This document shows, one piece after another, positions 1 through 64,000 of a stretch of DNA of 64,000 nucleotides. Location of the stretch: assembly GCF_000025225.2 (NCBI RefSeq), contig NC_013895.2, forward strand, positions 248,001-312,000, in the 5' to 3' direction. This DNA is from Mageeibacillus indolicus UPII9-5 (GTDB lineage: Bacteria; Bacillota; Clostridia; Saccharofermentanales; Fastidiosipilaceae). Position 1 is the first letter of the stretch. Every line of letters begins with the position of its first letter. The translations under genes and the position numbers were made by a program. The notes under the pieces were generated by a model, which was not told the DNA's origin, did not search any database, and saw only the letters and a list, made by a program, of their open reading frames with translations.

Positions 1-1
1 T

Positions 2-1240
2 TGGTGGCAAAAGTTTGTTCGTGAAAGTCCGTATAATGTGGGAGTAGATTGTGCGATTCTGATGAATCCTCAGGTTTGGGTTACTTCCGGCCACGTCGGC
101 GGTTTTAGCGATCCGCTGATTGATTGCAAAAGTTGCAAATCAAGACATCGTGCCGATCAACTTATTGAACAGTGGGCTCACGCCAACGGACAGGACGTTG
201 ATGTGAACGGCTGGACGAACGAACAACTTACGAACTACATAAATGAAAAAGCAATACCATGTCCTGCCTGCGGAAAAACTGATTATACCGAGATACGCAA
301 ATTTAATTTGATGTTCAAAACCTTCCAAGGGGTCACAGAAGACAACAAATCAGAACTCTATTTGCGTCCGGAGACGGCACAAGGTATTTTTGTCAATTTC
401 CGCAATGTACAGAGGACGAGCCGCAAAAAATTGCCGTTCGGAATTTGCCAGGTGGGGAAATCCTTCCGAAACGAAATTACTCCCGGTAATTTTACTTTCC
501 GCACCCGTGAATTTGAGCAGATGGAACTGGAATTCTTTTGCAATCCGGATACTGATTTGGACTGGTTCCATTATTGGAAAGATTTTTGCTATAACTGGCT
601 GAAAACTTTGGGCATAGCTGAAACTGAACTTAGATTACGTGATCACCGTCCTGAAGAATTATCGTTTTATTCGAAGGCGACAACCGATATTGAATTCCTC
701 TTCCCGTTTGGATGGGGTGAACTGTGGGGAATTGCTGATCGCACAAACTATGATTTGGGTCGACACATGGAAGCATCACGCCAAGACCTCACCTATTTTG
801 ATCCCGAAACAAATGAAAAATATATTCCTTACGTTGTAGAACCTTCGCTGGGGGCCGATCGAGTTGCTTTGGCATTTTTGTGTGCGGCTTATGACGAAGA
901 AACATTAGCCGGCGGAGACATTCGTACCGTGCTTCGATTCCATCCGGCACTTGCTCCGGTAAAAATAGCCGTCCTACCGTTGTCGGCCAAATTAACCGAA
1001 GCGGCAAGACCGCTGTATGAGATGCTAAGCAAAATTGGAAATTGCGAGCTGGACGACCGCCAAGGAATAGGCAAACGTTATCGCCGACAAGACGAGATCG
1101 GAACCCCGTACTGCGTTACTTACGATTTTGATTCAGTGAATGACAACTGTGTAACCGTAAGAGAAAGAGACAGCATGGAACAGGTCCGCCTTCCAATCGC
1201 CGAGCTGACGGCATACTTTGCCGATAAGTTTACATTTTGA
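2..1240 (+). CDS. glyS: Glycyl-tRNA synthetase, homodimeric type (5' partial)
   Basis: This enzyme charges tRNA-Gly with glycine in the cytoplasm. The reading frame is open from base 2, so the N-terminus lies outside the window; the first visible residues (WWQKFV...) fit the region just after class II motif 1. A zinc-ribbon-like CKSC...CPAC pair follows. Motif 2 is near nt 460-525 (SFRNEI, then [14 protein letters not shown]), and motif 3 is seen as EPSLGADR near nt 840-865. The last ~100 residues form the anticodon-binding domain (VKIAVLPL..., [20 protein letters not shown]). The FRTREFEQ form of motif 2 marks the single-chain alpha2 GlyRS rather than the alpha2beta2 GlyQ/GlyS type. ppdK starts 79 bp downstream and no strong terminator separates them. 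Confidence 0.97.
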
Positions 1241-1319
1241 TCATAGCCCGACTTACGGATTATGAATATAGAACCAAATGTATTGTCACTCAGGACAAAC
1301 CTGAGAAGAAGGAGGAGAC

Positions 1320-3944
1320 ATGACAAAGTATGTCTATTTGTTCTCGGAAGGTAATGCTTCCATGCGAGAATTGCTGGGCGGCAAAGGTGCCAACCTGGCA
1401 GAGATGACCGGATTGGGCATGCCGGTTCCACGCGGCTTTACCATTACGACAGAGGCCTGCATGCGCTACTATGAAGACAACGAAACGATTGCCCCGGAAA
1501 TTGAAAAAGAGATTTTTGACACACTCGCTTTTGTTGAAAATAAAATCGGAAAGAAACTGGGCGATCCTACCAATCCCTATTTGGTATCTGTGCGCTCTGG
1601 CGCTCGCGCTTCCATGCCTGGAATGATGGATACTATCCTTAACCTTGGTTTGAATGATGAAGTCGTACTTGGGCTTGGCAAATTAACTGGAAATCCGCGT
1701 TTTGCCAACGACAGCTATCGCCGTTTTATTACCATGTTTGCTGACGTTGTCATGGGCATTGATAAGAACAACTTTGAAGCTGAAATGGACGCAGTTAAAG
1801 AAGCAGTCGGGGCAAAGCTCGATACCGATTTAAACGCTGACAATATGATTGAAGTAGTCGATCGCTTCAAGAAAACCTATAAGCGTTTGAAAGGGGAAGA
1901 TTTCCCACAAGATCCGAAAGTTCAACTCATGGAGGCGGTGAAAGCGGTATTCCGTTCTTGGAATAACGAACGTGCTATCGTTTATCGCCGCTTAAATAAT
2001 ATCCCTTCTTCTTGGGGTACGGCTGTTAATATACAAGAGATGGTCTATGGTAACATGGGCGAGACCTCCGGTACAGGTGTTGCCTTCACCCGCAACCCAG
2101 CCACCGGCGAAAATAAACTCTACGGTGAATTTTTGATGAACGCTCAAGGCGAAGACGTAGTTGCAGGTATTCGTACGCCTGTTGACATTCAAAAATTGCA
2201 TGAAGTAATGCCGGAAGTTTATGACCAATTCCAGAAAATTGCTCATGATTTGGAAAAGCACTACTGCGACATGCAAGATATGGAATTTACCATTGAGCGT
2301 GGCAAACTGTTCATGCTTCAGACCAGAAACGGAAAACGTACAGCCGCCGCAGCCCTGAAAATTGCGGTTGATATGGTCAAAGAAGGCCTGATTTCCAAAG
2401 AAGAAGCTTTGCTAAAGATAGAACCGAAGTCATTGGATGCACTACTACACCCCGGCTTTGACAGTGAAGCTTTGAAGGCTGCTACACCTATTGCCAAAGG
2501 ACTGCCGGCCTCACCAGGATCAGCTTGCGGCAAAATTTTCTTCGAAGCAAAGGAACTTAGCGAATTCGTCCAAGCTACAGGTGAAAAAGCCGTTCTGGTA
2601 CGTTTGGAGACATCACCGGAAGATATCGAAGGTATGGTTTACGCCCAAGGCATTCTTACCGGCCGCGGCGGTATGACATCACATGCTGCTGTTGTTGCGC
2701 GTGGTATGGGAAAATGCTGCGTATCCGGATGCTCTGAAGTGATTATCAATGAAAAAGATCACTACTTGGTAGACAAAAACGGCCGCCGTTATAATAAAGG
2801 CGACTGGATGGCTTTTGACGGTTCCACCGGTTATGTTTATGGCGAACAGATCCCGACTACGGAAGCCAAAATTTCCGGAGATTTCGAAATTATTATGGGG
2901 TGGGCTGATGAAATTCGTCGCTTAAAAGTTTTGGCTAACGCTGATTCTGGCAAAGATGCAAAAACTGCCCGTTCCTTGGGTGCACAAGGAATTGGTTTGA
3001 CCCGTACCGAACATATGTTCTTCGGCGAAGACCGCATTTTTGCTTTCCGTAAAATGATTGTATCGGAAACGCTTGAAGCTCGTGAAAAAGCTTTGGCCGA
3101 GTTGTTGCCGATCCAACGACAAGACTTTTATGAAATATTCAAAGCCATGGAAGGCTGCCCGGTAACTATTCGCTTACTTGATCCCCCGCTACATGAATTC
3201 CTACCGACCGAGCCGTCAGAAATCGAACACCTGGCCAAGTCCTTAAATATGGAAACGGCACATCTGACTGACCTGATTAATCGTTTGCATGAGATGAACC
3301 CGATGATGGGCCATCGTGGATGCCGATTGGCTGTGTCATATCCTGAAATTGCCGCCATGCAGACCAGAGCCATTATAGAAGCCGCATTAAAAGTACAAGC
3401 TGAAGGATTAAAAGTCATTCCTGAAATCATGGTTCCGCTTGTCTTTGATCTCAAGGAACTTAAGTTTGTCAAGAACATCATTAGCAGTACAGCTGAAACA
3501 ATTTTCAATGAAACCGGCAAATCGGTTAAATACGAAGTTGGCACGATGATTGAGATTCCGCGCGCGGCATTGTTGGCAGATGAAATTGCGCAGGAAGCCG
3601 AATTCTTCAGCTTCGGTACAAACGATTTGACTCAGATGACATTCGGCCTTAGCCGCGATGATGCTGGCAGAATTTTGGATGATTATTATAACGCCAAAAT
3701 CCTTGAAATCGATCCTACTGCTTCACTTGACCAACGTGGTGTAGGTCAACTGATTCAAATGGCAACAGAACGTGGACGTGCAACCCGCCCAGGTATGAAT
3801 ATCGGAATTTGCGGTGAACATGGTGGTGACCCGGCCTCGATTGACTTCTGTCACAGAACCGGACTTACCTATGTTTCCTGCTCCCCGTTCCGCGTGCCGA
3901 TCGCACGTTTGGCCGCGGCTCAAGCTGCAATAAAAAATAAATAA
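1320..3944 (+). CDS. ppdK: Pyruvate, phosphate dikinase
   Basis: PPDK interconverts pyruvate + ATP + Pi and PEP + AMP + PPi; in anaerobic Clostridia it often replaces or supplements pyruvate kinase in PPi-linked glycolysis. The protein is 874 residues, the same length as the Clostridium symbiosum enzyme. Visible parts are the N-terminal ATP-grasp domain (GGKGANLAEM at the start, SVRSGARASMPGMMDT near 90-105), the swivelling phosphohistidine domain with the catalytic His at 455 (GGMTSHAAVVARG), and the C-terminal PEP/pyruvate TIM barrel (GHRGCRLAVSYPEI, FGTNDLTQMTFG, Cys831 in GICGEHGG). The His and Cys numbers match the known catalytic residues of the C. symbiosum protein. The start has an AAGGAGG site 5-11 bp upstream. 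A strong terminator follows, so the gene is probably transcribed alone or with glyS. Confidence 0.98.
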   Translation: MTKYVYLFSEGNASMRELLGGKGANLAEMTGLGMPVPRGFTITTEACMRYYEDNETIAPEIEKEIFDTLAFVENKIGKKLGDPTNPYLVSVRSGARASMPGMMDTILNLGLNDEVVLGLGKLTGNPRFANDSYRRFITMFADVVMGIDKNNFEAEMDAVKEAVGAKLDTDLNADNMIEVVDRFKKTYKRLKGEDFPQDPKVQLMEAVKAVFRSWNNERAIVYRRLNNIPSSWGTAVNIQEMVYGNMGETSGTGVAFTRNPATGENKLYGEFLMNAQGEDVVAGIRTPVDIQKLHEVMPEVYDQFQKIAHDLEKHYCDMQDMEFTIERGKLFMLQTRNGKRTAAAALKIAVDMVKEGLISKEEALLKIEPKSLDALLHPGFDSEALKAATPIAKGLPASPGSACGKIFFEAKELSEFVQATGEKAVLVRLETSPEDIEGMVYAQGILTGRGGMTSHAAVVARGMGKCCVSGCSEVIINEKDHYLVDKNGRRYNKGDWMAFDGSTGYVYGEQIPTTEAKISGDFEIIMGWADEIRRLKVLANADSGKDAKTARSLGAQGIGLTRTEHMFFGEDRIFAFRKMIVSETLEAREKALAELLPIQRQDFYEIFKAMEGCPVTIRLLDPPLHEFLPTEPSEIEHLAKSLNMETAHLTDLINRLHEMNPMMGHRGCRLAVSYPEIAAMQTRAIIEAALKVQAEGLKVIPEIMVPLVFDLKELKFVKNIISSTAETIFNETGKSVKYEVGTMIEIPRAALLADEIAQEAEFFSFGTNDLTQMTFGLSRDDAGRILDDYYNAKILEIDPTASLDQRGVGQLIQMATERGRATRPGMNIGICGEHGGDPASIDFCHRTGLTYVSCSPFRVPIARLAAAQAAIKNK

Positions 3945-3958
3945 TTTAACGGTCTTAG

Positions 3959-3995
3959 TTGCGGATAGCGGGAGGCCTCGCTATCCGCAATTTTA
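3959..3995 (+). terminator. Rho-independent terminator after ppdK
   Basis: A perfect 12-bp stem (TTGCGGATAGCG with CGCTATCCGCAA) has an 8-nt loop and is followed by TTTTATAT. It separates ppdK from the flavoprotein operon. Confidence 0.85.
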
Positions 3996-4018
3996 TATAG
4001 GGAGAAACAATTAAAATT

Positions 4019-5464
4019 ATGCATGATATCGTTATTATAGGCGGAGGTATATGCGGTTGTGCCTTAGCTTATTATTTGAGTCAGTATGAGTGTGATGTCA
4101 TAGTCATAGAAAAAGAAAATGATTTGGCGGTTGGAACTACCCGTGCGAACAGCGCAATTTTGCACGCCGGATATGATCCACGCCCTGGCACAATAATGGC
4201 AGCCACCAATGTGACAGGTAACAAACTTTCTTTTGAACTTTGCCGAGAACTTGATGTTGAGCACAATCGCTGTGGTTCTCTCGTGCTTGCATTTACTCAG
4301 GCCGAATGTGAACAGCTGCAGGAATTGTTAGCCAGAGGGGAAGCGAACGGAGTCCCGAATCAACGAATAATCAGTTCTGAAGAAATCCATAAAATGGAAC
4401 CTGACGTTTCAGATAAAGTTATTGCTGGATTGTTCGCCCCTAGTGCAGGCGTGGTTAATCCATGGGAAATGGCCCTGGCGCTGGCCGAAGTAGCGGCACG
4501 CAACGGCGTCCATTTCAAGTTTAATACTAAAGTAATTTCAATAAAGCCACTGCCACAAACTTCTGGTTACAGCATAAGAACCGAGCATGATGATGAACTG
4601 ACATCACGTTTCGTTATAAACTGTGCTGGCGTCCATGCGGCGGAAATTCATCAACTTGTCGCCAAGCCGACGTTTAAAATAACGCCGACCAAAGGGGAAT
4701 ACTATTTACTAGATACACATACATCGGTAAATATAAACCACGTTTTATTTCAATGTCCCAATGAAAAAGGTAAAGGCGTCCTTGTTTCGATAACTATGCA
4801 TGGGAATACCATTGTTGGGCCTAATGCCGAGGTAGTTCAAGACCCGGAGGACACTTCCAATACAAGGGCCGGACTCCAATTCGTTGCTACGTTAGCGAAA
4901 AAAACTGTCCCGAATTTAGATTTGCTGTCTAATATACGTAATTTTGCCGGAGTTAGAGCTAATTGTGATCGAAAAGATTTTGTTGTTGAATTTGCGGCGG
5001 AAAATTTCCTTGACGTTGCCGGCATTCAATCGCCTGGACTGACATCAGCTCCGGCATTAGCACTACTGGCAATTGACAAACTTAAACTGGCCGGATTTAA
5101 ATCTGAGAAAAAGGGATCTTGGCAGGGAGGCAGAAAGGTCGTTCGCTTTAAGCATCTTTCCCCTGAACAACGTGCTGAACAAATCTCTAGCGATGCTGCA
5201 TACGGACGGGTGATTTGCCGCTGTGAAACCATAACAGAAGGCGAAATACGAGCCGCCTTAAAAAGCCTAATCCCGCCGGTAAGTTTAGACGGGATCAAAC
5301 GTAGGTGCGGTTCTGGTTTAGGCCGCTGCCAAGGCGGATTTTGCTCACCCAAAATTGTCGAGATATTAGCAAAACACTATAACTGTCGCCCCGAAAATAT
5401 TTGTCAAGATAAATCAGGTACATATATTTTATTGGACGAAAGACGGGAGGGCAGGTATGAGTAG
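4019..5464 (+). CDS. FAD-dependent oxidoreductase, GlpA / DadA-like, with C-terminal BFD-type [2Fe-2S] domain
   Basis: This is the first gene of a three-gene redox unit. The 481-residue protein begins with an FAD-binding Rossmann motif (VIIGGGICGCALAYYL) and the RANSAILHAGYDPRPGT stretch typical of glycerol-3-phosphate dehydrogenase / L-2-hydroxyglutarate oxidase relatives. Residues ~395-460 form a bacterioferritin-ferredoxin-like domain with four cysteines (CRCE, then CGSGLGRC, then a final FC), expected to hold a [2Fe-2S] cluster. Enzymes of this layout are commonly annotated as anaerobic glycerol-3-phosphate dehydrogenase subunit A. That substrate is an inference: no glpK or glpF is next to it here, so other hydroxy or amino acids remain possible. 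The 3' end overlaps the next gene by 8 bp, indicating translational coupling. Confidence 0.88.
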   Translation: MHDIVIIGGGICGCALAYYLSQYECDVIVIEKENDLAVGTTRANSAILHAGYDPRPGTIMAATNVTGNKLSFELCRELDVEHNRCGSLVLAFTQAECEQLQELLARGEANGVPNQRIISSEEIHKMEPDVSDKVIAGLFAPSAGVVNPWEMALALAEVAARNGVHFKFNTKVISIKPLPQTSGYSIRTEHDDELTSRFVINCAGVHAAEIHQLVAKPTFKITPTKGEYYLLDTHTSVNINHVLFQCPNEKGKGVLVSITMHGNTIVGPNAEVVQDPEDTSNTRAGLQFVATLAKKTVPNLDLLSNIRNFAGVRANCDRKDFVVEFAAENFLDVAGIQSPGLTSAPALALLAIDKLKLAGFKSEKKGSWQGGRKVVRFKHLSPEQRAEQISSDAAYGRVICRCETITEGEIRAALKSLIPPVSLDGIKRRCGSGLGRCQGGFCSPKIVEILAKHYNCRPENICQDKSGTYILLDERREGRYE

Positions 5465-6791
5465 ATACATTAAATCTCCAGCAGATAAATATCAACTGGT
5501 GGTAGTCGGTGGCGGCCCTGCCGGACTGGCAGCAGCGATAGCCGGAGCCAAAGCGGGCTTAGAGCACATACTCATAATTGAACGTGATATTTGCCTAGGT
5601 GGCATCCTTAACCAATGTATCCATAATGGATTCGGGCTTCATCACTTCAGAGAAGAACTGACCGGACCTGAATATGCCGGCCGCTTTATTGCTGAGCTGG
5701 AAAATTATCCGATTGATGTGCTGATCGATACTATGGTTATCCGAGTACACCCGGAAAAAATGATTGAAGCGACCAACCCGAATGGATACTTTTTCATTCA
5801 TGGCGAAGCGATTATTCTTTCCATGGGCTGCCGTGAACGCGCCAGAGGAGCTATTGCTTTACCAGGAACTCGCCCAGCAGGCATTTTCACTGCCGGGACG
5901 GCACAGTACTATATAAATATTGCCGGTCATAAAGTCGGTAAACGAATATTAATACTAGGTTCTGGCGATATAGGCTTGATTATGGCTCGGCGCATGAGCT
6001 GGTCCGGTGCAGAAGTATTGGCCTGCGTTGAAGTTATGCAACATCCGGGCGGCCTACAAAGAAACATTGTACAATGCCTGGAAGATTTCAACATTCCTCT
6101 TTACCTAGGTCACACAATAATAGATATTAGGGGAAAAAAGCGAGTCGAGGGAGCAACAATAGCCAAGTTAGACTCCGCTGGTGCGCCGATTCCCGGAACG
6201 GAAAAAGATTTTGACTGCGATACCATTCTGCTAAGTGTCGGACTGATTCCGGAAAACGAGCTGACGCGCGGAGCTGGTATAAATATGGATCGACGAACCA
6301 AAGGCGCAATTGTTTACGAAAACATGGAAACATCAGTATCCGGAATTTTCGCTTGCGGTAACGTTGTTCACGTGCATGATCTAGTTGACTTTGTTACAGA
6401 AGAAAGCGAACGTGCCGGCACAGCAGCGGCGGAATATGTTTTTGCGGCAAAACACAAGAAAAATGCGGATGCGCCCGAAAGCCAAACCGATATTGTCATT
6501 TTGCAGCCCGATGCAAATTTTGGCTATACCGTTCCTCAACACTTGAGACGTCAAAATATAAATAAACCACAGAAAATCTTTTTCCGTGTCAGAAAGCAGT
6601 ATAAGCAGCCAGTCGAAGTAGTGCTGCGTTCTAACGGCCAAGAGATTGCCAGATTTAAGAAACAACGTTTAGTGCCAGGCGAGATGGCAAATATTTCGGT
6701 TTCAGGGTGTCAACTTGAGCAAGCCGATGGAACACTAAGTTTACAGCTCGAAGCTAAAGATGCCAGCGGCAAGGAGGTAAAAAATGCGTGA
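5457..6791 (+). CDS. FAD/NAD(P)-dependent oxidoreductase, partner subunit
   Basis: A 444-residue pyridine-nucleotide-disulfide-oxidoreductase fold protein. It has an N-terminal FAD motif (VVVGGGPAGLAAAIAGAKAG), the GGILNQCIHNGFG motif seen in partners of GlpA-like enzymes, and a second Rossmann motif for NAD(P) (ILILGSGDIGLIMARRM) in the middle. Near 290-320 it has the ATG-like FAD contact (GIFACGNVVHVHDLVDFV). The last ~80 residues form a beta-rich tail lacking obvious cysteines. It probably passes electrons between the upstream Fe-S flavoprotein and an NAD(P) pool or another acceptor. It overlaps the upstream gene by 8 bp and the downstream DUF1667 gene by 8 bp, with a good site (GGGAGGGC) before its ATG. 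Confidence 0.88.
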   Translation: MSRYIKSPADKYQLVVVGGGPAGLAAAIAGAKAGLEHILIIERDICLGGILNQCIHNGFGLHHFREELTGPEYAGRFIAELENYPIDVLIDTMVIRVHPEKMIEATNPNGYFFIHGEAIILSMGCRERARGAIALPGTRPAGIFTAGTAQYYINIAGHKVGKRILILGSGDIGLIMARRMSWSGAEVLACVEVMQHPGGLQRNIVQCLEDFNIPLYLGHTIIDIRGKKRVEGATIAKLDSAGAPIPGTEKDFDCDTILLSVGLIPENELTRGAGINMDRRTKGAIVYENMETSVSGIFACGNVVHVHDLVDFVTEESERAGTAAAEYVFAAKHKKNADAPESQTDIVILQPDANFGYTVPQHLRRQNINKPQKIFFRVRKQYKQPVEVVLRSNGQEIARFKKQRLVPGEMANISVSGCQLEQADGTLSLQLEAKDASGKEVKNA

Positions 6792-7164
6792 AATAACATG
6801 TATAGTATGCCCTCAAGGATGTAGATTGCTCGTAGATGGCGTGGAAGATAATGGGATTCATCCGGAAATTGATCCTAAGTCTTTAAAAGTAAGTGGAAAT
6901 TCCTGCCCCCGAGGTGATGCCTACGGTCGCAGTGAAGTAGTTGCTCCGACGAGAATGGTTACAGCTACCGTGGAGGTGGAAGACTCTCAGGTGCATCGTT
7001 GCCCAGTAAAAACCTCCAAACCGATTCCTAAAGCAGAAATGAATGAAGTGGTGAAAGCACTGCAAAAGGTCAAGCTTCATTTACCTATAAAATTGCATGA
7101 AGTAGTTGTACAAAATATATGCGATACGGGAGCTGATGTAATTACAACCCGCAGTTGGCAATAA
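6784..7164 (+). CDS. DUF1667 domain protein, small Cys-motif partner of the flavoproteins
   Basis: This 126-residue protein has an N-terminal CxxCxxGC motif (CIVCPQGC at 6-13) and a second cysteine in SCPRGDAYG near residue 40, a layout suited to binding a metal or small Fe-S cluster. The C-terminal half carries the conserved KPIPKAEM and PIKLHEVVVQNICDTGADVITTRS stretches that define DUF1667. In Bacillota such proteins regularly follow the two flavoprotein genes seen here; the exact role is unknown, and a subunit that helps assemble or wire the complex is inferred. The start has an AAGGAGG site and overlaps the upstream gene by 8 bp. Confidence 0.87.
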   Translation: MREITCIVCPQGCRLLVDGVEDNGIHPEIDPKSLKVSGNSCPRGDAYGRSEVVAPTRMVTATVEVEDSQVHRCPVKTSKPIPKAEMNEVVKALQKVKLHLPIKLHEVVVQNICDTGADVITTRSWQ

Positions 7165-7172
7165 AGTTTTTC

Positions 7173-7205
7173 AAACCGGTTCACTCAAAAGTAGCCGGTT
7201 TTTTA
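7173..7205 (+). terminator. Terminator of the flavoprotein operon
   Basis: A 7-bp AAACCGG / CCGGTTT stem with a 15-nt loop is followed by a run of T residues, just after the DUF1667 stop codon. Confidence 0.75.
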
Positions 7206-7365
7206 TTAGGACAAGACAGCGAAAGAAGGACAATGAACTGGAAGAAAAGTTGATTATTAAAAGCAACCTAACTTTGAGCGATTAGTGACAAGTATTGCGA
7301 ATTATAGGAAAACATGAAACGCACGGAAGGAAGGAAAAATGGAGGAGAAAAGGGCGAAAAAAGTG

Positions 7366-7394
7366 TTGACAAGGAAGACGAGAAGGGTTATTAT
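7366..7394 (+). promoter_or_regulatory. rRNA operon promoter
   Basis: A perfect -35 TTGACA (7366-7371), a 17-bp spacer and a -10 TATTAT (7389-7394) lie about 130 bp before the 16S gene. The predicted start is near 7401. The rest of the 360-bp gap between the DUF1667 gene and 16S holds the upstream terminator, the transcribed leader with the ACCTTGAAAA motif (7425-7434), and a small GAGCC-AAAA-GGCTC hairpin (7505-7518) directly before the mature 16S end. I see no gene in it. Confidence 0.85.
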
Positions 7395-7524
7395 AGATGA
7401 GCGCCTTGCGAGAGCAAGGAACGGACCTTGAAAATTGAATAGTGAAGAACAAACAAGCAAAAACGGACTTTAGTTAATTCTAGAGTAAAAAATAAGTAAA
7501 CTAAGAGCCAAAAGGCTCTCAAAT

Positions 7525-9064
<1,540 letters not shown>

Positions 9065-9171
9065 TATGTTGAATAACGATTCAACAGAGTTCAGGTCGAT
9101 CATCGCAAGATGACAATTGTTTTTGCTAACTCACTATTCAATCTCCAGGGTCTGTACCCTCTTGTTCACAA

Positions 9172-9248
9172 GGGCTCATAGCTCAGCTGGTTAGAGCGTA
9201 CGCCTGATAAGCGTAAGGTCGATGGTTCGAGTCCATTTGAGCCCACCA
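9172..9248 (+). tRNA. tRNA-Ile (anticodon GAT)
   Basis: A 77-nt cloverleaf. The acceptor GGGCTCA pairs with TGAGCCC, the D arm is AGCTC...GAGC, the anticodon GAT lies at 9206-9208, and the T arm contains GGTTCGAGTCC. CCA is encoded. It is the only tRNA in the 16S-23S spacer; the tRNA-Ala that often accompanies it is absent. Confidence 0.97.
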
Positions 9249-9452
9249 ACTTTCCAGTTAGTGAACAGCGCAAGCCGCGATGTACCTTGAAAACTGCATA
9301 AGAAATAATGACTGAGTAAAAGACATAATGAAGTAAAAAATGGTCTTGCAAATTCAGCAAAAGTACTAAAGTACAAGTTGAAGCGAGTCTGAGGAACTTC
9401 ATTCATAAGTGTCTGGAACGACGGAAAAAAGAAAAACTTTGAGAACCAATAA

Positions 9453-12348
<2,896 letters not shown>

Positions 12349-12438
12349 ACAAGCACGTTGGTTCAACGTTGAACCAGACAGAATGAAGACTCAGACAACT
12401 CAGTAGCTTATGCAGTCTTGAGGGTACAACCTCAACAA

Positions 12439-12556
12439 TTCCGGTGGTGATAGCGGAGAGGCCACACCTGTTCCCATTCCGAACACAGTAGTTAAGCTCT
12501 CTAGTGCCGAAGATACTTAGCTGGTAACGGCTTGGTAAAATAGGAAGCTGCCGGAT
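12439..12556 (+). rRNA. rrf: 5S ribosomal RNA
   Basis: About 117 nt with the conserved CCATTCCGAACACAG stretch and terminal pairing (TTCCGGTGG near the start, GCTGCCGGA at the end). It lies 90 bp after 23S and 6 bp before tRNA-Asn. Confidence 0.95.
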
Positions 12557-12562
12557 TTTTTT

Positions 12563-12638
12563 GCCTTGTTAGCTCAGTTGGTAGAGCATGCGGCTGTTAA
12601 CCGCAGGGTCGTAGGTTCGAGTCCTACACAAGGCGCCA
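12563..12638 (+). tRNA. tRNA-Asn (anticodon GTT)
   Basis: A 76-nt cloverleaf. The acceptor GCCTTGT pairs with ACAAGGC, the anticodon GTT lies at 12596-12598, the T arm contains GGTTCGAGTCC, and CCA is encoded. It is co-transcribed at the end of the rRNA operon. Confidence 0.97.
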
Positions 12639-12644
12639 AAAAAT

Positions 12645-12676
12645 GACGATAACGGTTTTCCGTGTCGTCTTTTTTT
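12645..12676 (+). terminator. Terminator of the rRNA/tRNA operon
   Basis: The stem GACGATAACGG / CCGTGTCGTC has one bulge and a TTTT loop, and is followed by seven T residues. Confidence 0.85.
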
Positions 12677-12732
12677 GTAGTTTACGATCGTAAATATGTT
12701 TATTACAAGGTAGCGGTATGCAAAGTTAAACT

Positions 12733-14187
12733 ATGAAAGCTGAAAATTTTCTTTTTTGCGTAACATTTGTTGAGACGTGGGAAAAATTATCCAGGATTAA
12801 CAAGGAATTGTTTTGGCAGAAAACTGGGATAGTTGATACGGCGCGTTTCGTCCTATTTATATTTATTGGAACCGCTCTTATGACTTCTGTTGAACTGCGG
12901 TTCTTTGGTTGGGCGGCTTATGTTGCAGCTATTCTCTTTCTTTTTTTGTTCCCTTTTATGCGTCTCTATAATTTACGGCGGGCGTTCCGAAGTGCAAATA
13001 AGAATGGTGACATTGAATGGCTGTTTTCTTTTTTTAAGGATTCGTTCAGTGTGGTTTCTTTAAATTCGTCGGTTACGAGAAAATATAGCGATCTTTACAT
13101 GGTTTTGGTTGGTGATGAACATATTTACTTATTCCCTAAACGAAATCTTGCCCTACCTGTTCCGCGTGATCATGGGGATCGTGATAAATTTCTTTTAAAT
13201 TTAATGAGGCCACGTGAAAAGGTTTTACTTGCTCCGATTATTTGTTGTCTTTTTGTCGTTAGTGGATTCCTGACTGCTTTTTTTGGAATAACCCAGGTAC
13301 GGCTTCCGCATCAGTGGCTTCTGCAAACTTGGGCGCTTGTTATTTGTGCGGCCATGCCGATTTTTTGGATGATTACAACCTTTTTGGCAGCTTTTTTTCA
13401 GAATCTCTATCGTATTTCTTATATTAAGAGGGCATACGTTAGATTTGCGCGTCGAGTTTTTTCGTATCTTCTTTGTGGGATTATTATACTTGGTCTTGCG
13501 CTTATTGAAATTATATTATTTTTGGGTAGATATACGGTCACACGAAATGTCAATGGAACTTATACTGAGCATGTTGATGATAATTATGCGCCGGAAGAAT
13601 ATCGTCTATATAGAGTGGAGGGGCCATTTTTTTTGAAATATTTACGGCCGATGAGTGATGCGACGGATACAGATCCTTCGATTAGTGAAGCCGATTGGTT
13701 TGCATCTTGGCGCAGTAGTACTGACAAACGCTCTAATCCTGGGTCTATTAAGCAAGAACTTGGGAGGGCTGGCGGGCAAAGTGAGCGTGATTCTCAAGCT
13801 GAAGGTGCAAAATCAAAGCAGATTCGTGAAGGGGCACTGAAGATAATTAATGAATGGTCTAAGGATGCTAAGGGAGAGAAAGACTCTAATGCCTCGTCAA
13901 TACGAGAGAAATACACCACCAAAGGAGATCCGTACTTTGTTTTGTATGAAAGTGATGAAGTTGTTATTTGCCTGCAGTATGACAGAGATTCTCAGAATGG
14001 CAGGTGTGGGCTTTATGTTCTTTATCGGTGTTCAAAATCTTCTGATGGAATGTGGTCTTTAAGTGAGGCTCAGATTGAGAACATGTATGCATACGAGTAC
14101 AGCACGGGGGGCGTAGTGGCGAGTGGTAAGACCGACTGGGCAGGTAGCGGAAGTGAGAAATTTCAGAAACTTACTGGAGAGCCATGA
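12733..14187 (+). CDS. Predicted membrane protein, possibly YcxB-like; function unknown
   Basis: I do not recognise this 484-residue protein with certainty. It has a pair of hydrophobic segments near 37-75, three more near 165-190, 198-225 and 240-265, then a hydrophilic C-terminal domain of about 210 residues with a low-complexity stretch rich in S, G, K and E (about 325-385). The segment after the first hairpin (YMVLVGDEHIYLFPKRNL, then VPRD) resembles the YcxB-like domain, where a residue-level permission to write PKR after a strand is typical; this is a weak match by eye. No good Shine-Dalgarno precedes the ATG. A 3-codon mini-ORF (ATG CAA AGT TAA at 12718) with an upstream AAGG lies just before it and could couple translation. 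Codon use is richer in T-ending codons (TTT, TCT, GAT) than the ABC genes downstream, which hints at separate acquisition beside a tRNA gene. Confidence 0.6.
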   Translation: MKAENFLFCVTFVETWEKLSRINKELFWQKTGIVDTARFVLFIFIGTALMTSVELRFFGWAAYVAAILFLFLFPFMRLYNLRRAFRSANKNGDIEWLFSFFKDSFSVVSLNSSVTRKYSDLYMVLVGDEHIYLFPKRNLALPVPRDHGDRDKFLLNLMRPREKVLLAPIICCLFVVSGFLTAFFGITQVRLPHQWLLQTWALVICAAMPIFWMITTFLAAFFQNLYRISYIKRAYVRFARRVFSYLLCGIIILGLALIEIILFLGRYTVTRNVNGTYTEHVDDNYAPEEYRLYRVEGPFFLKYLRPMSDATDTDPSISEADWFASWRSSTDKRSNPGSIKQELGRAGGQSERDSQAEGAKSKQIREGALKIINEWSKDAKGEKDSNASSIREKYTTKGDPYFVLYESDEVVICLQYDRDSQNGRCGLYVLYRCSKSSDGMWSLSEAQIENMYAYEYSTGGVVASGKTDWAGSGSEKFQKLTGEP

Positions 14188-14369
14188 AGTTTTAACGAAT
14201 AGTCATGAAGTTTTAGCGGAAAAAGTTTCGTATACGAAGTAATGGTCTTGTGAAAAATTTGCCCCTGCGTTTGCAAAATTGGTGGGAGCGAAATTTGTGC
14301 TGCTTGTTCCATGTGCCGGTCGGTGTTGGGGCAACTATATTTTTGCTTCGATTATCCCCCCACCCCGGA

Positions 14370-14398
14370 TTGTTAACTTTATATGAAAATGATATATT
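14370..14398 (+). promoter_or_regulatory. Promoter of the peptide ABC importer operon
   Basis: A -35 TTGTTA (14370-14375), a 17-bp spacer and a -10 TATATT (14393-14398) preceded by TGA (extended -10). The predicted start is near 14405. The 5' UTR contains a small TATTTTC-AAAA-GAAAATA hairpin (14411-14428), then an AAAGGA site before the ATG. The rest of the 14188-14369 gap contains a direct repeat at 14183-14218 and nothing else I can identify. Confidence 0.6.
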
Positions 14399-14452
14399 CG
14401 ACGCGTACTATATTTTCAAAAGAAAATAGTGGATACCTAGAAAGGATATATC

Positions 14453-16054
14453 ATGAAACAAATTAAAAAAATTTTTGCAATTGCTTTGACTGTTATTACT
14501 GTGGCAGGTATGACAGCTTGCGGCAAGGCTGATAAAGCTTGTGGCGATCATATGGGCAAGGGTAGTGAGGCGGCTGCTGAAGCTGCATCGTCCAGCAAAA
14601 AGACCAAATTGGTTTATGGCAGCGGCGACTATACAAGGATCAACCCAGCCATGGATGAGCATTCTGAGATTTCCGTACTTCTTTTTGATGGATTAACTGA
14701 TCATGACGGTAGTGACAAGGTCATCCCCCGTTTGGCCAAGAGTTGGAAAATTTCGGATGACGGTAAGACCTACACTTTTAATTTGCAAGAAAATGTCAAG
14801 TGGCATGATGGCAAGCCATTTACGGCAGAAGACGTTAAGTTTACCATTGAAGGCATTATGGATCCTAAAAATGAATCTGAAAATGCTCCAAACTATGAGG
14901 ATGTTGAGAAAATTGAGGTAAAAGATCCGCATACAGTTGTGTTCCACTTGAAAGCTCCGAATTATGCTTTCCTAGAATATATGACTATGCCGATAATGCC
15001 TAAGCATTGTCTGGAAGGCGAAAAGTGGCAAGAATCGAAGTTCTTCCAAGCTCCGATCGGAACCGGCCCGTATAAGCTGAGCAAATGGGAACATGGTCAA
15101 GCGATAATTATGGAAAAGAACCCAGACTATTTTGCTGGTCCTGCCAAGATTGACGAAATTATTTTCAAGATCGTCCCTGAGGACAATGCCCGTGCTTTAC
15201 AATTAAAATCCGGCGAATTGAATATTGCGCAGGTCACGCCGAAGGATGCGGCAGGTTTTAAGGATTCCAAAAATCTTAAGACTTATGCAATGACCACTTC
15301 GGATTATCGCGGAATTCTTTACAATTTTGCTAATGAATATTGGAAGAAGAACGCTGACTTGATTCCGGCTATCAACTATGCTATTGATCGTCAAGCCATC
15401 ATTGACACAGTTTTATTAGGGCACGGAGTTAAAGCATACAGCCCGATTCAGCGCAATGTTTATAACTTTGATGGTGTAGAAAAATATGATTTCAACCTCG
15501 CCAAATCGGAGGAGTTGTTTAAGGCCGCCGGTTGCACCAAAGGGGCTGACGGTTTCTGGATGCGTGATAACAAGCGTATTGGCTTTACTATAAATGCAAT
15601 GGCGGATGACCACGTCCGGATTGACATGGCTCAGGTTGCAGCTCAGCAATTGCAGTCTGCCGGTCTTGATGTTAAGGCAGCTGTTCCGGCTGAGGGAATC
15701 GATTGGGGTGGCCAAGAGGCTTGCATCATTGGCTGGGGTTCACCTTTTGATGCTGATGATCATACTTACAAAGTATTTGGTACGGGTAAAGGTGCTAATT
15801 ATTCGGCCTATTCGGACAAACTGGTTGATCAATATTTGACAGAGGCTAGACAGACGGATGATCCGGCCAAGCGCAAAGAGGCTTATGCCAAGTTCCAGAC
15901 AGAGCTGGCCAAGAAGCCACCCTACACTTTCTTCTGTTACATAGATGCTATGTATGTGGCGGACAGCAAAATTAAGGGTATCGATCCTAAGACTGTTCTA
16001 GGACACCATGGTGTTGGTATTTTCTGGAATATTACGGATTGGACAATCGGATAA
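14453..16054 (+). CDS. Peptide/dipeptide ABC transporter substrate-binding lipoprotein (SBP family 5)
   Basis: This extracellular receptor of an Opp/Dpp-type importer captures short peptides and delivers them to the permeases. The 533-residue precursor has a KKI basic start, a hydrophobic stretch and a lipobox MTAC with Cys23, so it is expected to be lipid-anchored. The mature part shows the family 5 pattern: PRLAKSWKISDDGKTYTFNL, then WHDGKPFTAEDV near 120-130, and PIGTGPYKLSKWEHGQ near 200-215. It precedes the ATPase and permease genes of the same transporter. A perfect hairpin lies between this gene and the ATPase gene and may limit read-through or protect the mRNA, giving excess receptor. 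The ligand (dipeptide, oligopeptide or nickel) cannot be settled from sequence. Confidence 0.93.
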   Translation: MKQIKKIFAIALTVITVAGMTACGKADKACGDHMGKGSEAAAEAASSSKKTKLVYGSGDYTRINPAMDEHSEISVLLFDGLTDHDGSDKVIPRLAKSWKISDDGKTYTFNLQENVKWHDGKPFTAEDVKFTIEGIMDPKNESENAPNYEDVEKIEVKDPHTVVFHLKAPNYAFLEYMTMPIMPKHCLEGEKWQESKFFQAPIGTGPYKLSKWEHGQAIIMEKNPDYFAGPAKIDEIIFKIVPEDNARALQLKSGELNIAQVTPKDAAGFKDSKNLKTYAMTTSDYRGILYNFANEYWKKNADLIPAINYAIDRQAIIDTVLLGHGVKAYSPIQRNVYNFDGVEKYDFNLAKSEELFKAAGCTKGADGFWMRDNKRIGFTINAMADDHVRIDMAQVAAQQLQSAGLDVKAAVPAEGIDWGGQEACIIGWGSPFDADDHTYKVFGTGKGANYSAYSDKLVDQYLTEARQTDDPAKRKEAYAKFQTELAKKPPYTFFCYIDAMYVADSKIKGIDPKTVLGHHGVGIFWNITDWTIG

Positions 16055-16105
16055 ACAGGCTATCCTTGTGATCTATTTTGTTGTTTTGAAATGTCAGGTT
16101 ACTAT

Positions 16106-16133
16106 GATAAACCCGGTGTGAACCGGGTTTATC
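16106..16133 (+). terminator. Intercistronic hairpin (attenuator or mRNA stabiliser)
   Basis: A perfect 12-bp stem (GATAAACCCGGT / ACCGGGTTTATC) with a GTGA loop lies between the binding-protein and ATPase genes. No real T-run follows, so partial termination or 3'-end protection of the upstream message is more likely than full termination. Confidence 0.6.
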
Positions 16134-16162
16134 TCATCTTTAACACTTGTTATGGGGGATAG

Positions 16163-18097
16163 ATGGAGAAGATATTAAGCTTGAAAAATTTATCCGTAAC
16201 GATTCCTACGCCGGTGGGGCGGGTGGAAGCGGTGCGTAATGTCAGCTTGGACTTAAATCCCGGCGAAGTTTTGGCGTTGGTTGGCGAGTCCGGCTGCGGT
16301 AAAAGCATGTTGTGTAAAAGTGTGTTGAAATTATTGCCGGAAAAAGCGGCCGTAAGCGGGCAGATTATATTGAAAGGCAAGGAAATAACTGCTTGTTCGG
16401 AGCGTGAAATGCAGTGTTTGCGGGGTAAAGATTTGACTATGGTTTTTCAGGATCCGATGCTCAGTCTTGACCCGACTATGACAGTAGGTGCTCAGATAGC
16501 GGAGGTGATCACCTGTCATGAGAAGTCGCTGCGTGGCAAGGCTTTGATGTCGCGAGTCCATCAATTGTTGGCTGAAGTTGGAATTGACAGGGCGGAAGAA
16601 CGTGCCAAGCTTTATCCTTATCATTTTTCCGGCGGCATGCGGCAAAGAGTTGTTGTTGCTATGGCGTTGGCTGGCAATCCGCAAGTCCTTTTGGCCGATG
16701 AGCCTACAACGGCCTTGGATGCGACGGTGCAGGCTCAAATCATTGAATTGCTACGTCGAATTGCTCGCGAAAATAATATGGCTACTATTTTGGTGTCGCA
16801 TGATCTCGGGGTGGTATCCGAACTTGCGGACAGAATTGCGATCATGTATGCCGGCAAGGTTATCGAAGTCGGGCAAACGGCGGAGATCTTGTTCTGTCCG
16901 GCACATCCTTATACGCAAGGGTTGTTAAAATCATTGCCGGCAATGTCGCAGAGAGGAAAATTTTTGACTACGATACCGGGGATGCCGCCGAGTCTTATTA
17001 ACTTGCCACAGGGGGACGCTTTCGCGCCCCGCAATCCGCGGGCTATGTATATTGATTACTACCGGGAGCCACCGATGTTTGAAATAACCCCGACTCATTT
17101 GGCAGCGACATGGTTGCTTGATCCGCGAGCACCTAAGATAGAGGCGCAGGCTGGCTTAGGTTTGGCGGAAAATATGGATGGCTCAGTAAATGATGGCAGA
17201 GTTACATACAATGTTTTAAAGCACAAATTTGATCGCGTCCAAGGTCAAGCTCAAGCTCAAGGTCAGAGTGATCACAGTCAAGGCCAAGCCCGTGAAGATA
17301 CCGCAATTTTACAAGTGGAAAATTTAACCCACTACTATTATTTGAATCGGAAAAATTCGGTGGCAGCGGTGGCTGATCTTTCTTTGGACATTCATCGGGG
17401 CGAAATATTTGGGTTGGTAGGCGAATCTGGTTCCGGCAAGTCCACGGTTGCCAAATGCATAATGAATATTTGCCATCCGACTGCCGGTAAAATCATTTTC
17501 AATGGAATTGATCTATCCGATCGTCACACTCGGCGCAAGAATAAGGCTTATATTCAGCAAAAATGTCAGCTCATTTTTCAAGATTCCGCTTCCGGCTTGA
17601 ATCAAAAAATGACTGTTGAAGACATCATCACCGAGCCTTTGGTGGTTCAGAAGCTTAAACCGCGACGTGGTACGCTGCGGGCGGAAGCGGAATTCCAATT
17701 GGAAGTTGTCGGGTTGGGCCGCGAATATTTATTCAAGCATCCTTATGAGTTATCTGGTGGGCAAAGGCAGCGGGTAGGAATAGCGCGAGCCTTGGTGACT
17801 GAACCTGAGCTTTTGGTGGCTGATGAGCCGATTGCTTCCCTTGATGTTTCGATACAGGCACAAATTGTTAACCTTTTCCGTCATCTGCGTGATGAACATG
17901 GATTTTCAATTCTGTTTATTGCCCACGATCTGTCCATGGTTAAATATCTTTGCGATCAGGTAGGTGTATTGCGGGAGGGCCATTTGGTTGAATGCGGTCC
18001 GACCGAAGAAATTTTTAACGCCCCTAAGCATCCTTATACCCGAACATTGATTGGCTCCGTTCCGAAGTTTTTGATGAAAGGAACTGTATATGAGTAG
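16163..18097 (+). CDS. Peptide ABC transporter, fused tandem ATPase (DppD-DppF in one chain)
   Basis: This protein hydrolyses ATP to drive peptide import and joins the two normally separate nucleotide-binding subunits in 644 residues. Domain 1 has Walker A GESGCGKS (~41-48), signature FSGGMRQR and Walker B VLLADEPTTALD. Domain 1 ends with the oligopeptide-transporter C-terminal extension (HPYTQGLL, IPGMPPSL). A linker of ~40 residues contains a Gln/Ala/Gly-rich stretch (QGQAQAQGQ) coded by CAAGGTCAAGCT-like repeats (17240-17267). Domain 2 starts near 375, with Walker A GESGSGKS (~419-426), signature LSGGQRQR and LLVADEPIASLD. Both sites look competent. The first domain lacks the cysteine cluster sometimes found at the OppD C-terminus. 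The start has a GGGGGAT site, and the stop overlaps the permease gene by 8 bp. Confidence 0.93.
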   Translation: MEKILSLKNLSVTIPTPVGRVEAVRNVSLDLNPGEVLALVGESGCGKSMLCKSVLKLLPEKAAVSGQIILKGKEITACSEREMQCLRGKDLTMVFQDPMLSLDPTMTVGAQIAEVITCHEKSLRGKALMSRVHQLLAEVGIDRAEERAKLYPYHFSGGMRQRVVVAMALAGNPQVLLADEPTTALDATVQAQIIELLRRIARENNMATILVSHDLGVVSELADRIAIMYAGKVIEVGQTAEILFCPAHPYTQGLLKSLPAMSQRGKFLTTIPGMPPSLINLPQGDAFAPRNPRAMYIDYYREPPMFEITPTHLAATWLLDPRAPKIEAQAGLGLAENMDGSVNDGRVTYNVLKHKFDRVQGQAQAQGQSDHSQGQAREDTAILQVENLTHYYYLNRKNSVAAVADLSLDIHRGEIFGLVGESGSGKSTVAKCIMNICHPTAGKIIFNGIDLSDRHTRRKNKAYIQQKCQLIFQDSASGLNQKMTVEDIITEPLVVQKLKPRRGTLRAEAEFQLEVVGLGREYLFKHPYELSGGQRQRVGIARALVTEPELLVADEPIASLDVSIQAQIVNLFRHLRDEHGFSILFIAHDLSMVKYLCDQVGVLREGHLVECGPTEEIFNAPKHPYTRTLIGSVPKFLMKGTVYE

Positions 18098-19217
18098 CAG
18101 TAATTTTGTTAAGACCGATACCGATATTATTGGCATTCTGCGTTATTATGCAGGCAAGCTTTTAATTCTTTTGGTTAGCATGGCTTGTCTCACCGTCATT
18201 GTTTTTTGCATTGCCAGGCTAACGCCGACCGACCCTTTGCAATCTTATTTCGGTAGTCGGGTTGAAAAAATGACGGTTCAAGAGAAGGCGGCAGCGCGTG
18301 AGCGACTGGGGCTTAACGAGCCAATAATTGTGCAGTTTAAAGATTGGCTTAGTATGAGTTTGCGGGGGGATTTTGGTATCTCCTATAAATACAAGCTGCC
18401 AGTTACTGAGGTTATTGCGGATCGGCTGCCCAATACTCTTGTTTTGGGTGGGGTTGGGTTTATTCTAATTTTCATCGGGGCCTTGGCCTTGGGAATTGTA
18501 TGTGCGTGGCGAGAGAATTCTTGGCTAGATAGAATTCTTTGTAAACTAGGGACTGTTACGAGTTGCATTCCTGAGTTTTGGCTGGCGTTGGTCTTAATAT
18601 TGGGTTTTTGTGTCCACTGGTCTTTACTACCGAGCAGCGGGGCTCACACGATCGGGGAAGACGGGTGGGTAGATAGGTTGCGTCACATTATTTTGCCACT
18701 GACGGTAGTTGTTTTGGAACATCTCTGGTACTATGCTTACATGGTTCGCAACAAATTGCTGACGGAAACCAAAAGTGATTATGTTATGTTGTGCCGGGCC
18801 AAGGGGCTAAGTAAGGCGGATACGATGCTTAAACATTGTGTGCGAAATGTTTTTCCCGGTTATATCAGCTTAATGGCGATTGCAGTAGCTCATGTTTTGG
18901 GTGGAACTTACATCGTTGAATTGGTTTTTTCCTATCCGGGAATCGGGACATTGGCCTATGAAAGCGCCCGGTATGCGGACTACAATCTCTTAATGATTTT
19001 GTGTTTGATTACGGGGTTAACCGTAATTTTCTGCAATATGCTGGGTCAGGTAATAAATGAAAAAATTGATCCACGTATTAAAGTGAGCAATACGGCGATT
19101 GTTGTTAAGGAACGCGTGTCGGTGAATACGCAGGAGGGTGGACCGGAAGTTGTGAAAGTTCTGGCGAAACCGAACAATAATCAAGATGAAAGAAAGAAGG
19201 GAAGTACTAATGCCTAA
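18090..19217 (+). CDS. Peptide ABC transporter permease, DppB/OppB type
   Basis: A 375-residue inner-membrane subunit with an N-terminal TM helix (LLILLVSMACLTVIVFCIA), the APTDP-like motif RLTPTDPLQ after it, and about five further TM helices. The cytoplasmic EAA loop that docks on the ATPase is in the region DYVMLCRAKGLSKADTMLKHCVRNVFPG (~225-252). The last ~40 residues form a hydrophilic tail longer than usual for this family. The gene overlaps the upstream ATPase gene by 8 bp and the DppC-type gene by 8 bp. Confidence 0.93.
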   Translation: MSSSNFVKTDTDIIGILRYYAGKLLILLVSMACLTVIVFCIARLTPTDPLQSYFGSRVEKMTVQEKAAARERLGLNEPIIVQFKDWLSMSLRGDFGISYKYKLPVTEVIADRLPNTLVLGGVGFILIFIGALALGIVCAWRENSWLDRILCKLGTVTSCIPEFWLALVLILGFCVHWSLLPSSGAHTIGEDGWVDRLRHIILPLTVVVLEHLWYYAYMVRNKLLTETKSDYVMLCRAKGLSKADTMLKHCVRNVFPGYISLMAIAVAHVLGGTYIVELVFSYPGIGTLAYESARYADYNLLMILCLITGLTVIFCNMLGQVINEKIDPRIKVSNTAIVVKERVSVNTQEGGPEVVKVLAKPNNNQDERKKGSTNA

Positions 19218-20136
19218 CGAAATCGGCCTGCCGCATCTGACTGATGAGTCTCAAGCATTTTCTTTGGTAACTGAGGAAGATCGGCTGAAATTTGCATCGC
19301 GGCCTGATACGGCAAAGCCTAAAAAAGTAAGACTGCCTTGGCTGGCCATAATTGTTTTAGCCGTGATTGTGTTGGGCGCGATATTTGCTGGAACTATTTC
19401 ACGGAAAGATCCTGGTTTTCTAGATGTTTATAATCATACATTGCCGCCCGGACGGGAATTTTGGTTTGGCACGGATACTTTGGGGCGGGATGTTTTTGCC
19501 TGTATTTGGTTCGGTGGAAGAATATCGATTTTTATCGGGGTTCTGGCAACTTTAGTTTCAACGATTTTAGCGGCGATTTATGGGGCTTTTAGTGGTATGG
19601 CTGGCGATATGACGGACACTGTGATGATGCGTTTTACAGAAATAATGCTCAGTATCCCGTCGCTATTATTAGTAATTTTTCTGCAAGCGATTGCCGGCCC
19701 GGCGAATATCGTTTCTCTGGCTTTGATTATCGGGCTGTGTGGTTGGTTCAGCATTGCTAAGGTGGTCAGAACGGAGGTGCGTCAGATTCGCAACAGTGAA
19801 TATGTTTTGGCGGCAAAAATGATGGGTGGAAATTTTGGCCACATCTTGGTGAAGCATCTTTTGCCTAACTTTTTCCCGAGCATAATGTTCATGGTCGTAA
19901 TGAATGTCCGTGCGGCGATCCTTGCCGAGTCAACGCTCAGCTTCATTGGCATAGGTCTGCCGCTTAAGGTTATTTCCTGGGGTAGTATGCTTTCCTTGGC
20001 GGAAAAGGCTTTGCTCACCGATGCTTGGTGGATAATTCTGATACCTGGAGCGGTTTTGGTCATATTTTTTCTTTGTTTGACCTCCATCGGCAATTTCTTG
20101 CGCGGCCGGTTCGATTTACAGAACAATAATTTATAG
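19210..20136 (+). CDS. Peptide ABC transporter permease, DppC/OppC type
   Basis: The second permease subunit, 308 residues from the chosen start. I chose the ATG at 19210 (MPNEIGLP) because GAAGG lies ~8 bp upstream and the overlap with dppB is then 8 bp; an upstream in-frame ATG at 19186 would add MKERREVL and has no better site. It has the expected N-terminal TM (LAIIVLAVIVLGAIFAG), the HxLGTDxLGRDVF pattern as FWFGTDTLGRDVFACI, and an EAA loop (RNSEYVLAAKMMGGNFGHILVKHLLPN). It ends a four-gene importer operon. No clear terminator follows before the convergent ung gene. Confidence 0.93.
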   Translation: MPNEIGLPHLTDESQAFSLVTEEDRLKFASRPDTAKPKKVRLPWLAIIVLAVIVLGAIFAGTISRKDPGFLDVYNHTLPPGREFWFGTDTLGRDVFACIWFGGRISIFIGVLATLVSTILAAIYGAFSGMAGDMTDTVMMRFTEIMLSIPSLLLVIFLQAIAGPANIVSLALIIGLCGWFSIAKVVRTEVRQIRNSEYVLAAKMMGGNFGHILVKHLLPNFFPSIMFMVVMNVRAAILAESTLSFIGIGLPLKVISWGSMLSLAEKALLTDAWWIILIPGAVLVIFFLCLTSIGNFLRGRFDLQNNNL

Positions 20137-20168
20137 TATTTATGAAGTCGTATTTGGGGATAATTGGT

Positions 20169-20822
20169 TTATTGTGGGAGTTGCCAGTCGATCGGCGATT
20201 CCCCGTTTTTTATTAGAAATTCGTTGGCCAGTCGGAAGTGTCCGCACCCAAAAAATCCGCGATAGGCTGAAAGTGGGCTGGGGTGGCTGGCAGTTAAATA
20301 TAAGTGGTGAGGATTCGGATGAAGGGGGCGGATGCTTTGGGCTTGTTTGCCCCAGAGCATAAATACCAGGGGGCGGTTGAGGCTGAAAAGGTGGGCCAGA
20401 ATGTGGGAAGTAAAGGTTTCCCAACCATGGCCGGCATGGCTCATAGGTTGGTTTTCGCGCACCGTCAGGATACGATTGAGCAGAAAAACTCCTTGCTTGG
20501 CCCAATAGGTGAGATCGCCGTGGCTTGAGGTCAGGCCTTGTTCGCGGAAAATATTTTGCAAGGACGGGGGTATTTTTACTCCGCGTCGTACGGCGAAGCT
20601 TAGGCCGATCGCTTGGCCGGGTTGATGGTAGGGGTCTTGACCTACGATGACGACTTTTACCTTTTCCGGGGGGCAGTAGTTGAAACTGTTAAATACGGCG
20701 TGAGGCGGTGGGTAGACATTGTATGTTGCGCGCTCTGCCTCGATGAAACGACGGAGTTCTTTGAAATAAGGTTGTTGCATCTCGCTGAGAATGATAGGCT
20801 CCCAACCGTTTGGTGCTGACAT
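20169..20822 (-). CDS. ung: Uracil-DNA glycosylase, family 1
   Basis: This enzyme removes uracil from DNA to begin base excision repair. The 217-residue protein is of normal length and carries the water-activating motif GQDPYH (Asp63), the WAKQGVFLLN stretch near 107-116 and the minor-groove loop HPSPLSAYRG with His180. The AAAGGAG site upstream of the ATG supports the start. It converges on the peptide-transporter operon, with 32 bp between the two stops, and is probably monocistronic. Confidence 0.97.
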   Translation of the reverse strand: MSAPNGWEPIILSEMQQPYFKELRRFIEAERATYNVYPPPHAVFNSFNYCPPEKVKVVIVGQDPYHQPGQAIGLSFAVRRGVKIPPSLQNIFREQGLTSSHGDLTYWAKQGVFLLNRILTVRENQPMSHAGHGWETFTSHILAHLFSLNRPLVFMLWGKQAQSIRPLHPNPHHLYLTASHPSPLSAYRGFFGCGHFRLANEFLIKNGESPIDWQLPQ

Positions 20823-20850
20823 GGCATCTCCTTTGCTAAGAATTATTCTT

Positions 20851-20900
20851 CAACATTTATTCTTCAAGAATTATTTTCCAACATTTATTCCCCAACATTA
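20851..20900. repeat. Short direct repeats CAACATTTATTC
   Basis: CAACATTTATTC occurs at 20851-20862 and 20879-20890, with a shorter copy (CAACATTA) at 20893-20900. They lie between ung and the permease terminator, in the ung promoter region. Confidence 0.5.
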
Positions 20901-20917
20901 TACACAAATTAAAAGAG

Positions 20918-20959
20918 CAAAAAAATCTTGCCGGCGCACTTGTGGCGCGGCAAGATTTT
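20918..20959 (-). terminator. Terminator of the APC permease gene (also near-symmetric on the plus strand)
   Basis: On the minus strand, a stem AAAATCTTGCCGCGCC / GCGCCGGCAAGATTTT (one bulge) is followed by a T-run. Confidence 0.85.
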
Positions 20960-21016
20960 CGCTTGATGTGGCAGTTGCAGCGGCAGCTGGCCTTACGTGA
21001 AGGCTGATTTTGAATC

Positions 21017-22447
21017 TCAGCTGCGGTTATTTTGCTTTTTGGCAATTTGCGGCAGGATGAGACCTAAGCCGATAAGAACGAACGGCGTAATTACTTTCAT
21101 GCAGAATTTAAACGGGTCTTCGTCATACATGCCTAAGGCACAGGAGGCAGCAGTCAAGGCGAAGCACCAGCCGCCGAGGAAGATTCCCATGGTCTTATTT
21201 TTGGTGAAGATGTATTCCGCGGAATGTGCTGCCGCTTTTTTCAGGCCGATGTAGGCGACAAACACCCATAAGTAACGTAACGGCATGCAGACGGAATTAA
21301 GTTTAATCAAGAATTTAACCATTTCGTTCACTTGGCCGATTCCGAACATCGGGATAATCAAGAGGCTGAGGACGATGACAGAAATTAATTTGATGCCATT
21401 GACATAGGCTCCTTTGTGGTTTCCCTTGCGCATGAATTTCGGGATGAATTCATGGTCGGAAGATTCAATTAAGATACGCAGCGGCGCGTCAATAGAGAGA
21501 ACCATGACGGCAAATTGGGCGACTACGATAGATATTGCATAGAGAATAACGAAGAGATTGCCAACTCCGTACCAATTTCCTAACATTTGGAATGCTTCAT
21601 AAGCACCGTTGGTTACGAGATCCTTGGGTGGGTTGAGCGGATCAAACATCATGGCAAGGGCGATTGTCCCAAGAATGGCGGTGGTGATGACCATAGCGGT
21701 CATGAAGATGATGCCGCGAGGAAATCCTTTGCCAGGATTTTTTACTTTGTTTACATAAGGTGAAATTTTTTCACAACCGCCTACGGCAAAGAGGAGGACG
21801 CTGAAGGAAGTGACGTATTTCCAGTCGAAGGTCGGCAGCAAAGTTGTTGAATTAAAGCTGACTCGGTTGAAACTGATGTCGCGGAAAAGCGGGGCGGAAA
21901 TAGCCATGAGAATGAAGAGTAACGACATGACTAACCCGGCAAGACCGGCAATCGAGGTGATTTTTTTAACAATATTAATGCCTTGCAAGGCTGTTACGAC
22001 AACGAGGAGGAAGATAATAATGCAAATTAATTGGATAACTTGAAAATTAAAGTCGCTGGCGCGTTTATCTCCCCAGATTGCCCAACTTCCGGCCACAACT
22101 ATATTGAGTGGTTTTTGGGAAATATAGGGCATGTGAACCACCCAATAGGTCCAACCGGCATAATAGGCTAACTTTTTACTGAAGCTTTGCTCGACCCACG
22201 AGGACACACCGCCGCCGGCTTCTTTGAAGGCCGAACCCATTTCGCCGACCATCAAGGCATAGGGCACGAAGTAGATTACAAAAACTATGACCCAAGTCAA
22301 GATGGATCGCATACCGCCATAGAAGGCGTAACCGTTGATTACATTTCCGAAGCCCCAAACCGTCATGAAGGCCATCATTGCCAGTGTTTGCCAGGTAATG
22401 TTACGTTGCTTGGCATCCAATGGTACTTTTTGCGTTGCTTTTTCCAT
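21017..22447 (-). CDS. APC-superfamily amino acid permease (glutamate:GABA antiporter-like)
   Basis: A 476-residue polytopic membrane protein with about 12 hydrophobic segments. The first TM holds the VWGFGNVINGYAFYGG unwound-helix pattern of APC carriers, followed by GEMGSAFKEAGGGVSSWV (end of TM2), a stretch conserved in GadC/YjeM-type transporters. I prefer the second ATG (MEKATQKVP, 22447): AGCAGG lies 7-12 bp upstream of it, while the first in-frame ATG at 22468 has no site. It probably exchanges or imports an amino acid; which one is not visible. A 350-bp leader region separates it from the SDR gene upstream on the same strand, and its own terminator lies just past its 3' end. Confidence 0.85.
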   Translation of the reverse strand: MEKATQKVPLDAKQRNITWQTLAMMAFMTVWGFGNVINGYAFYGGMRSILTWVIVFVIYFVPYALMVGEMGSAFKEAGGGVSSWVEQSFSKKLAYYAGWTYWVVHMPYISQKPLNIVVAGSWAIWGDKRASDFNFQVIQLICIIIFLLVVVTALQGINIVKKITSIAGLAGLVMSLLFILMAISAPLFRDISFNRVSFNSTTLLPTFDWKYVTSFSVLLFAVGGCEKISPYVNKVKNPGKGFPRGIIFMTAMVITTAILGTIALAMMFDPLNPPKDLVTNGAYEAFQMLGNWYGVGNLFVILYAISIVVAQFAVMVLSIDAPLRILIESSDHEFIPKFMRKGNHKGAYVNGIKLISVIVLSLLIIPMFGIGQVNEMVKFLIKLNSVCMPLRYLWVFVAYIGLKKAAAHSAEYIFTKNKTMGIFLGGWCFALTAASCALGMYDEDPFKFCMKVITPFVLIGLGLILPQIAKKQNNRS

Positions 22448-22799
22448 AGTAGTACCTGCTTCTTTCATAATATTTGTAAATAAAATGTATAAATTTTATT
22501 ACAATTCCATTCTAGCAGAAAAAATCAATTAAAGGGAGATATTCGGAAATAAAAATCGTTTTTAATGATAAAAAGAAAATAAATAGTAGAAAAAAAGACG
22601 CAATTTTTCTTGGCGTTTGAAAGATAGCTGAATATTTAATCGGGGGGGACTGAAGACAGCTGAAAAGCACTGCGGTGAAAGCTGAAAAACATTTCGGCTG
22701 AAGTTGATGACCCAGAATCTTACATGCAGGATTAGCTTAGTTTCTCCCAAGGAGAGGGATATTCTCAGGGTGGTTTAGATAATGTGTAAAGGTTTCGGG
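22448..22799. other. Intergenic stretch between the SDR and permease genes
   Basis: 352 bp without a credible gene. It holds a putative minus-strand terminator (22590-22616), a run of seven G (within 22641-22650) and an imperfect AGCTGAAAA repeat (three copies within 22658-22701). No riboswitch family that I know is recognisable on either strand. Confidence 0.5.
22590..22616 (-). terminator. Putative terminator downstream of the SDR gene
   Basis: On the minus strand, ACGCCAA / TTGCGT pair (one bulge) around a short A-rich loop and are followed by seven T. It lies 180 bp beyond the SDR stop. Confidence 0.5.
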
Positions 22800-23630
22800 T
22801 CACGCGTATAATTTTCCGACTATATAGTTGGCCAAACGAATCGGTAAAAAACGGAACAGGAGTACGGCTGCTTTATATGAAATATCTACTGGATACAAGG
22901 GCTTAGGGTGATTGACAGCAGCGGCTTTGACAATCGCAGCGGCGATGTGCTCGGCCGGCTTGCCGTGCAGTTCATCATTTTCCATGCGTTTAAGTGAAGC
23001 GGCGCAGCGTTCGCGATAGCACAGCGGTTCGGCTGAGAGGTCGACGGGCTTGCGGGCTGCGGTGAAGCCGGTGGATACATCTCCGGGCAAAATGGCTACG
23101 GCATTCGCCCCGGTGCCGCGAAGTTCGTTGGCTAAGCCCAGAGTTAGGGCAATCAGCCCAGCTTTGCTGACTGAATAGGCGGTTTGAAAAGGGATAGGAA
23201 CGGCTCCGGCAACTGAAGATACAATGATAATGCGACCGCAGCTTTTGCGTAAATAGGGTAAAACGGCTTTGGCCAAGTGAATTGCTCCATGTAAGTTGAC
23301 ATCCAGTTGTCGATCCAAATCAGCCGAAACGGCAGCTTCGATTGAGCCGGCAATACCGTAGCCAGCATTACTGACAACCAAGTCGATGTGGCCTTGTTCT
23401 TCAGCTATTTGCTTAATCGCAGCATAGATTTGCTCGGGTTGACTGACATCACATTGAATATTAAGTACGGTATTATTGGCACGGCGGCTTAAGTTATAAA
23501 CAATATACCCTTGTTTCAGCAGTTTTGCGGCGACCGCTTCGCCGATACCGCTGGAAGCCCCGGTTATAACGGCCACTTTAGTTGAAGATACATTGCCCGG
23601 GACGATGCTTGAGGTGGTTTGCTGAGTCAT
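22800..23630 (-). CDS. Short-chain dehydrogenase/reductase (SDR), classical
   Basis: A 276-residue cytoplasmic NAD(P)-dependent oxidoreductase. The cofactor motif TGASSGIG is at 23-30, NAG at 88-90, and the catalytic Ser139-Tyr152-Lys156 set (SSV..., YSVSK) is intact. RR at 49-50 after the second strand (LSRRAN) suggests a preference for NADP(H), by the usual rule for basic residues there. The C-terminus ends in a hydrophobic FRFLPIRLANYIVGKLYA stretch that could contact membrane lipid. The substrate is unknown. The start has a GAAAGGA site. It lies 178 bp after the MATE gene on the same strand and may be separately transcribed. Confidence 0.9.
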   Translation of the reverse strand: MTQQTTSSIVPGNVSSTKVAVITGASSGIGEAVAAKLLKQGYIVYNLSRRANNTVLNIQCDVSQPEQIYAAIKQIAEEQGHIDLVVSNAGYGIAGSIEAAVSADLDRQLDVNLHGAIHLAKAVLPYLRKSCGRIIIVSSVAGAVPIPFQTAYSVSKAGLIALTLGLANELRGTGANAVAILPGDVSTGFTAARKPVDLSAEPLCYRERCAASLKRMENDELHGKPAEHIAAAIVKAAAVNHPKPLYPVDISYKAAVLLFRFLPIRLANYIVGKLYA

Positions 23631-23807
23631 ATTATTTCTTTCCTTTCATCCTCCGAAGTGCCCAAAATAAATTACAAGAAAGATTATAAATTCTTTTATG
23701 CAATTGCGCCACTGGTTGTAAAATAGACGTAAAATAGACGATAACTAATGCCATATAGCTGTCGATGTCGCTATTGGTACCGGCAAGTGACTCTAATGGA
23801 TATTTCG

Positions 23808-25163
23808 TCAGTCTTTTATGTACAAAGGATTGACTGTTGTTTGAATCAAACGGTGAAAAGCGAATGCGGACATGACGAATGCTACGGCTTCGGCGATGGG
23901 AAATGCCCACCAGATATAACTAAGCTCTCCCCATAACGAAATAATATAGGCCAACGGCAAGATGACGATCAACTGCCGGGTTACGGAAACAATCATGCTT
24001 ATGGTGCCGTGGCCGAGGGCTTGAAAAAATCCGGAAAAAGTGACGCAGACGGCGGCTATAGGAAAGCTGTAGGAAATGCTGCGTAGAGCGGGGATACCGA
24101 TAGTCAGCATCAAAGGGGTAGGATTAAACAGTTCAATTAGCTCAGCGGCAAATACTTGCATACCTATAAAGCCGAAAAGCATGATCATAACCGCGTAGAC
24201 TGTAGCAAGCTTAACGGTTTTTTTGATTCTTGCCGGTTTTTCCGCTCCATAATTAAAGGCGATAATCGGTATGGAGGCATTGTTCAAACCGAAGACCGGC
24301 ATGAATAGGAAACTTTGAATTTTAAAATAAATCCCCAACACTGCCACGGCGGTTGATGAAAAGCGGCCGATAATTGTATTTAGTCCGAAAATGAGAAAAG
24401 AGCCGATAGAAGCCATAACAGAGGACGGCAGGCCTATACGTAATATTTCCCACAAGATTTTGCTGTCAGGGCGCAGATGCTTTAATTTTAGGTGAATATC
24501 ATGGTTGAATATGTGATTAAAAATAAAGGCTGCGATAGCGGCAATGAGCTGACTCGTTACGGTGGCATAGGCTGCACCCGCTATCCCGAAGGCCGGAAAA
24601 CCGCAATACCCGAAAATCAATATCGGATCCAGAATTATGTTCAAGATTGCGCCGAACCCCTGAACGATCATTGTCGGCAGGCTTCGGCCGGTTGCTTGCA
24701 GGATGCGCTCGAACATGATCTCAAAGTAAAGACCGCCGGAAAGCAACATACAGATTTTAAGATAGCGTATTCCACCATAAGCTATATCGGCGTTGGCGGT
24801 TTGTAGATGCATGAAAGGCTCACTGCCGAATACGGAAAAGACAATACTAGCAATTGCACAGCAAAGGGCCAAAAATACGCCGTTGCCGGCGGTGTGTTCC
24901 GCAACGCTAAAATTTTTGCGACCCAGATTGCGCGCGACGACGGCATTAACTCCCACAGCTAAGCCAATATTAAAAGCCATAAACAGCATTTGGATCGGAA
25001 AAGCCAGGGAAACCGCTGTCAATGCGTTTTCACTGATCTGAGCTACATAAATGCTGTCGACAATGTTATAAAGTGCACTGATGAGCATGGCAACCATTAT
25101 AGGCAGGGCCATAGTAATCAGGAGGCGATTTTCGGGCATCGTGCCCATTTTATTTTCGTTCAT
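23808..25163 (-). CDS. MATE-family multidrug efflux transporter
   Basis: A 451-residue membrane protein with 12 predicted TM helices in two MatE repeats. The N-terminal pattern (PENRLLITMALPIMVAMLISALYNIVDSIYVAQ) and the second-repeat counterpart (RIGLPSSVMASIGSFLIFGLNTIIGRFSS) are typical of the NorM/DinF-like clostridial group. It would export cationic drugs or metabolites using an H+ or Na+ gradient; the ligand cannot be predicted. The GGGAG site before the ATG supports the start. Confidence 0.93.
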   Translation of the reverse strand: MNENKMGTMPENRLLITMALPIMVAMLISALYNIVDSIYVAQISENALTAVSLAFPIQMLFMAFNIGLAVGVNAVVARNLGRKNFSVAEHTAGNGVFLALCCAIASIVFSVFGSEPFMHLQTANADIAYGGIRYLKICMLLSGGLYFEIMFERILQATGRSLPTMIVQGFGAILNIILDPILIFGYCGFPAFGIAGAAYATVTSQLIAAIAAFIFNHIFNHDIHLKLKHLRPDSKILWEILRIGLPSSVMASIGSFLIFGLNTIIGRFSSTAVAVLGIYFKIQSFLFMPVFGLNNASIPIIAFNYGAEKPARIKKTVKLATVYAVMIMLFGFIGMQVFAAELIELFNPTPLMLTIGIPALRSISYSFPIAAVCVTFSGFFQALGHGTISMIVSVTRQLIVILPLAYIISLWGELSYIWWAFPIAEAVAFVMSAFAFHRLIQTTVNPLYIKD

Positions 25164-25455
25164 CGAAAACTCCCGGAAATATTTAATTTATTACGTTGCG
25201 TCGAATAAAATTAAGCTGTATTGATTGTGATCGAAGATTACATTATATAAAAGCTTGCTATTTGCGAAACGAATATTTATATTAGTTTAACATGGAATGC
25301 GCCGCCAGCATAGTCGGGTTGGTTGCGGAGACAAATGCTGACGGCGCATGAAATGTGGAGGATTGTCATTAACAGTTTAGGCCTAGTGGCCTCTCGTTCC
25401 CGTATTCGCATTTGGGGAAGGCGGGAAGAATTCGAAATTAAAATTTACTTTAGTA
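25164..25455. other. Intergenic stretch between brnQ and the MATE gene, with a long inverted repeat
   Basis: 292 bp without a gene. ATGCGCCGCCAGCA (25297-25310) and TGCTGACGGCGCAT (25336-25349) form a 13-of-14 bp stem around a 25-nt loop. No T-run lies on either side, so it is not a simple terminator. The remainder is AT-rich and probably carries the MATE promoter. Confidence 0.5.
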
Positions 25456-26805
25456 TTATTTACTTTGATCAATTACGACTGCAGTGGAACATTGCCGGCA
25501 AAATATTTTACCTGCTCCGAAACTGACGACAAAGACAAGTAAGGTCGGAACCAGCCATGCTAAGCTGTATTCGCTCAAAGGTAATTTTCTTAGCAACTCA
25601 CCCAGGCTTTGCGGCAAGAAATTCATATTGTTGATAACGTCCACAAAGCTAAAGAATAAGCAGGTGTAGATAGTGACCGTGAAAATATGTTTGTTGTTTG
25701 AGTAGAAGTCGTAGCCTACGCCGAGCAAAATTAAGACAACGGATACCGGACTCATGATCAACAAGGTTGGCAGAGAGAATTTGATGATGGCATCCAAGCC
25801 GAAATTAGCCAAAACACAGGAAATAAGGCTTATTAAAATGACCATCGCGCGATAAGAAATCTTCGGGATAAGTTTACTGAAGTATTGCGACAGGGACATG
25901 ATCAAGCCGATGCAGGTCGTCAAGCAGGCCAAGCTGAAGACGGTTATGACCAACAGATACCCACCGTAACCCAAAGCCACCCTTGAGGTGAAACGCAAGA
26001 TATCCGCTCCGTTTGTCGTATCAGGCCACAGTGCAGCCGTAGTTACGCCAATATAGGTGAGCATTGCATATATGACTAGCAGCAGCGAACCCGCAATGAA
26101 AGCGGCCATATAGGTGTACTTTTTGCCGACTTTTTCGTCATCCGTAAGTTTAAGCGACTTTATAGCCACGGCGATGGCGAAACCGAAGTTCAGCGAAGCC
26201 AAGGCGTCCATGGTGTTGTAACCATCCAATATTCCGTTCAAAAAAGTGGAACTTTGATAAGCACCGGTTGAAGGCCCGAAGTGAGCTGGGAGACGGATCA
26301 AAGTAGCTACAAAAAGGCAAAGAATTAGGAAAAGCAGTGTAGGTGTCAGTATTTTACCTACGCGCGGCACCATTTTAATTGGGCTGATGCAGAGCCAGCA
26401 AGCTAACGCGAAAAACAGAACAGTGTAGATCAATCTGGCCCAAACAACAGGGACGCTTACCGGCAAGAGGGGCTGAATTGCCATGGCAAAGGGCATGCTG
26501 CCGGCACGTGGAATACCCAAACCGGGGCCGATGGCAAGGTAGATAACGATCGGGAAGAGAATCCCGAAACGACGACTTACCTTGGCGGCCAAGGCAGGTG
26601 TACCGCCCATTTTGGCGACTGCAAGAATACCTAGTACAGGGCAAATAACAGCGGTTATGGCAAAGCCTAAGATGGCTGAAACGAAATTGCCTCCTGCCAA
26701 CTTACCCATGAGTGGGGGGAAGATTAGATTTCCGGCTCCGAAGAAGAAGCCGAAAAGCAAGAAACTTATTTGTAGTAGTGAACGAACTGATAATTGTTTC
26801 TGCAT
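25456..26805 (-). CDS. brnQ: Branched-chain amino acid:cation symporter, LIVCS family
   Basis: A 449-residue carrier with 12 hydrophobic segments that imports Leu, Ile or Val with Na+ or H+. The N-terminal FGFFFGAGNLIFPPLMGKLAG stretch is the family hallmark, followed by GPGLGIPRAG near 95. The C-terminal helix and the short QCSTAVVIDQ tail are unremarkable. The start ATG has a modest AAGGAAA site about 12 bp upstream. It diverges from metNIQ; the 333-bp intergenic region probably contains both promoters. Confidence 0.93.
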   Translation of the reverse strand: MQKQLSVRSLLQISFLLFGFFFGAGNLIFPPLMGKLAGGNFVSAILGFAITAVICPVLGILAVAKMGGTPALAAKVSRRFGILFPIVIYLAIGPGLGIPRAGSMPFAMAIQPLLPVSVPVVWARLIYTVLFFALACWLCISPIKMVPRVGKILTPTLLFLILCLFVATLIRLPAHFGPSTGAYQSSTFLNGILDGYNTMDALASLNFGFAIAVAIKSLKLTDDEKVGKKYTYMAAFIAGSLLLVIYAMLTYIGVTTAALWPDTTNGADILRFTSRVALGYGGYLLVITVFSLACLTTCIGLIMSLSQYFSKLIPKISYRAMVILISLISCVLANFGLDAIIKFSLPTLLIMSPVSVVLILLGVGYDFYSNNKHIFTVTIYTCLFFSFVDVINNMNFLPQSLGELLRKLPLSEYSLAWLVPTLLVFVVSFGAGKIFCRQCSTAVVIDQSK

Positions 26806-27138
26806 AGTCTAGTTTGTTTCCTTTTTTTAGTTTGATTAAGCCACTTCTCGCTACGGCTTAATAGGAGGATTTTATTGCCCCGGAACTTGCCTGTCCAGTG
26901 AATTTTTGTTATTTCCCACGTCAGCGAAAACTTGATTAATAACGTTCATATTTCTGAACTCATTTTGATGAATTTGTTTAGCCGTAAGGCCTAAAACGCC
27001 TGATTTTGACTGCTCATTTAATTTTTGAAGAAATAATGTTCAATACCGAATCGTTTTTTTAGCGAAACTTTGTGTAAATCTTTGATTTTTGCCGAGAAGG
27101 CGATTTAGGGGTTATACTGCAAAAATAAGTGTGATAGA
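26806..27138. other. Divergent intergenic region brnQ / metN
   Basis: 333 bp without a credible gene. It contains an 8-bp inverted repeat ATTAAGCC / GGCTTAAT (26835-26842 and 26855-26862) in the brnQ leader and the metN promoter. I looked for a SAM-I (S-box) or T-box leader, common upstream of met genes in Bacillota, and did not find the conserved cores. Confidence 0.5.
27089..27118 (+). promoter_or_regulatory. Promoter of metNIQ
   Basis: A -35 TTGCCG (27089-27094), an 18-bp spacer and a -10 TATACT (27113-27118). The predicted start near 27125 leaves a very short leader before the ATG at 27139. Confidence 0.55.
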
Positions 27139-28269
27139 ATGGTGAAACTTAATCAAACAGCCCATACTGAATTTAAAAATGATATGACGAGATTGCCTAT
27201 GAATGAGAATTTACAAACAAACATTACAAGATGTTCCGAGAGCGAACCGATGATCAAGATCGCTGGATTGACTAAGATTTACCGTGTTGGAGACCGCGTT
27301 TTTAAAGCGGTAGATGATGTTAGCTTGAGTGTAAACCGAAGTGAAATTTTCGGTATCATCGGCTTGAGCGGTGCCGGAAAATCGACTTTGATCCGCTGTA
27401 TTAATCGCTTGGAAGAACCGGATGAAGGTCAGATTTTAGTTGACGGAGTTAATATAACTGCCTGCAACCGCCATGAACTGTATGAGCAACGACGCGATAT
27501 CGGAATGATATTTCAAAATTTCAATTTGTTTCAGCAAAAAAATGTTTTTGAAAACATAGCTTATCCGTTGCGCATCGCCGGTCGTAACAAGGCCGAAATA
27601 AAGGAACGAGTTGAGGAACTTCTGGATTTTGTAATGTTGCGTGAAAAGAAATTCGCCTATCCGACATCTCTTTCCGGCGGCCAAAAACAGCGGGTTGCCA
27701 TTGCTAGAGCGATCGCCACCAATCCTAAAGTTTTGCTCAGTGACGAATCAACCTCAGCACTTGATCCGGCCAGCACGGCTCAGATTTTGGATCTCTTGCG
27801 CAAAACGGTGGATGTTTACGGCACCTCAGTCGTACTCATCACGCATCAAATGGAAGTAGCCAAGGACATTTGCGATCGAATTGCAGTTATGGAAAATGGC
27901 AAAATTATCGAAGAAAACGATGTCGAAACCTTGTTCCGTCGCCCGAAAACGCGGTTGGCGCAAAACTTGATTAAAACGGTAGCGGTTACTACCGAGGAAG
28001 CCCCGATTAATGCTTCAGATTATGAGGGCAGCGTTTATCGTCTCAGCTATGATGAAAAGGGGGCTGGCACGCCGGTATTAAGCAGGTGTATTGTTGACTG
28101 TAAAGTTGATATAAATATAATCGCCGGTAATATAAGTAAAGTAACCAACACAAGTGTCGGATATTTGTATGTGGAAATTTTGGGTGAGCGACAAAATACC
28201 GAGCAGGCGGTCAAATACTTGCGTGACCGTGGTGTCGTAGTACAGGAGGTGCAACATGAATTGGGATAA
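27139..28269 (+). CDS. metN: Methionine ABC transporter ATP-binding protein with NIL domain
   Basis: This ATPase powers methionine uptake through MetI and MetQ. Walker A GLSGAGKS is at 75-82, followed by LSGGQKQR and VLLSDESTSALDP. Residues ~300-375 are the C-terminal NIL (C2) regulatory domain, which binds methionine and inhibits transport in the E. coli protein. At 376 residues it is ~35 longer than usual because of a polar N-terminal extension before MIKIAGLTKIY. Translation may start at 27139 (GTGAT complementarity just upstream) or internally at 27250, where GAGAG lies ~7 bp upstream. The stop overlaps metI by 14 bp. Confidence 0.94.
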   Translation: MVKLNQTAHTEFKNDMTRLPMNENLQTNITRCSESEPMIKIAGLTKIYRVGDRVFKAVDDVSLSVNRSEIFGIIGLSGAGKSTLIRCINRLEEPDEGQILVDGVNITACNRHELYEQRRDIGMIFQNFNLFQQKNVFENIAYPLRIAGRNKAEIKERVEELLDFVMLREKKFAYPTSLSGGQKQRVAIARAIATNPKVLLSDESTSALDPASTAQILDLLRKTVDVYGTSVVLITHQMEVAKDICDRIAVMENGKIIEENDVETLFRRPKTRLAQNLIKTVAVTTEEAPINASDYEGSVYRLSYDEKGAGTPVLSRCIVDCKVDINIIAGNISKVTNTSVGYLYVEILGERQNTEQAVKYLRDRGVVVQEVQHELG

Positions 28270-28912
28270 TATTTTACGTTTAATCGTTCCAGCCTTGGGA
28301 CAAACCTTATACATGGTGGGCGCATCTTCCTTGATTGCCGTAGCTTTGGGGCTGCCGTTAGCGATTGTTCTTTACCTGACTCGCCCTGATGGTTTTTATC
28401 CTTGTCGGGCGGTATATCGTCTGCTTAACTGGTTTATCAATATATTGCGTTCTCTGCCGTTTGTTATCTTGATGTTTTTGATGTTTCCGGTCACGCGTCT
28501 GTTGGTCGGCAAAATCATCGGTTCGACGGCGTCAATTGTGCCGATAGCCGCTTCGGCGGCCCCGTTTGTGGCACGCTTATTTGAAAGTCATTTTCTGGAG
28601 ATCGATCGAGGAATAATTGAGGCCGCGCGGGCTATGGGCTCGCGTACTGGCCAAATAATCGGGAGGGTGATATTGCCGGAATCGTTGCCGGCCCTGGTTA
28701 ACGCTGTCACAATTACGATTATCAACGTCATTGCTTATTCGGCTATGGCGGGACTGATCGGGGGCGGCGGCCTGGGAGATGTGGCCAACGTGTACGGCTA
28801 CCAGATGCGTCGGTACGACATCATGTACTCTGCCGTCGTAGTAATTATCGTGATTGTGCAGATTGTTCAACACGTCGGCAATACCATTGCTGCTAAGCTT
28901 AACCACAAATAA
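28256..28912 (+). CDS. metI: Methionine ABC transporter permease
   Basis: A 218-residue inner-membrane subunit with five TM helices. The EAA loop that contacts MetN is GIIEAARAMGSRTGQIIGRVILPESLP (~118-144). The GLIGGGGLGDVANVYGYQMRRYD motif near the C-terminus is highly characteristic of MetI. It has an excellent AGGAGGT site, overlaps metN, and is followed 20 bp later by metQ. Confidence 0.95.
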   Translation: MNWDNILRLIVPALGQTLYMVGASSLIAVALGLPLAIVLYLTRPDGFYPCRAVYRLLNWFINILRSLPFVILMFLMFPVTRLLVGKIIGSTASIVPIAASAAPFVARLFESHFLEIDRGIIEAARAMGSRTGQIIGRVILPESLPALVNAVTITIINVIAYSAMAGLIGGGGLGDVANVYGYQMRRYDIMYSAVVVIIVIVQIVQHVGNTIAAKLNHK

Positions 28913-28932
28913 TTATCAACTTGGAGGATCTT

Positions 28933-29769
28933 ATGAAGAAAACTTTAGCAATATTATCTACTGTAATCAGCCTTACACTTGCGCTTACCGCTTGCGGAGG
29001 CAACGAAACGACTTCGGATAAAACCGGGACAGCTTCCGCTGCTGCCAGCCAGAAACTTGAAAAGATTAAAATCGGAGTCAGCTCAACGCCGCACGCTGTA
29101 ATTATTGAGAAATTACAGCCGGAATTTAAGGCAGCCGGCCTAGATGTGGAAAGTGTAATTTTTGAGGATTTCGTTCAACCGAATATTGCCCTGAACGATG
29201 GCTCACTGGATGCCAACTATTTCCAACACAAGCCTTACTTTGATGCTTTTACCAAAGAGCAAAAACTTGATTTGGAAGTCCTCGGCTACGTGCATATTGA
29301 ACCGATGGGTTTGTATTCAACCAAATATAAGTCAGTTGATGAAATCAAAGACGGCGATGAAATTCTTTTGCCGAATGACGTAACGAACGGCGCCCGCGCT
29401 CTGCTTCTTTTGGAAAAGGCCGGTTTACTGAAACTAAAATCCGATGCACTTGACGTTACTCCGTTGGATGTTAAAGAAAATCCGAAAAAACTTAAACTGA
29501 CCCAATTGAATGCGCCGACCATTCCAAGCGCTTATAAAGATGCGGCTGCCGGGGTCATAAACAGCAATTTCTTGATCAGTGCCGGTATCGATCCGTCCAC
29601 CGCTTTGATTCGTGAAGACGGTAAAAACAACCCGTATGCCAATTTGGTGGCTGTTCGCAAGGGTGATGCGGCCAAAGAGAAGTTCCAAAAATTAATTAAA
29701 GTGCTTACATCAGAAAAGGCGAAAGAAATTATTAAAACTGAGTTTAAAGGTGAAATTCAGCCGGCCTGA
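28933..29769 (+). CDS. metQ: Methionine-binding lipoprotein (NlpA family)
   Basis: The substrate-binding component of the methionine importer. From the chosen ATG (28933, GGAGG 5 bp upstream) it is 278 residues, with a lipobox LTAC and Cys21 for lipid anchoring. A longer TTG start at 28921 is only an artefact of the ribosome-binding site itself. The mature protein shows family features: KIGVSSTPHAVIIE, FEDFVQPNIALNDGSLDANYFQHKPY, and LPNDVTNGARALLLLEKAGL near 155-175. The operon ends at a strong hairpin. Confidence 0.95.
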   Translation: MKKTLAILSTVISLTLALTACGGNETTSDKTGTASAAASQKLEKIKIGVSSTPHAVIIEKLQPEFKAAGLDVESVIFEDFVQPNIALNDGSLDANYFQHKPYFDAFTKEQKLDLEVLGYVHIEPMGLYSTKYKSVDEIKDGDEILLPNDVTNGARALLLLEKAGLLKLKSDALDVTPLDVKENPKKLKLTQLNAPTIPSAYKDAAAGVINSNFLISAGIDPSTALIREDGKNNPYANLVAVRKGDAAKEKFQKLIKVLTSEKAKEIIKTEFKGEIQPA

Positions 29770-29904
29770 GGTCTCACTTGATGATTTAGCCTGAATCATG
29801 TGCCTGTTACCCAACTAATTATAAATATTCTGTTTTTTATTTACAGTCTCCCGACGATCTCGATTGAATTTAATACTTGCCGTGATGTGGCTGATATTGT
29901 AAAG

Positions 29905-29945
29905 TAAAGTCGATTGCTCAAATTGAGCAGTCGACTTTTATTTTT
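29905..29945 (+). terminator. Terminator of metNIQ
   Basis: A 14-bp stem AAGTCGATTGCTCA / TGAGCAGTCGACTT (one G-T pair) has an AAT loop and is followed by TTTATTTTT. It lies 136 bp after the metQ stop. Confidence 0.85.
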
Positions 29946-30019
29946 ACTTTATTTGATACTGATCAACTGATCAAAGATTTAACGCATCAAAGAATTAATG
30001 CATGGAAAGGATGAGATGA

Positions 30020-30628
30020 ATGAAGCGAGTAGCGATTCTGTTGCCTGACGGTTATGAAGAAATGGAAGCTTTGGCGGTGGTTGACGTCTTGCGGCGTGGT
30101 AAGATCGACATTGATATGATTTCGGCGAATCCGACTTTAAAGACAACTGGCGACCATGGAATAGTAATTTATGCTGACAAACTTTTATCGGAGGTTAACG
30201 CTTCCGATTATGATATGGCGGTGACCCCGGGCGGTTTGCCGGGTACCAAACAACTTCAAGCTGATGCTAAGGTGTTGGCGTTTTTGTCCGATTGTAATGC
30301 TGCCGGCAAATATGTAGCGTCGATCTGTGCTTCTCCTATAGTTCTTGGAGCAGCAAAGATTGCCGAGCAATATACCGGTACATGCTACCCTGGATGTGAG
30401 ACGAAGGTGGGCTTCAAAAAATATGTTGAGGATATGGTTGTAATTGACCGCAATCTGATTACTGCTTGTGGTCCGGCAGCCGCTGTGCCGTTTGCCTTGG
30501 CCTTGTTAGAAATTTTAGCAGGCTCGGATGTGGCGGAAAAAGTTGCGGCGGCAATGCTGTGGCCTCGTCTGGAAGCGGCGATTGTTGCAGGTGATGAGCT
30601 TTTAAAGCAAGTTCACGGTGACAAATAA
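30020..30628 (+). CDS. DJ-1/PfpI (ThiJ) family protein
   Basis: A 202-residue protein of the class I glutamine-amidotransferase-like fold. The nucleophile elbow is SICASP with Cys103; Glu14 in GYEEME is the usual companion acid that tunes the cysteine in DJ-1 proteins. Members act as deglycases, chaperones or stress proteins, and the exact role here is not determinable. It stands alone between the metQ terminator and its own terminator, so it is probably monocistronic. The start has an AAAGGA site ~10 bp upstream. Confidence 0.9.
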   Translation: MKRVAILLPDGYEEMEALAVVDVLRRGKIDIDMISANPTLKTTGDHGIVIYADKLLSEVNASDYDMAVTPGGLPGTKQLQADAKVLAFLSDCNAAGKYVASICASPIVLGAAKIAEQYTGTCYPGCETKVGFKKYVEDMVVIDRNLITACGPAAAVPFALALLEILAGSDVAEKVAAAMLWPRLEAAIVAGDELLKQVHGDK

Positions 30629-30652
30629 ATAGAATGTATAGCTAAAACATGG

Positions 30653-30696
30653 CAACCCAGCACCGTGAGGTAGATTGGTTTAGCTGGGTTGTTTAT
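30653..30696 (+). terminator. Terminator of the DJ-1 family gene
   Basis: CAACCCAGC pairs with GCTGGGTTG (9 bp, 21-nt loop), followed by TTTATT. A second hairpin (TGCGGCA / TGCCGCA, 30702-30737) follows and may reinforce it. Confidence 0.65.
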
Positions 30697-30755
30697 TCAA
30701 CTGCGGCAAGCGGCAAGGTAACTGCCGTCTGCCGCAATTCTTTACTACCATTAGT

Positions 30756-30797
30756 GCTTGCAAAGATTGACTACGATGCTTGCAAAGCTTGACTACG
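30756..30797. repeat. Tandem 20-bp direct repeat upstream of the Crp-like gene
   Basis: GCTTGCAAAGATTGACTACG (30756-30775) and GCTTGCAAAGCTTGACTACG (30778-30797) differ at one position and are spaced by 22 bp, i.e. two helical turns. They lie ~90-130 bp before the crp-like ATG and just before a possible promoter (TTGAAG, 17 bp, TATTCT at 30808-30836). An operator role is an inference. Confidence 0.6.
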
Positions 30798-30885
30798 CCG
30801 CTGGTTCTTGAAGATAAGCAAGAATTATAGTATTCTGAGATGTGCGAAAACGGAAACAACTGACGGGATAAGGAGATAAGGCAGC

Positions 30886-31686
30886 ATGAAACGCTTGTGT
30901 GATGTTTTGACTGATGCTAAAGTCTTTCAGGGTCTTAAGCCGGAAGTTTTCGGTGAGTTTTGCAGCAAATTAAACATGCGTATTCTTTGGAAGGGAGAAG
31001 TCATGGTAAATGAAGGCGACGATTGCACCCAACTCGGTATCGTCGCGGCCGGGCAACTTGCTTTACAAAAATATTCCAGCAACGGAGATTTTGTAACATT
31101 AGGCCTGCTGGGCCCGGGTGACAGTTTCGGCGAAGATCTAATATTCGGATCAAACCACGTTTATCCTAATACTATTGAAGCAGTTACCAATGCCAAAGTG
31201 ATAACTTTATCCAAAGAAGTACTTAAATCAATGCTACCGGGAAACCCGGATCTTTTACAAAACTTCATGCGCTTTTTATCGGATCGAGTTCAGGCGCAAA
31301 ATCGCCGGATTTCCATCCTTTCCCAGCGCAGCTTGCGGAAAAAAATATCAGCGTACTTGCTTGATTTGCTGTGGGAACAAGAAAAAAAAGAAGCAGAAGA
31401 ACATGGCAAAAGCGACTTAGAGAAGTATGATGGCATTGAAAGTGCGAAAGCCGGGCATGCTGTCGGTAATCATGGCAAACGCATTCTGACCCCGTCGGTT
31501 GAGTTGCCTTCGTCCAAAGAAGTGGCCGCCCGCTTGCTGGCCATGCCGCGCCCCTCCTTTTCGCGGGAGTTGGTAAGTATGGAGAAAGATGGTTTAATTA
31601 AAACTAACGGCCGGGTGATTTGGCTGACCAACTTAGACAACCTGGAATCCGGTCTGGAAGATGACGAAGATGATTTTGATGATTAA
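30886..31686 (+). CDS. Crp/Fnr-family transcriptional regulator with an insertion and acidic tail
   Basis: A 266-residue protein. Residues ~10-120 form a cyclic-nucleotide-binding-like beta barrel (GEVMVNEGDDCTQLGIVAAGQLALQ, GPGDSFGEDLIFG), followed by a dimer helix (~125-150) and a C-terminal winged helix (SSKEVAARLLAMPRPSFSRELVSMEKDGLIK). Between the long helix and the HTH is an extra hydrophilic stretch of ~40 residues (about 165-205), and the C-terminus ends in an acidic run (EDDEDDFDD). The cAMP-contact Arg-Ser/Thr pair of true CRP is not evident, so another ligand or none is likely. The 3' end overlaps the diadenylate cyclase gene, which suggests it controls or responds to c-di-AMP or envelope state; this is inference. 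Confidence 0.85.
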   Translation: MKRLCDVLTDAKVFQGLKPEVFGEFCSKLNMRILWKGEVMVNEGDDCTQLGIVAAGQLALQKYSSNGDFVTLGLLGPGDSFGEDLIFGSNHVYPNTIEAVTNAKVITLSKEVLKSMLPGNPDLLQNFMRFLSDRVQAQNRRISILSQRSLRKKISAYLLDLLWEQEKKEAEEHGKSDLEKYDGIESAKAGHAVGNHGKRILTPSVELPSSKEVAARLLAMPRPSFSRELVSMEKDGLIKTNGRVIWLTNLDNLESGLEDDEDDFDD

Positions 31687-33238
31687 CAGTCTGATTATAC
31701 AGTTGAGTGCGATGCTTTCTGCGTTGATCCGTGCGGCTTTGCCTGCGGTTTTACAAGAACAGACGGCAACTCAGGTCGACGATTTGTTTCGAACGATAGT
31801 TAATAGTCTCAGCACAGAATTTTTGTTCGGAACATTTGATACTTGGGGCAATGCGATCGGCGCGGCATTGGACATCTTGGTTACGGCTACGGTGATCTAT
31901 TTTGTCCTTAAGCTGTTTGATGATTCACGGACTTGGCAGTTACTCAAGGGTTTCGTCTTTATCTTACTTTTAACCGTATTTTGCAACGCGATCGGTCTTA
32001 ATACGATCAATTATCTACTTTCAAATTCCATCAGTGTTTTGATCATCGGTGTTGTGGTTATTTTTCAGCCGGAAATGCGTACAGCATTGGAGACGGTTGG
32101 TCGTAATTCGCTTTCTCTGATCAATACAGTTTCCAAAGACTTGAACAGCAGTAGTCAGGAAATCGCCTCCATGATTGAGTCTATCGCCGTAGCGTGCGAC
32201 GATATGGCCTCGACTTGCACCGGTGCGTTGATTGTGTTGGAACGTAGTACCGCTCTGGGCGAGCTTATTAAGAACAGCCCGGCTCCGGTTATAATTAACG
32301 GAAATATTACTTCGGCGACGTTGGAACAAATATTTTATAAAAATTCACCTTTGCATGACGGTGCTCTGCTTATTCGCAACGGCCGTATCTATGCCGCCAG
32401 ATGTCATGTACCTTTGGCAGACACCTATCATTTGAGAAAAGATTTGGGGACACGGCACCGGGCCGCTATCGGAGCTAGCGAAATGGGGGATGCGGTGGCC
32501 ATTGTCGTTTCGGAAGAACGCGGCAGCATATCTATCGCCATTGACGGGCGTATATATGTGCTTGAAAATGGAGATGCTTTGCGCTCGGTACTGACAAAAA
32601 TTTTGTTGCCCGAGCCTGATACGACGAAAGAAAAATCTTCGCCATTGGCCATTTTACAATCATTCAAGACTTTGGGGGCTTCACTGCGCCGCGATAAATT
32701 GGACAATGTTGAGTTGATCGCTGGGAATAAGGCCGTGGTAAGGCGACTCAAGCGGCACCGCTTGGTATTGAAATTTTTGTCGGCCGTCCTGTCCTTTGTG
32801 CTATTTTCCTATGTGCAGGCGGTGAACAACCCGCTTGAAATTGCGTCATTTTCACAATTGCCGATTACCGTTCAAGGCATGGAATACTTGGATGAGCAAG
32901 GCTTTAAAATGTCATCTAGCGACAAAACGGTTAATTTGGTGCTGCGGGCCCGCCGCAAAACAATTAATAAAATAAAAGACAACCCTGCTGCAATAATTGC
33001 ATATGTTTCATTGAAAGAGAAGGAAATCAAGGAGGGTGGCCATTCTTACCCGGTGCAAATTAAAATAAATAAGATTGCAGCAGCTTCTTATCGGGTCAGA
33101 TCATTGGATCCACTCGAAATAACGGTTAACTTTAATCGTGATTCAGGTGATTATAAGCAAATTCTTCCGGGAACTAACCGGCGCGGTAGCGGCGGCCTGG
33201 AACAAAATTTAAGTGAAGAAGCGGCAGCTTCCAACTAA
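31670..33238 (+). CDS. cdaA: Diadenylate cyclase fused to a YbbR domain (CdaA-CdaR in one protein)
   Basis: This protein makes c-di-AMP from two ATP at the membrane. From the ATG at 31670 (GGAAG 9 bp upstream; 31661 and 31679 are alternatives) it has 522 residues against ~275 for a normal CdaA. The N-terminal half has three hydrophobic segments (LDILVTATVIYFVLKLF; KGFVFILLLTVFCNAIG; SVLIIGVVVIF) and the DAC domain with HDGALLIRNG (Asp230) and GTRHRAAIG (R262-H263-R264). After ~340 residues there is another TM segment (LVLKFLSAVLSFVLFSYVQ) and a single YbbR-type domain (~385-500), the fold of the CdaR regulator normally encoded by the next gene. glmM follows immediately, as in the classic cdaA-cdaR-glmM operon. 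Confidence 0.9.
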   Translation: MILMINSLIIQLSAMLSALIRAALPAVLQEQTATQVDDLFRTIVNSLSTEFLFGTFDTWGNAIGAALDILVTATVIYFVLKLFDDSRTWQLLKGFVFILLLTVFCNAIGLNTINYLLSNSISVLIIGVVVIFQPEMRTALETVGRNSLSLINTVSKDLNSSSQEIASMIESIAVACDDMASTCTGALIVLERSTALGELIKNSPAPVIINGNITSATLEQIFYKNSPLHDGALLIRNGRIYAARCHVPLADTYHLRKDLGTRHRAAIGASEMGDAVAIVVSEERGSISIAIDGRIYVLENGDALRSVLTKILLPEPDTTKEKSSPLAILQSFKTLGASLRRDKLDNVELIAGNKAVVRRLKRHRLVLKFLSAVLSFVLFSYVQAVNNPLEIASFSQLPITVQGMEYLDEQGFKMSSSDKTVNLVLRARRKTINKIKDNPAAIIAYVSLKEKEIKEGGHSYPVQIKINKIAAASYRVRSLDPLEITVNFNRDSGDYKQILPGTNRRGSGGLEQNLSEEAAASN

Positions 33239-33251
33239 GAAAGAGGTTAAT

Positions 33252-34610
33252 ATGGGAGTTTTATTTGGTACAGATGGTGTAAGAGGCATTGCCAATACGG
33301 AATTAAGTCCGGAATTGGCCTTTAAACTCGGATATTACGGGGCGAGAGTCCTTGCCGCCGACTTACAGCAGAAACCGCGTTTCGTGATTGGCCACGATAC
33401 CAGATTATCATCGTCCATGCTTGAAAATGCGCTGTGTGCCGGCATTTGCTCCGCCGGAGCAGACGCGTATTGCTGCGGAACAATTCCGACGCCGGGAATT
33501 GCTTATCTGACGGCTGAAAAAGAGTTCAGCGCCGGGGTAGTTATTTCGGCCTCGCATAATCCGTATGAGTTTAACGGTATAAAATTCTTTAATTCTACCG
33601 GCTTTAAACTTTCCGATGAAATTGAAGATCAGATTGAATCCTATATAACTGGGACAAGGTCCGATGATTTGCCGCGGCCGACCGGTGATGCTCTGGGGAC
33701 GGTTTTCCCTTATCCTCAGGGAATAGATGCGTATATGGCTCATTTGCGCTATGCTATGGGCTTGGATCTCCACGGTTTAAAGATCGCTATGGACTGTGCC
33801 AACGGAGCTGCTTACAGTATAGCTCCGCGTATTTTCCGTAATTTAGGGGCTGAGCTGCATTTGATCGGCGATATTCCCGATGGTATTAATATAAACTCCG
33901 GCTGTGGTTCAACCGACTTACGTGCATTAAGTGAGTTAGTCGTACGCGAGAAATGCGATATAGGGCTTGCATTTGACGGCGATGCCGACCGCTTGCTGGC
34001 GATAGATCATACCGGATGTGAAGTTGACGGAGACGAGATCATGGCTATCTTGGCGGAATATCTGCGCAGCAAAAACTTACTAGGCAAAGATACCTTGGTG
34101 ATCACGGTAATGAGTAATCTCGGACTGACCAAACATGCAGAAACGGCAAATTTGAATATAGTGACGACAAAAGTCGGTGACCGTTATGTTATGGAAGCCA
34201 TGCGTGAGGGCGGTTACACTTTGGGCGGCGAGCAGTCCGGACACTTTATAATGTTGGACTTTGCCACTACGGGAGACGGAATTTTGAGTGCTTTGGCCTT
34301 GCTCAAAGCTTTACGTAAGAGTCATAAAACTTTGCATGAGGCCGCTAAGATGGTCACAATTTATCCACAGGTTTTGCTCAAGACCAAGGTTCGGAATGAG
34401 AATAAAAGCAAAATTTTGGACTTGCCGGAGGTCGCAACGGCAATTACAAAAGTACAAGCGGTTTTGGGCAGAAATGGCAGAGTGCTAGTAAGACCGTCCG
34501 GAACTGAGCCAGTGATCCGAGTTATGATTGAAGGTCAGGATACGGAAGCGATTAAAGCTCAGGCAGAAGAGTTGGTCAAAATTATTGAAACTGCCGAAGC
34601 TGCATTATGA
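33252..34610 (+). CDS. glmM: Phosphoglucosamine mutase
   Basis: This enzyme converts glucosamine-6-phosphate to glucosamine-1-phosphate for UDP-GlcNAc and peptidoglycan synthesis. I start it at MGVLFGTDGVRG (33252) with AGAGG upstream; an in-frame ATG at 33213 lies inside the previous gene. The 452-residue protein has the phosphoserine loop SASHNPYEFNG with Ser101, the metal loop DGDADR (~242-247), the sugar-binding GEQSGH (~325-330) and the phosphate-binding RPSGTEPVIR. It sits directly downstream of the c-di-AMP cyclase fusion; in Bacillus and Lactococcus GlmM binds and inhibits CdaA, so the arrangement fits a known protein-protein control. Confidence 0.97.
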   Translation: MGVLFGTDGVRGIANTELSPELAFKLGYYGARVLAADLQQKPRFVIGHDTRLSSSMLENALCAGICSAGADAYCCGTIPTPGIAYLTAEKEFSAGVVISASHNPYEFNGIKFFNSTGFKLSDEIEDQIESYITGTRSDDLPRPTGDALGTVFPYPQGIDAYMAHLRYAMGLDLHGLKIAMDCANGAAYSIAPRIFRNLGAELHLIGDIPDGININSGCGSTDLRALSELVVREKCDIGLAFDGDADRLLAIDHTGCEVDGDEIMAILAEYLRSKNLLGKDTLVITVMSNLGLTKHAETANLNIVTTKVGDRYVMEAMREGGYTLGGEQSGHFIMLDFATTGDGILSALALLKALRKSHKTLHEAAKMVTIYPQVLLKTKVRNENKSKILDLPEVATAITKVQAVLGRNGRVLVRPSGTEPVIRVMIEGQDTEAIKAQAEELVKIIETAEAAL

Positions 34611-34691
34611 GGTGTAGGGCTGGCTGAAGCATAAGGCACACAATTCACGATTAAGGACAATTGCGTATAATTTTAAATAACAGGGCTGCGT

Positions 34692-35921
34692 GTGAATAAA
34701 ATAAGCACAAAAAAATTAAAGAAAAGAAAGCTGTTCAAATTGCTTGTCAGTTGCGGTTTCGGAATCGTGATTTTGCTGACGGCAGCCATTTTGTGGCTTT
34801 ACCTGCGCCCTAAGGAACCTGACTTCGGTTTGTTGGCGGAAAAACAGGATTATAGTTGGCGTGAGTACGGCCATGCGAGGCCGTATACACCCTCCGCCGC
34901 GGGCGTAACCAAGGTCTGGCCAGCAGAATCATCTGTCCCGCAATTGCATGATGGCTTAAAAATTTTAAAAAGAATTAATTTACGGGCGGAACAGCCTCTT
35001 AGGGGACTGCGGGTGATTCTCGATGCCGGCCATGGTGGCAGCGATCCCGGCACAGTGTGGCCGCAGAAAGGCAAGCATGAGTTTGAAGAGAAAGAAGCTG
35101 CTTTGCTGTTGGCCGAGCAGATTAAGCTGAAGTTGCAGGCGGCTGGAACGAAAGTGGTTACGTTGCGCGACCGCGACGAGTTCGTGTCTGTCTATAACCG
35201 CAGTGCGACGGCCGGCAGATATATTTTGAATGAATACCTCCAAGGCCAAGCTGATGAGCAGGTTGCTCCGAAACAGGGGCTGGCGAGAACCCTTACCGAG
35301 GCTGAGCGGCGTACCTTAGGTGATATCGATTCGGCACTGCAGGAGATAATCGCTAAGAACAAGGACAGTTTTGGGGGGATTTTGGGTGGAATCGGTGCTA
35401 CGCCTCAAGCTGAAATGCTCATGGACATTGAAAAGCAATTTGTAGATGTTGTCTATTTATCTGTACATGTCAATTCATCTGCTCATAGCGATGTGGGTGG
35501 AACGCAGGTCTATTTGTTGCGTTCTCCGACGCTGTTTGCAGCGCAGAATATTCTTCCTTACGAAGGATCCGAATTCTCGGAAACTTATTTGCCGGACGCC
35601 AAAGCTGTACCGTTCTATCCCTTGTATCTGAAATATGATGACGAAGCTAGACTGCGCTTGGCGAGAGGGCTGTATACAGCTGTAGCACGGACTGCGCCGG
35701 AAATGCGAACCAATATTGCGAAATCAGTACTTGAGGAAAATTTTGCCGTTATCCGTACCTGTAATTTACCCGGAGTGCTTTTTGAAACCGGGTTTATCAC
35801 TAATGAAAGAGATCGCAAATTTTTGTGGTCAAAAACAGGTCGTGATAAGTTGGCGACGGCGGTGGTTGATGGTTTGAAAACCTACGTCGAGCTGATGCAG
35901 AAATTTGCAAAGCATCCATAA
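34692..35921 (+). CDS. N-acetylmuramoyl-L-alanine amidase (Amidase_3), membrane-anchored, with an insertion
   Basis: This protein cleaves the amide between muramic acid and the stem peptide in peptidoglycan. The 409-residue protein starts at GTG (34692) and has one N-terminal TM anchor (FKLLVSCGFGIVILLTAAILWLYL). The zinc site residues appear as ILDAGHGGSDPG (His), EFEEKEAALLLAEQ (Glu), SVHVNSSAHSDVGG (His) and the catalytic Glu in GVLFETGFITN. Between the TLRDRDEFVSVYNRS and VVYLSVHVN blocks there are ~65 extra residues with predicted helices, a place where helical insertions regulate amidases such as AmiB/C. It continues the cdaAR-glmM transcription unit after 81 bp. Confidence 0.93.
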   Translation: MNKISTKKLKKRKLFKLLVSCGFGIVILLTAAILWLYLRPKEPDFGLLAEKQDYSWREYGHARPYTPSAAGVTKVWPAESSVPQLHDGLKILKRINLRAEQPLRGLRVILDAGHGGSDPGTVWPQKGKHEFEEKEAALLLAEQIKLKLQAAGTKVVTLRDRDEFVSVYNRSATAGRYILNEYLQGQADEQVAPKQGLARTLTEAERRTLGDIDSALQEIIAKNKDSFGGILGGIGATPQAEMLMDIEKQFVDVVYLSVHVNSSAHSDVGGTQVYLLRSPTLFAAQNILPYEGSEFSETYLPDAKAVPFYPLYLKYDDEARLRLARGLYTAVARTAPEMRTNIAKSVLEENFAVIRTCNLPGVLFETGFITNERDRKFLWSKTGRDKLATAVVDGLKTYVELMQKFAKHP

Positions 35922-36003
35922 AGTGGATCCATAAAGTGCATTCTAAAGCACATTTTTAAAGCACATTCTTAAAATATAGGGAACGGAAACGAAGGGGAAC
36001 AGA

Positions 36004-36864
36004 ATGGGACAATTTTACAGCAATGAAAAGTATAAGCACCTTTGGGCCGATGATAAGTCCCCGAAGTTGGTACATGTGACTTATATGGAAAAAAAAGCCA
36101 GTCAGCATCCGCGTGTTCTCAGCTCAAGTGACAACTTTTCAGAAATAGTTCTGGTAAAAGATGGTGGCGGCGAAATATATATAGGAGATCAAATTTTGCA
36201 GGTCGGTCCGGATGATTTGATGTTTTACAACGCTGGAATTCCACACGATCAACGCACGGCCCCCGGCAAACCATTTGTTCGCTATGCTGTTGCGGTAACA
36301 GGCTTTAAACGCCCCGGCTGTCGGCCTAACTGCCTTTTGCCTGACGATATTGTACCAGTCATTGCGGCGGGTAAACTGGCTGAGCCGTTGGGGCAAACAT
36401 TTGAACTGCTATATAATTTGATGGCACAAGATTGCCTTGGCAATGAAAAGACGACGCATTACGTTCTGCAAGCTTTATTGGCTCAAGTCGATGTTATCGT
36501 TTCGGCCAAGCAAAATCCGATTGTTACTTCAGAACGTGAGGAAATTCCTTTGGCAACACGGGTGCGTGCCTACATGGACGAGCATTTCTGCGATGAAATC
36601 AGCTTGCAGGATCTGGCAGATCGCTTTAACATCAGTTCCTTCTATTTGGCACACATATTTAAAAAACAATACGGTTATCCGCCGTTGCAGTATATTTTGC
36701 GACGGCGCATCGGTTTGGCACAGACGCTGCTGATCACAACGGATTTGCCGGTGGGAGAAATCGGAGCGCGTGTCGGTTACGCTAATCCCAGTCACTTCAA
36801 CTTGATTTTCACCAAAAACACGGGTACTTCACCTCGTAAATATAGATTGAATTACTTGAATTAA
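36004..36864 (+). CDS. AraC-family transcriptional regulator
   Basis: A 286-residue regulator. An N-terminal cupin-like sensor domain (residues ~15-110, with EIVLVKDGGGEIYIGDQILQVGPDDLMFYNAGIPHDQ) probably binds a small ligand. A C-terminal pair of helix-turn-helix motifs follows (LQDLADRFNISSFYLAHIFKK; VGEIGARVGYANPSHFNLIFTKNTGTSPRKYR). AraC proteins with this layout control sugar or glycoside metabolism genes, but no such operon is adjacent. rpiA begins 39 bp downstream, so rpiA could be co-transcribed. Good GAAGGGGAA site before the ATG. Confidence 0.93.
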   Translation: MGQFYSNEKYKHLWADDKSPKLVHVTYMEKKASQHPRVLSSSDNFSEIVLVKDGGGEIYIGDQILQVGPDDLMFYNAGIPHDQRTAPGKPFVRYAVAVTGFKRPGCRPNCLLPDDIVPVIAAGKLAEPLGQTFELLYNLMAQDCLGNEKTTHYVLQALLAQVDVIVSAKQNPIVTSEREEIPLATRVRAYMDEHFCDEISLQDLADRFNISSFYLAHIFKKQYGYPPLQYILRRRIGLAQTLLITTDLPVGEIGARVGYANPSHFNLIFTKNTGTSPRKYRLNYLN

Positions 36865-36903
36865 ATATAGCTATCTCAATAGCTATCTCAGGAGGGTAGG
36901 GCA

Positions 36904-37713
36904 ATGGATAAATTAAACTCATCCGAGTCGGCAGCGGCGGAACTGTCGCCGATAGAACAAGGAAAACGTTTGGCCGGTTATAAGGCGTGCGAATGCCTGC
37001 GTGACGGGATGCTTATTGGACTCGGTACCGGATCTACCGCTTTTTACGCCATCGAGCGCACAGGTCAGCTGGTGGCGGAGGGCTTACGAATAAAGGCGGT
37101 TGCCACTTCTGAAGCGACTGCTAAACTGGCTGCAGCACGTCATATCCCCCTTCTCAGTGCCGATGCTGTTACCGAACTTGACGTAGCGATCGATGGAGTT
37201 GATGAAATCGACCCGCAATTTAATGCCATTAAAGGTGGCGGTGGCGCTCTGTTTCGCGAAAAAATTATTGCGATGATGAGTAAAGAGGTCATCTGGGTTA
37301 TGGATGAACGCAAATTGGTGCCGGCCATTGGGGATTTCCATCTACCGGTAGAAATTTTGCCGTTCGGGGCCAGTTCTCTAATATATAAGATAGACCATCT
37401 CGGGTTAAAGCCGCGACTGCGTTGTCGTCGCGGCGAAGAATTACCGGATTGGACTTGCCCGACTGTTCGCCGTCAAATTGAAGTGCTACAAAATCCATCA
37501 GAGTCTAAACAATTATGGGTTACCGATAATGGCAATCTTTTGGTGGATTTAATGGTAGACGCTCCGCTTGATTTGGGTTATATTCAAAAGAACCTACTGC
37601 CGTTGACAGGTGTTTTAGAAACCGGCCTGTTTTTGAATATCTGTGCCAGAATGTATGTCGGCGGCCAAGGAACAGTCAGAGAGATTATTAATCCTTCTCC
37701 GGCCAAACGTTGA
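36904..37713 (+). CDS. rpiA: Ribose-5-phosphate isomerase A
   Basis: This enzyme interconverts ribose-5-phosphate and ribulose-5-phosphate in the pentose phosphate pathway. The family signatures are present: GLGTGSTAFYAIE (phosphate loop), the catalytic DGVDEID segment near 98-104 and KGGGGALFREKI near 110-121. The protein is 269 residues, about 40 longer than E. coli RpiA, because of a polar N-terminal extension and a short insertion near 175-200 (RCRRGEELPDWTCPTVRRQ). A strong AGGAGG site precedes the ATG. hbd follows after 38 bp. Confidence 0.95.
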   Translation: MDKLNSSESAAAELSPIEQGKRLAGYKACECLRDGMLIGLGTGSTAFYAIERTGQLVAEGLRIKAVATSEATAKLAAARHIPLLSADAVTELDVAIDGVDEIDPQFNAIKGGGGALFREKIIAMMSKEVIWVMDERKLVPAIGDFHLPVEILPFGASSLIYKIDHLGLKPRLRCRRGEELPDWTCPTVRRQIEVLQNPSESKQLWVTDNGNLLVDLMVDAPLDLGYIQKNLLPLTGVLETGLFLNICARMYVGGQGTVREIINPSPAKR

Positions 37714-37751
37714 ACAATATAAAACTTTAGACAATATAAGAGGATTTAAAT

Positions 37752-38591
37752 ATGAAAGTTTTTATAGTAGGTGCCGGAACCATGGGGGCCGGAATAGCAC
37801 AGACTTTCCTGCAACATGACCACACGGTTTGGTTGTATGACACGGTTGATGCCGCCGTTCAGTCAGGATACAAAAAAATAACTGCCGCCTTGCAAGCGGA
37901 AACGGTTGCGGGAATATACAAAGCTGAACAAGTTGAAAAGTGGCTGGATAATATCCATCTGGCGACATCATTAGACTTGGCTGCAGATGCTGATTTGGTA
38001 GTTGAGGCTATCTTTGAGCATATGAGTGTCAAGCAGGAAGTCTTTCAAGAGCTGGACGATATTTGTTCGGCTAACACTTTGTTGGCGACTAATACTTCCG
38101 CGCTTTCAATTACCGAAATTTCCTGCGGCTTGGAACACGCAGCCAACGTTTGCGGTATGCATTTCTTCAATCCTGCGCCGAAGACGCCGCTTATTGAAGT
38201 GGTGCCGGGAATGTTGACTCAGCAATCGACGGTTGAGGCAATTCAGCGAATAGCGCACAGTATCGGCAAAGAAACTGTAACTATGCAGGAAAGTGCCGGA
38301 TTCATTGTCAACCGTCTAGTTATTCCGCAAATCAATGAAGCGGTGTTTTTGCTGATGGAAGGTGTGGCAACAGCTGCTGATATTGATAAGGCGATGATTT
38401 TGGGTGCCAATCACCACTGCGGACCATTACACTTGGCGGACAGCATTGGAAATGACGCTGTTTTACAAATAATGGAGACATTGTTATCGGATACCGGCGA
38501 TGTGCGCTATCGTCCATGCCCGTTATTGCGCAAAATGGTACGTGCTAATTTGCTGGGACGCAAAACTGGTCAAGGATTTTTTAAGTATTAG
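37752..38591 (+). CDS. hbd: 3-Hydroxybutyryl-CoA dehydrogenase
   Basis: This enzyme reduces acetoacetyl-CoA to 3-hydroxybutyryl-CoA with NAD(P)H, the second step of clostridial butyrate formation. The 279-residue protein has the Rossmann motif GAGTMGAGIAQTF, the catalytic His in GMHFFNPAP with Glu following in PLIEVV, and Asn in AGFIVNRLVIPQINEA. The C-terminal dimer domain contains GPLHLADSIGND and ends in RKTGQGFFKY. The other butyrate genes (thl, crt, bcd, etf) are not in the window. Length and motifs are normal; AGAGGA precedes the ATG. Confidence 0.95.
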   Translation: MKVFIVGAGTMGAGIAQTFLQHDHTVWLYDTVDAAVQSGYKKITAALQAETVAGIYKAEQVEKWLDNIHLATSLDLAADADLVVEAIFEHMSVKQEVFQELDDICSANTLLATNTSALSITEISCGLEHAANVCGMHFFNPAPKTPLIEVVPGMLTQQSTVEAIQRIAHSIGKETVTMQESAGFIVNRLVIPQINEAVFLLMEGVATAADIDKAMILGANHHCGPLHLADSIGNDAVLQIMETLLSDTGDVRYRPCPLLRKMVRANLLGRKTGQGFFKY

Positions 38592-38592
38592 T

Positions 38593-39081
38593 ATGAAATC
38601 AGATACGGGGCGTGACTCGCGGCGGTTTATCCAAAAAATAGACGTGTTGTACTTGGTACTGCTGCTCTTGACCGCTGGTAGTGCTTGGTACTTATTCTAT
38701 TTTAACGCTCCGGCTGCTGCAGAAGCCCGGGTGTTTGTCGGCCAAAAAATCGTAATGCGTATTGCTTTGCGACCGGGCCAAGCTGAGCGAGAACTAAGCG
38801 TTCCGCATACGGCGGTAAAACTGCGTCTGACTTCGGATGGAGGGATTGCTTTTGCGTCAAGCGACTGTCCGGATAAGATTTGTGTACGCAGTGGAGTTTT
38901 ACGTTTCCCCGGCCAAAGTGCCGCCTGTTTGCCCAATCGAGTTGTTATTCGCCTTTTTTCGACACATGAAGCCGAAAGGGCGGGGAACGCAGATGTGCCG
39001 GATATGGTCAGCGGTGGTAGAGGGGCAGGTTTGCGGCCAACTAATAGTGAGGAAGGAAAACTTGCCCGGAGAACAAAATGA
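38593..39081 (+). CDS. NusG domain II-containing membrane-anchored protein
   Basis: A 162-residue protein from the chosen ATG at 38593, just after the hbd stop; an earlier in-frame ATG lies inside hbd and is unlikely. It has one N-terminal TM (VLYLVLLLLTAGSAWYLFYF) and an extracytoplasmic NusG-II-type domain with DCPDKICVRSG and an AACLPNRVVI segment. In many clostridia this gene precedes a Gx-transporter/HepS gene, as here, near quinone or FMN-related redox genes; its biochemical role is not established. The C-terminal ~40 residues look disordered. It overlaps the next gene by 4 bp (ATGA). Confidence 0.85.
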   Translation: MKSDTGRDSRRFIQKIDVLYLVLLLLTAGSAWYLFYFNAPAAAEARVFVGQKIVMRIALRPGQAERELSVPHTAVKLRLTSDGGIAFASSDCPDKICVRSGVLRFPGQSAACLPNRVVIRLFSTHEAERAGNADVPDMVSGGRGAGLRPTNSEEGKLARRTK

Positions 39082-39623
39082 ATAATCCGATGATGTCCGG
39101 CGGAAACAAGATGACCCGTCGAGGTACAACTAAATTAGCTTATCTCGGGCTGATGGCGGCTATGCTGATCGTATTAGGCATTTTGGAAAGCTGGCTGCCA
39201 CCGCCGCCTGTGGCTGTACCGTTGCGGTATGGCTTAGCTAACCTTGTAGTTATGTTTGCCCTGTGTTTCCTGCCGAAGTCTTATAGTATCTATTTAGCTG
39301 CGACTAAAGTACTCATTGCGCTTATCTGGCGAGGTCCGGTGGCTGCTGCGCTTAGCTTAGGTGGCACCGTCTTTGCTTGGGTTGGGGTTAGTCTTCTGTT
39401 ACTGCTGCCGCCGCGCCGGGTCAGCTACTTTTTTCTTTGCATCAGCTCGGCCTTTTTACACAACTTGGGTCAGTTGGCTGTGCTGAGCCTGTTGCCCCTC
39501 GGTGTAACTGTAGGCATTATTTATCCATATTTAATCGTTGTTTCATTACTGACCGGTGCTTTAAATGCGGCGCTGTTTCGTGTGCTTTTGCCGTTTTGGC
39601 GCAGAGCTGCTTCATCCAAATAA
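39078..39623 (+). CDS. Gx transporter family protein / heptaprenyl diphosphate synthase component I-like (HepS)
   Basis: A 181-residue integral membrane protein with 5-6 hydrophobic segments. It shows the family pattern LAYLGLMAAMLIVLGILESWLPPPP, then VPLRYGLANLVVMFAL and KVLIALIWRGPVAAALSLGG. These proteins resemble ECF-type S components; the old name heptaprenyl diphosphate synthase component I may be misleading because no catalytic motif is visible. It is translationally coupled (4-bp overlap) to the NusG-II gene, and the two probably work together. Confidence 0.85.
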   Translation: MNNPMMSGGNKMTRRGTTKLAYLGLMAAMLIVLGILESWLPPPPVAVPLRYGLANLVVMFALCFLPKSYSIYLAATKVLIALIWRGPVAAALSLGGTVFAWVGVSLLLLLPPRRVSYFFLCISSAFLHNLGQLAVLSLLPLGVTVGIIYPYLIVVSLLTGALNAALFRVLLPFWRRAASSK

Positions 39624-39769
39624 AAATATCGTAAAGTATCAATTTGCACAATTTTAAGAAGAAAAATTCGTCTTTTGTACATATTTACAGCCTAAAAGTT
39701 AAGCTATATCATGAGTTTAGATAGATATAATCATTTTAGTATTTACATTCTGTGGGGAAGGTAATTAAA

Positions 39770-40714
39770 ATGTTCAGAAAATTTTTTATCATGGTTACTG
39801 CGCTTTTAATTATTACTAATCTAGCGAGCTGTTCCGGTGGCGTTGCCTCGGCGCCTGCAGAAACTACAGGTGCGACAACTGCTCAGCCCTCTAAAGCGGA
39901 AGAAAAATTGTCTGTCCCCAAAATAAACGCAGAACAGTTACGTGTTCTGCAGGCCGACCCGGAAATATTTAAATTTTCCGGGACTGCTAAAGATCAGCCG
40001 GAAATGGATTTACCAAACTATTACAAGAAGACGTTTTTCTTATTTAAATCACCCAAAGATGAGGATTATAAATTACTGACAGATAAAGATGGAAACATTA
40101 TAGAGTTTGTGCCGCCCATGTTGGACATGGATCCTAATGAGCCGGTGCCGGTGGCGATGATGCAAAAGAAATATACGGAAATCATTGCTGATTTAAAAAA
40201 AGTAAAACTTTTATCTGATGAATATGTCTTGGAATTTAAAACAAAGCCAAGTGCGATGAATCATTTTTTTGCGGTTGTTGGAACAAAAAGATTGCCCGGC
40301 GGCTTGGTGCAAAATGGTGACTTGATTTATATAAGGGGCGAATTTACACGTGATAAATATGCGATTCAGTATGAGAAACAGCAAGGCTATCAGGTAAGTA
40401 AAGAGCAGCTGAGTAAGATAATTCCGCGCGAAAAGATTATTGCGAAGTTTAAAGAGAAACATTACAAACAGTGGATGGACAAATTTGAGCTGAAAACAGA
40501 TTTGTATAGTGGAGGTACATACGGGGAATTTTTTTCTCCGGAAACGCCTTACTATGATCTGTCGATAGATAACTGCTTGCACTATGTCTATGATGCACTG
40601 ACCGGGGAGGAAAAGGAAGATTTACCCGGTGACGGCTGCATTATTCAGGACAAGCAAGGGAACATTTATTATCCGGAAGATGAAATGACACGCAAGGCTG
40701 GGGCAGCTAACTGA
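39770..40714 (+). CDS. Lipoprotein of unknown function
   Basis: I do not recognise this family. The 314-residue precursor (start at 39770, with GGGGAAGG 8 bp upstream; a GTG at 39752 would lie within that site's leader) has a signal peptide and lipobox LASC with Cys21. A Thr/Ala/Glu-rich linker (24-50) is followed by a charged, alpha/beta-looking domain with many Lys, Asp, Glu and Tyr and no cysteine pairs. No repeats are seen. A -10-like TATAAT (39726-39731) lies upstream without a clear -35. A second unrelated lipoprotein follows, so the two may form an envelope-associated pair. Confidence 0.75.
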   Translation: MFRKFFIMVTALLIITNLASCSGGVASAPAETTGATTAQPSKAEEKLSVPKINAEQLRVLQADPEIFKFSGTAKDQPEMDLPNYYKKTFFLFKSPKDEDYKLLTDKDGNIIEFVPPMLDMDPNEPVPVAMMQKKYTEIIADLKKVKLLSDEYVLEFKTKPSAMNHFFAVVGTKRLPGGLVQNGDLIYIRGEFTRDKYAIQYEKQQGYQVSKEQLSKIIPREKIIAKFKEKHYKQWMDKFELKTDLYSGGTYGEFFSPETPYYDLSIDNCLHYVYDALTGEEKEDLPGDGCIIQDKQGNIYYPEDEMTRKAGAAN

Positions 40715-40742
40715 CAGGTTGACAGCACTGCAATCCTAATAA

Positions 40743-40790
40743 GTCGGAATCGTGCTCGCCTAAGTCCTGATCCGATTCCGACAAAAATTT
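40743..40790 (+). terminator. Terminator-like hairpin after the first lipoprotein
   Basis: GTCGGAATCG pairs with CGATTCCGAC (10 bp, 20-nt loop), followed by AAAAATTT rather than a strong T-run. Confidence 0.5.
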
Positions 40791-40907
40791 CAGTGTGCTG
40801 CCAATTTTCTCGTATCTATATGCTGATTACACAATTTAAAAATGATTTTATTTATTATAAATGAATATATATGCATGCCGAATAATAGGTGGTAACATAT
40901 AGACAAA

Positions 40908-40935
40908 TAGACATGTTGATCGCGTATAGCATAAT
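40908..40935 (+). promoter_or_regulatory. Promoter of the second lipoprotein
   Basis: A -35 TAGACA (40908-40913), a 16-bp spacer and a -10 CATAAT (40930-40935). The start codon follows a GAGGAGG site 17-25 bp downstream. Confidence 0.5.
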
Positions 40936-40951
40936 TTATTGAGGAGGTTCC

Positions 40952-42238
40952 ATGAAAAAAATATTGTCAACTGCAGTAATCCTCACGACCATAATGATGT
41001 TAACTGTTTCTTGTAATGAAACAACTAAGCAAACAAATGAAAGCATGACGGCTGCAGCGAATGTGGCTGATTGCAGTGATGAAAACGGCACGAACAACCA
41101 TTCTGATTCTCCAGCCTCCTCTAAAGATAATTCGTCAGCCAGAAAAAAGAAAATTGATACGGCAACCGTAAAGTTGAACAAACTGCCTTTACCGCCGGAA
41201 TTGTCGGATCTGACGACACCTGACCTGCCCGGCTACCCTCATGCTGAATTATTGACAATGGACGGCGACAATTTGATCTTGGATATTGGGGCAATTTCTT
41301 TAAGTGGAATATTCGGCCGCAGCAAAGGAATTTATTCATATAATGTCAAAGATCAGAAATTGGTGACGTTGAAGGATCTTTCTGAAGAAGAAAATAGAGT
41401 CTGGGCAGCACAAACCGCGGAAGACTGCCTATATTATCTTACCGTCGGTTCAAAAGACGGGAAAATTGGGTTGTGGAGCAAACCTGAAAAAGACAAGGCA
41501 GTTTTTGTAAAGGAAATACCGAGTATAGATAATTTAAACCTGATGCCGCTGTTGATAAAACTCTCTGGTAAGGTTTACGTGATATATGGTGAGAAGAACG
41601 GAGAAAAGTATCGCATTAATTTTGCGCAAGTTGAGGCCGGACAGATAAAGCAGGTTTGCAGCTATGATTGCTGGATGTTTGATGACAATCGCGAAGTGCC
41701 GCAAAATATACCTGTTGTTGGTGCTTTACGTCCGGACGGTGGACAAAATGATTGGGTGTTCCTGAGCAATGTTGGCTCAGGCAACAAGAAATATTTAATT
41801 AAGTTTGACGGAGAAAAGCTAACGGAGGCGGAGTTGCCCTGCGCGGCCGAGATAGCCTATAATTTCGGAGATCTGAATGTCATGAAGGGTGGGTTGACCA
41901 ATCGGAATGACGGATCAAATTTTGTCGACGTGACGGTCTACGATTGGGCTGAAAAAATGGTTGTGGCCGAACAAAAACACGTTCCAGAATTTTATCGGGC
42001 ACAGGCGATTTCTTCTTCAGTCGGTGTTGTGCTCGGTGCAGCTAATACCAATTACGCTTTGAATTTATTTGAAATTACCGGCAATGCAATAAAAATAGGC
42101 AAGACCCTCGGAAATTTGGATGTATCGGCACGTTTCTATGCTGGGACAAACGCAATATATGCTTGGGTGCTAAGTTATGGGGAGAAGACAAGTAAAAATG
42201 AATTGTATTCTATAACTTGGTCAGCGACAGACAAGTAA
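40952..42238 (+). CDS. Lipoprotein of unknown function, possibly beta-propeller-like
   Basis: A 428-residue precursor with a KKI start and lipobox TVSC (Cys21). After a Thr/Ser/Asn-rich linker (22-70), the rest is beta-rich and carries repeated patterns of the kind LDIGAISLSG..., DCLYYLTVGSKDGKIGLWS, KVYVIYGEKNGEK, DWVFLSNVGSGNKKYLIKF. Such repeats are compatible with a propeller of WD/quinoprotein type, but I cannot prove it and no catalytic residues stand out. A strong GGAGG site supports the start. It ends at a bidirectional terminator facing the yfhO-like gene. Confidence 0.75.
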   Translation: MKKILSTAVILTTIMMLTVSCNETTKQTNESMTAAANVADCSDENGTNNHSDSPASSKDNSSARKKKIDTATVKLNKLPLPPELSDLTTPDLPGYPHAELLTMDGDNLILDIGAISLSGIFGRSKGIYSYNVKDQKLVTLKDLSEEENRVWAAQTAEDCLYYLTVGSKDGKIGLWSKPEKDKAVFVKEIPSIDNLNLMPLLIKLSGKVYVIYGEKNGEKYRINFAQVEAGQIKQVCSYDCWMFDDNREVPQNIPVVGALRPDGGQNDWVFLSNVGSGNKKYLIKFDGEKLTEAELPCAAEIAYNFGDLNVMKGGLTNRNDGSNFVDVTVYDWAEKMVVAEQKHVPEFYRAQAISSSVGVVLGAANTNYALNLFEITGNAIKIGKTLGNLDVSARFYAGTNAIYAWVLSYGEKTSKNELYSITWSATDK

Positions 42239-42298
42239 AATCAAGGCAGACGGAAAAATATGTAGGAATTGTGCTAACCTTGAATTTAGCACTGCATT

Positions 42299-42346
42299 AA
42301 CCCTGAGTTTAGGCTAGGCTTGAACTCAGGGTTTTGTCTGTTTTTT
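42299..42346. terminator. Bidirectional terminator between the convergent lipoprotein and YfhO genes
   Basis: AACCCTGAGTT pairs with AACTCAGGGTT, followed on the plus strand by TTGTCTGTTTTTT. The minus-strand stem includes the stop codon of the YfhO gene (42326-42328). Confidence 0.75.
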
Positions 42347-44848
42347 CAATCTGGCGAAACCACGGATCGAGATGCCGATATACAAAAGAGTAATCACCAG
42401 CCCTAAGCTTGAAATAATCAAACCTTCTTTAAGCCCGATGACTTTATAACTGAGTTCAATTTCGTTTGCACCCCGAGCTAGGGGCAAAACCATCAACCCA
42501 CCCATGTTCTGCGGCACGAACTTTTTGCCGTTAACCGTAGCACGCCAACCTTTATCCCAAGGAACGGAAAGCAAACAAGCGGTAGCCCGATTTTGGGGAG
42601 CGTCTAGCCGGAACTTTAATCCATGTGTGCTAAAAGTAAAATCATAGCCGGCCATCTTTTTCCGTTCAGCCAGATCTAAGTGCGCCTGTTTGGTATTGAA
42701 ACGGTATACTTCTTGCGGAGTTAAATGACGCAGGCGCCCGGTTATGTAGTCAGGGGCTGGGCTTTCTGCTTGCCCGGAGGTCGGCCGGGCAGCGTTGGGA
42801 TGGACAGCGTCGCCGCTTTGTTTGATCAATTCGTGGAAATTTTGCGGACTGACCAAAGCTCGCAACAAAAGTCGCGGTTTTTGCTTGTTTTCAAGGGTCA
42901 TGAAAGTGTCAGGACCAATGTAACTATCGTGAGCGACGGCTATAGGCAGGGCTTCGTTTTGCTGATATACGTAAGTGGAACCGTACGCGTGCTTGGCTTG
43001 CCAAATAGGTTTGAACGGCAATTTTTGCGTAGAAACAGTATATTTTACGCCCAAAAGTTTTTGAGTCCAGTAATCGTCATTGCGAGAAATCACAAAACGC
43101 GAGCTGCCGATGAATTTATAAAAGCGTGGGATTGATCCGTTGACTGTACTGATAAATGAGCTAACAGATGGCAGATAGGCGACTAATGTATTGTTGGAGC
43201 GATCATCAAAGCTTTTTACGCGGTATCCATTTAATTCATGCGAATATTTATTGCTAAATTCTATCAAGTCAAGTCCGGCGGTAACAGTAGAATGATGTGC
43301 TTCACGCGGTAAGGTTCGCAAGCTGAAATTTTGAGTCATACTTATATGCCAAACATGGGTTACGATTATTGCCAAGGTCATACCGACCGCTAAACACCGC
43401 TTGAATCCGGCACTGACAGGATTTTCGAGTAATAAATCGGGGCGACGGCGTAACTCACGCATGGTATAAAATTTCCCGGCGCGCAGTGGATATAGCAACA
43501 ATCCACCGCTGAGTAATGCTGAAACCAAAGTTATGAGCGCATAGATCAGAAATGGCTCGGCCCGTGTTATTTGCCCGAATTGAGTTGAATAATTGTGGGC
43601 AAAAAGGTAGTGTGTCAGCATCGCGACGATGACCAACAAATTAAATATTGCTGCATTAATTTTAAGTTGAAAGCTGATCTTTTCTGCTGAAGTAAGAACC
43701 ATTCCTGCAGCTAGACAGAACATTAGATTGAGCATATAGAACCAGCGTGCATAATAAGCCGGATTCATGGCGTAAAAAAAGGCGTTAAATATAGGCACGG
43801 CGGCGAAAATAAGAAGTACCGCCAAAAGCATTTTTAGCCAAAACCAAGCCTTCTTTTTATGGAAGAAAAAGATTATAAGCGGCAGACATCCGAGAAACGG
43901 AAGATAAGCTGACATCGAAGTGTAGCCGGAAAAATATGATGTTATTTCGCCGGCCATCATATCAGCCGGGAAAAATATCGCTTTCAGCAGATTAATATAG
44001 ATGTCAAACCCGAAGGTGAAGGCCGATCTGAAATTGAACATGTAGTCTAAACGTGGGTTAGTTAAGGTCCAGATGGCAGCCGGTAAGAGCATGAAGGCAC
44101 TGAGCATGCCGCCTAAAATACCTTCAAAAAGGCAACGTGGTAGGGCGCGTAAGGCACTGCGCAGATCAACGGACACAAAGCGACAAATAAAATAAATAAT
44201 CAAGAAGACAAATTCCCCTACGAAGAAAAAATAGTTCAGCACAGCGGAAAAAGCTACCATGATTAATAAAAGGCCTCGCCGTCCCTCGGTTACCGCTTTT
44301 TCCAAAGCAAGCAGCAAAAGCGGAAAAAATGCCACCACATCGTGGAAATGATTGAACATAAGGTTGATGACCTGAAATCCGGAAAAGGCGTATGCCATGG
44401 CAACAATGCTTGCAATGCCGGAGTCCTTGATAAATCTACGTAAATATAAGTAGGCGCACAGGGCGGCAACTACATATTTAAGCATCAATAAATAGGGCAT
44501 CAGGTAGGGGAAAAGTGCAGCTGGAAATGGTAGGGTGAGCCAAAAGAATGGACTGCCCAGATTGTAGAAAGCAAACATACCGATGAAACTGCCACCTAAA
44601 TCGACCTGCCAATTCCAAAAAACATCGCCGCGTTTAATCGCTGTATTGGCGAGCATATTAAAAGATGTCTGTTGCTCGTTAAAGTCGGCCACCAAGGTGA
44701 AAATACCGCCGTTTTTCAGGGTGAACGGTAGGAAAATTACCGCGGCGGTCAGTGCTGCCCAGAATAACAGCTTGAGCAAGGCGCGGCGTTCGGCTGCTCT
44801 TTGATTAGGATCTAAGGGAAGGTTGGATAGTGACGGCATATCAGGCAT
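42326..44848 (-). CDS. yfhO: YfhO family membrane protein (GT-C-like glycosyltransferase)
   Basis: An 840-residue polytopic protein with about 12 hydrophobic segments in the first 480 residues, a further one near 490-510 and a C-terminal TM, with a long extracellular segment (about 515-805). Visible features fit YfhO: an early acidic loop, FHDVVAFFPLLLLALEKAV, and a PAYYARWFYMLNLMFCLAAG stretch. In B. subtilis and Listeria, YfhO-type proteins transfer GlcNAc to lipoteichoic acid on the outer face, using undecaprenyl-P-sugar made by a CsbB-type enzyme. The gene here lies directly after exactly such an enzyme (start and stop overlap), which supports that function; the sugar and acceptor are inferred. 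Confidence 0.88.
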   Translation of the reverse strand: MPDMPSLSNLPLDPNQRAAERRALLKLLFWAALTAAVIFLPFTLKNGGIFTLVADFNEQQTSFNMLANTAIKRGDVFWNWQVDLGGSFIGMFAFYNLGSPFFWLTLPFPAALFPYLMPYLLMLKYVVAALCAYLYLRRFIKDSGIASIVAMAYAFSGFQVINLMFNHFHDVVAFFPLLLLALEKAVTEGRRGLLLIMVAFSAVLNYFFFVGEFVFLIIYFICRFVSVDLRSALRALPRCLFEGILGGMLSAFMLLPAAIWTLTNPRLDYMFNFRSAFTFGFDIYINLLKAIFFPADMMAGEITSYFSGYTSMSAYLPFLGCLPLIIFFFHKKKAWFWLKMLLAVLLIFAAVPIFNAFFYAMNPAYYARWFYMLNLMFCLAAGMVLTSAEKISFQLKINAAIFNLLVIVAMLTHYLFAHNYSTQFGQITRAEPFLIYALITLVSALLSGGLLLYPLRAGKFYTMRELRRRPDLLLENPVSAGFKRCLAVGMTLAIIVTHVWHISMTQNFSLRTLPREAHHSTVTAGLDLIEFSNKYSHELNGYRVKSFDDRSNNTLVAYLPSVSSFISTVNGSIPRFYKFIGSSRFVISRNDDYWTQKLLGVKYTVSTQKLPFKPIWQAKHAYGSTYVYQQNEALPIAVAHDSYIGPDTFMTLENKQKPRLLLRALVSPQNFHELIKQSGDAVHPNAARPTSGQAESPAPDYITGRLRHLTPQEVYRFNTKQAHLDLAERKKMAGYDFTFSTHGLKFRLDAPQNRATACLLSVPWDKGWRATVNGKKFVPQNMGGLMVLPLARGANEIELSYKVIGLKEGLIISSLGLVITLLYIGISIRGFARLKKQTKP

Positions 44849-44849
44849 A

Positions 44850-45827
44850 TCAGATTACCTTTGAAGCATCTTCGCTCGGGTGTGACAAAAAGTCACTGAT
44901 AAAATAGCGCGGCCGTTTTTTTACTTCCACGTACAGGCGACCTACATATTCCCCAAGCATGCCTAGGGCGGTGAGCAATAAGCCGGTGCAAAACGCGATG
45001 AAAAGACCGAGCCAAACGAACGGGTTGACCTGCCTGCCGCAGCAATGGCAGATCAGACTTACCAACAGTCCGACGATGCTGCCGCCTAAACCGACCGCTC
45101 CGACCGGCAGAATCCAACTAAGAAGTTTGTCGCTAAAATCTAGTAGACCGTTTTTGGCCAAGCGCAACATGGCACGCAAAGGGTATTTACTTTCGCCTGC
45201 CATGCGGGAATGACGTTCATAGTATACTATAGTTGACTTAAAGCCGATCAGCGGTATCAGGCCGCGCAAATAGAGAAAACGTTCAGGATACTCGGCCAAA
45301 GCGTTGATGACCCGACGGCTTAGCAGACGACAGTCAGCGTGGTTATCGATAATTTCAGCACCCAGACGCTGCTGCAAATGATAAAAAGCCAAGGCCGTGT
45401 GACGTTTGAAGAAACTGTCGGTTTCGCGTGAGCAGCGAACTCCGTACACAACTTCATAGCCTTGAATAAACCTGTCGATCATTTCGGCGATTACTTTCGG
45501 GTCATCTTGCAAGTCTACGTCCATTGAAATTACGGCATCGGCAAAACGGGCAGCCGTCATCAATCCCGCGTGCAGGGCATTTTGGTGACCACGATTACGG
45601 CTCAATGAAACAGCTTCGACTAGCGTGTTTTGGTTGTACAAATCGTTCAAAACATCCCAAGTGTGGTCCTTGGAGCCGTCATTGATGAATAAAATGCGAC
45701 TGGTGGCGGAAATTTTGCCGGAATCGATTAGGTTTTGCATTATCTTGAGCAGAATCGGTGTGGAAATTGGTAAAACTTCTTCTTCATTAAAGCAAGGAAT
45801 TGCCAAATATATACAAGGTGTAAGCAT
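44850..45827 (-). CDS. Glycosyltransferase family 2, GtrB/CsbB-like undecaprenyl-phosphate sugar transferase
   Basis: A 325-residue membrane-associated enzyme expected to attach a sugar from a UDP-sugar to undecaprenyl phosphate. The GT-A domain starts with IPCFNEEEVLPIS, and contains INDGSKDHTW, SLSRNRGHQNALHAGL, the metal-binding MDVDLQDDP (DxD, near 100) and GVRCSRETD. Two C-terminal TM hairpin helices (WILPVGAVGLGGSIVGLLVSLI; FVWLGLFIAFCTGLLLTALGMLGEYVGRLY) are diagnostic of the GtrB/DPMS group. It forms a two-gene operon with YfhO. Good GGGAGCC site before the start. Confidence 0.93.
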   Translation of the reverse strand: MLTPCIYLAIPCFNEEEVLPISTPILLKIMQNLIDSGKISATSRILFINDGSKDHTWDVLNDLYNQNTLVEAVSLSRNRGHQNALHAGLMTAARFADAVISMDVDLQDDPKVIAEMIDRFIQGYEVVYGVRCSRETDSFFKRHTALAFYHLQQRLGAEIIDNHADCRLLSRRVINALAEYPERFLYLRGLIPLIGFKSTIVYYERHSRMAGESKYPLRAMLRLAKNGLLDFSDKLLSWILPVGAVGLGGSIVGLLVSLICHCCGRQVNPFVWLGLFIAFCTGLLLTALGMLGEYVGRLYVEVKKRPRYFISDFLSHPSEDASKVI

Positions 45828-45865
45828 GTAAGGCTCCCAAAAAATATAAAAAATATAGTGAGAAT

Positions 45866-45894
45866 ATATTAGGCCAAAATTTTGCGACTGGCAA
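45866..45894 (-). promoter_or_regulatory. Promoter of the GT2-yfhO operon
   Basis: On the minus strand, a -35 TTGCCA (45894-45889), a 17-bp spacer and a -10 TAATAT (45871-45866) lie ~40 bp before the start. Confidence 0.5.
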
Positions 45895-45953
45895 GTTTAG
45901 CCGCAATTGTGGTAACATGAATTGAAGGAAAATATGCATTTATGGAGGTTAAC

Positions 45954-46526
45954 ATGGCGGCATTAAATGATTTTTCAACGTTTGATTTATATAGTGATGA
46001 TTCGTTAATTTTTATTATAGATGAGCAGGAAAAACTGGTTCCGGCGTTGCTCAACGGTCAGGCGGCAGTCGAGCGAACAGCTTTACTTTTGCAGGCGGCG
46101 GCCGAATTACAAATTCCGGTAATTAAAACGGAACAATATCCCAAGGGCCTAGGCGAAACGGTCGAGCCGATCAAAAGTCTGTGTGCAAAGGTTGATACTG
46201 CCTGTTATGAGAAACTGGATTTTAATGCGATCAGCAATGAGATCCGCACCAAGTTGCGGCTGAGTGGTCGCCAAAGGATCTTGATTACCGGTGGCGAGGC
46301 TCATATTTGCGTTTTACAAACAGTGCGTGCGTTGCTCAAGCAAGGGTATTTCGTTTTTGTGGCGGCGGATGCCATCGCTTCACGTCACCAGTTCGATTAT
46401 GACATTGCTTTAAAGCAGATGAGAGATATGGGAGCTGTAATAACTACTACTGAAACCGTCATTTATGATTGGCTCAAACAGGCAGGTACCCCAGCCTTTA
46501 AGCATCTGGTTAAATTAATCAAATGA
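45954..46526 (+). CDS. Isochorismatase-family cysteine hydrolase
   Basis: A 190-residue protein with the isochorismatase/nicotinamidase fold. The catalytic set is Asp23 (FIIDEQEKL), Lys87 (CYEKLDF) and Cys119 (GGEAHICVLQT), all present. The start at 45954 has GGAGG 5 bp upstream; the in-frame ATG at 45942 lies within that site. The usual aromatic/Zn ligands of true nicotinamidases (DxH) are not evident, so the substrate is probably another amide or an isochorismate-like ether. Its stop codon overlaps the next start by ATGA. The nearby chorismate mutase raises a link to chorismate metabolism, which is only inference. Confidence 0.88.
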   Translation: MAALNDFSTFDLYSDDSLIFIIDEQEKLVPALLNGQAAVERTALLLQAAAELQIPVIKTEQYPKGLGETVEPIKSLCAKVDTACYEKLDFNAISNEIRTKLRLSGRQRILITGGEAHICVLQTVRALLKQGYFVFVAADAIASRHQFDYDIALKQMRDMGAVITTTETVIYDWLKQAGTPAFKHLVKLIK

Positions 46527-49363
46527 GAAGTGGAGGACAAGCTGCCAAACCTGCCGGGGCCGCCGGGGCCGTCGGGGCTGCCAAAGCCGCCGGGGCTGCC
46601 GGGGGGGATGATTTTGCCGCGCCGGCTGATATGTCCGGTGTTTTCGGCGTTTCCAGGGTACCGGAAAGCCGTGACGCAAGTAAACTCCCGCGTTCGGCTG
46701 ACCTTGGCCGAGTCGATTTGCTTAACGGTGCAAATAAACTTGGTTTTACAAACAATAAGGCGGCGGTTTCACAAGGGGCGCAAGGACTGCGAGATGCGCA
46801 AGCGGGGCAGGACGGTAAAGGTGGTAAATGGTCACAAAGTGAGATAACGGTGCAGGCGGATAATGCCGTTCGCCCTTTACGCTTAAATACAAACGGACCT
46901 TTAGTGCGGGTGGGGGCTATACCATGGCAGATTGCTGTCGACCGAGCCGAGTGGGTTGTCAGCCGTTTGCGTCGCGCCGGCTTACCTTTTCATTTGACTC
47001 AGGTGCCGGTGTCAGGTTTCGATCGGCACAGCATAATCAACAAAGAAGATTACTACGCTTCGCCTGCGCAAGTGGAGAAAGTATTTGACGCCCTACTGAA
47101 TCGGCAGATAGAAATCGGCGTTATTGCTTTGCCGGAACTGCCGCAAAAACTGCCGGCAGGAATCCGTGTGGCGGCGATCAGTGAAGTGGTAGCGGCCGAA
47201 TACGCCCTCGTTTCGCTGTCTGATCACCCGGCCGGAGAACACGATTTCATCGGTGTATATAGTTTTTCCCTGGCGCGGCAGTTACGCAGCGAAAAACTTG
47301 GCGCACATTACGAACAAAGACCGTATAATTTTGAACAAGCCTTAACGTGCTTACATGAAGGCGTTTGGGGTGCTTGCGCGATCCCGCTTGCCGACCTGAT
47401 ATTTGATGGCTGTTCCTCTGAATATTCCGTAGAAGTGTTGTCTAAACAGCGGGTCGTACCACCGGCCGGGCAAGGAGCGGTGGCGGTTTTGGTCAGCGAC
47501 TGTGAAGACGAATTGGCGGCTGCTGTTTTTTCGTTTCTCCATAATGTCGAAACGGAAAAAATTTATCGTCTGGAAATTGAAATAGCTAACCTAGTGTCAG
47601 ACCGCAAAGAACGCGCTGGAAGTTGCATTTGGTCGGAAAACAATACGTACTTTATGTCACTTTACAATCCGCGGCTGGAACGGCCGTTTCAACGCTGGCT
47701 TTGCAAGCCGATCAGTGAGCCGGGAAAACGAATTAATAAGCAGCTGTGCTACAGTATTTTGCACGGTGTTACCGGCAATGTCCATTTGATTGGGATCGGT
47801 TCAGGGGCGCCAAAACAGTTAACCATAGAAGCAGAATATCTGTTGCGGCGAACGGACTTGGTTATTTGCCGTTCCCCCCAGGCAGAACAGCTGTTTTATT
47901 TGTTGCCGGTAAAAGCGAGCATTTTGGATATTGATTCTGACGCAAGACTGGAACAAATGGATTTTTTGCTGGAGCAAATAATTGATGCTTGGCGCAAAGG
48001 TTTGAAAATCGCCGTGCTTATCCGGGGGGATGGCTATCTGCTTTCCTGTGGCGGAGTTTTGGCTAAAAGCCTGATTGAGCGGCGTGTACCTTTTCAACTT
48101 ACGCCGGGAATTTCAATCAGCATAAGCGGCCCGTCTTTGGCCGGAGTACCGCTTATCTTCCCCGGGAGGTCGCCGCACGCGCATTTGTACGATGGTAGTG
48201 ATCCAATGTTGTCGACTTACCGTTTTGATATGACGGCCGGGCGACAGGGAACTTTGCTTTTTTATATCGTTCCATCACAAGGCAGATATATTGCATCTTT
48301 ATTAATGCGTCAGGGCTTTTCCGCGCATACGGCAGTGATGTTTTTGGCAAGGCCGGGGCATCCTGAGCAAGGCTGTGTCGTCTCAACTTTGGCAATGCTG
48401 GAACATGCTTTATCCGTCCCCGCAAATGAGCAGCCCGGCTTGTTGATTGTCGGTGAAATTGTTCGCTCGCACGAGGTTATGGATCGCACCGACAGCGGTT
48501 ACAAACCTTTGCTTGGTAAAAGTGTGCTTATCCCGAGCATAGACAACAGCGATGAACGTGAATTCGCGTGGCAAAGGGAATGGGAAGAACAGGGGGCGCA
48601 TATTATTAAACTGCGGTTGAGTGCCGTGTTGGTGGACGAGGATAACAAAGCTGTACTTCGCGATCTGTTCGACCAAATTTTGCGTGGCGACCTGTGTTTG
48701 CCGAGTGTAATAAAAGTCCCGGCGACTAAGCATAAGGAACGGTTGTTTGAACGTGACCGACATAAAAACGAGCCTGAACAGCTGAACATCACCCCGGTGT
48801 GGCTGGCCTTTTTAAGCTCCGATGCAGTTACAACTTTTTTTGACGAGTACCTAGCATCCGGACACGATATGCGCCAACTCAGCGGTTGCGCTTTTGCCGC
48901 GCCTAACGATGAAGTGTATCGTACTTTGAGTGAGGTCGGAATACAGGCGGATTATACGGCGCCCGGTCAGACGGCCGAAGACTTGGCCGGCGATATGCAA
49001 CGTTTCCTTACCTCGCAAGATCAGATTCTAGTTTTCCGGGGGGCGGAAGACAGCGAAATGATGGAAATAATGCTGAATATGGCTAAATTTCGCGTGCGAG
49101 GCGTGGCGATATATCATCGGCAGAACAGTTTGCCGCCGGCCGACCGTTTGTTACGGTTGTTTGATGAAGCGGAATACATAGCTTTTGCGACTGTGGCGGT
49201 GGTTAATCCGTTCGCCTATGCCATGGCGGCGGCTAAATTGGGGCATGACGCACTGCGTAATCGACCGATCAGACTTTTGGCGGCCGATGCCGACGTACAA
49301 GAAGCTTTGCTGGATCGCGGCTTTCAGGTGCATGGCAGTTTCGGCTATTTGGCTGATTTGTGA
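46523..49363 (+). CDS. Three-domain tetrapyrrole-enzyme-like fusion: HemC-like, CobA/SUMT-like, HemD-like
   Basis: A 946-residue protein. Residues 1-115 are low complexity, including an Ala/Gly run from a 9-bp DNA repeat. Residues ~118-390 match porphobilinogen deaminase by layout (start LVRVGAIPWQIAVDRA, end PAGQGAVAVLV and the cofactor-like Cys in GSCIW), but the HSxKDxP catalytic motif is ALPELP, and the arginine motifs GTSSLRR and RGNVxTR are not conserved. Residues ~412-645 resemble uroporphyrinogen-III/precorrin methyltransferases (LIGIGSGAPKQLT, IRGDGYLLSCGG, TPGISISISGPSLAGVPL, ending LIVGEIV). Residues ~665-946 resemble uroporphyrinogen-III synthase. No other heme or cobalamin genes are nearby. 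Start by ATGA coupling with the upstream gene, with no Shine-Dalgarno of its own. Activity is doubtful. Confidence 0.7.
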   Translation: MRSGGQAAKPAGAAGAVGAAKAAGAAGGDDFAAPADMSGVFGVSRVPESRDASKLPRSADLGRVDLLNGANKLGFTNNKAAVSQGAQGLRDAQAGQDGKGGKWSQSEITVQADNAVRPLRLNTNGPLVRVGAIPWQIAVDRAEWVVSRLRRAGLPFHLTQVPVSGFDRHSIINKEDYYASPAQVEKVFDALLNRQIEIGVIALPELPQKLPAGIRVAAISEVVAAEYALVSLSDHPAGEHDFIGVYSFSLARQLRSEKLGAHYEQRPYNFEQALTCLHEGVWGACAIPLADLIFDGCSSEYSVEVLSKQRVVPPAGQGAVAVLVSDCEDELAAAVFSFLHNVETEKIYRLEIEIANLVSDRKERAGSCIWSENNTYFMSLYNPRLERPFQRWLCKPISEPGKRINKQLCYSILHGVTGNVHLIGIGSGAPKQLTIEAEYLLRRTDLVICRSPQAEQLFYLLPVKASILDIDSDARLEQMDFLLEQIIDAWRKGLKIAVLIRGDGYLLSCGGVLAKSLIERRVPFQLTPGISISISGPSLAGVPLIFPGRSPHAHLYDGSDPMLSTYRFDMTAGRQGTLLFYIVPSQGRYIASLLMRQGFSAHTAVMFLARPGHPEQGCVVSTLAMLEHALSVPANEQPGLLIVGEIVRSHEVMDRTDSGYKPLLGKSVLIPSIDNSDEREFAWQREWEEQGAHIIKLRLSAVLVDEDNKAVLRDLFDQILRGDLCLPSVIKVPATKHKERLFERDRHKNEPEQLNITPVWLAFLSSDAVTTFFDEYLASGHDMRQLSGCAFAAPNDEVYRTLSEVGIQADYTAPGQTAEDLAGDMQRFLTSQDQILVFRGAEDSEMMEIMLNMAKFRVRGVAIYHRQNSLPPADRLLRLFDEAEYIAFATVAVVNPFAYAMAAAKLGHDALRNRPIRLLAADADVQEALLDRGFQVHGSFGYLADL
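46553..46606. repeat. 9-bp tandem repeat (GCCGGGGCC), six copies
   Basis: Six nearly identical 9-bp units with phase-neutral length encode AGA-AGA-VGA-AKA-AGA-AGG near the N-terminus of the HemC-CobA-HemD-like protein. Gain or loss of a unit would keep the frame and change three residues. The same DNA in the third frame would encode a collagen-like PGPPGP pattern, but that frame is not a real gene. Confidence 0.8.
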
Positions 49364-49415
49364 GCCGTAGGACAGTAAAACCAAGTCTGACATGCGGAGA
49401 GGTGAGAAGGTAAAA

Positions 49416-50024
49416 ATGCGAAACGAACTTGATACGAGCGACATGGAGAAGCAGCCTGATTTGCCGGAAATGCCCGGGCTGCCTTTTTGGCGCAAACAGC
49501 TGGACGAGATTGATCTATCTTTGCGTGAACTTTTGGCCCAACGCAGAGCCATCACCTCAAATATAGGTCGCTATAAAGCCGCCCGCGGGCTAAAAGTTTA
49601 TGATCCTGAGCGCGAAAAAATCATCCTTGACACATTGCAAGCTGCTGATCCGCTTATAGCTAAATTATGGCCATATTTACTTACCTTTTCACGAGCAGGA
49701 CAATATGATATAATAGAAAAAATTAATACAATAAATAGAGATTCTTCGGCCTGTAGCGAAGCGAATTTTTGTGGTGAATATCAGATTTGTTTCTATACAT
49801 GCAACTGTAGGCAAACTCTCACAAAAATTCTTGAATGGATGCATGTTCTCGGTTTGATGCCGACTGAGTTGAAGGTTGAACGAAAAAACCAAATGCCGCC
49901 GGATGCGGCCAAAATTACGTTTAACCTGCATAGCGTCGCACAAAAAAGCGGCGTTCAAGTGTTTCAGCGAGTAATGCACGAAGAATTATCAAGGGAGGTA
50001 CTATGCTTAATATTCAAGCGGTGA
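49416..50024 (+). CDS. Chorismate mutase (AroQ type II) with a C-terminal extension
   Basis: A 202-residue protein starting at 49416 (GAGAAGG upstream; an ATG at 49392 precedes that site). Residues ~16-90 are the helical AroQ domain: WRKQLDEIDLSLRELLAQRRAITSNIGRYKAARGLKVYDPEREKIIL, with the key Arg, Lys and Glu/Asp positions of the active site. It converts chorismate to prephenate. The remaining ~110 residues do not match prephenate dehydratase or dehydrogenase; they contain alternating strands (QICFYTCNC..., AAKITFNLHSV) and might be an ACT-like or other regulatory domain. Its last 22 bp overlap the ABC ATPase gene. Confidence 0.85.
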   Translation: MRNELDTSDMEKQPDLPEMPGLPFWRKQLDEIDLSLRELLAQRRAITSNIGRYKAARGLKVYDPEREKIILDTLQAADPLIAKLWPYLLTFSRAGQYDIIEKINTINRDSSACSEANFCGEYQICFYTCNCRQTLTKILEWMHVLGLMPTELKVERKNQMPPDAAKITFNLHSVAQKSGVQVFQRVMHEELSREVLCLIFKR

Positions 50025-50737
50025 CGAAAAGTTACGACGGTAAAAGCAAAGCGGTGAACCAATTATCTTTAAAAGTAGCACCCGGCGAAATTTGCGGACT
50101 TTTGGGGCCGAACGGTGCCGGAAAAACTACAACTTTAAAGATGGTCACCGGAATTTTGGAACCGACGGAAGGCATGATAACTATCAATAATCATGATATC
50201 CAGGCCGATCCGGTAGCGGCCAAAATGTCCTTTGCCTTCGTTCCGGACGATCCCAACGTTTTTGTGCGATTTAAAGGTATTGAATATTTAAAGTTCATTG
50301 GCGATATATATCGGGTCCCGGTCGAAACAAGGATCAAGCGAGTTGAAGAACTGGCGGAAAAGTTCGAAATGTCTGATGCTCTGGGCGATAAAATCCAGAG
50401 CTATTCCCATGGTATGCGTCAAAAAATAGTGCTGATTGGGGCTTTGCTGCACAATCCGCCCCTCTGGATCCTCGACGAACCCATGACCGGACTTGATCCG
50501 AAGTCAGCTTTTATTTTAAAAAATATGATGCGCGAACATGCGAATCAGGGCAATGCGGTTCTGTTTTCCACCCATGTGTTGGAAGTTGCTGAAAAGGTAT
50601 GTGACACTATCGCGATCATAGATAAAGGCGAATTGAAGTTTTATGGAACCATAGCGGCCATGCGTGAGCATTTTAAAGCGAATACTTCACTTGAATCAAT
50701 GTTTCTCGAGCTTACCGAAGGTGAGTTGAACACGTAA
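50003..50737 (+). CDS. ABC transporter ATP-binding protein, exporter type
   Basis: A 244-residue ATPase. Walker A GPNGAGKTT is near 35-43, the Q loop is VPDDPNV, the signature is YSHGMRQK (instead of LSGGQ), and Walker B is LWILDEPMTGLD. This pattern is typical of the ABC-2/EcsA-like exporter ATPases. A strong GGGAGG site precedes the start. The permease follows 51 bp later. The substrate may be an antibiotic, lipid or peptide and cannot be predicted. Confidence 0.92.
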   Translation: MLNIQAVTKSYDGKSKAVNQLSLKVAPGEICGLLGPNGAGKTTTLKMVTGILEPTEGMITINNHDIQADPVAAKMSFAFVPDDPNVFVRFKGIEYLKFIGDIYRVPVETRIKRVEELAEKFEMSDALGDKIQSYSHGMRQKIVLIGALLHNPPLWILDEPMTGLDPKSAFILKNMMREHANQGNAVLFSTHVLEVAEKVCDTIAIIDKGELKFYGTIAAMREHFKANTSLESMFLELTEGELNT

Positions 50738-50788
50738 CCGTGATCGAACGAGACGAAATGCTTATGAGATGCTTAAAAGGAGCTGTAT

Positions 50789-52519
50789 ATGCGTAATATA
50801 TATTTAATGATGCGAATGATGCTGCAAGGCACGCAAATGTCGAGTGCGTTCGGTGGCATAGGCAGCGCACGCCGCAAAAGGTTCGCCGGAGTCGCGGCCG
50901 GAAAACAGCGGAAACTTTTGAAACAAATAGGGATTGTTGTGGCACTGCTTATATACTCAATCTTGATTTTCGGAAGTGTTGGAAAGTCACAGGCAGTCCT
51001 GTTTAACGAAGGAAAGCTTGCGTTCGGCGAGGCAATTATAAATTTGGCATTCATGCCGTTAGTTTTAAGTATAGTAATGGCGTTCATGCTGATCCTGAAC
51101 ATAATGTATTTCAGCAACGATTTGGAGCTTTTTTTGGTCATGCCGGTTAAACCTGGCGAGATTGTGGGAGCTCGTTTGGCGGTTTCACAGTTTAGCGAAG
51201 CTATGATTTCGTTGGTCATTTTTTTGCCGGCTTCACTTATCTTTTGCTATTTCAGCCATCAAAGCATTGGCCGATATGTGGAAGCTGTTATATCGGCGTT
51301 TTTACTGACCACCGTGCCAGTTGCCGTATTCTCGATTATAATAATCATAATTATGCGGATGCTTTGCTTTATCAAAAATCGTGAACGCTTACAAATGATT
51401 GTAAATATCATTTTTCTGATCGGAATAATTGTGGTAGCCAGTTTGAGTGGTATGTATAATTCCGATGCTTCCACTAATTCAGCTACAATGTCAACGTTGC
51501 ACGGTTTAATTGCTAAAATACCGGGGCTGAATTTCTGGGCTAAAGCTATTGCAACAGACAATATTACGGTTAAACTCATTAACTGGGCTTTGTATATCGC
51601 GGTTACGATTGTCTTGAATTTTATTGCATATGAATGCGGAAACTTATTCTATTTCCGCGGTGCGCTTGGTGGAGCTGCCGTGTCCGCAAGGCGGATGAAA
51701 CTTAGCCGAGGCAAATTGCAGCGTTCCTTGAGAGATACCACTCTTCTTAAAGCTTTAATTCTGCGTGACCAGCGGATGATAATGCGTTCGCCTACGTTTA
51801 TCCTTTCCTATGTGTTGATGAATTTTTATGTTCCTATACTGTTTTACGCTATAGCGGCTATTGCTCTATTTAAATCGGGTGAAAGTATAATTAACATAAG
51901 GGCTGATGTTGTTACATTCTTCAGTTCTTCGGCCGGACAGGGGTGGCTTTTACCAACCGCTGTAGGGGCTACCGGAATTATCGGATTTTTTATGGGCGGT
52001 GTTAGTGGTCTGGCGGTAAGCTCGTTTTCGCGTGAGGGCAAAGGCGCTTATATGATCAACGCTTGGCCGGTGGACTTTAAAACTGTAGTGATGGCTAAGC
52101 TCAGTTTGTCCCAGATTTATTCGTCGATCGCTTGGATTTTATTCCTGATTATTCCGGGCTGCATATTAACTCTGCCTTGGCACATTGTTGTGATCGGCTT
52201 CATTAGCGGGAGCATGGGTTCTTTGGGTAGCAATATGTTGGGTTTAACAATAGATTTGTTCAGGCCGCGGTTGAATTGGGAGAGCGAGATTCAGGTGACT
52301 AAAAATAATCTTAATAGCTTGCTTGAAATGTTTATTTCATTTAGCGGTGCCGCTATTATCGGGGTAGTTCTCTATTTTACGACGTTCAAGTATAGAATGG
52401 GTGAATTCCCGGCAATGCTCGTCCTGATTGCCTTAGAACTGATTTTTTTGGGTGCGATAGGCCTTTTCTTAAAGAAAGCTACGTCGGCCGGCCGGCGAAA
52501 TTTGGCAGATAGTATTTGA
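50789..52519 (+). CDS. ABC exporter permease, large
   Basis: A 576-residue membrane protein with about 12 predicted TM segments in two halves (first half about 1-285, second about 320-576). It resembles the EcsB/large ABC-2-like permeases found next to single exporter ATPases in clostridia: an early LLKQIGIVVALLIYSILIFGSVG helix, then FNSNDLELFLVMPVKPGEIV-like loop (here YFSNDLELFLVMPVKPGEI). The LF(L)xMPxKP element is common in these exporters. It forms the exporter with the upstream ATPase. No signal for substrate. Confidence 0.88.
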   Translation: MRNIYLMMRMMLQGTQMSSAFGGIGSARRKRFAGVAAGKQRKLLKQIGIVVALLIYSILIFGSVGKSQAVLFNEGKLAFGEAIINLAFMPLVLSIVMAFMLILNIMYFSNDLELFLVMPVKPGEIVGARLAVSQFSEAMISLVIFLPASLIFCYFSHQSIGRYVEAVISAFLLTTVPVAVFSIIIIIIMRMLCFIKNRERLQMIVNIIFLIGIIVVASLSGMYNSDASTNSATMSTLHGLIAKIPGLNFWAKAIATDNITVKLINWALYIAVTIVLNFIAYECGNLFYFRGALGGAAVSARRMKLSRGKLQRSLRDTTLLKALILRDQRMIMRSPTFILSYVLMNFYVPILFYAIAAIALFKSGESIINIRADVVTFFSSSAGQGWLLPTAVGATGIIGFFMGGVSGLAVSSFSREGKGAYMINAWPVDFKTVVMAKLSLSQIYSSIAWILFLIIPGCILTLPWHIVVIGFISGSMGSLGSNMLGLTIDLFRPRLNWESEIQVTKNNLNSLLEMFISFSGAAIIGVVLYFTTFKYRMGEFPAMLVLIALELIFLGAIGLFLKKATSAGRRNLADSI

Positions 52520-52609
52520 TGTTACGGTAAAAATAAGAAGGCTTGAGGGCCGGCAAAGAAAGAAAAAGCAATTTAAATATAATAACTTTAATCAGAAAAG
52601 AGAACGAAA

Positions 52610-52660
52610 AAACTCGGCCTGAACCTTGTCATTGGCAAAAGTCAGCCGAGTTTAATTTTA
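52610..52660 (+). terminator. Terminator of the ABC exporter operon
   Basis: AAACTCGGC pairs with GCCGAGTTT (9 bp, 26-nt loop), followed by AATTTTATC, about 90 bp after the permease stop. Confidence 0.65.
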
Positions 52661-52731
52661 TCCTGTTAATCAGCTAAAGCTGAAAATAACAAAATTATGC
52701 ATAAATTTTGTCTGAATATCTTCGTTGGTTT

Positions 52732-52740
52732 TGTTATAAT
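52732..52740 (+). promoter_or_regulatory. Promoter of the V-ATPase operon (extended -10)
   Basis: TGTTATAAT (TATAAT at 52735-52740 with the TG extension) has no good -35 at the right distance. The GTG start of the first gene follows ~38 bp later behind AGGAGGAG. Confidence 0.6.
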
Positions 52741-52778
52741 AGACATGCTATTACATTTGCAAGTTAGGAGGAGCCGGT

Positions 52779-53102
52779 GTGAATAAAGAAATTTTTGCCG
52801 CCTTGCAGGCCATTGAAGACGAAGCGGAACAGCTTGTTGAGCAGGCTCGCCACGAAGTAGACACGATCAAGACTGATACAGAATCGGCTAAACGGAAACT
52901 GAAGGAAGCCGCGGAACTTAAGATCGCAGCTTTAAGGCAAGAAACTGAAAAAACTATCGCCGTGATGCGTACGGAATGGCGGAAACGCGCCGCACAAGAC
53001 TTGACTGAGGCAGAAAAAGCACTGACTGAACAGGCCGAACAGCATTATGCGGCCGCGGTTGATATAGTGGTTAAGGAGTGTTTGACTCATGGGCATCGTT
53101 AA
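52779..53102 (+). CDS. ntpF: V-type ATPase peripheral stalk subunit G/H-like
   Basis: A 107-residue, highly charged coiled-coil protein, starting at GTG with an AGGAGGAG site. Heptad-like patterns (LVEQARHEV...AKRKLKEAAELKIAALRQ) run through nearly all its length. In the Enterococcus hirae ntp operon the first gene, ntpF, codes for the equivalent peripheral-stalk partner of subunit E (also called G or H), and its place before ntpI here supports that name. The gene overlaps ntpI by 14 bp. Confidence 0.82.
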   Translation: MNKEIFAALQAIEDEAEQLVEQARHEVDTIKTDTESAKRKLKEAAELKIAALRQETEKTIAVMRTEWRKRAAQDLTEAEKALTEQAEQHYAAAVDIVVKECLTHGHR

Positions 53103-55125
53103 GATGAAACGACTCACTTTGGTGGGCCCGTTAAGCACCAAACCAGCTGTTTTAAACACGTTGAGCAAGCTTGGCGCGGTAGATATTCGTGACAATGCCG
53201 AAAAAGCGGAAGTTTGGCAGGCCAAAGTCGGCCGGGAAAACGCGCATTATCGAAAAATGCTGGAAGATAAGCAACTGCTGGACAGCGTCATACCTATAGC
53301 TGATAAATTGGCGGCGCAGAAGAAACCGATGTTTGCCGCAAAGCGATCCGTTTCGATTCAACAATTCATGCGGTATGACAGCGGCGAGCTTCGTACGAAA
53401 GTTTTGAGTGCAGCCAGAGAATTGCAGGGCAACCGGCAAAAATATGAAGAAGCTCTAGCTGAAAAAGCACAAGCAAGCCTGCAACGTGATATTCTGTTGC
53501 CTTGGCAGGAAGCTTTGGGCGACAGTGAGGTCGACGATACACGGCGCATTCGCACTTGGCTCGGTCATGTGAGCAATATGATTCAGTATGAAAACTTGGT
53601 CAAGGCGTTGGCTGAGGTGAATCCTACTGCCGTAGTTAAAGTCTTACTTAACAAAGATGTTAAGTCGGTCGCGTATCTTGTTTTGGCGGCTCCGGCGGTT
53701 GACGGTGAGCTAGCGTTCGTTCAGGCACAGCAATACGGATTTCAACCTTTGCGCCAAAAGGCTGCCAAGTTGTCGCCACAAGAAGAACTGGGACATTGTG
53801 AGCGCAAGTTGCGTGAATTGGACGAGGAATTAGCCATCTTACAGGAAGAAGGTCGCCGCTTAAGCTCGGAAAAAGCCTGCTTTGAAGAACTGAGCGATTA
53901 TTTTGCCGTCCAGATCGAAAAAGTTAAAGCAGATGAACATATCTTGAGCTCAGAACGACTGTTTGTAATTCAGGGCTACATTCCTGAACATCTGGCCAAG
54001 GGAACGAAGAAAGGTTTGGAAGAAACCTACTGCGTTTCTGTTATGCTGGAAGATGTTACCAAGTCGGATGAATATCCTATCTTGCTCAGTAACGGTAAGT
54101 TCAGCAGCCCCTATGAAGCTGTTATCGACATGTTCAGCTTACCTAACGCATCCGAGGTTGATCCAACACCTACGGTTGCACCGTTCTACTGCATTTTCTT
54201 TGGTATGATGTTCAGCGATGTCGCTTACGGGATTATTTTTTGCTTGATTACGGCATTGTTGGTATACAAATTCAAGGTACAGGGCGGTTTGCGCAAAATG
54301 TGCCAGATGTTCTTTCAGTGCGGCCTGTCGTCGATTGTCTGGGGCGTGTTATTCGGCGGTTTCTTCGGCAACCTGATCGACGCATTTTCCGGTGCGAGCG
54401 TTAAATTCCCCGCGCTCTGGTTTAATCCTATGGATGACCCGATGAAGATGATGATCTGGTCGGTGATTTTCGGTGTCCTCCATATATTTGTTGGCATGGG
54501 TGTAAAAGTGAAGATATTGGCGGCGACCGGCAAACTTAAAGAGGCACTGCTTGATGTTGTCCCCTGGTACTTGATTATCGGCGGCTTAGGCGTTTTCGCC
54601 TACGGAGTTGCCGGCGGAGCCCCTGTGTTAAAAACAGTCGGCTTATATGTACTGATCGTAGGTGCGGCCGTTGTCCTGCTCTTCGCCGGACGTTCGACGC
54701 GCAACCCGATTTTGCGTATATTGAAAGGCGTTGGAGCGTTATATGATATAACTTCTTACTTCAGCGACATTATGTCTTATACTCGGATTCTGGCCTTGTG
54801 CCTTTCCACCTCAGTTATAGCTATGGTGGTTAACTTGCTGGCTCTGCTGCCCGGAAAAAATGTGCTGGGACTGATTTTCTTTGTGGTAATTGCCGTTTTG
54901 GGTCACACCTTAAACTTTGCTCTTTCAGCACTGAGTGCTTATGTTCACACTACACGGTTGCATTACGTTGAATTTTTCGGCAAGTTCTATGAAGGCGGTG
55001 GTCGGGCGTTCGATCCTTTGGCCTACCGTACCAAGTACGTGCAGATTGACCGCGCGGAGGCTGAGCCAAAGCCGATCAAAGAAAGCTTAAAACATCGTTT
55101 CGCTCGTTTTATCACGGCGGAATAG
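53089..55125 (+). CDS. ntpI: V-type ATPase subunit I (a subunit)
   Basis: The 678-residue membrane subunit that forms the ion half-channels against the K ring. The N-terminal ~330 residues are cytoplasmic with coiled coils (elongated arm), while the C-terminal half has 7-8 TM helices, including PTPTVAPFYCIFFGMMFSDVAYGII and the ion-channel helices with YTRILALCLSTSVIAMVVNLLA, where the essential Arg of subunit a is seen as YTRIL (~564). The start is at 53089, overlapping the upstream gene by 14 bp; a second in-frame Met (MKRLTL) lies 5 codons later. Confidence 0.95.
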   Translation: MGIVKMKRLTLVGPLSTKPAVLNTLSKLGAVDIRDNAEKAEVWQAKVGRENAHYRKMLEDKQLLDSVIPIADKLAAQKKPMFAAKRSVSIQQFMRYDSGELRTKVLSAARELQGNRQKYEEALAEKAQASLQRDILLPWQEALGDSEVDDTRRIRTWLGHVSNMIQYENLVKALAEVNPTAVVKVLLNKDVKSVAYLVLAAPAVDGELAFVQAQQYGFQPLRQKAAKLSPQEELGHCERKLRELDEELAILQEEGRRLSSEKACFEELSDYFAVQIEKVKADEHILSSERLFVIQGYIPEHLAKGTKKGLEETYCVSVMLEDVTKSDEYPILLSNGKFSSPYEAVIDMFSLPNASEVDPTPTVAPFYCIFFGMMFSDVAYGIIFCLITALLVYKFKVQGGLRKMCQMFFQCGLSSIVWGVLFGGFFGNLIDAFSGASVKFPALWFNPMDDPMKMMIWSVIFGVLHIFVGMGVKVKILAATGKLKEALLDVVPWYLIIGGLGVFAYGVAGGAPVLKTVGLYVLIVGAAVVLLFAGRSTRNPILRILKGVGALYDITSYFSDIMSYTRILALCLSTSVIAMVVNLLALLPGKNVLGLIFFVVIAVLGHTLNFALSALSAYVHTTRLHYVEFFGKFYEGGGRAFDPLAYRTKYVQIDRAEAEPKPIKESLKHRFARFITAE

Positions 55126-55216
55126 GAACAAATTTATTATTTAAACCGTAACCCACGGGAGAATAAATCTCAAAGGGATAATAAGATAATTTTAGTTCGA
55201 CAAGGAGGACTTTAAA

Positions 55217-55717
55217 GTGACATTCGCAGATTATATCTCACAGGTATTCACCGGCCCCAGCATTGCTCTGATGGCCACAACGCTGACTGCAGCCGTTTCG
55301 GGTTGGGGTTCTGCCAAGGGGGTAGGTGCAGTCGGTACTGTGGTTGCCGGTTCACTGACAGAAGATCCGAGCAAGTTCGGTAAGCTGCTTATTTTACAGG
55401 CGTTGCCGGGCACCCAAGGTATTTATGGACTGATTACGTGGTTCGTGTTTATGATTATGAGCGGATTTATGAGCGGCGCACCGAAAGATTTGACTTTTGC
55501 TCAAGGCTGGATGATCGCGGCTGCTTGTATGCCGATGATGATTGTCGGTTTCTTCTCTGCCGTACACCAAGGCCGCGTGGCTGCCGCCGGTTGTTCATTA
55601 GTCGGCAAACGTCCGGAAGAACAATCTAAAGCTATAGTTCTGGCAGCTATGGTTGAAACATACGCTATCTTTGCGCTGTTGGTATCTGTTTTGACTATCA
55701 TCTTTGTTGTGAGGTAA
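55217..55717 (+). CDS. ntpK: V-type ATPase subunit K (ring proteolipid), Na+-binding type
   Basis: A 166-residue protein with four TM helices in two hairpins, starting at GTG behind AAGGAGG. In E. hirae NtpK the sodium ion is held by Leu61, Thr64, Gln65, Gln110 and Glu139; the aligned residues here are Leu63, Thr66, Gln67 (in ALPGTQGIYG), Gln118 (VHQGRVAAAG) and Glu147 (AAMVETYAIF), with the capping Tyr70 also kept. All ligands are therefore conserved, which argues for Na+ rather than H+ transport. Confidence 0.95.
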   Translation: MTFADYISQVFTGPSIALMATTLTAAVSGWGSAKGVGAVGTVVAGSLTEDPSKFGKLLILQALPGTQGIYGLITWFVFMIMSGFMSGAPKDLTFAQGWMIAAACMPMMIVGFFSAVHQGRVAAAGCSLVGKRPEEQSKAIVLAAMVETYAIFALLVSVLTIIFVVR

Positions 55718-55722
55718 AAATA

Positions 55723-56325
55723 GTGGAAGGTTTAGAGAGGATCCATCAGCAGATCTGTCAAGAGGCTGAAACTGAGGCTGCTGCTATCCGCGAGGCTGCC
55801 TTACAAAGCCAAGCGGCCGCCCTGCGTGAGGCTCAGGCTCAAGCGGATGAACTCTACGAAAACGCTTTAGCGGAGAGCCGCGCCAAACAGCAACGAGCCG
55901 AATCACAGCTGCGCGCTGAATTGAATATGACAGAACGGCGGACTTTGCTTGGCACCAAGCAGATGTGGATACATAAGGTTTTTGCAGCTGCATTAAAGCA
56001 ATTGGCTGCACGGGAAGAATCCGTCAAAATCGCAGATTATTTGACTATGCTTGAAAATCCGGATTTCCTGAGCGAGTGCCGCGCGAATGCGAACGTTGTT
56101 CCGGTTATCGAGCTAGCGGCGAACGATGCGGCATTGCTTCCAGCCTTGCGGGCCGAGCTGCCTTTCAAGGCGGAGATCAAAGCTGATCGTAAAGATTTTA
56201 CTGCCGGCCTTACTGTTACGGTGGGTCAAGTACATTTTAATTACACTTATGAGGAAGATATGCGCCGGCGCGAGGCCGAGTTTATCGGAACAGTCGGAGC
56301 GAAGCTCTTTCCCGGAAAGGATTGA
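55723..56325 (+). CDS. ntpE: V-type ATPase subunit E (peripheral stalk)
   Basis: A 200-residue protein from a GTG start. The N-terminal ~90 residues are an Ala/Glu/Gln-rich coiled coil, and the C-terminal ~100 form the globular head that binds the catalytic B subunit. It pairs with the G/H-like coiled coil of the first gene. It begins 5 bp after ntpK and ends 5 bp before the ntpC ATG. Confidence 0.9.
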   Translation: MEGLERIHQQICQEAETEAAAIREAALQSQAAALREAQAQADELYENALAESRAKQQRAESQLRAELNMTERRTLLGTKQMWIHKVFAAALKQLAAREESVKIADYLTMLENPDFLSECRANANVVPVIELAANDAALLPALRAELPFKAEIKADRKDFTAGLTVTVGQVHFNYTYEEDMRRREAEFIGTVGAKLFPGKD

Positions 56326-56330
56326 AAATA

Positions 56331-57515
56331 ATGCGCTATTCAGATCAACGCTGGCCGGTGGGTGGCGATGATGTGGCATACGGACAGAGTACCGGAAGGC
56401 TGCGCATACTGGAAACTCGGTTGCTGGCGGCGGTGGAACTGGAAACGGCAATCCGCCAAGGCGATAATGCGACGTGGAAACAGCTGCTTGATCGTTTGGA
56501 CTATCCTGCCGGAGCTGATTTGCTACAGCGAGTAAATAAAGCCGGGGAAGCTGCCGACGCGCTTTTGGTCGAGCTGAGCATGGATAAAGTTTTGAGCTAT
56601 GGACTTTTACTGTATCAGCCGTACCACAATTTAAAAGTGTTCCTAAAAGCACTTTTACCGTCCGACGGGCAGTCTGTAAAAGCTGCTTGGCATGACGAAA
56701 AGAACGACGCGATTCCCGAGCATTTAAAAGAGCTGCTATACTTTAACGCTTCTGAAAATATAGAAACTTGCAGAAAATTAGTGGTCGAAACTTTAGTCCA
56801 AACGGATGAGCGTCCGGTTGATCCGGCCGATTATAACAGCTTTTCCGATGAGTTCATCGGCATGGATGAGCTCAGGGCAGATTCTTTTATCCGTACGCAT
56901 GTACCTGAAATTTTTAAACATGCTGTTCTGGCCGCTGCCAGATCCTATGCCGCCGTATCGGAGGTAGGACAGATAGACGCCGTTTTGGACAAGTTTTATT
57001 TTGCCCATCTAGCGGCCTTGGCTAATCGGAGCCGCCAGGCTTTTTTGCGGGTCTATGCCGAACTCAAGGCTGATATAGCCAACATGAATATTTTATACCG
57101 TTCGGTCAAGCTTAAATTGGAAGCTACTAAGGTAAGTGAGCTATGGGTGCCGGGTGGACAAATTAAAAACGGGGAGGCTCTGACCAAATTGTTGCGTGAA
57201 GACGCAGCTGCTTGGCGGAAGGCCTGGTCTGCCACTCCGGTAAATGAAATAGCGGCTATAGCTTTTGCGGCTTCGCACTCGAATGGCGGCGAGGTTGTCC
57301 CTCCGGGAACGTTTGCTAAGGCGGCGGACGACATGGTCATGGATTTGGCGCGGACCGGTTTAAAAGTTGTCTACGGCCCGCAAGTCGTTGCCGGGTATTG
57401 GCTGGCGAAACAGGCAGAAATACGAAATCTGCGCTTACTGTTTTCTTTGAGAGCACAGGGCAAAGATCGCGAAGCTTTACTTGGACTGATGCGGGAGGTG
57501 TATATCCATGGATAA
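56331..57515 (+). CDS. ntpC: V-type ATPase subunit C/d (central stalk-to-ring connector)
   Basis: A 394-residue cytoplasmic protein with largely alpha-helical character that links the central stalk to the K ring. I use the ATG at 56331 (MRYSDQRW) with GGAAAGG ~10 bp upstream; the TTG at 56322 overlaps the ntpE stop. Features: YGQSTGRLRILETRLL at the start, and the repeated helical domain pattern ILYRSVKLKLEA... toward the end. It overlaps the next gene by 8 bp. Confidence 0.92.
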   Translation: MRYSDQRWPVGGDDVAYGQSTGRLRILETRLLAAVELETAIRQGDNATWKQLLDRLDYPAGADLLQRVNKAGEAADALLVELSMDKVLSYGLLLYQPYHNLKVFLKALLPSDGQSVKAAWHDEKNDAIPEHLKELLYFNASENIETCRKLVVETLVQTDERPVDPADYNSFSDEFIGMDELRADSFIRTHVPEIFKHAVLAAARSYAAVSEVGQIDAVLDKFYFAHLAALANRSRQAFLRVYAELKADIANMNILYRSVKLKLEATKVSELWVPGGQIKNGEALTKLLREDAAAWRKAWSATPVNEIAAIAFAASHSNGGEVVPPGTFAKAADDMVMDLARTGLKVVYGPQVVAGYWLAKQAEIRNLRLLFSLRAQGKDREALLGLMREVYIHG

Positions 57516-57849
57516 GAATGTGCGCAAGATTGCCGTGGTCGGTGATCCGGCAACTGTCCTTGGTTTCCGCGGCTTAGGTTTTGAGACGTGGCCGGCCAAT
57601 CCCGGTGAAGAGGTGCTTACCGTCCTGAAAAAGCTAGTGGAGAATGATGAATACGGGATTATATACATAACCAACCATTTGGCTGAAGATGCAGCACCGT
57701 ATTTAGCTGAAATCAGTCGCAGAACTTTGCCGGCCGTTATTCCGATTTCAATGGGGCCGCCGGCCGCCGCTTTGGGGCAGTTGGCACTGAATGACGCGGT
57801 ACGTCGGGCGGTAGGTTTCGATATTTTAGCCAATAAAGAGGAACAATAA
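57508..57849 (+). CDS. ntpG: V-type ATPase subunit F (central stalk)
   Basis: A 113-residue Rossmann-like central-stalk subunit. It begins with KIAVVGDPATVLGFRGLGFE, the family motif, and continues with GIIYITNHLAEDAAPYL and LPAVIPIS. It regulates coupling between A3B3 and the rotor. In E. hirae nomenclature it is NtpG. The AGGTGT site and the 8-bp overlap with ntpC support the start. Gap to subunit A is 33 bp. Confidence 0.92.
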   Translation: MDKNVRKIAVVGDPATVLGFRGLGFETWPANPGEEVLTVLKKLVENDEYGIIYITNHLAEDAAPYLAEISRRTLPAVIPISMGPPAAALGQLALNDAVRRAVGFDILANKEEQ

Positions 57850-57882
57850 GCTGAGCATGGCTCAGATGAATAGGAGTTAAAG

Positions 57883-59664
57883 ATGAAACAGGTCAGTCAG
57901 GGAACTATTTTAAAAGTATCCGGCCCCCTTGTAGTGGCTTCCGGGATGCGAGATGTACAAATGTTTGATGTTGTGCGGGTTTCCTCGAATCACCTTATCG
58001 GTGAGGTAATTGAAATTCATGGCGACAAAGCCTCAATTCAAGTGTATGAGGAAACGGCCGGTTTAGGGCCGGGGGAGCCGGTTGTATCAGCCGGTGAGCC
58101 ACTGTCTATGGAACTGGGGCCGGGCTTGATCGGTAACATGTTTGATGGTATCGGCCGTCCTTTAGAGCGGATGCGCAAATTGAGTGGCGACAACATTCAA
58201 CGGGGAGTGCAGATCCCGAGCTTAGATCGAGAAAAAGTTTGGCATTTTGCGGCCGTAGCTAAGGTCGGTGACCAAGTCTCAGCCGGCGATATTTTGGGTG
58301 AAGTACAGGAAACTAGCCTGATTAAGCATAAAATTATGGTTCCGCCTTTCCATAAGGGCGAGATAATTAAAATATCTGACGGCGATTTTAAGGTCGATGA
58401 TGTCGTAGCAGTGCTGAAAACTGCTGAAGGGAAAGAAGAAAACGTAACTCTTTATCATACTTGGCCGGTCAGACGAGGGCGGCCGTACAAAGCCAAAATC
58501 GCCCCGGAACGCCCATTGATCACCGGGCAACGTGTGGTTGACACTTTCTTCCCTCTGGCCAAAGGTGGTACGGCTGCAGTCCCTGGCCCTTTCGGCAGCG
58601 GCAAAACGGTTATTCAGCATCAGCTGGCTAAGTGGGCGGAAGCGGATGTCGTTGTTTATATAGGTTGTGGCGAACGAGGCAATGAGATGACGGATGTTTT
58701 GATGGAATTCCCGGAATTGATTGATCCGAAAACCGGCAAGTCACTCATGGAGCGCACGATTTTGATTGCCAATACGTCCGATATGCCGGTCGCAGCCCGT
58801 GAAGCTTCGATATACACAGGTATAACGATTGCTGAGTATTTCCGCGATATGGGTTATTCGGTATCCATCATGGCCGATTCCACTTCTAGATGGGCTGAAG
58901 CTCTACGTGAGATGTCCGGCCGTTTGGAAGAAATGCCGGGTGAAGAAGGCTATCCGGCTTACCTAGGTTCACGCTTGGCACAGTTCTATGAACGTGCCGG
59001 AGAAGTGAGCTGCCTTTGCTCGGAAGGCGAGGAGCGGCGTGGCGTTTTGACTGCCATAGGAGCGGTTTCCCCGCCGGGTGGAGATATGTCCGATCCGGTC
59101 GTGCAATCCACCTTACGAATTGTCAAGGTTTTCTGGCAGCTTGATTCGGCTTTGGCTTACAAACGACATTTCCCGGCTATCAACTGGCTGAATTCTTATT
59201 CGCTTTATGCCGATACGATAGATGAATGGATGAACGGTAATGTAGATCCGGCTTGGGCCAAAAAGCGCGCGGCAGCGATAAAACTGTTGCAGGAAGAAGC
59301 CGAGTTGGAGGAAATTGTTAAGCTGGTCGGTTTGGATGCGTTGTCAGCGGGCGACCGTGTGAAACTAGAAGCTTCAAGGTCATTGCGCGAAGATTTCTTG
59401 CACCAAAACAGCTTTGATGAAATAGATACATATTCCTCCTTGAATAAGCAAAAATATATGTTGTCGATTATCATGGAATATTATGAGCAGGCCACCCGCG
59501 CTGTCGCGGAAGGCGCGAAGATCCATGAAGTAACCGGGCTTAAGGTTATGGAAGGAATCGGCCGTCTGAAATATGTTCGTGAAGATGAAGTAGAAACCAC
59601 TTATCAAAAATTGGCGTATGAACTGACGGCTGAACTGGACGAAGTGCGCAATCAAAACGTGTAA
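57883..59664 (+). CDS. ntpA: V-type ATPase catalytic subunit A
   Basis: The 593-residue ATP-hydrolysing subunit, identical in length to E. hirae NtpA. Walker A is GPFGSGKT at 235-242; the catalytic Glu region follows in [15 protein letters not shown] (Glu near 261). The nonhomologous region insertion (about 115-185) that marks A subunits over F1-beta is present, with [53 protein letters not shown] is near-invariant. The start has AGGAGT 7 bp upstream. Confidence 0.98.
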
Positions 59665-59674
59665 GAGGTGTGAG

Positions 59675-61066
59675 ATGGCAAAAGAATATCAAACAATAGA
59701 AGAAGTAGCTGGTCCGTTGATGTTGGTGCGGAAGGTACAAGATGTAAAATACTATGAAATGGGTGAAATCGAACTGCCGAACGGTGAGTTGCGTCGGTGC
59801 CGGGTGCTTGAGATAAACGGCGAAAATGCTTTGGTGCAACTGTTTGAGAATTCGGTAGGAATTAACATTCAGGACAGTAAGGTGCGTTTTTTGGGGCACG
59901 GCTTGGAACTGCCGGTTTCGGAAGATATGCTGGGCCGGGTTTTTGACGGAATGGGGCATCCGGCCGACGGCGGACCGGAGCTTATTCCGGAAGCTCGCAT
60001 GGATGTTAACGGTTTGCCGCTGAACCCGACGGCGCGTGACTACCCGGATGAGTTTATTCAAACCGGGGTTTCGGCGATTGATGGGCTGAACACATTGGTG
60101 CGTGGTCAGAAGTTACCTATTTTTTCCGCTTCCGGTCTGCCGCATTCGCAGCTGGGCGCACAGATTGCGAGACAGGCGAAAGTTATTGGTGACAAAGAGC
60201 AAAAGTTTGCCGTTGTCTTTGCGGCCATGGGTATTACTTTTGAAGAGGCCGACTACTTTATTAAGGACTTTCAGCGTACCGGAGCGATTGATCGTACGGT
60301 ATTATTCATTAACTTGGCTGACCAACCGGCGATTGAACGCATAGCGACGCCGCGTATGGCACTTACTTGTGCTGAATATCTGGCCTTTAAGAAGGATATG
60401 CATGTATTGGTAATTATGACCGACATCACCTACTATGCCGAGGCTTTGCGTGAGGTTTCCGCAGCTCGTAAGGAGGTCCCCGGACGCCGCGGCTATCCCG
60501 GTTATCTGTACACCGACTTGGCGACAATGTATGAACGGGCCGGGCGAGTAAAAGGCAAAAAAGGATCAATAACGATGGTGCCGATTTTAACCATGCCGGA
60601 TGAGGACAAAACTCACCCAATTCCTGATTTGACCGGTTATATTACTGAAGGCCAGATTATTTTGAGCCGAGAACTGTACAAAAAAGGGTTGCGGCCGCCG
60701 GTGGATGTTTTGCCATCTCTGTCTCGTCTAAAAGATAAAGGTATCGGTGAGGGCAAGACGCGAGAAGACCATGCGGGGACGATGAATCAGTTATTTGCAG
60801 CATATTCACGCGGCAAAGATGCACGTGAGCTGGCGGTTATCCTGGGTGAATCTTCGTTGTCGGAAATGGATCGTCTGTATGCGCGTTTCGCGACTGAATT
60901 TGAAGAAAAATATGTTTCACAAGGCTTTGATACTAATCGCAGCATCGAGGAAACGCTAGATTTAGGATGGAAGTTGTTGGGAATCTTACCGCGATCAGAG
61001 TTGAAACGGATTAAAGAAAGTATTCTAGATAAATACTATGTTCCGGCTGACCCGATGAAACATTAA
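59675..61066 (+). CDS. ntpB: V-type ATPase regulatory subunit B
   Basis: The 463-residue non-catalytic nucleotide-site subunit. Instead of a Walker A it shows the B-type [15 protein letters not shown] loop, followed by [43 protein letters not shown] and the [18 protein letters not shown]-terminal region. It alternates with A in the A3B3 head. Ten bp after ntpA; AAGAGGTG site. Confidence 0.98.
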
Positions 61067-61079
61067 TTGGAGGTGTGCT

Positions 61080-61784
61080 ATGGCAAAAGCAGCGGTAAGT
61101 CCGAATCGGATGGAGCTGATGCGATTAAAAAAGGAGCTGAATACAGCGCGTCGCGGCCATAAGATGCTCAAAGACAAGCGGGACGAATTGATGCGTCAGT
61201 TCATGGATATTATTCGTGACAATCAGCGGTTGCGTAAAGAAGTGGATGTTCGTTTGAACAAAGCCTCGGAAGGCATGGCTTTAGCAGCAGCGGTAATGTC
61301 GCCAGAAACCTTGCAGGAAGCTTTGTTGCTTAGTCAGGAAAAGCGTACGGTTGATGTAGGTGAGAAAGCAATCATGGGGGTGCATGTTCCTCAGTTTGAA
61401 CTTTCAGATCAGCAAATAACCAATACCGGTTTGGCCTATGGTTTAGCACAAACAACTGAAGATTTGGATCAGACGGTGGATGAGTTGGTAGCTGCTGTTC
61501 CGGATTTGTTGGAATTGGCGCAAGTCGAAAAAACGGTGCAAATGTTGGCCAGCGAAATTGAAAAGACGCGGCGGCGAGTAAATTCTTTGGAATATGTTAT
61601 GATTCCTGCTTTGGAGCGGCAAATTCATTCGATAATCATGAAAATGGAAGAAAATGAGCGCGGCAATTTGACACGTTTGATGAAGGTTAAGGATATGATT
61701 ATCCAGCGAGAGATTTTAGCTAGGCGGGAAGCTGACGCTCAGGTGGCTTCGGAGTGCTCAGGAGGATCTGCATCGACGAATTGA
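61080..61784 (+). CDS. ntpD: V-type ATPase subunit D (central rotor shaft)
   Basis: A 234-residue coiled-coil shaft subunit. The N-terminal helix begins VSPNRMELMRLKKELNTARRGHKMLKDKRDELMRQF, the conserved antiparallel pair. The C-terminal helix carries RRRVNSLEYVMIPALERQIHSIIMKMEENERGNLTRLMKVKDMI, both family signatures. It is last in the operon, and a strong terminator follows 30 bp after the stop. Confidence 0.97.
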   Translation: MAKAAVSPNRMELMRLKKELNTARRGHKMLKDKRDELMRQFMDIIRDNQRLRKEVDVRLNKASEGMALAAAVMSPETLQEALLLSQEKRTVDVGEKAIMGVHVPQFELSDQQITNTGLAYGLAQTTEDLDQTVDELVAAVPDLLELAQVEKTVQMLASEIEKTRRRVNSLEYVMIPALERQIHSIIMKMEENERGNLTRLMKVKDMIIQREILARREADAQVASECSGGSASTN

Positions 61785-61814
61785 ATTGCGCAGATAAAGC
61801 GCGACAGATCTTTT

Positions 61815-61849
61815 AGACGATAGACATAACAACTCTATCGTCTTTTTTT
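61815..61849 (+). terminator. Terminator of the V-ATPase operon
   Basis: A perfect 10-bp AGACGATAGA / TCTATCGTCT stem has a 9-nt loop and is followed by TTTTTT. Confidence 0.9.
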
Positions 61850-61983
61850 ATTTTAAAAATTGAAGATATTAACTTTAGCTTCTGATTTTTTATCTAGATT
61901 GATGTATAGCTCTTGGGGCTCAAAACCTACAATAAATTGATGCGGTCTTTAGCCGCCATATTTAATGCATTTTAAAAATTTCA

Positions 61984-61992
61984 TGCTATAAT
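61984..61992 (+). promoter_or_regulatory. Extended -10 promoter of the adhesin-like gene
   Basis: TGCTATAAT (TATAAT at 61987-61992, TG at 61984-61985). The predicted transcription start, about 7 bp on, falls on the first in-frame ATG at 61999. Confidence 0.65.
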
Positions 61993-61998
61993 TACTAA

Positions 61999-64000
61999 AT
62001 GGACAAATTATATACATTTAACGCAGCATTCAGAAGAATGGCTAAACATCAAAATCATCTTAACGATCCCAAAAAGAAACATTTATTCCATCGGATAATT
62101 GCGTCTTTAATTATCGCCGTGTTTTGCTTACCCTTGCTCCCGGTGGAAATTGCTCAAGCCGATGAAACGGCAGGAGCGCGATCAGGTGCAGTGGGCAAGG
62201 CCGATAAGACGGGTTTGGCAGGCCCGGCTGGACTTGTATTTGACGGCACCTTTTTCCTGAATAATAAGACCGAAACAGTTACTTTTAACTGGACTAAGCT
62301 CGATGCTAATGGCGAGGAAGACGAAGATGTATCTTTTACTTCCGAACTGACGCCTGACGATTACCAAGTTCAGGCGTCTTATCCGTTAGGCTATAGAAAA
62401 GTACACTATACGAGTACGGATGATGATAAACTTTACGCGCACGGTGATAAGTTTAAAGTTTACTTGACGAACAGATATGACCGCAAAATAACTCCGGAGA
62501 CAGTCTCTACGGTGCAACTTGGGGCGGACGGAAAATTGCACTTGAAATTTATCTTGGGTCAGAATAACATAGCTGAAATTGAAAAAACGCTTGAACTGCA
62601 GCTGCCGTCAGGGATTGATGCAGCGAATTTGCCGTCGCTTTTAAGCACAACCTTTAAGCTTGATGGAAAATCGGTTAAGCTAACCGCCAGACGTAAAGGC
62701 AATGGGACGGCTTATGTTGCGAAAATAAGTTGCACGGTGGACAAAACCGGCCAACTTGTTGTACCGACGATTGAACCGGATTTGAGTGAAATCGGTAGGG
62801 CTTTGATGCAAGTAAACTTGGGGAGGCAAAAAGTCGCCTTGATGCTTAAATCCATACGGCAGGAAGGCGATAAAATCATATACCAGATAGAAAAAGTTCT
62901 TTTGGGAGAGCGGCATTTTACGCTGCGATTTGAAACTCCCTTTCACATTATTCCCGATACACAAAGCGGTGAAACGCATAAATTTGAGTTTGCGGTAGCG
63001 GGAAGGGACGTGCGGCAAAAAGTTTCGTTTCCAAGTAAAGTAGGGCCGCTGGAAATCCAGGTAACGTTGCAAGATGTGCCACTCGAAGGAGAAATTACGG
63101 TAAAGCAGTTACCGGAACACATGCAGCTTTTTTACGGTATCAATGCACAGAGTTATGATGCGAGGTCGCAGACGCTGACACTTAAGCTTGGTCGTAATTT
63201 TGCCGTAGGCTTTATGGGTATTCCGAATGGTAAAAGCTATTCAGACATATTTAACGCATATCAATCTATAAAAAAGCATATAGGGCTTATTTTGTATGAT
63301 GAACAAGGCAAATTTGTCCAAAAAAGCGAAGAAATACCGGTTTTTGCTGGATCCATTCGTATGTCCGGATTTAGGGGATTGTTGCCGGGCAATTACTATA
63401 TTTTGATCGATAGGTCTACTTTGCCGGAATATTATAAAGATTATGTCACGAATAAGAAGTATAAGCTGAAAGTTGAGCATGATGGGGAAGTTAAGCTGAA
63501 GACTTATCAGGTGAAAGCGGATGGCACCGGTGAATATAATATGGCACATCAATTAGGTGCACCATTATTTTACAATGATCCGTCGGGAAAAATTATAGAT
63601 GGGATTAAGCAAGCGTATTTTCAATTTATTAATAAAGCCTCAAGTCCGGCGAAAGTAATTTTAGACGGCACCAATGTGGCCAAGGAGAAAGAAACTCGCG
63701 AAGGCGAGATTGTTCGCTATCAAATTGCTATTCCGCTGCACCCGGATCATAATTTTGTGATCAAAGGCGATGGAAACTTGCTCAAGCTTAACATTGGTAC
63801 ATGGGATGATGTGTCCTTTACCGATAAATTAGATGAACGGCTGGAATATGTTCCTAACAGTTTAAAAGTAACTGTTGACGATCGGCCAACTGCCGATTAT
63901 TCGGCAGAGTATGCAGCAGATGAGCACAGCATCAAAGTGCAGGATAGGAGCAAGGCTCAAATAGCAAAGTTAGTCGACTTTAATACTAAAATTAATTTGG
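61999..64000 (+). CDS. Large secreted surface protein, adhesin/fimbrial-like with isopeptide-forming domain (3' partial)
   Basis: The frame from the ATG at 61999 is open for 667 codons to the end of the window. A long N-terminal signal peptide is visible: basic KKKHLFHR, hydrophobic IIASLIIAVFCLPLLP, then a cleavage-like AQADET (~residue 55). The mature part is beta-rich with repeated Gly, Lys, Asp and Thr and Tyr residues, consistent with Ig-like or Cna-B domains; from ~residue 595 (LKLNIGTWDDVSFTDKLDERLEYVPNSLKVTVDD) it looks like the D2 isopeptide-forming domain of Gram-positive fimbrial subunits. The LPxTG sorting signal would be beyond the window. Because the -10 box almost touches the first ATG, translation may start at 62038 (MAKHQNH) or be leaderless. 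It is unrelated to the V-ATPase operon. Confidence 0.8.
   Translation, partial: MDKLYTFNAAFRRMAKHQNHLNDPKKKHLFHRIIASLIIAVFCLPLLPVEIAQADETAGARSGAVGKADKTGLAGPAGLVFDGTFFLNNKTETVTFNWTKLDANGEEDEDVSFTSELTPDDYQVQASYPLGYRKVHYTSTDDDKLYAHGDKFKVYLTNRYDRKITPETVSTVQLGADGKLHLKFILGQNNIAEIEKTLELQLPSGIDAANLPSLLSTTFKLDGKSVKLTARRKGNGTAYVAKISCTVDKTGQLVVPTIEPDLSEIGRALMQVNLGRQKVALMLKSIRQEGDKIIYQIEKVLLGERHFTLRFETPFHIIPDTQSGETHKFEFAVAGRDVRQKVSFPSKVGPLEIQVTLQDVPLEGEITVKQLPEHMQLFYGINAQSYDARSQTLTLKLGRNFAVGFMGIPNGKSYSDIFNAYQSIKKHIGLILYDEQGKFVQKSEEIPVFAGSIRMSGFRGLLPGNYYILIDRSTLPEYYKDYVTNKKYKLKVEHDGEVKLKTYQVKADGTGEYNMAHQLGAPLFYNDPSGKIIDGIKQAYFQFINKASSPAKVILDGTNVAKEKETREGEIVRYQIAIPLHPDHNFVIKGDGNLLKLNIGTWDDVSFTDKLDERLEYVPNSLKVTVDDRPTADYSAEYAADEHSIKVQDRSKAQIAKLVDFNTKINL

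Follow-up and report, generated by a model that had tools for sequence, protein, structure and literature searches.

A degenerate HemC-CobA-HemD fusion protein, probably retained as a pseudoenzyme, in one family of Clostridia

A single chain of 946 residues, encoded in the window (the whole 64,000-nucleotide stretch of DNA that was analyzed), carries HemC-, SUMT- and HemD-like domains in pathway order. To judge by its sequence and those of its relatives, this degenerate HemC-CobA-HemD protein (dHCD) is probably a paralogue of the clostridial fusion that no longer makes tetrapyrroles and survives as a folded binding or scaffold protein without catalytic activity: a pseudoenzyme. The domain order had already been noted in a reading made from the sequence alone, and the open reading frame and Pfam agree: the frame runs unbroken from an ATG at 46523 (the start codon is uncertain) through 946 codons to a stop that ends at 49363. 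Its parts are the following:

46523-49363, + strand: dHCD, 946 residues (open reading frame, Pfam, alignment)
46523-46903, + strand: N-terminal extension, residues 1-127, with an Ala/Gly-rich start and ending in AVRPL (residues 115-119)
46904-47512, + strand: porphobilinogen-deaminase-like domains 1-2, residues 128-330 (PF01379, 67.6 bits)
47126-47143, + strand: ALPELP, residues 202-207, replacing the HemC motif SxKDxP (MAFFT alignment, HMM)
47618-47632, + strand: GSCIW, residues 366-370, its Cys368 not aligned with the cofactor Cys242 (alignment)
47780-48397, + strand: SUMT-like (tetrapyrrole methylase) domain, residues 420-625 (PF00590, 64.1 bits)
47792-47812, + strand: GIGSGAP, an altered SAM-site motif, residues 424-430 (alignment)
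48707-49249, + strand: uroporphyrinogen-III-synthase-like (HemD) domain, residues 729-909 (PF02602, 61.1 bits)

Pfam places Porphobil_deam, TP_methylase and HEM4 on the chain from N- to C-terminus with E-values of 1e-16 to 1e-18, so that the match is not due to chance; with all three domains above the Pfam cut-offs, a chance or frameshifted reading frame is ruled out. The NCBIfam equivalogs score far under their cut-offs (cobA_cysG_Cterm, 78.9 against 185; hemC, 23.3 against 164). AlphaFold, run on three sequences, returned a mean pLDDT of 36, a model too poor for any structural claim.

Joining these three enzymes is in itself ordinary; it is the degenerate form that is the oddity. Intact single-chain HemC-CobA-HemD proteins of ~800-840 residues are frequent in the order and across Clostridia, and the HSxKD, RGN, cofactor-Cys, GGDP and GK-A-H motifs are present in the full-length examples that were checked. 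Two such fusions (L063:4081-6615 in genome G006 and L064:3932-6454 in G033) share with dHCD the three domains in the same order on one chain; dHCD differs from them in lacking the catalytic and cofactor residues, in having its N-terminal extension and in having no adjoining HemB. An N-terminal segment, AVRPxxL/GVRSxxL, is common to dHCD and four divergent relatives and absent from the intact fusions. A search of the accessible literature for such a degenerate fusion, or for a HemC pseudoenzyme, turned up nothing direct.

Nor is dHCD the oddity of one genome. The survey of orthologues and genome context that the sequence-only reading had proposed identifies the degenerate form as a family-wide paralogue in six genomes of one family (G000, which is the window's own, G003, G006, G007, G010 and G011) and finds it nowhere else among 188 genomes of the order. 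Contig ends truncate the G003 and G006 copies, and the two pieces in G006 are taken as one gene. G000 is a single contig of 1,809,746 bases, scored 99.99% complete; the relatives are mostly draft genomes, so that an individual absence, or the presence of two copies in G006, may stem from a bin that is incomplete or mixed. Searching genome contigs with the window protein gave no matches, and with the G010 protein two already-known MAGs alone; in viral contigs, one contig matched the CobA part. In G010 a further fragment of dHCD, with a broken frame, follows immediately after the first at a contig end (L060:6643-7122); it is either a tandem duplicate or an assembly artefact.

In HemC the cofactor is attached at Cys242, catalysis depends on Asp84, and Arg149 plays an important part in elongating the chain (PMC8561815). 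Set against the E. coli enzyme (1AH5, 1GTK), domains 1 and 2 of dHCD are recognizable and, by alignment, retain the equivalents of Asp46 and Ser129, but the chain-binding Lys59 and Lys83 and the catalytic Asp84 have become Ser180, Pro204 and Glu205, and Arg131 and the likewise chain-binding Arg149 and Arg155 have become Ser249, Pro267 and Ala273. That HSxKDxP now reads ALPELP, with Glu for Asp84, and that the substrate-binding Arg motifs are not kept had been read from the sequence alone; MAFFT and a separate HMM of intact HemC (which sets ALPELP opposite HSlKDlp) concur on both counts. A profile alignment might have restored the key Asp and Arg residues; HMMs of intact HemC and SUMT confirm the losses instead. 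Ser13, Lys59, Lys83, Arg149, Asn151 and Cys242 are lost in all six divergent copies and kept in eight intact proteins from the order; the dipyrromethane anchor and the porphobilinogen-binding residues have disappeared from the whole clade. At position 84, four of the divergent copies have Asp and two, those of the window and of G006, have Glu. The one earlier claim about HemC that does not hold up concerns the Cys of GSCIW, taken to be the surviving cofactor Cys. This is probably wrong: the cofactor loop is deleted in the window's copy, leaving a gap at Cys242, and Cys368 sits on the strand after it (a placement that carries some gap ambiguity, the HMM alignment ending at residue 354), while at the cofactor position the other five copies show A, A, D, E and F. 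The C-terminal domain of HemC (PF03900) was found in four intact proteins and in no divergent protein tested.

The SUMT-like domain matches SUMT (1S4D; CysG, 1PJQ) over its whole length (E-value 9e-19 to 1S4D), but the catalytic positions Asp248 and Lys270 (CysG numbering) are replaced by Arg450 and Ser472. MAFFT and the intact-SUMT HMM bear out the earlier observation that GxGxGD reads GIGSGAP here: the GxGxG glycines are kept (GIGSG), and the second SAM motif is RGDG, as against GGDP in four relatives; in the G006 copy it is ADNI. Lys270, Gln279, Arg309 and Met382, catalytic or substrate residues of SUMT, are gone from all six divergent copies and kept in the eight intact proteins (the HMM agrees); Asp248 persists in every divergent copy except the window's.

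Does the methylase domain still work on something else? It has been retargeted, this explanation would say, to SAM-dependent methylation of another substrate, and the domains that resemble HemC and HemD would serve as binding modules. The copies in G003, G007, G010 and G011 lend it some color, since they keep GAGPG, Asp248 and GGDP and reach TP_methylase scores (~146-158 bits) equal to those of intact proteins; in these four relatives, with their good SAM motif, a retargeted methyltransferase is possible. As an account of dHCD it is nonetheless unlikely, given the universal loss of Lys270, Gln279, Arg309 and Met382 and the eroded SAM motif of the window and G006 copies. On the pseudoenzyme reading, SAM would be the likeliest retained ligand in the same four relatives, because GGDP is kept there (the window's motif being RGDG).

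HemD has few diagnostic catalytic residues. The HemD domain of dHCD, above the cut-off for PF02602, is ~17-25% identical to those of the intact copies, and its Asp782, Arg784, Tyr864 and Phe888 are invariant across divergent and intact copies alike. More generally, 71 positions are invariant in five divergent copies, and 38 of these, many of them glycines, are also conserved in intact copies, which argues that the fold is probably kept.

Selection can be gauged in two pairs of close relatives. By domain, dN/dS is 0.047-0.057 for G007/G011 and 0.077-0.144 for G010/G003, comparable to the values for neighboring genes (0.058-0.20), with the N-terminal extension looser (0.24-0.37); dHCD is thus no pseudogene in those relatives. 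Nothing closely related to the window's copy turned up in the collections, and the selection values are therefore those of the relatives. One could suppose, then, that a protein functional in the relatives is a pseudogene in the making in the window's genome: its copy forms the longest branch (2.4) in a tree of 15 sequences and keeps the fewest of the positions that are invariant in intact proteins (43 of 112). We regard such a decaying remnant as quite improbable, because the frame is intact over 946 codons and every domain has a coding-type base composition, whereas simulated drift (100 runs) introduced stops on average by 97% identity and left no stop-free frame at 80% identity or below; by that model, a frame of this length at ~25% identity would have gathered dozens of stops. 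Where the sequence-only reading had offered "vestigial, regulatory or retargeted", the first term is disfavored by a stop-free frame and by dN/dS of 0.05-0.14 in the relatives, and the other two would be the better reading.

The genomes that carry dHCD mostly lack the means to supply HemC with substrate. HemA (PF05201) and HemB (PF00490) were not found in G000, G003, G007, G010 or G011 by single-family searches whose controls were positive, and CobO and B12-binding domains were not found in G000 or G007. The only other TP_methylase in G000 is a 331-residue frame, RsmI-like by the naming used in this analysis. The pathway survives in G006 alone, where HemB, HemL-like and CbiA-like genes follow the intact fusion (L063). 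Clade-wide residue loss and the missing substrate supply in five of the six carriers give good sequence support to the earlier suggestion that ordinary siroheme/uroporphyrinogen activity has been lost. An active trifunctional enzyme, its active sites arranged in an unusual way and its porphobilinogen or uroporphyrinogen imported, would explain why all three domains persist in pathway order with Asp46 and Ser129 equivalents and a Cys near the cofactor loop, but is highly improbable in view of the missing Lys59, Lys83 and Arg149, the absence of a cofactor Cys from the other five members, and a window genome without HemA, HemB, downstream methylase or B12-binding protein.

The surroundings of dHCD are, as had been noted, outside any heme or B12 locus; they hold ABC genes and two immediate neighbors, the first listed as a neighbor with no claim about function:

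45942-46526, + strand: isochorismatase-family hydrolase, overlapping the dHCD start by 4 nt (PF00857, 103.5 bits)
49392-50024, + strand: chorismate-mutase-like protein, 210 residues, 28 nt downstream of dHCD (PF01817, 53.1 bits)

The AroQ match of the latter covers residues 33-84 only; the C-terminal rest matches nothing in Pfam and, by eye, resembles ACT. A functional link between it and dHCD is rejected, the pairing not being conserved in relatives. In G005, a protein of the prephenate-dehydratase/ACT type whose start is chorismate-mutase-like (L116:4748-6615) adjoins an isochorismatase-family gene, near a degenerate CbiA; that isochorismatase-family gene is 40% identical to the window's, whose own pair (45942-50024) flanks dHCD. 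Two other candidate partners were set aside: 1) a peptidase-T-like M20 gene, upstream in G003, G007 and G011 only; 2) corrinoid handling through CobO, which is the gene immediately upstream of dHCD in two carriers (G003 and G010), sits on the downstream contig in G006 and at another place in G011, and is absent, like B12-binding domains, from G000 and G007. No gene neighbor is common to all six carriers. Elsewhere the window holds a complete rRNA operon (7527-12556) and a V-type ATPase operon (53089-61784) with subunits I, A and B among its products.

Where did dHCD come from? In the 15-sequence tree the divergent copies and the intact G006 copy group together with 100% support, but monophyly of the former has only 58%. 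In G006 a degenerate CbiA comes after the divergent copy, and an intact CbiA comes two genes after the intact copy; this parallel placement suggests, though it does not prove, duplication of an operon with joint decay of its catalytic sites. The degenerate CbiA-like genes are these:

L062:1999-3465, in G006, beside dHCD
L114:9207-10697, in G001
L115:564-2090, in G004
L116:9399-11003, in G005
L117:8754-10154, in G008

All five proteins lack the P-loop (GMDKDDGQN or similar as against GTGSGCGKTT) and the glutaminase Cys (AESES, AEGAG, AEDSG, ADSEA and AQDQA as against AECGG). Beside dHCD in G006, the degenerate CbiA otherwise occurs in family members without dHCD. A YtxH-like gene lies near it in three genera (L062:7465-8497, L114:8095-9176 and L115:2243-2692), followed in G006 and G001 by a second small gene. 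It is conceivable, if rather doubtful, that a duplicated tetrapyrrole operon became a non-catalytic module in this family, represented by degenerate HemC-CobA-HemD in certain members, by degenerate CbiA in others and by the two together in one, and that selection kept the module after the pathway was lost.

The pseudoenzyme reading would run as follows: an old duplicate of HemC-CobA-HemD lost its uroporphyrinogen/precorrin-2 chemistry, and a ligand or a partner protein may now occupy the clefts of its three domains, in a role as sensor or scaffold. Clade-wide residue loss, the absence of HemA and HemB from five of six carriers, low dN/dS, the intact frame and the grouping within one family are consistent with it; the length of the window's branch, the modest support for monophyly and the want of a shared neighbor weigh against it. 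If it is right, annotating dHCD as a HemC, CobA or HemD enzyme is an error that ascribes to these anaerobes a synthesis of uroporphyrinogen or siroheme, and dHCD would be a three-enzyme fusion converted in its entirety into a conserved pseudoenzyme, in which one could test what such folds do after their pathway has disappeared.
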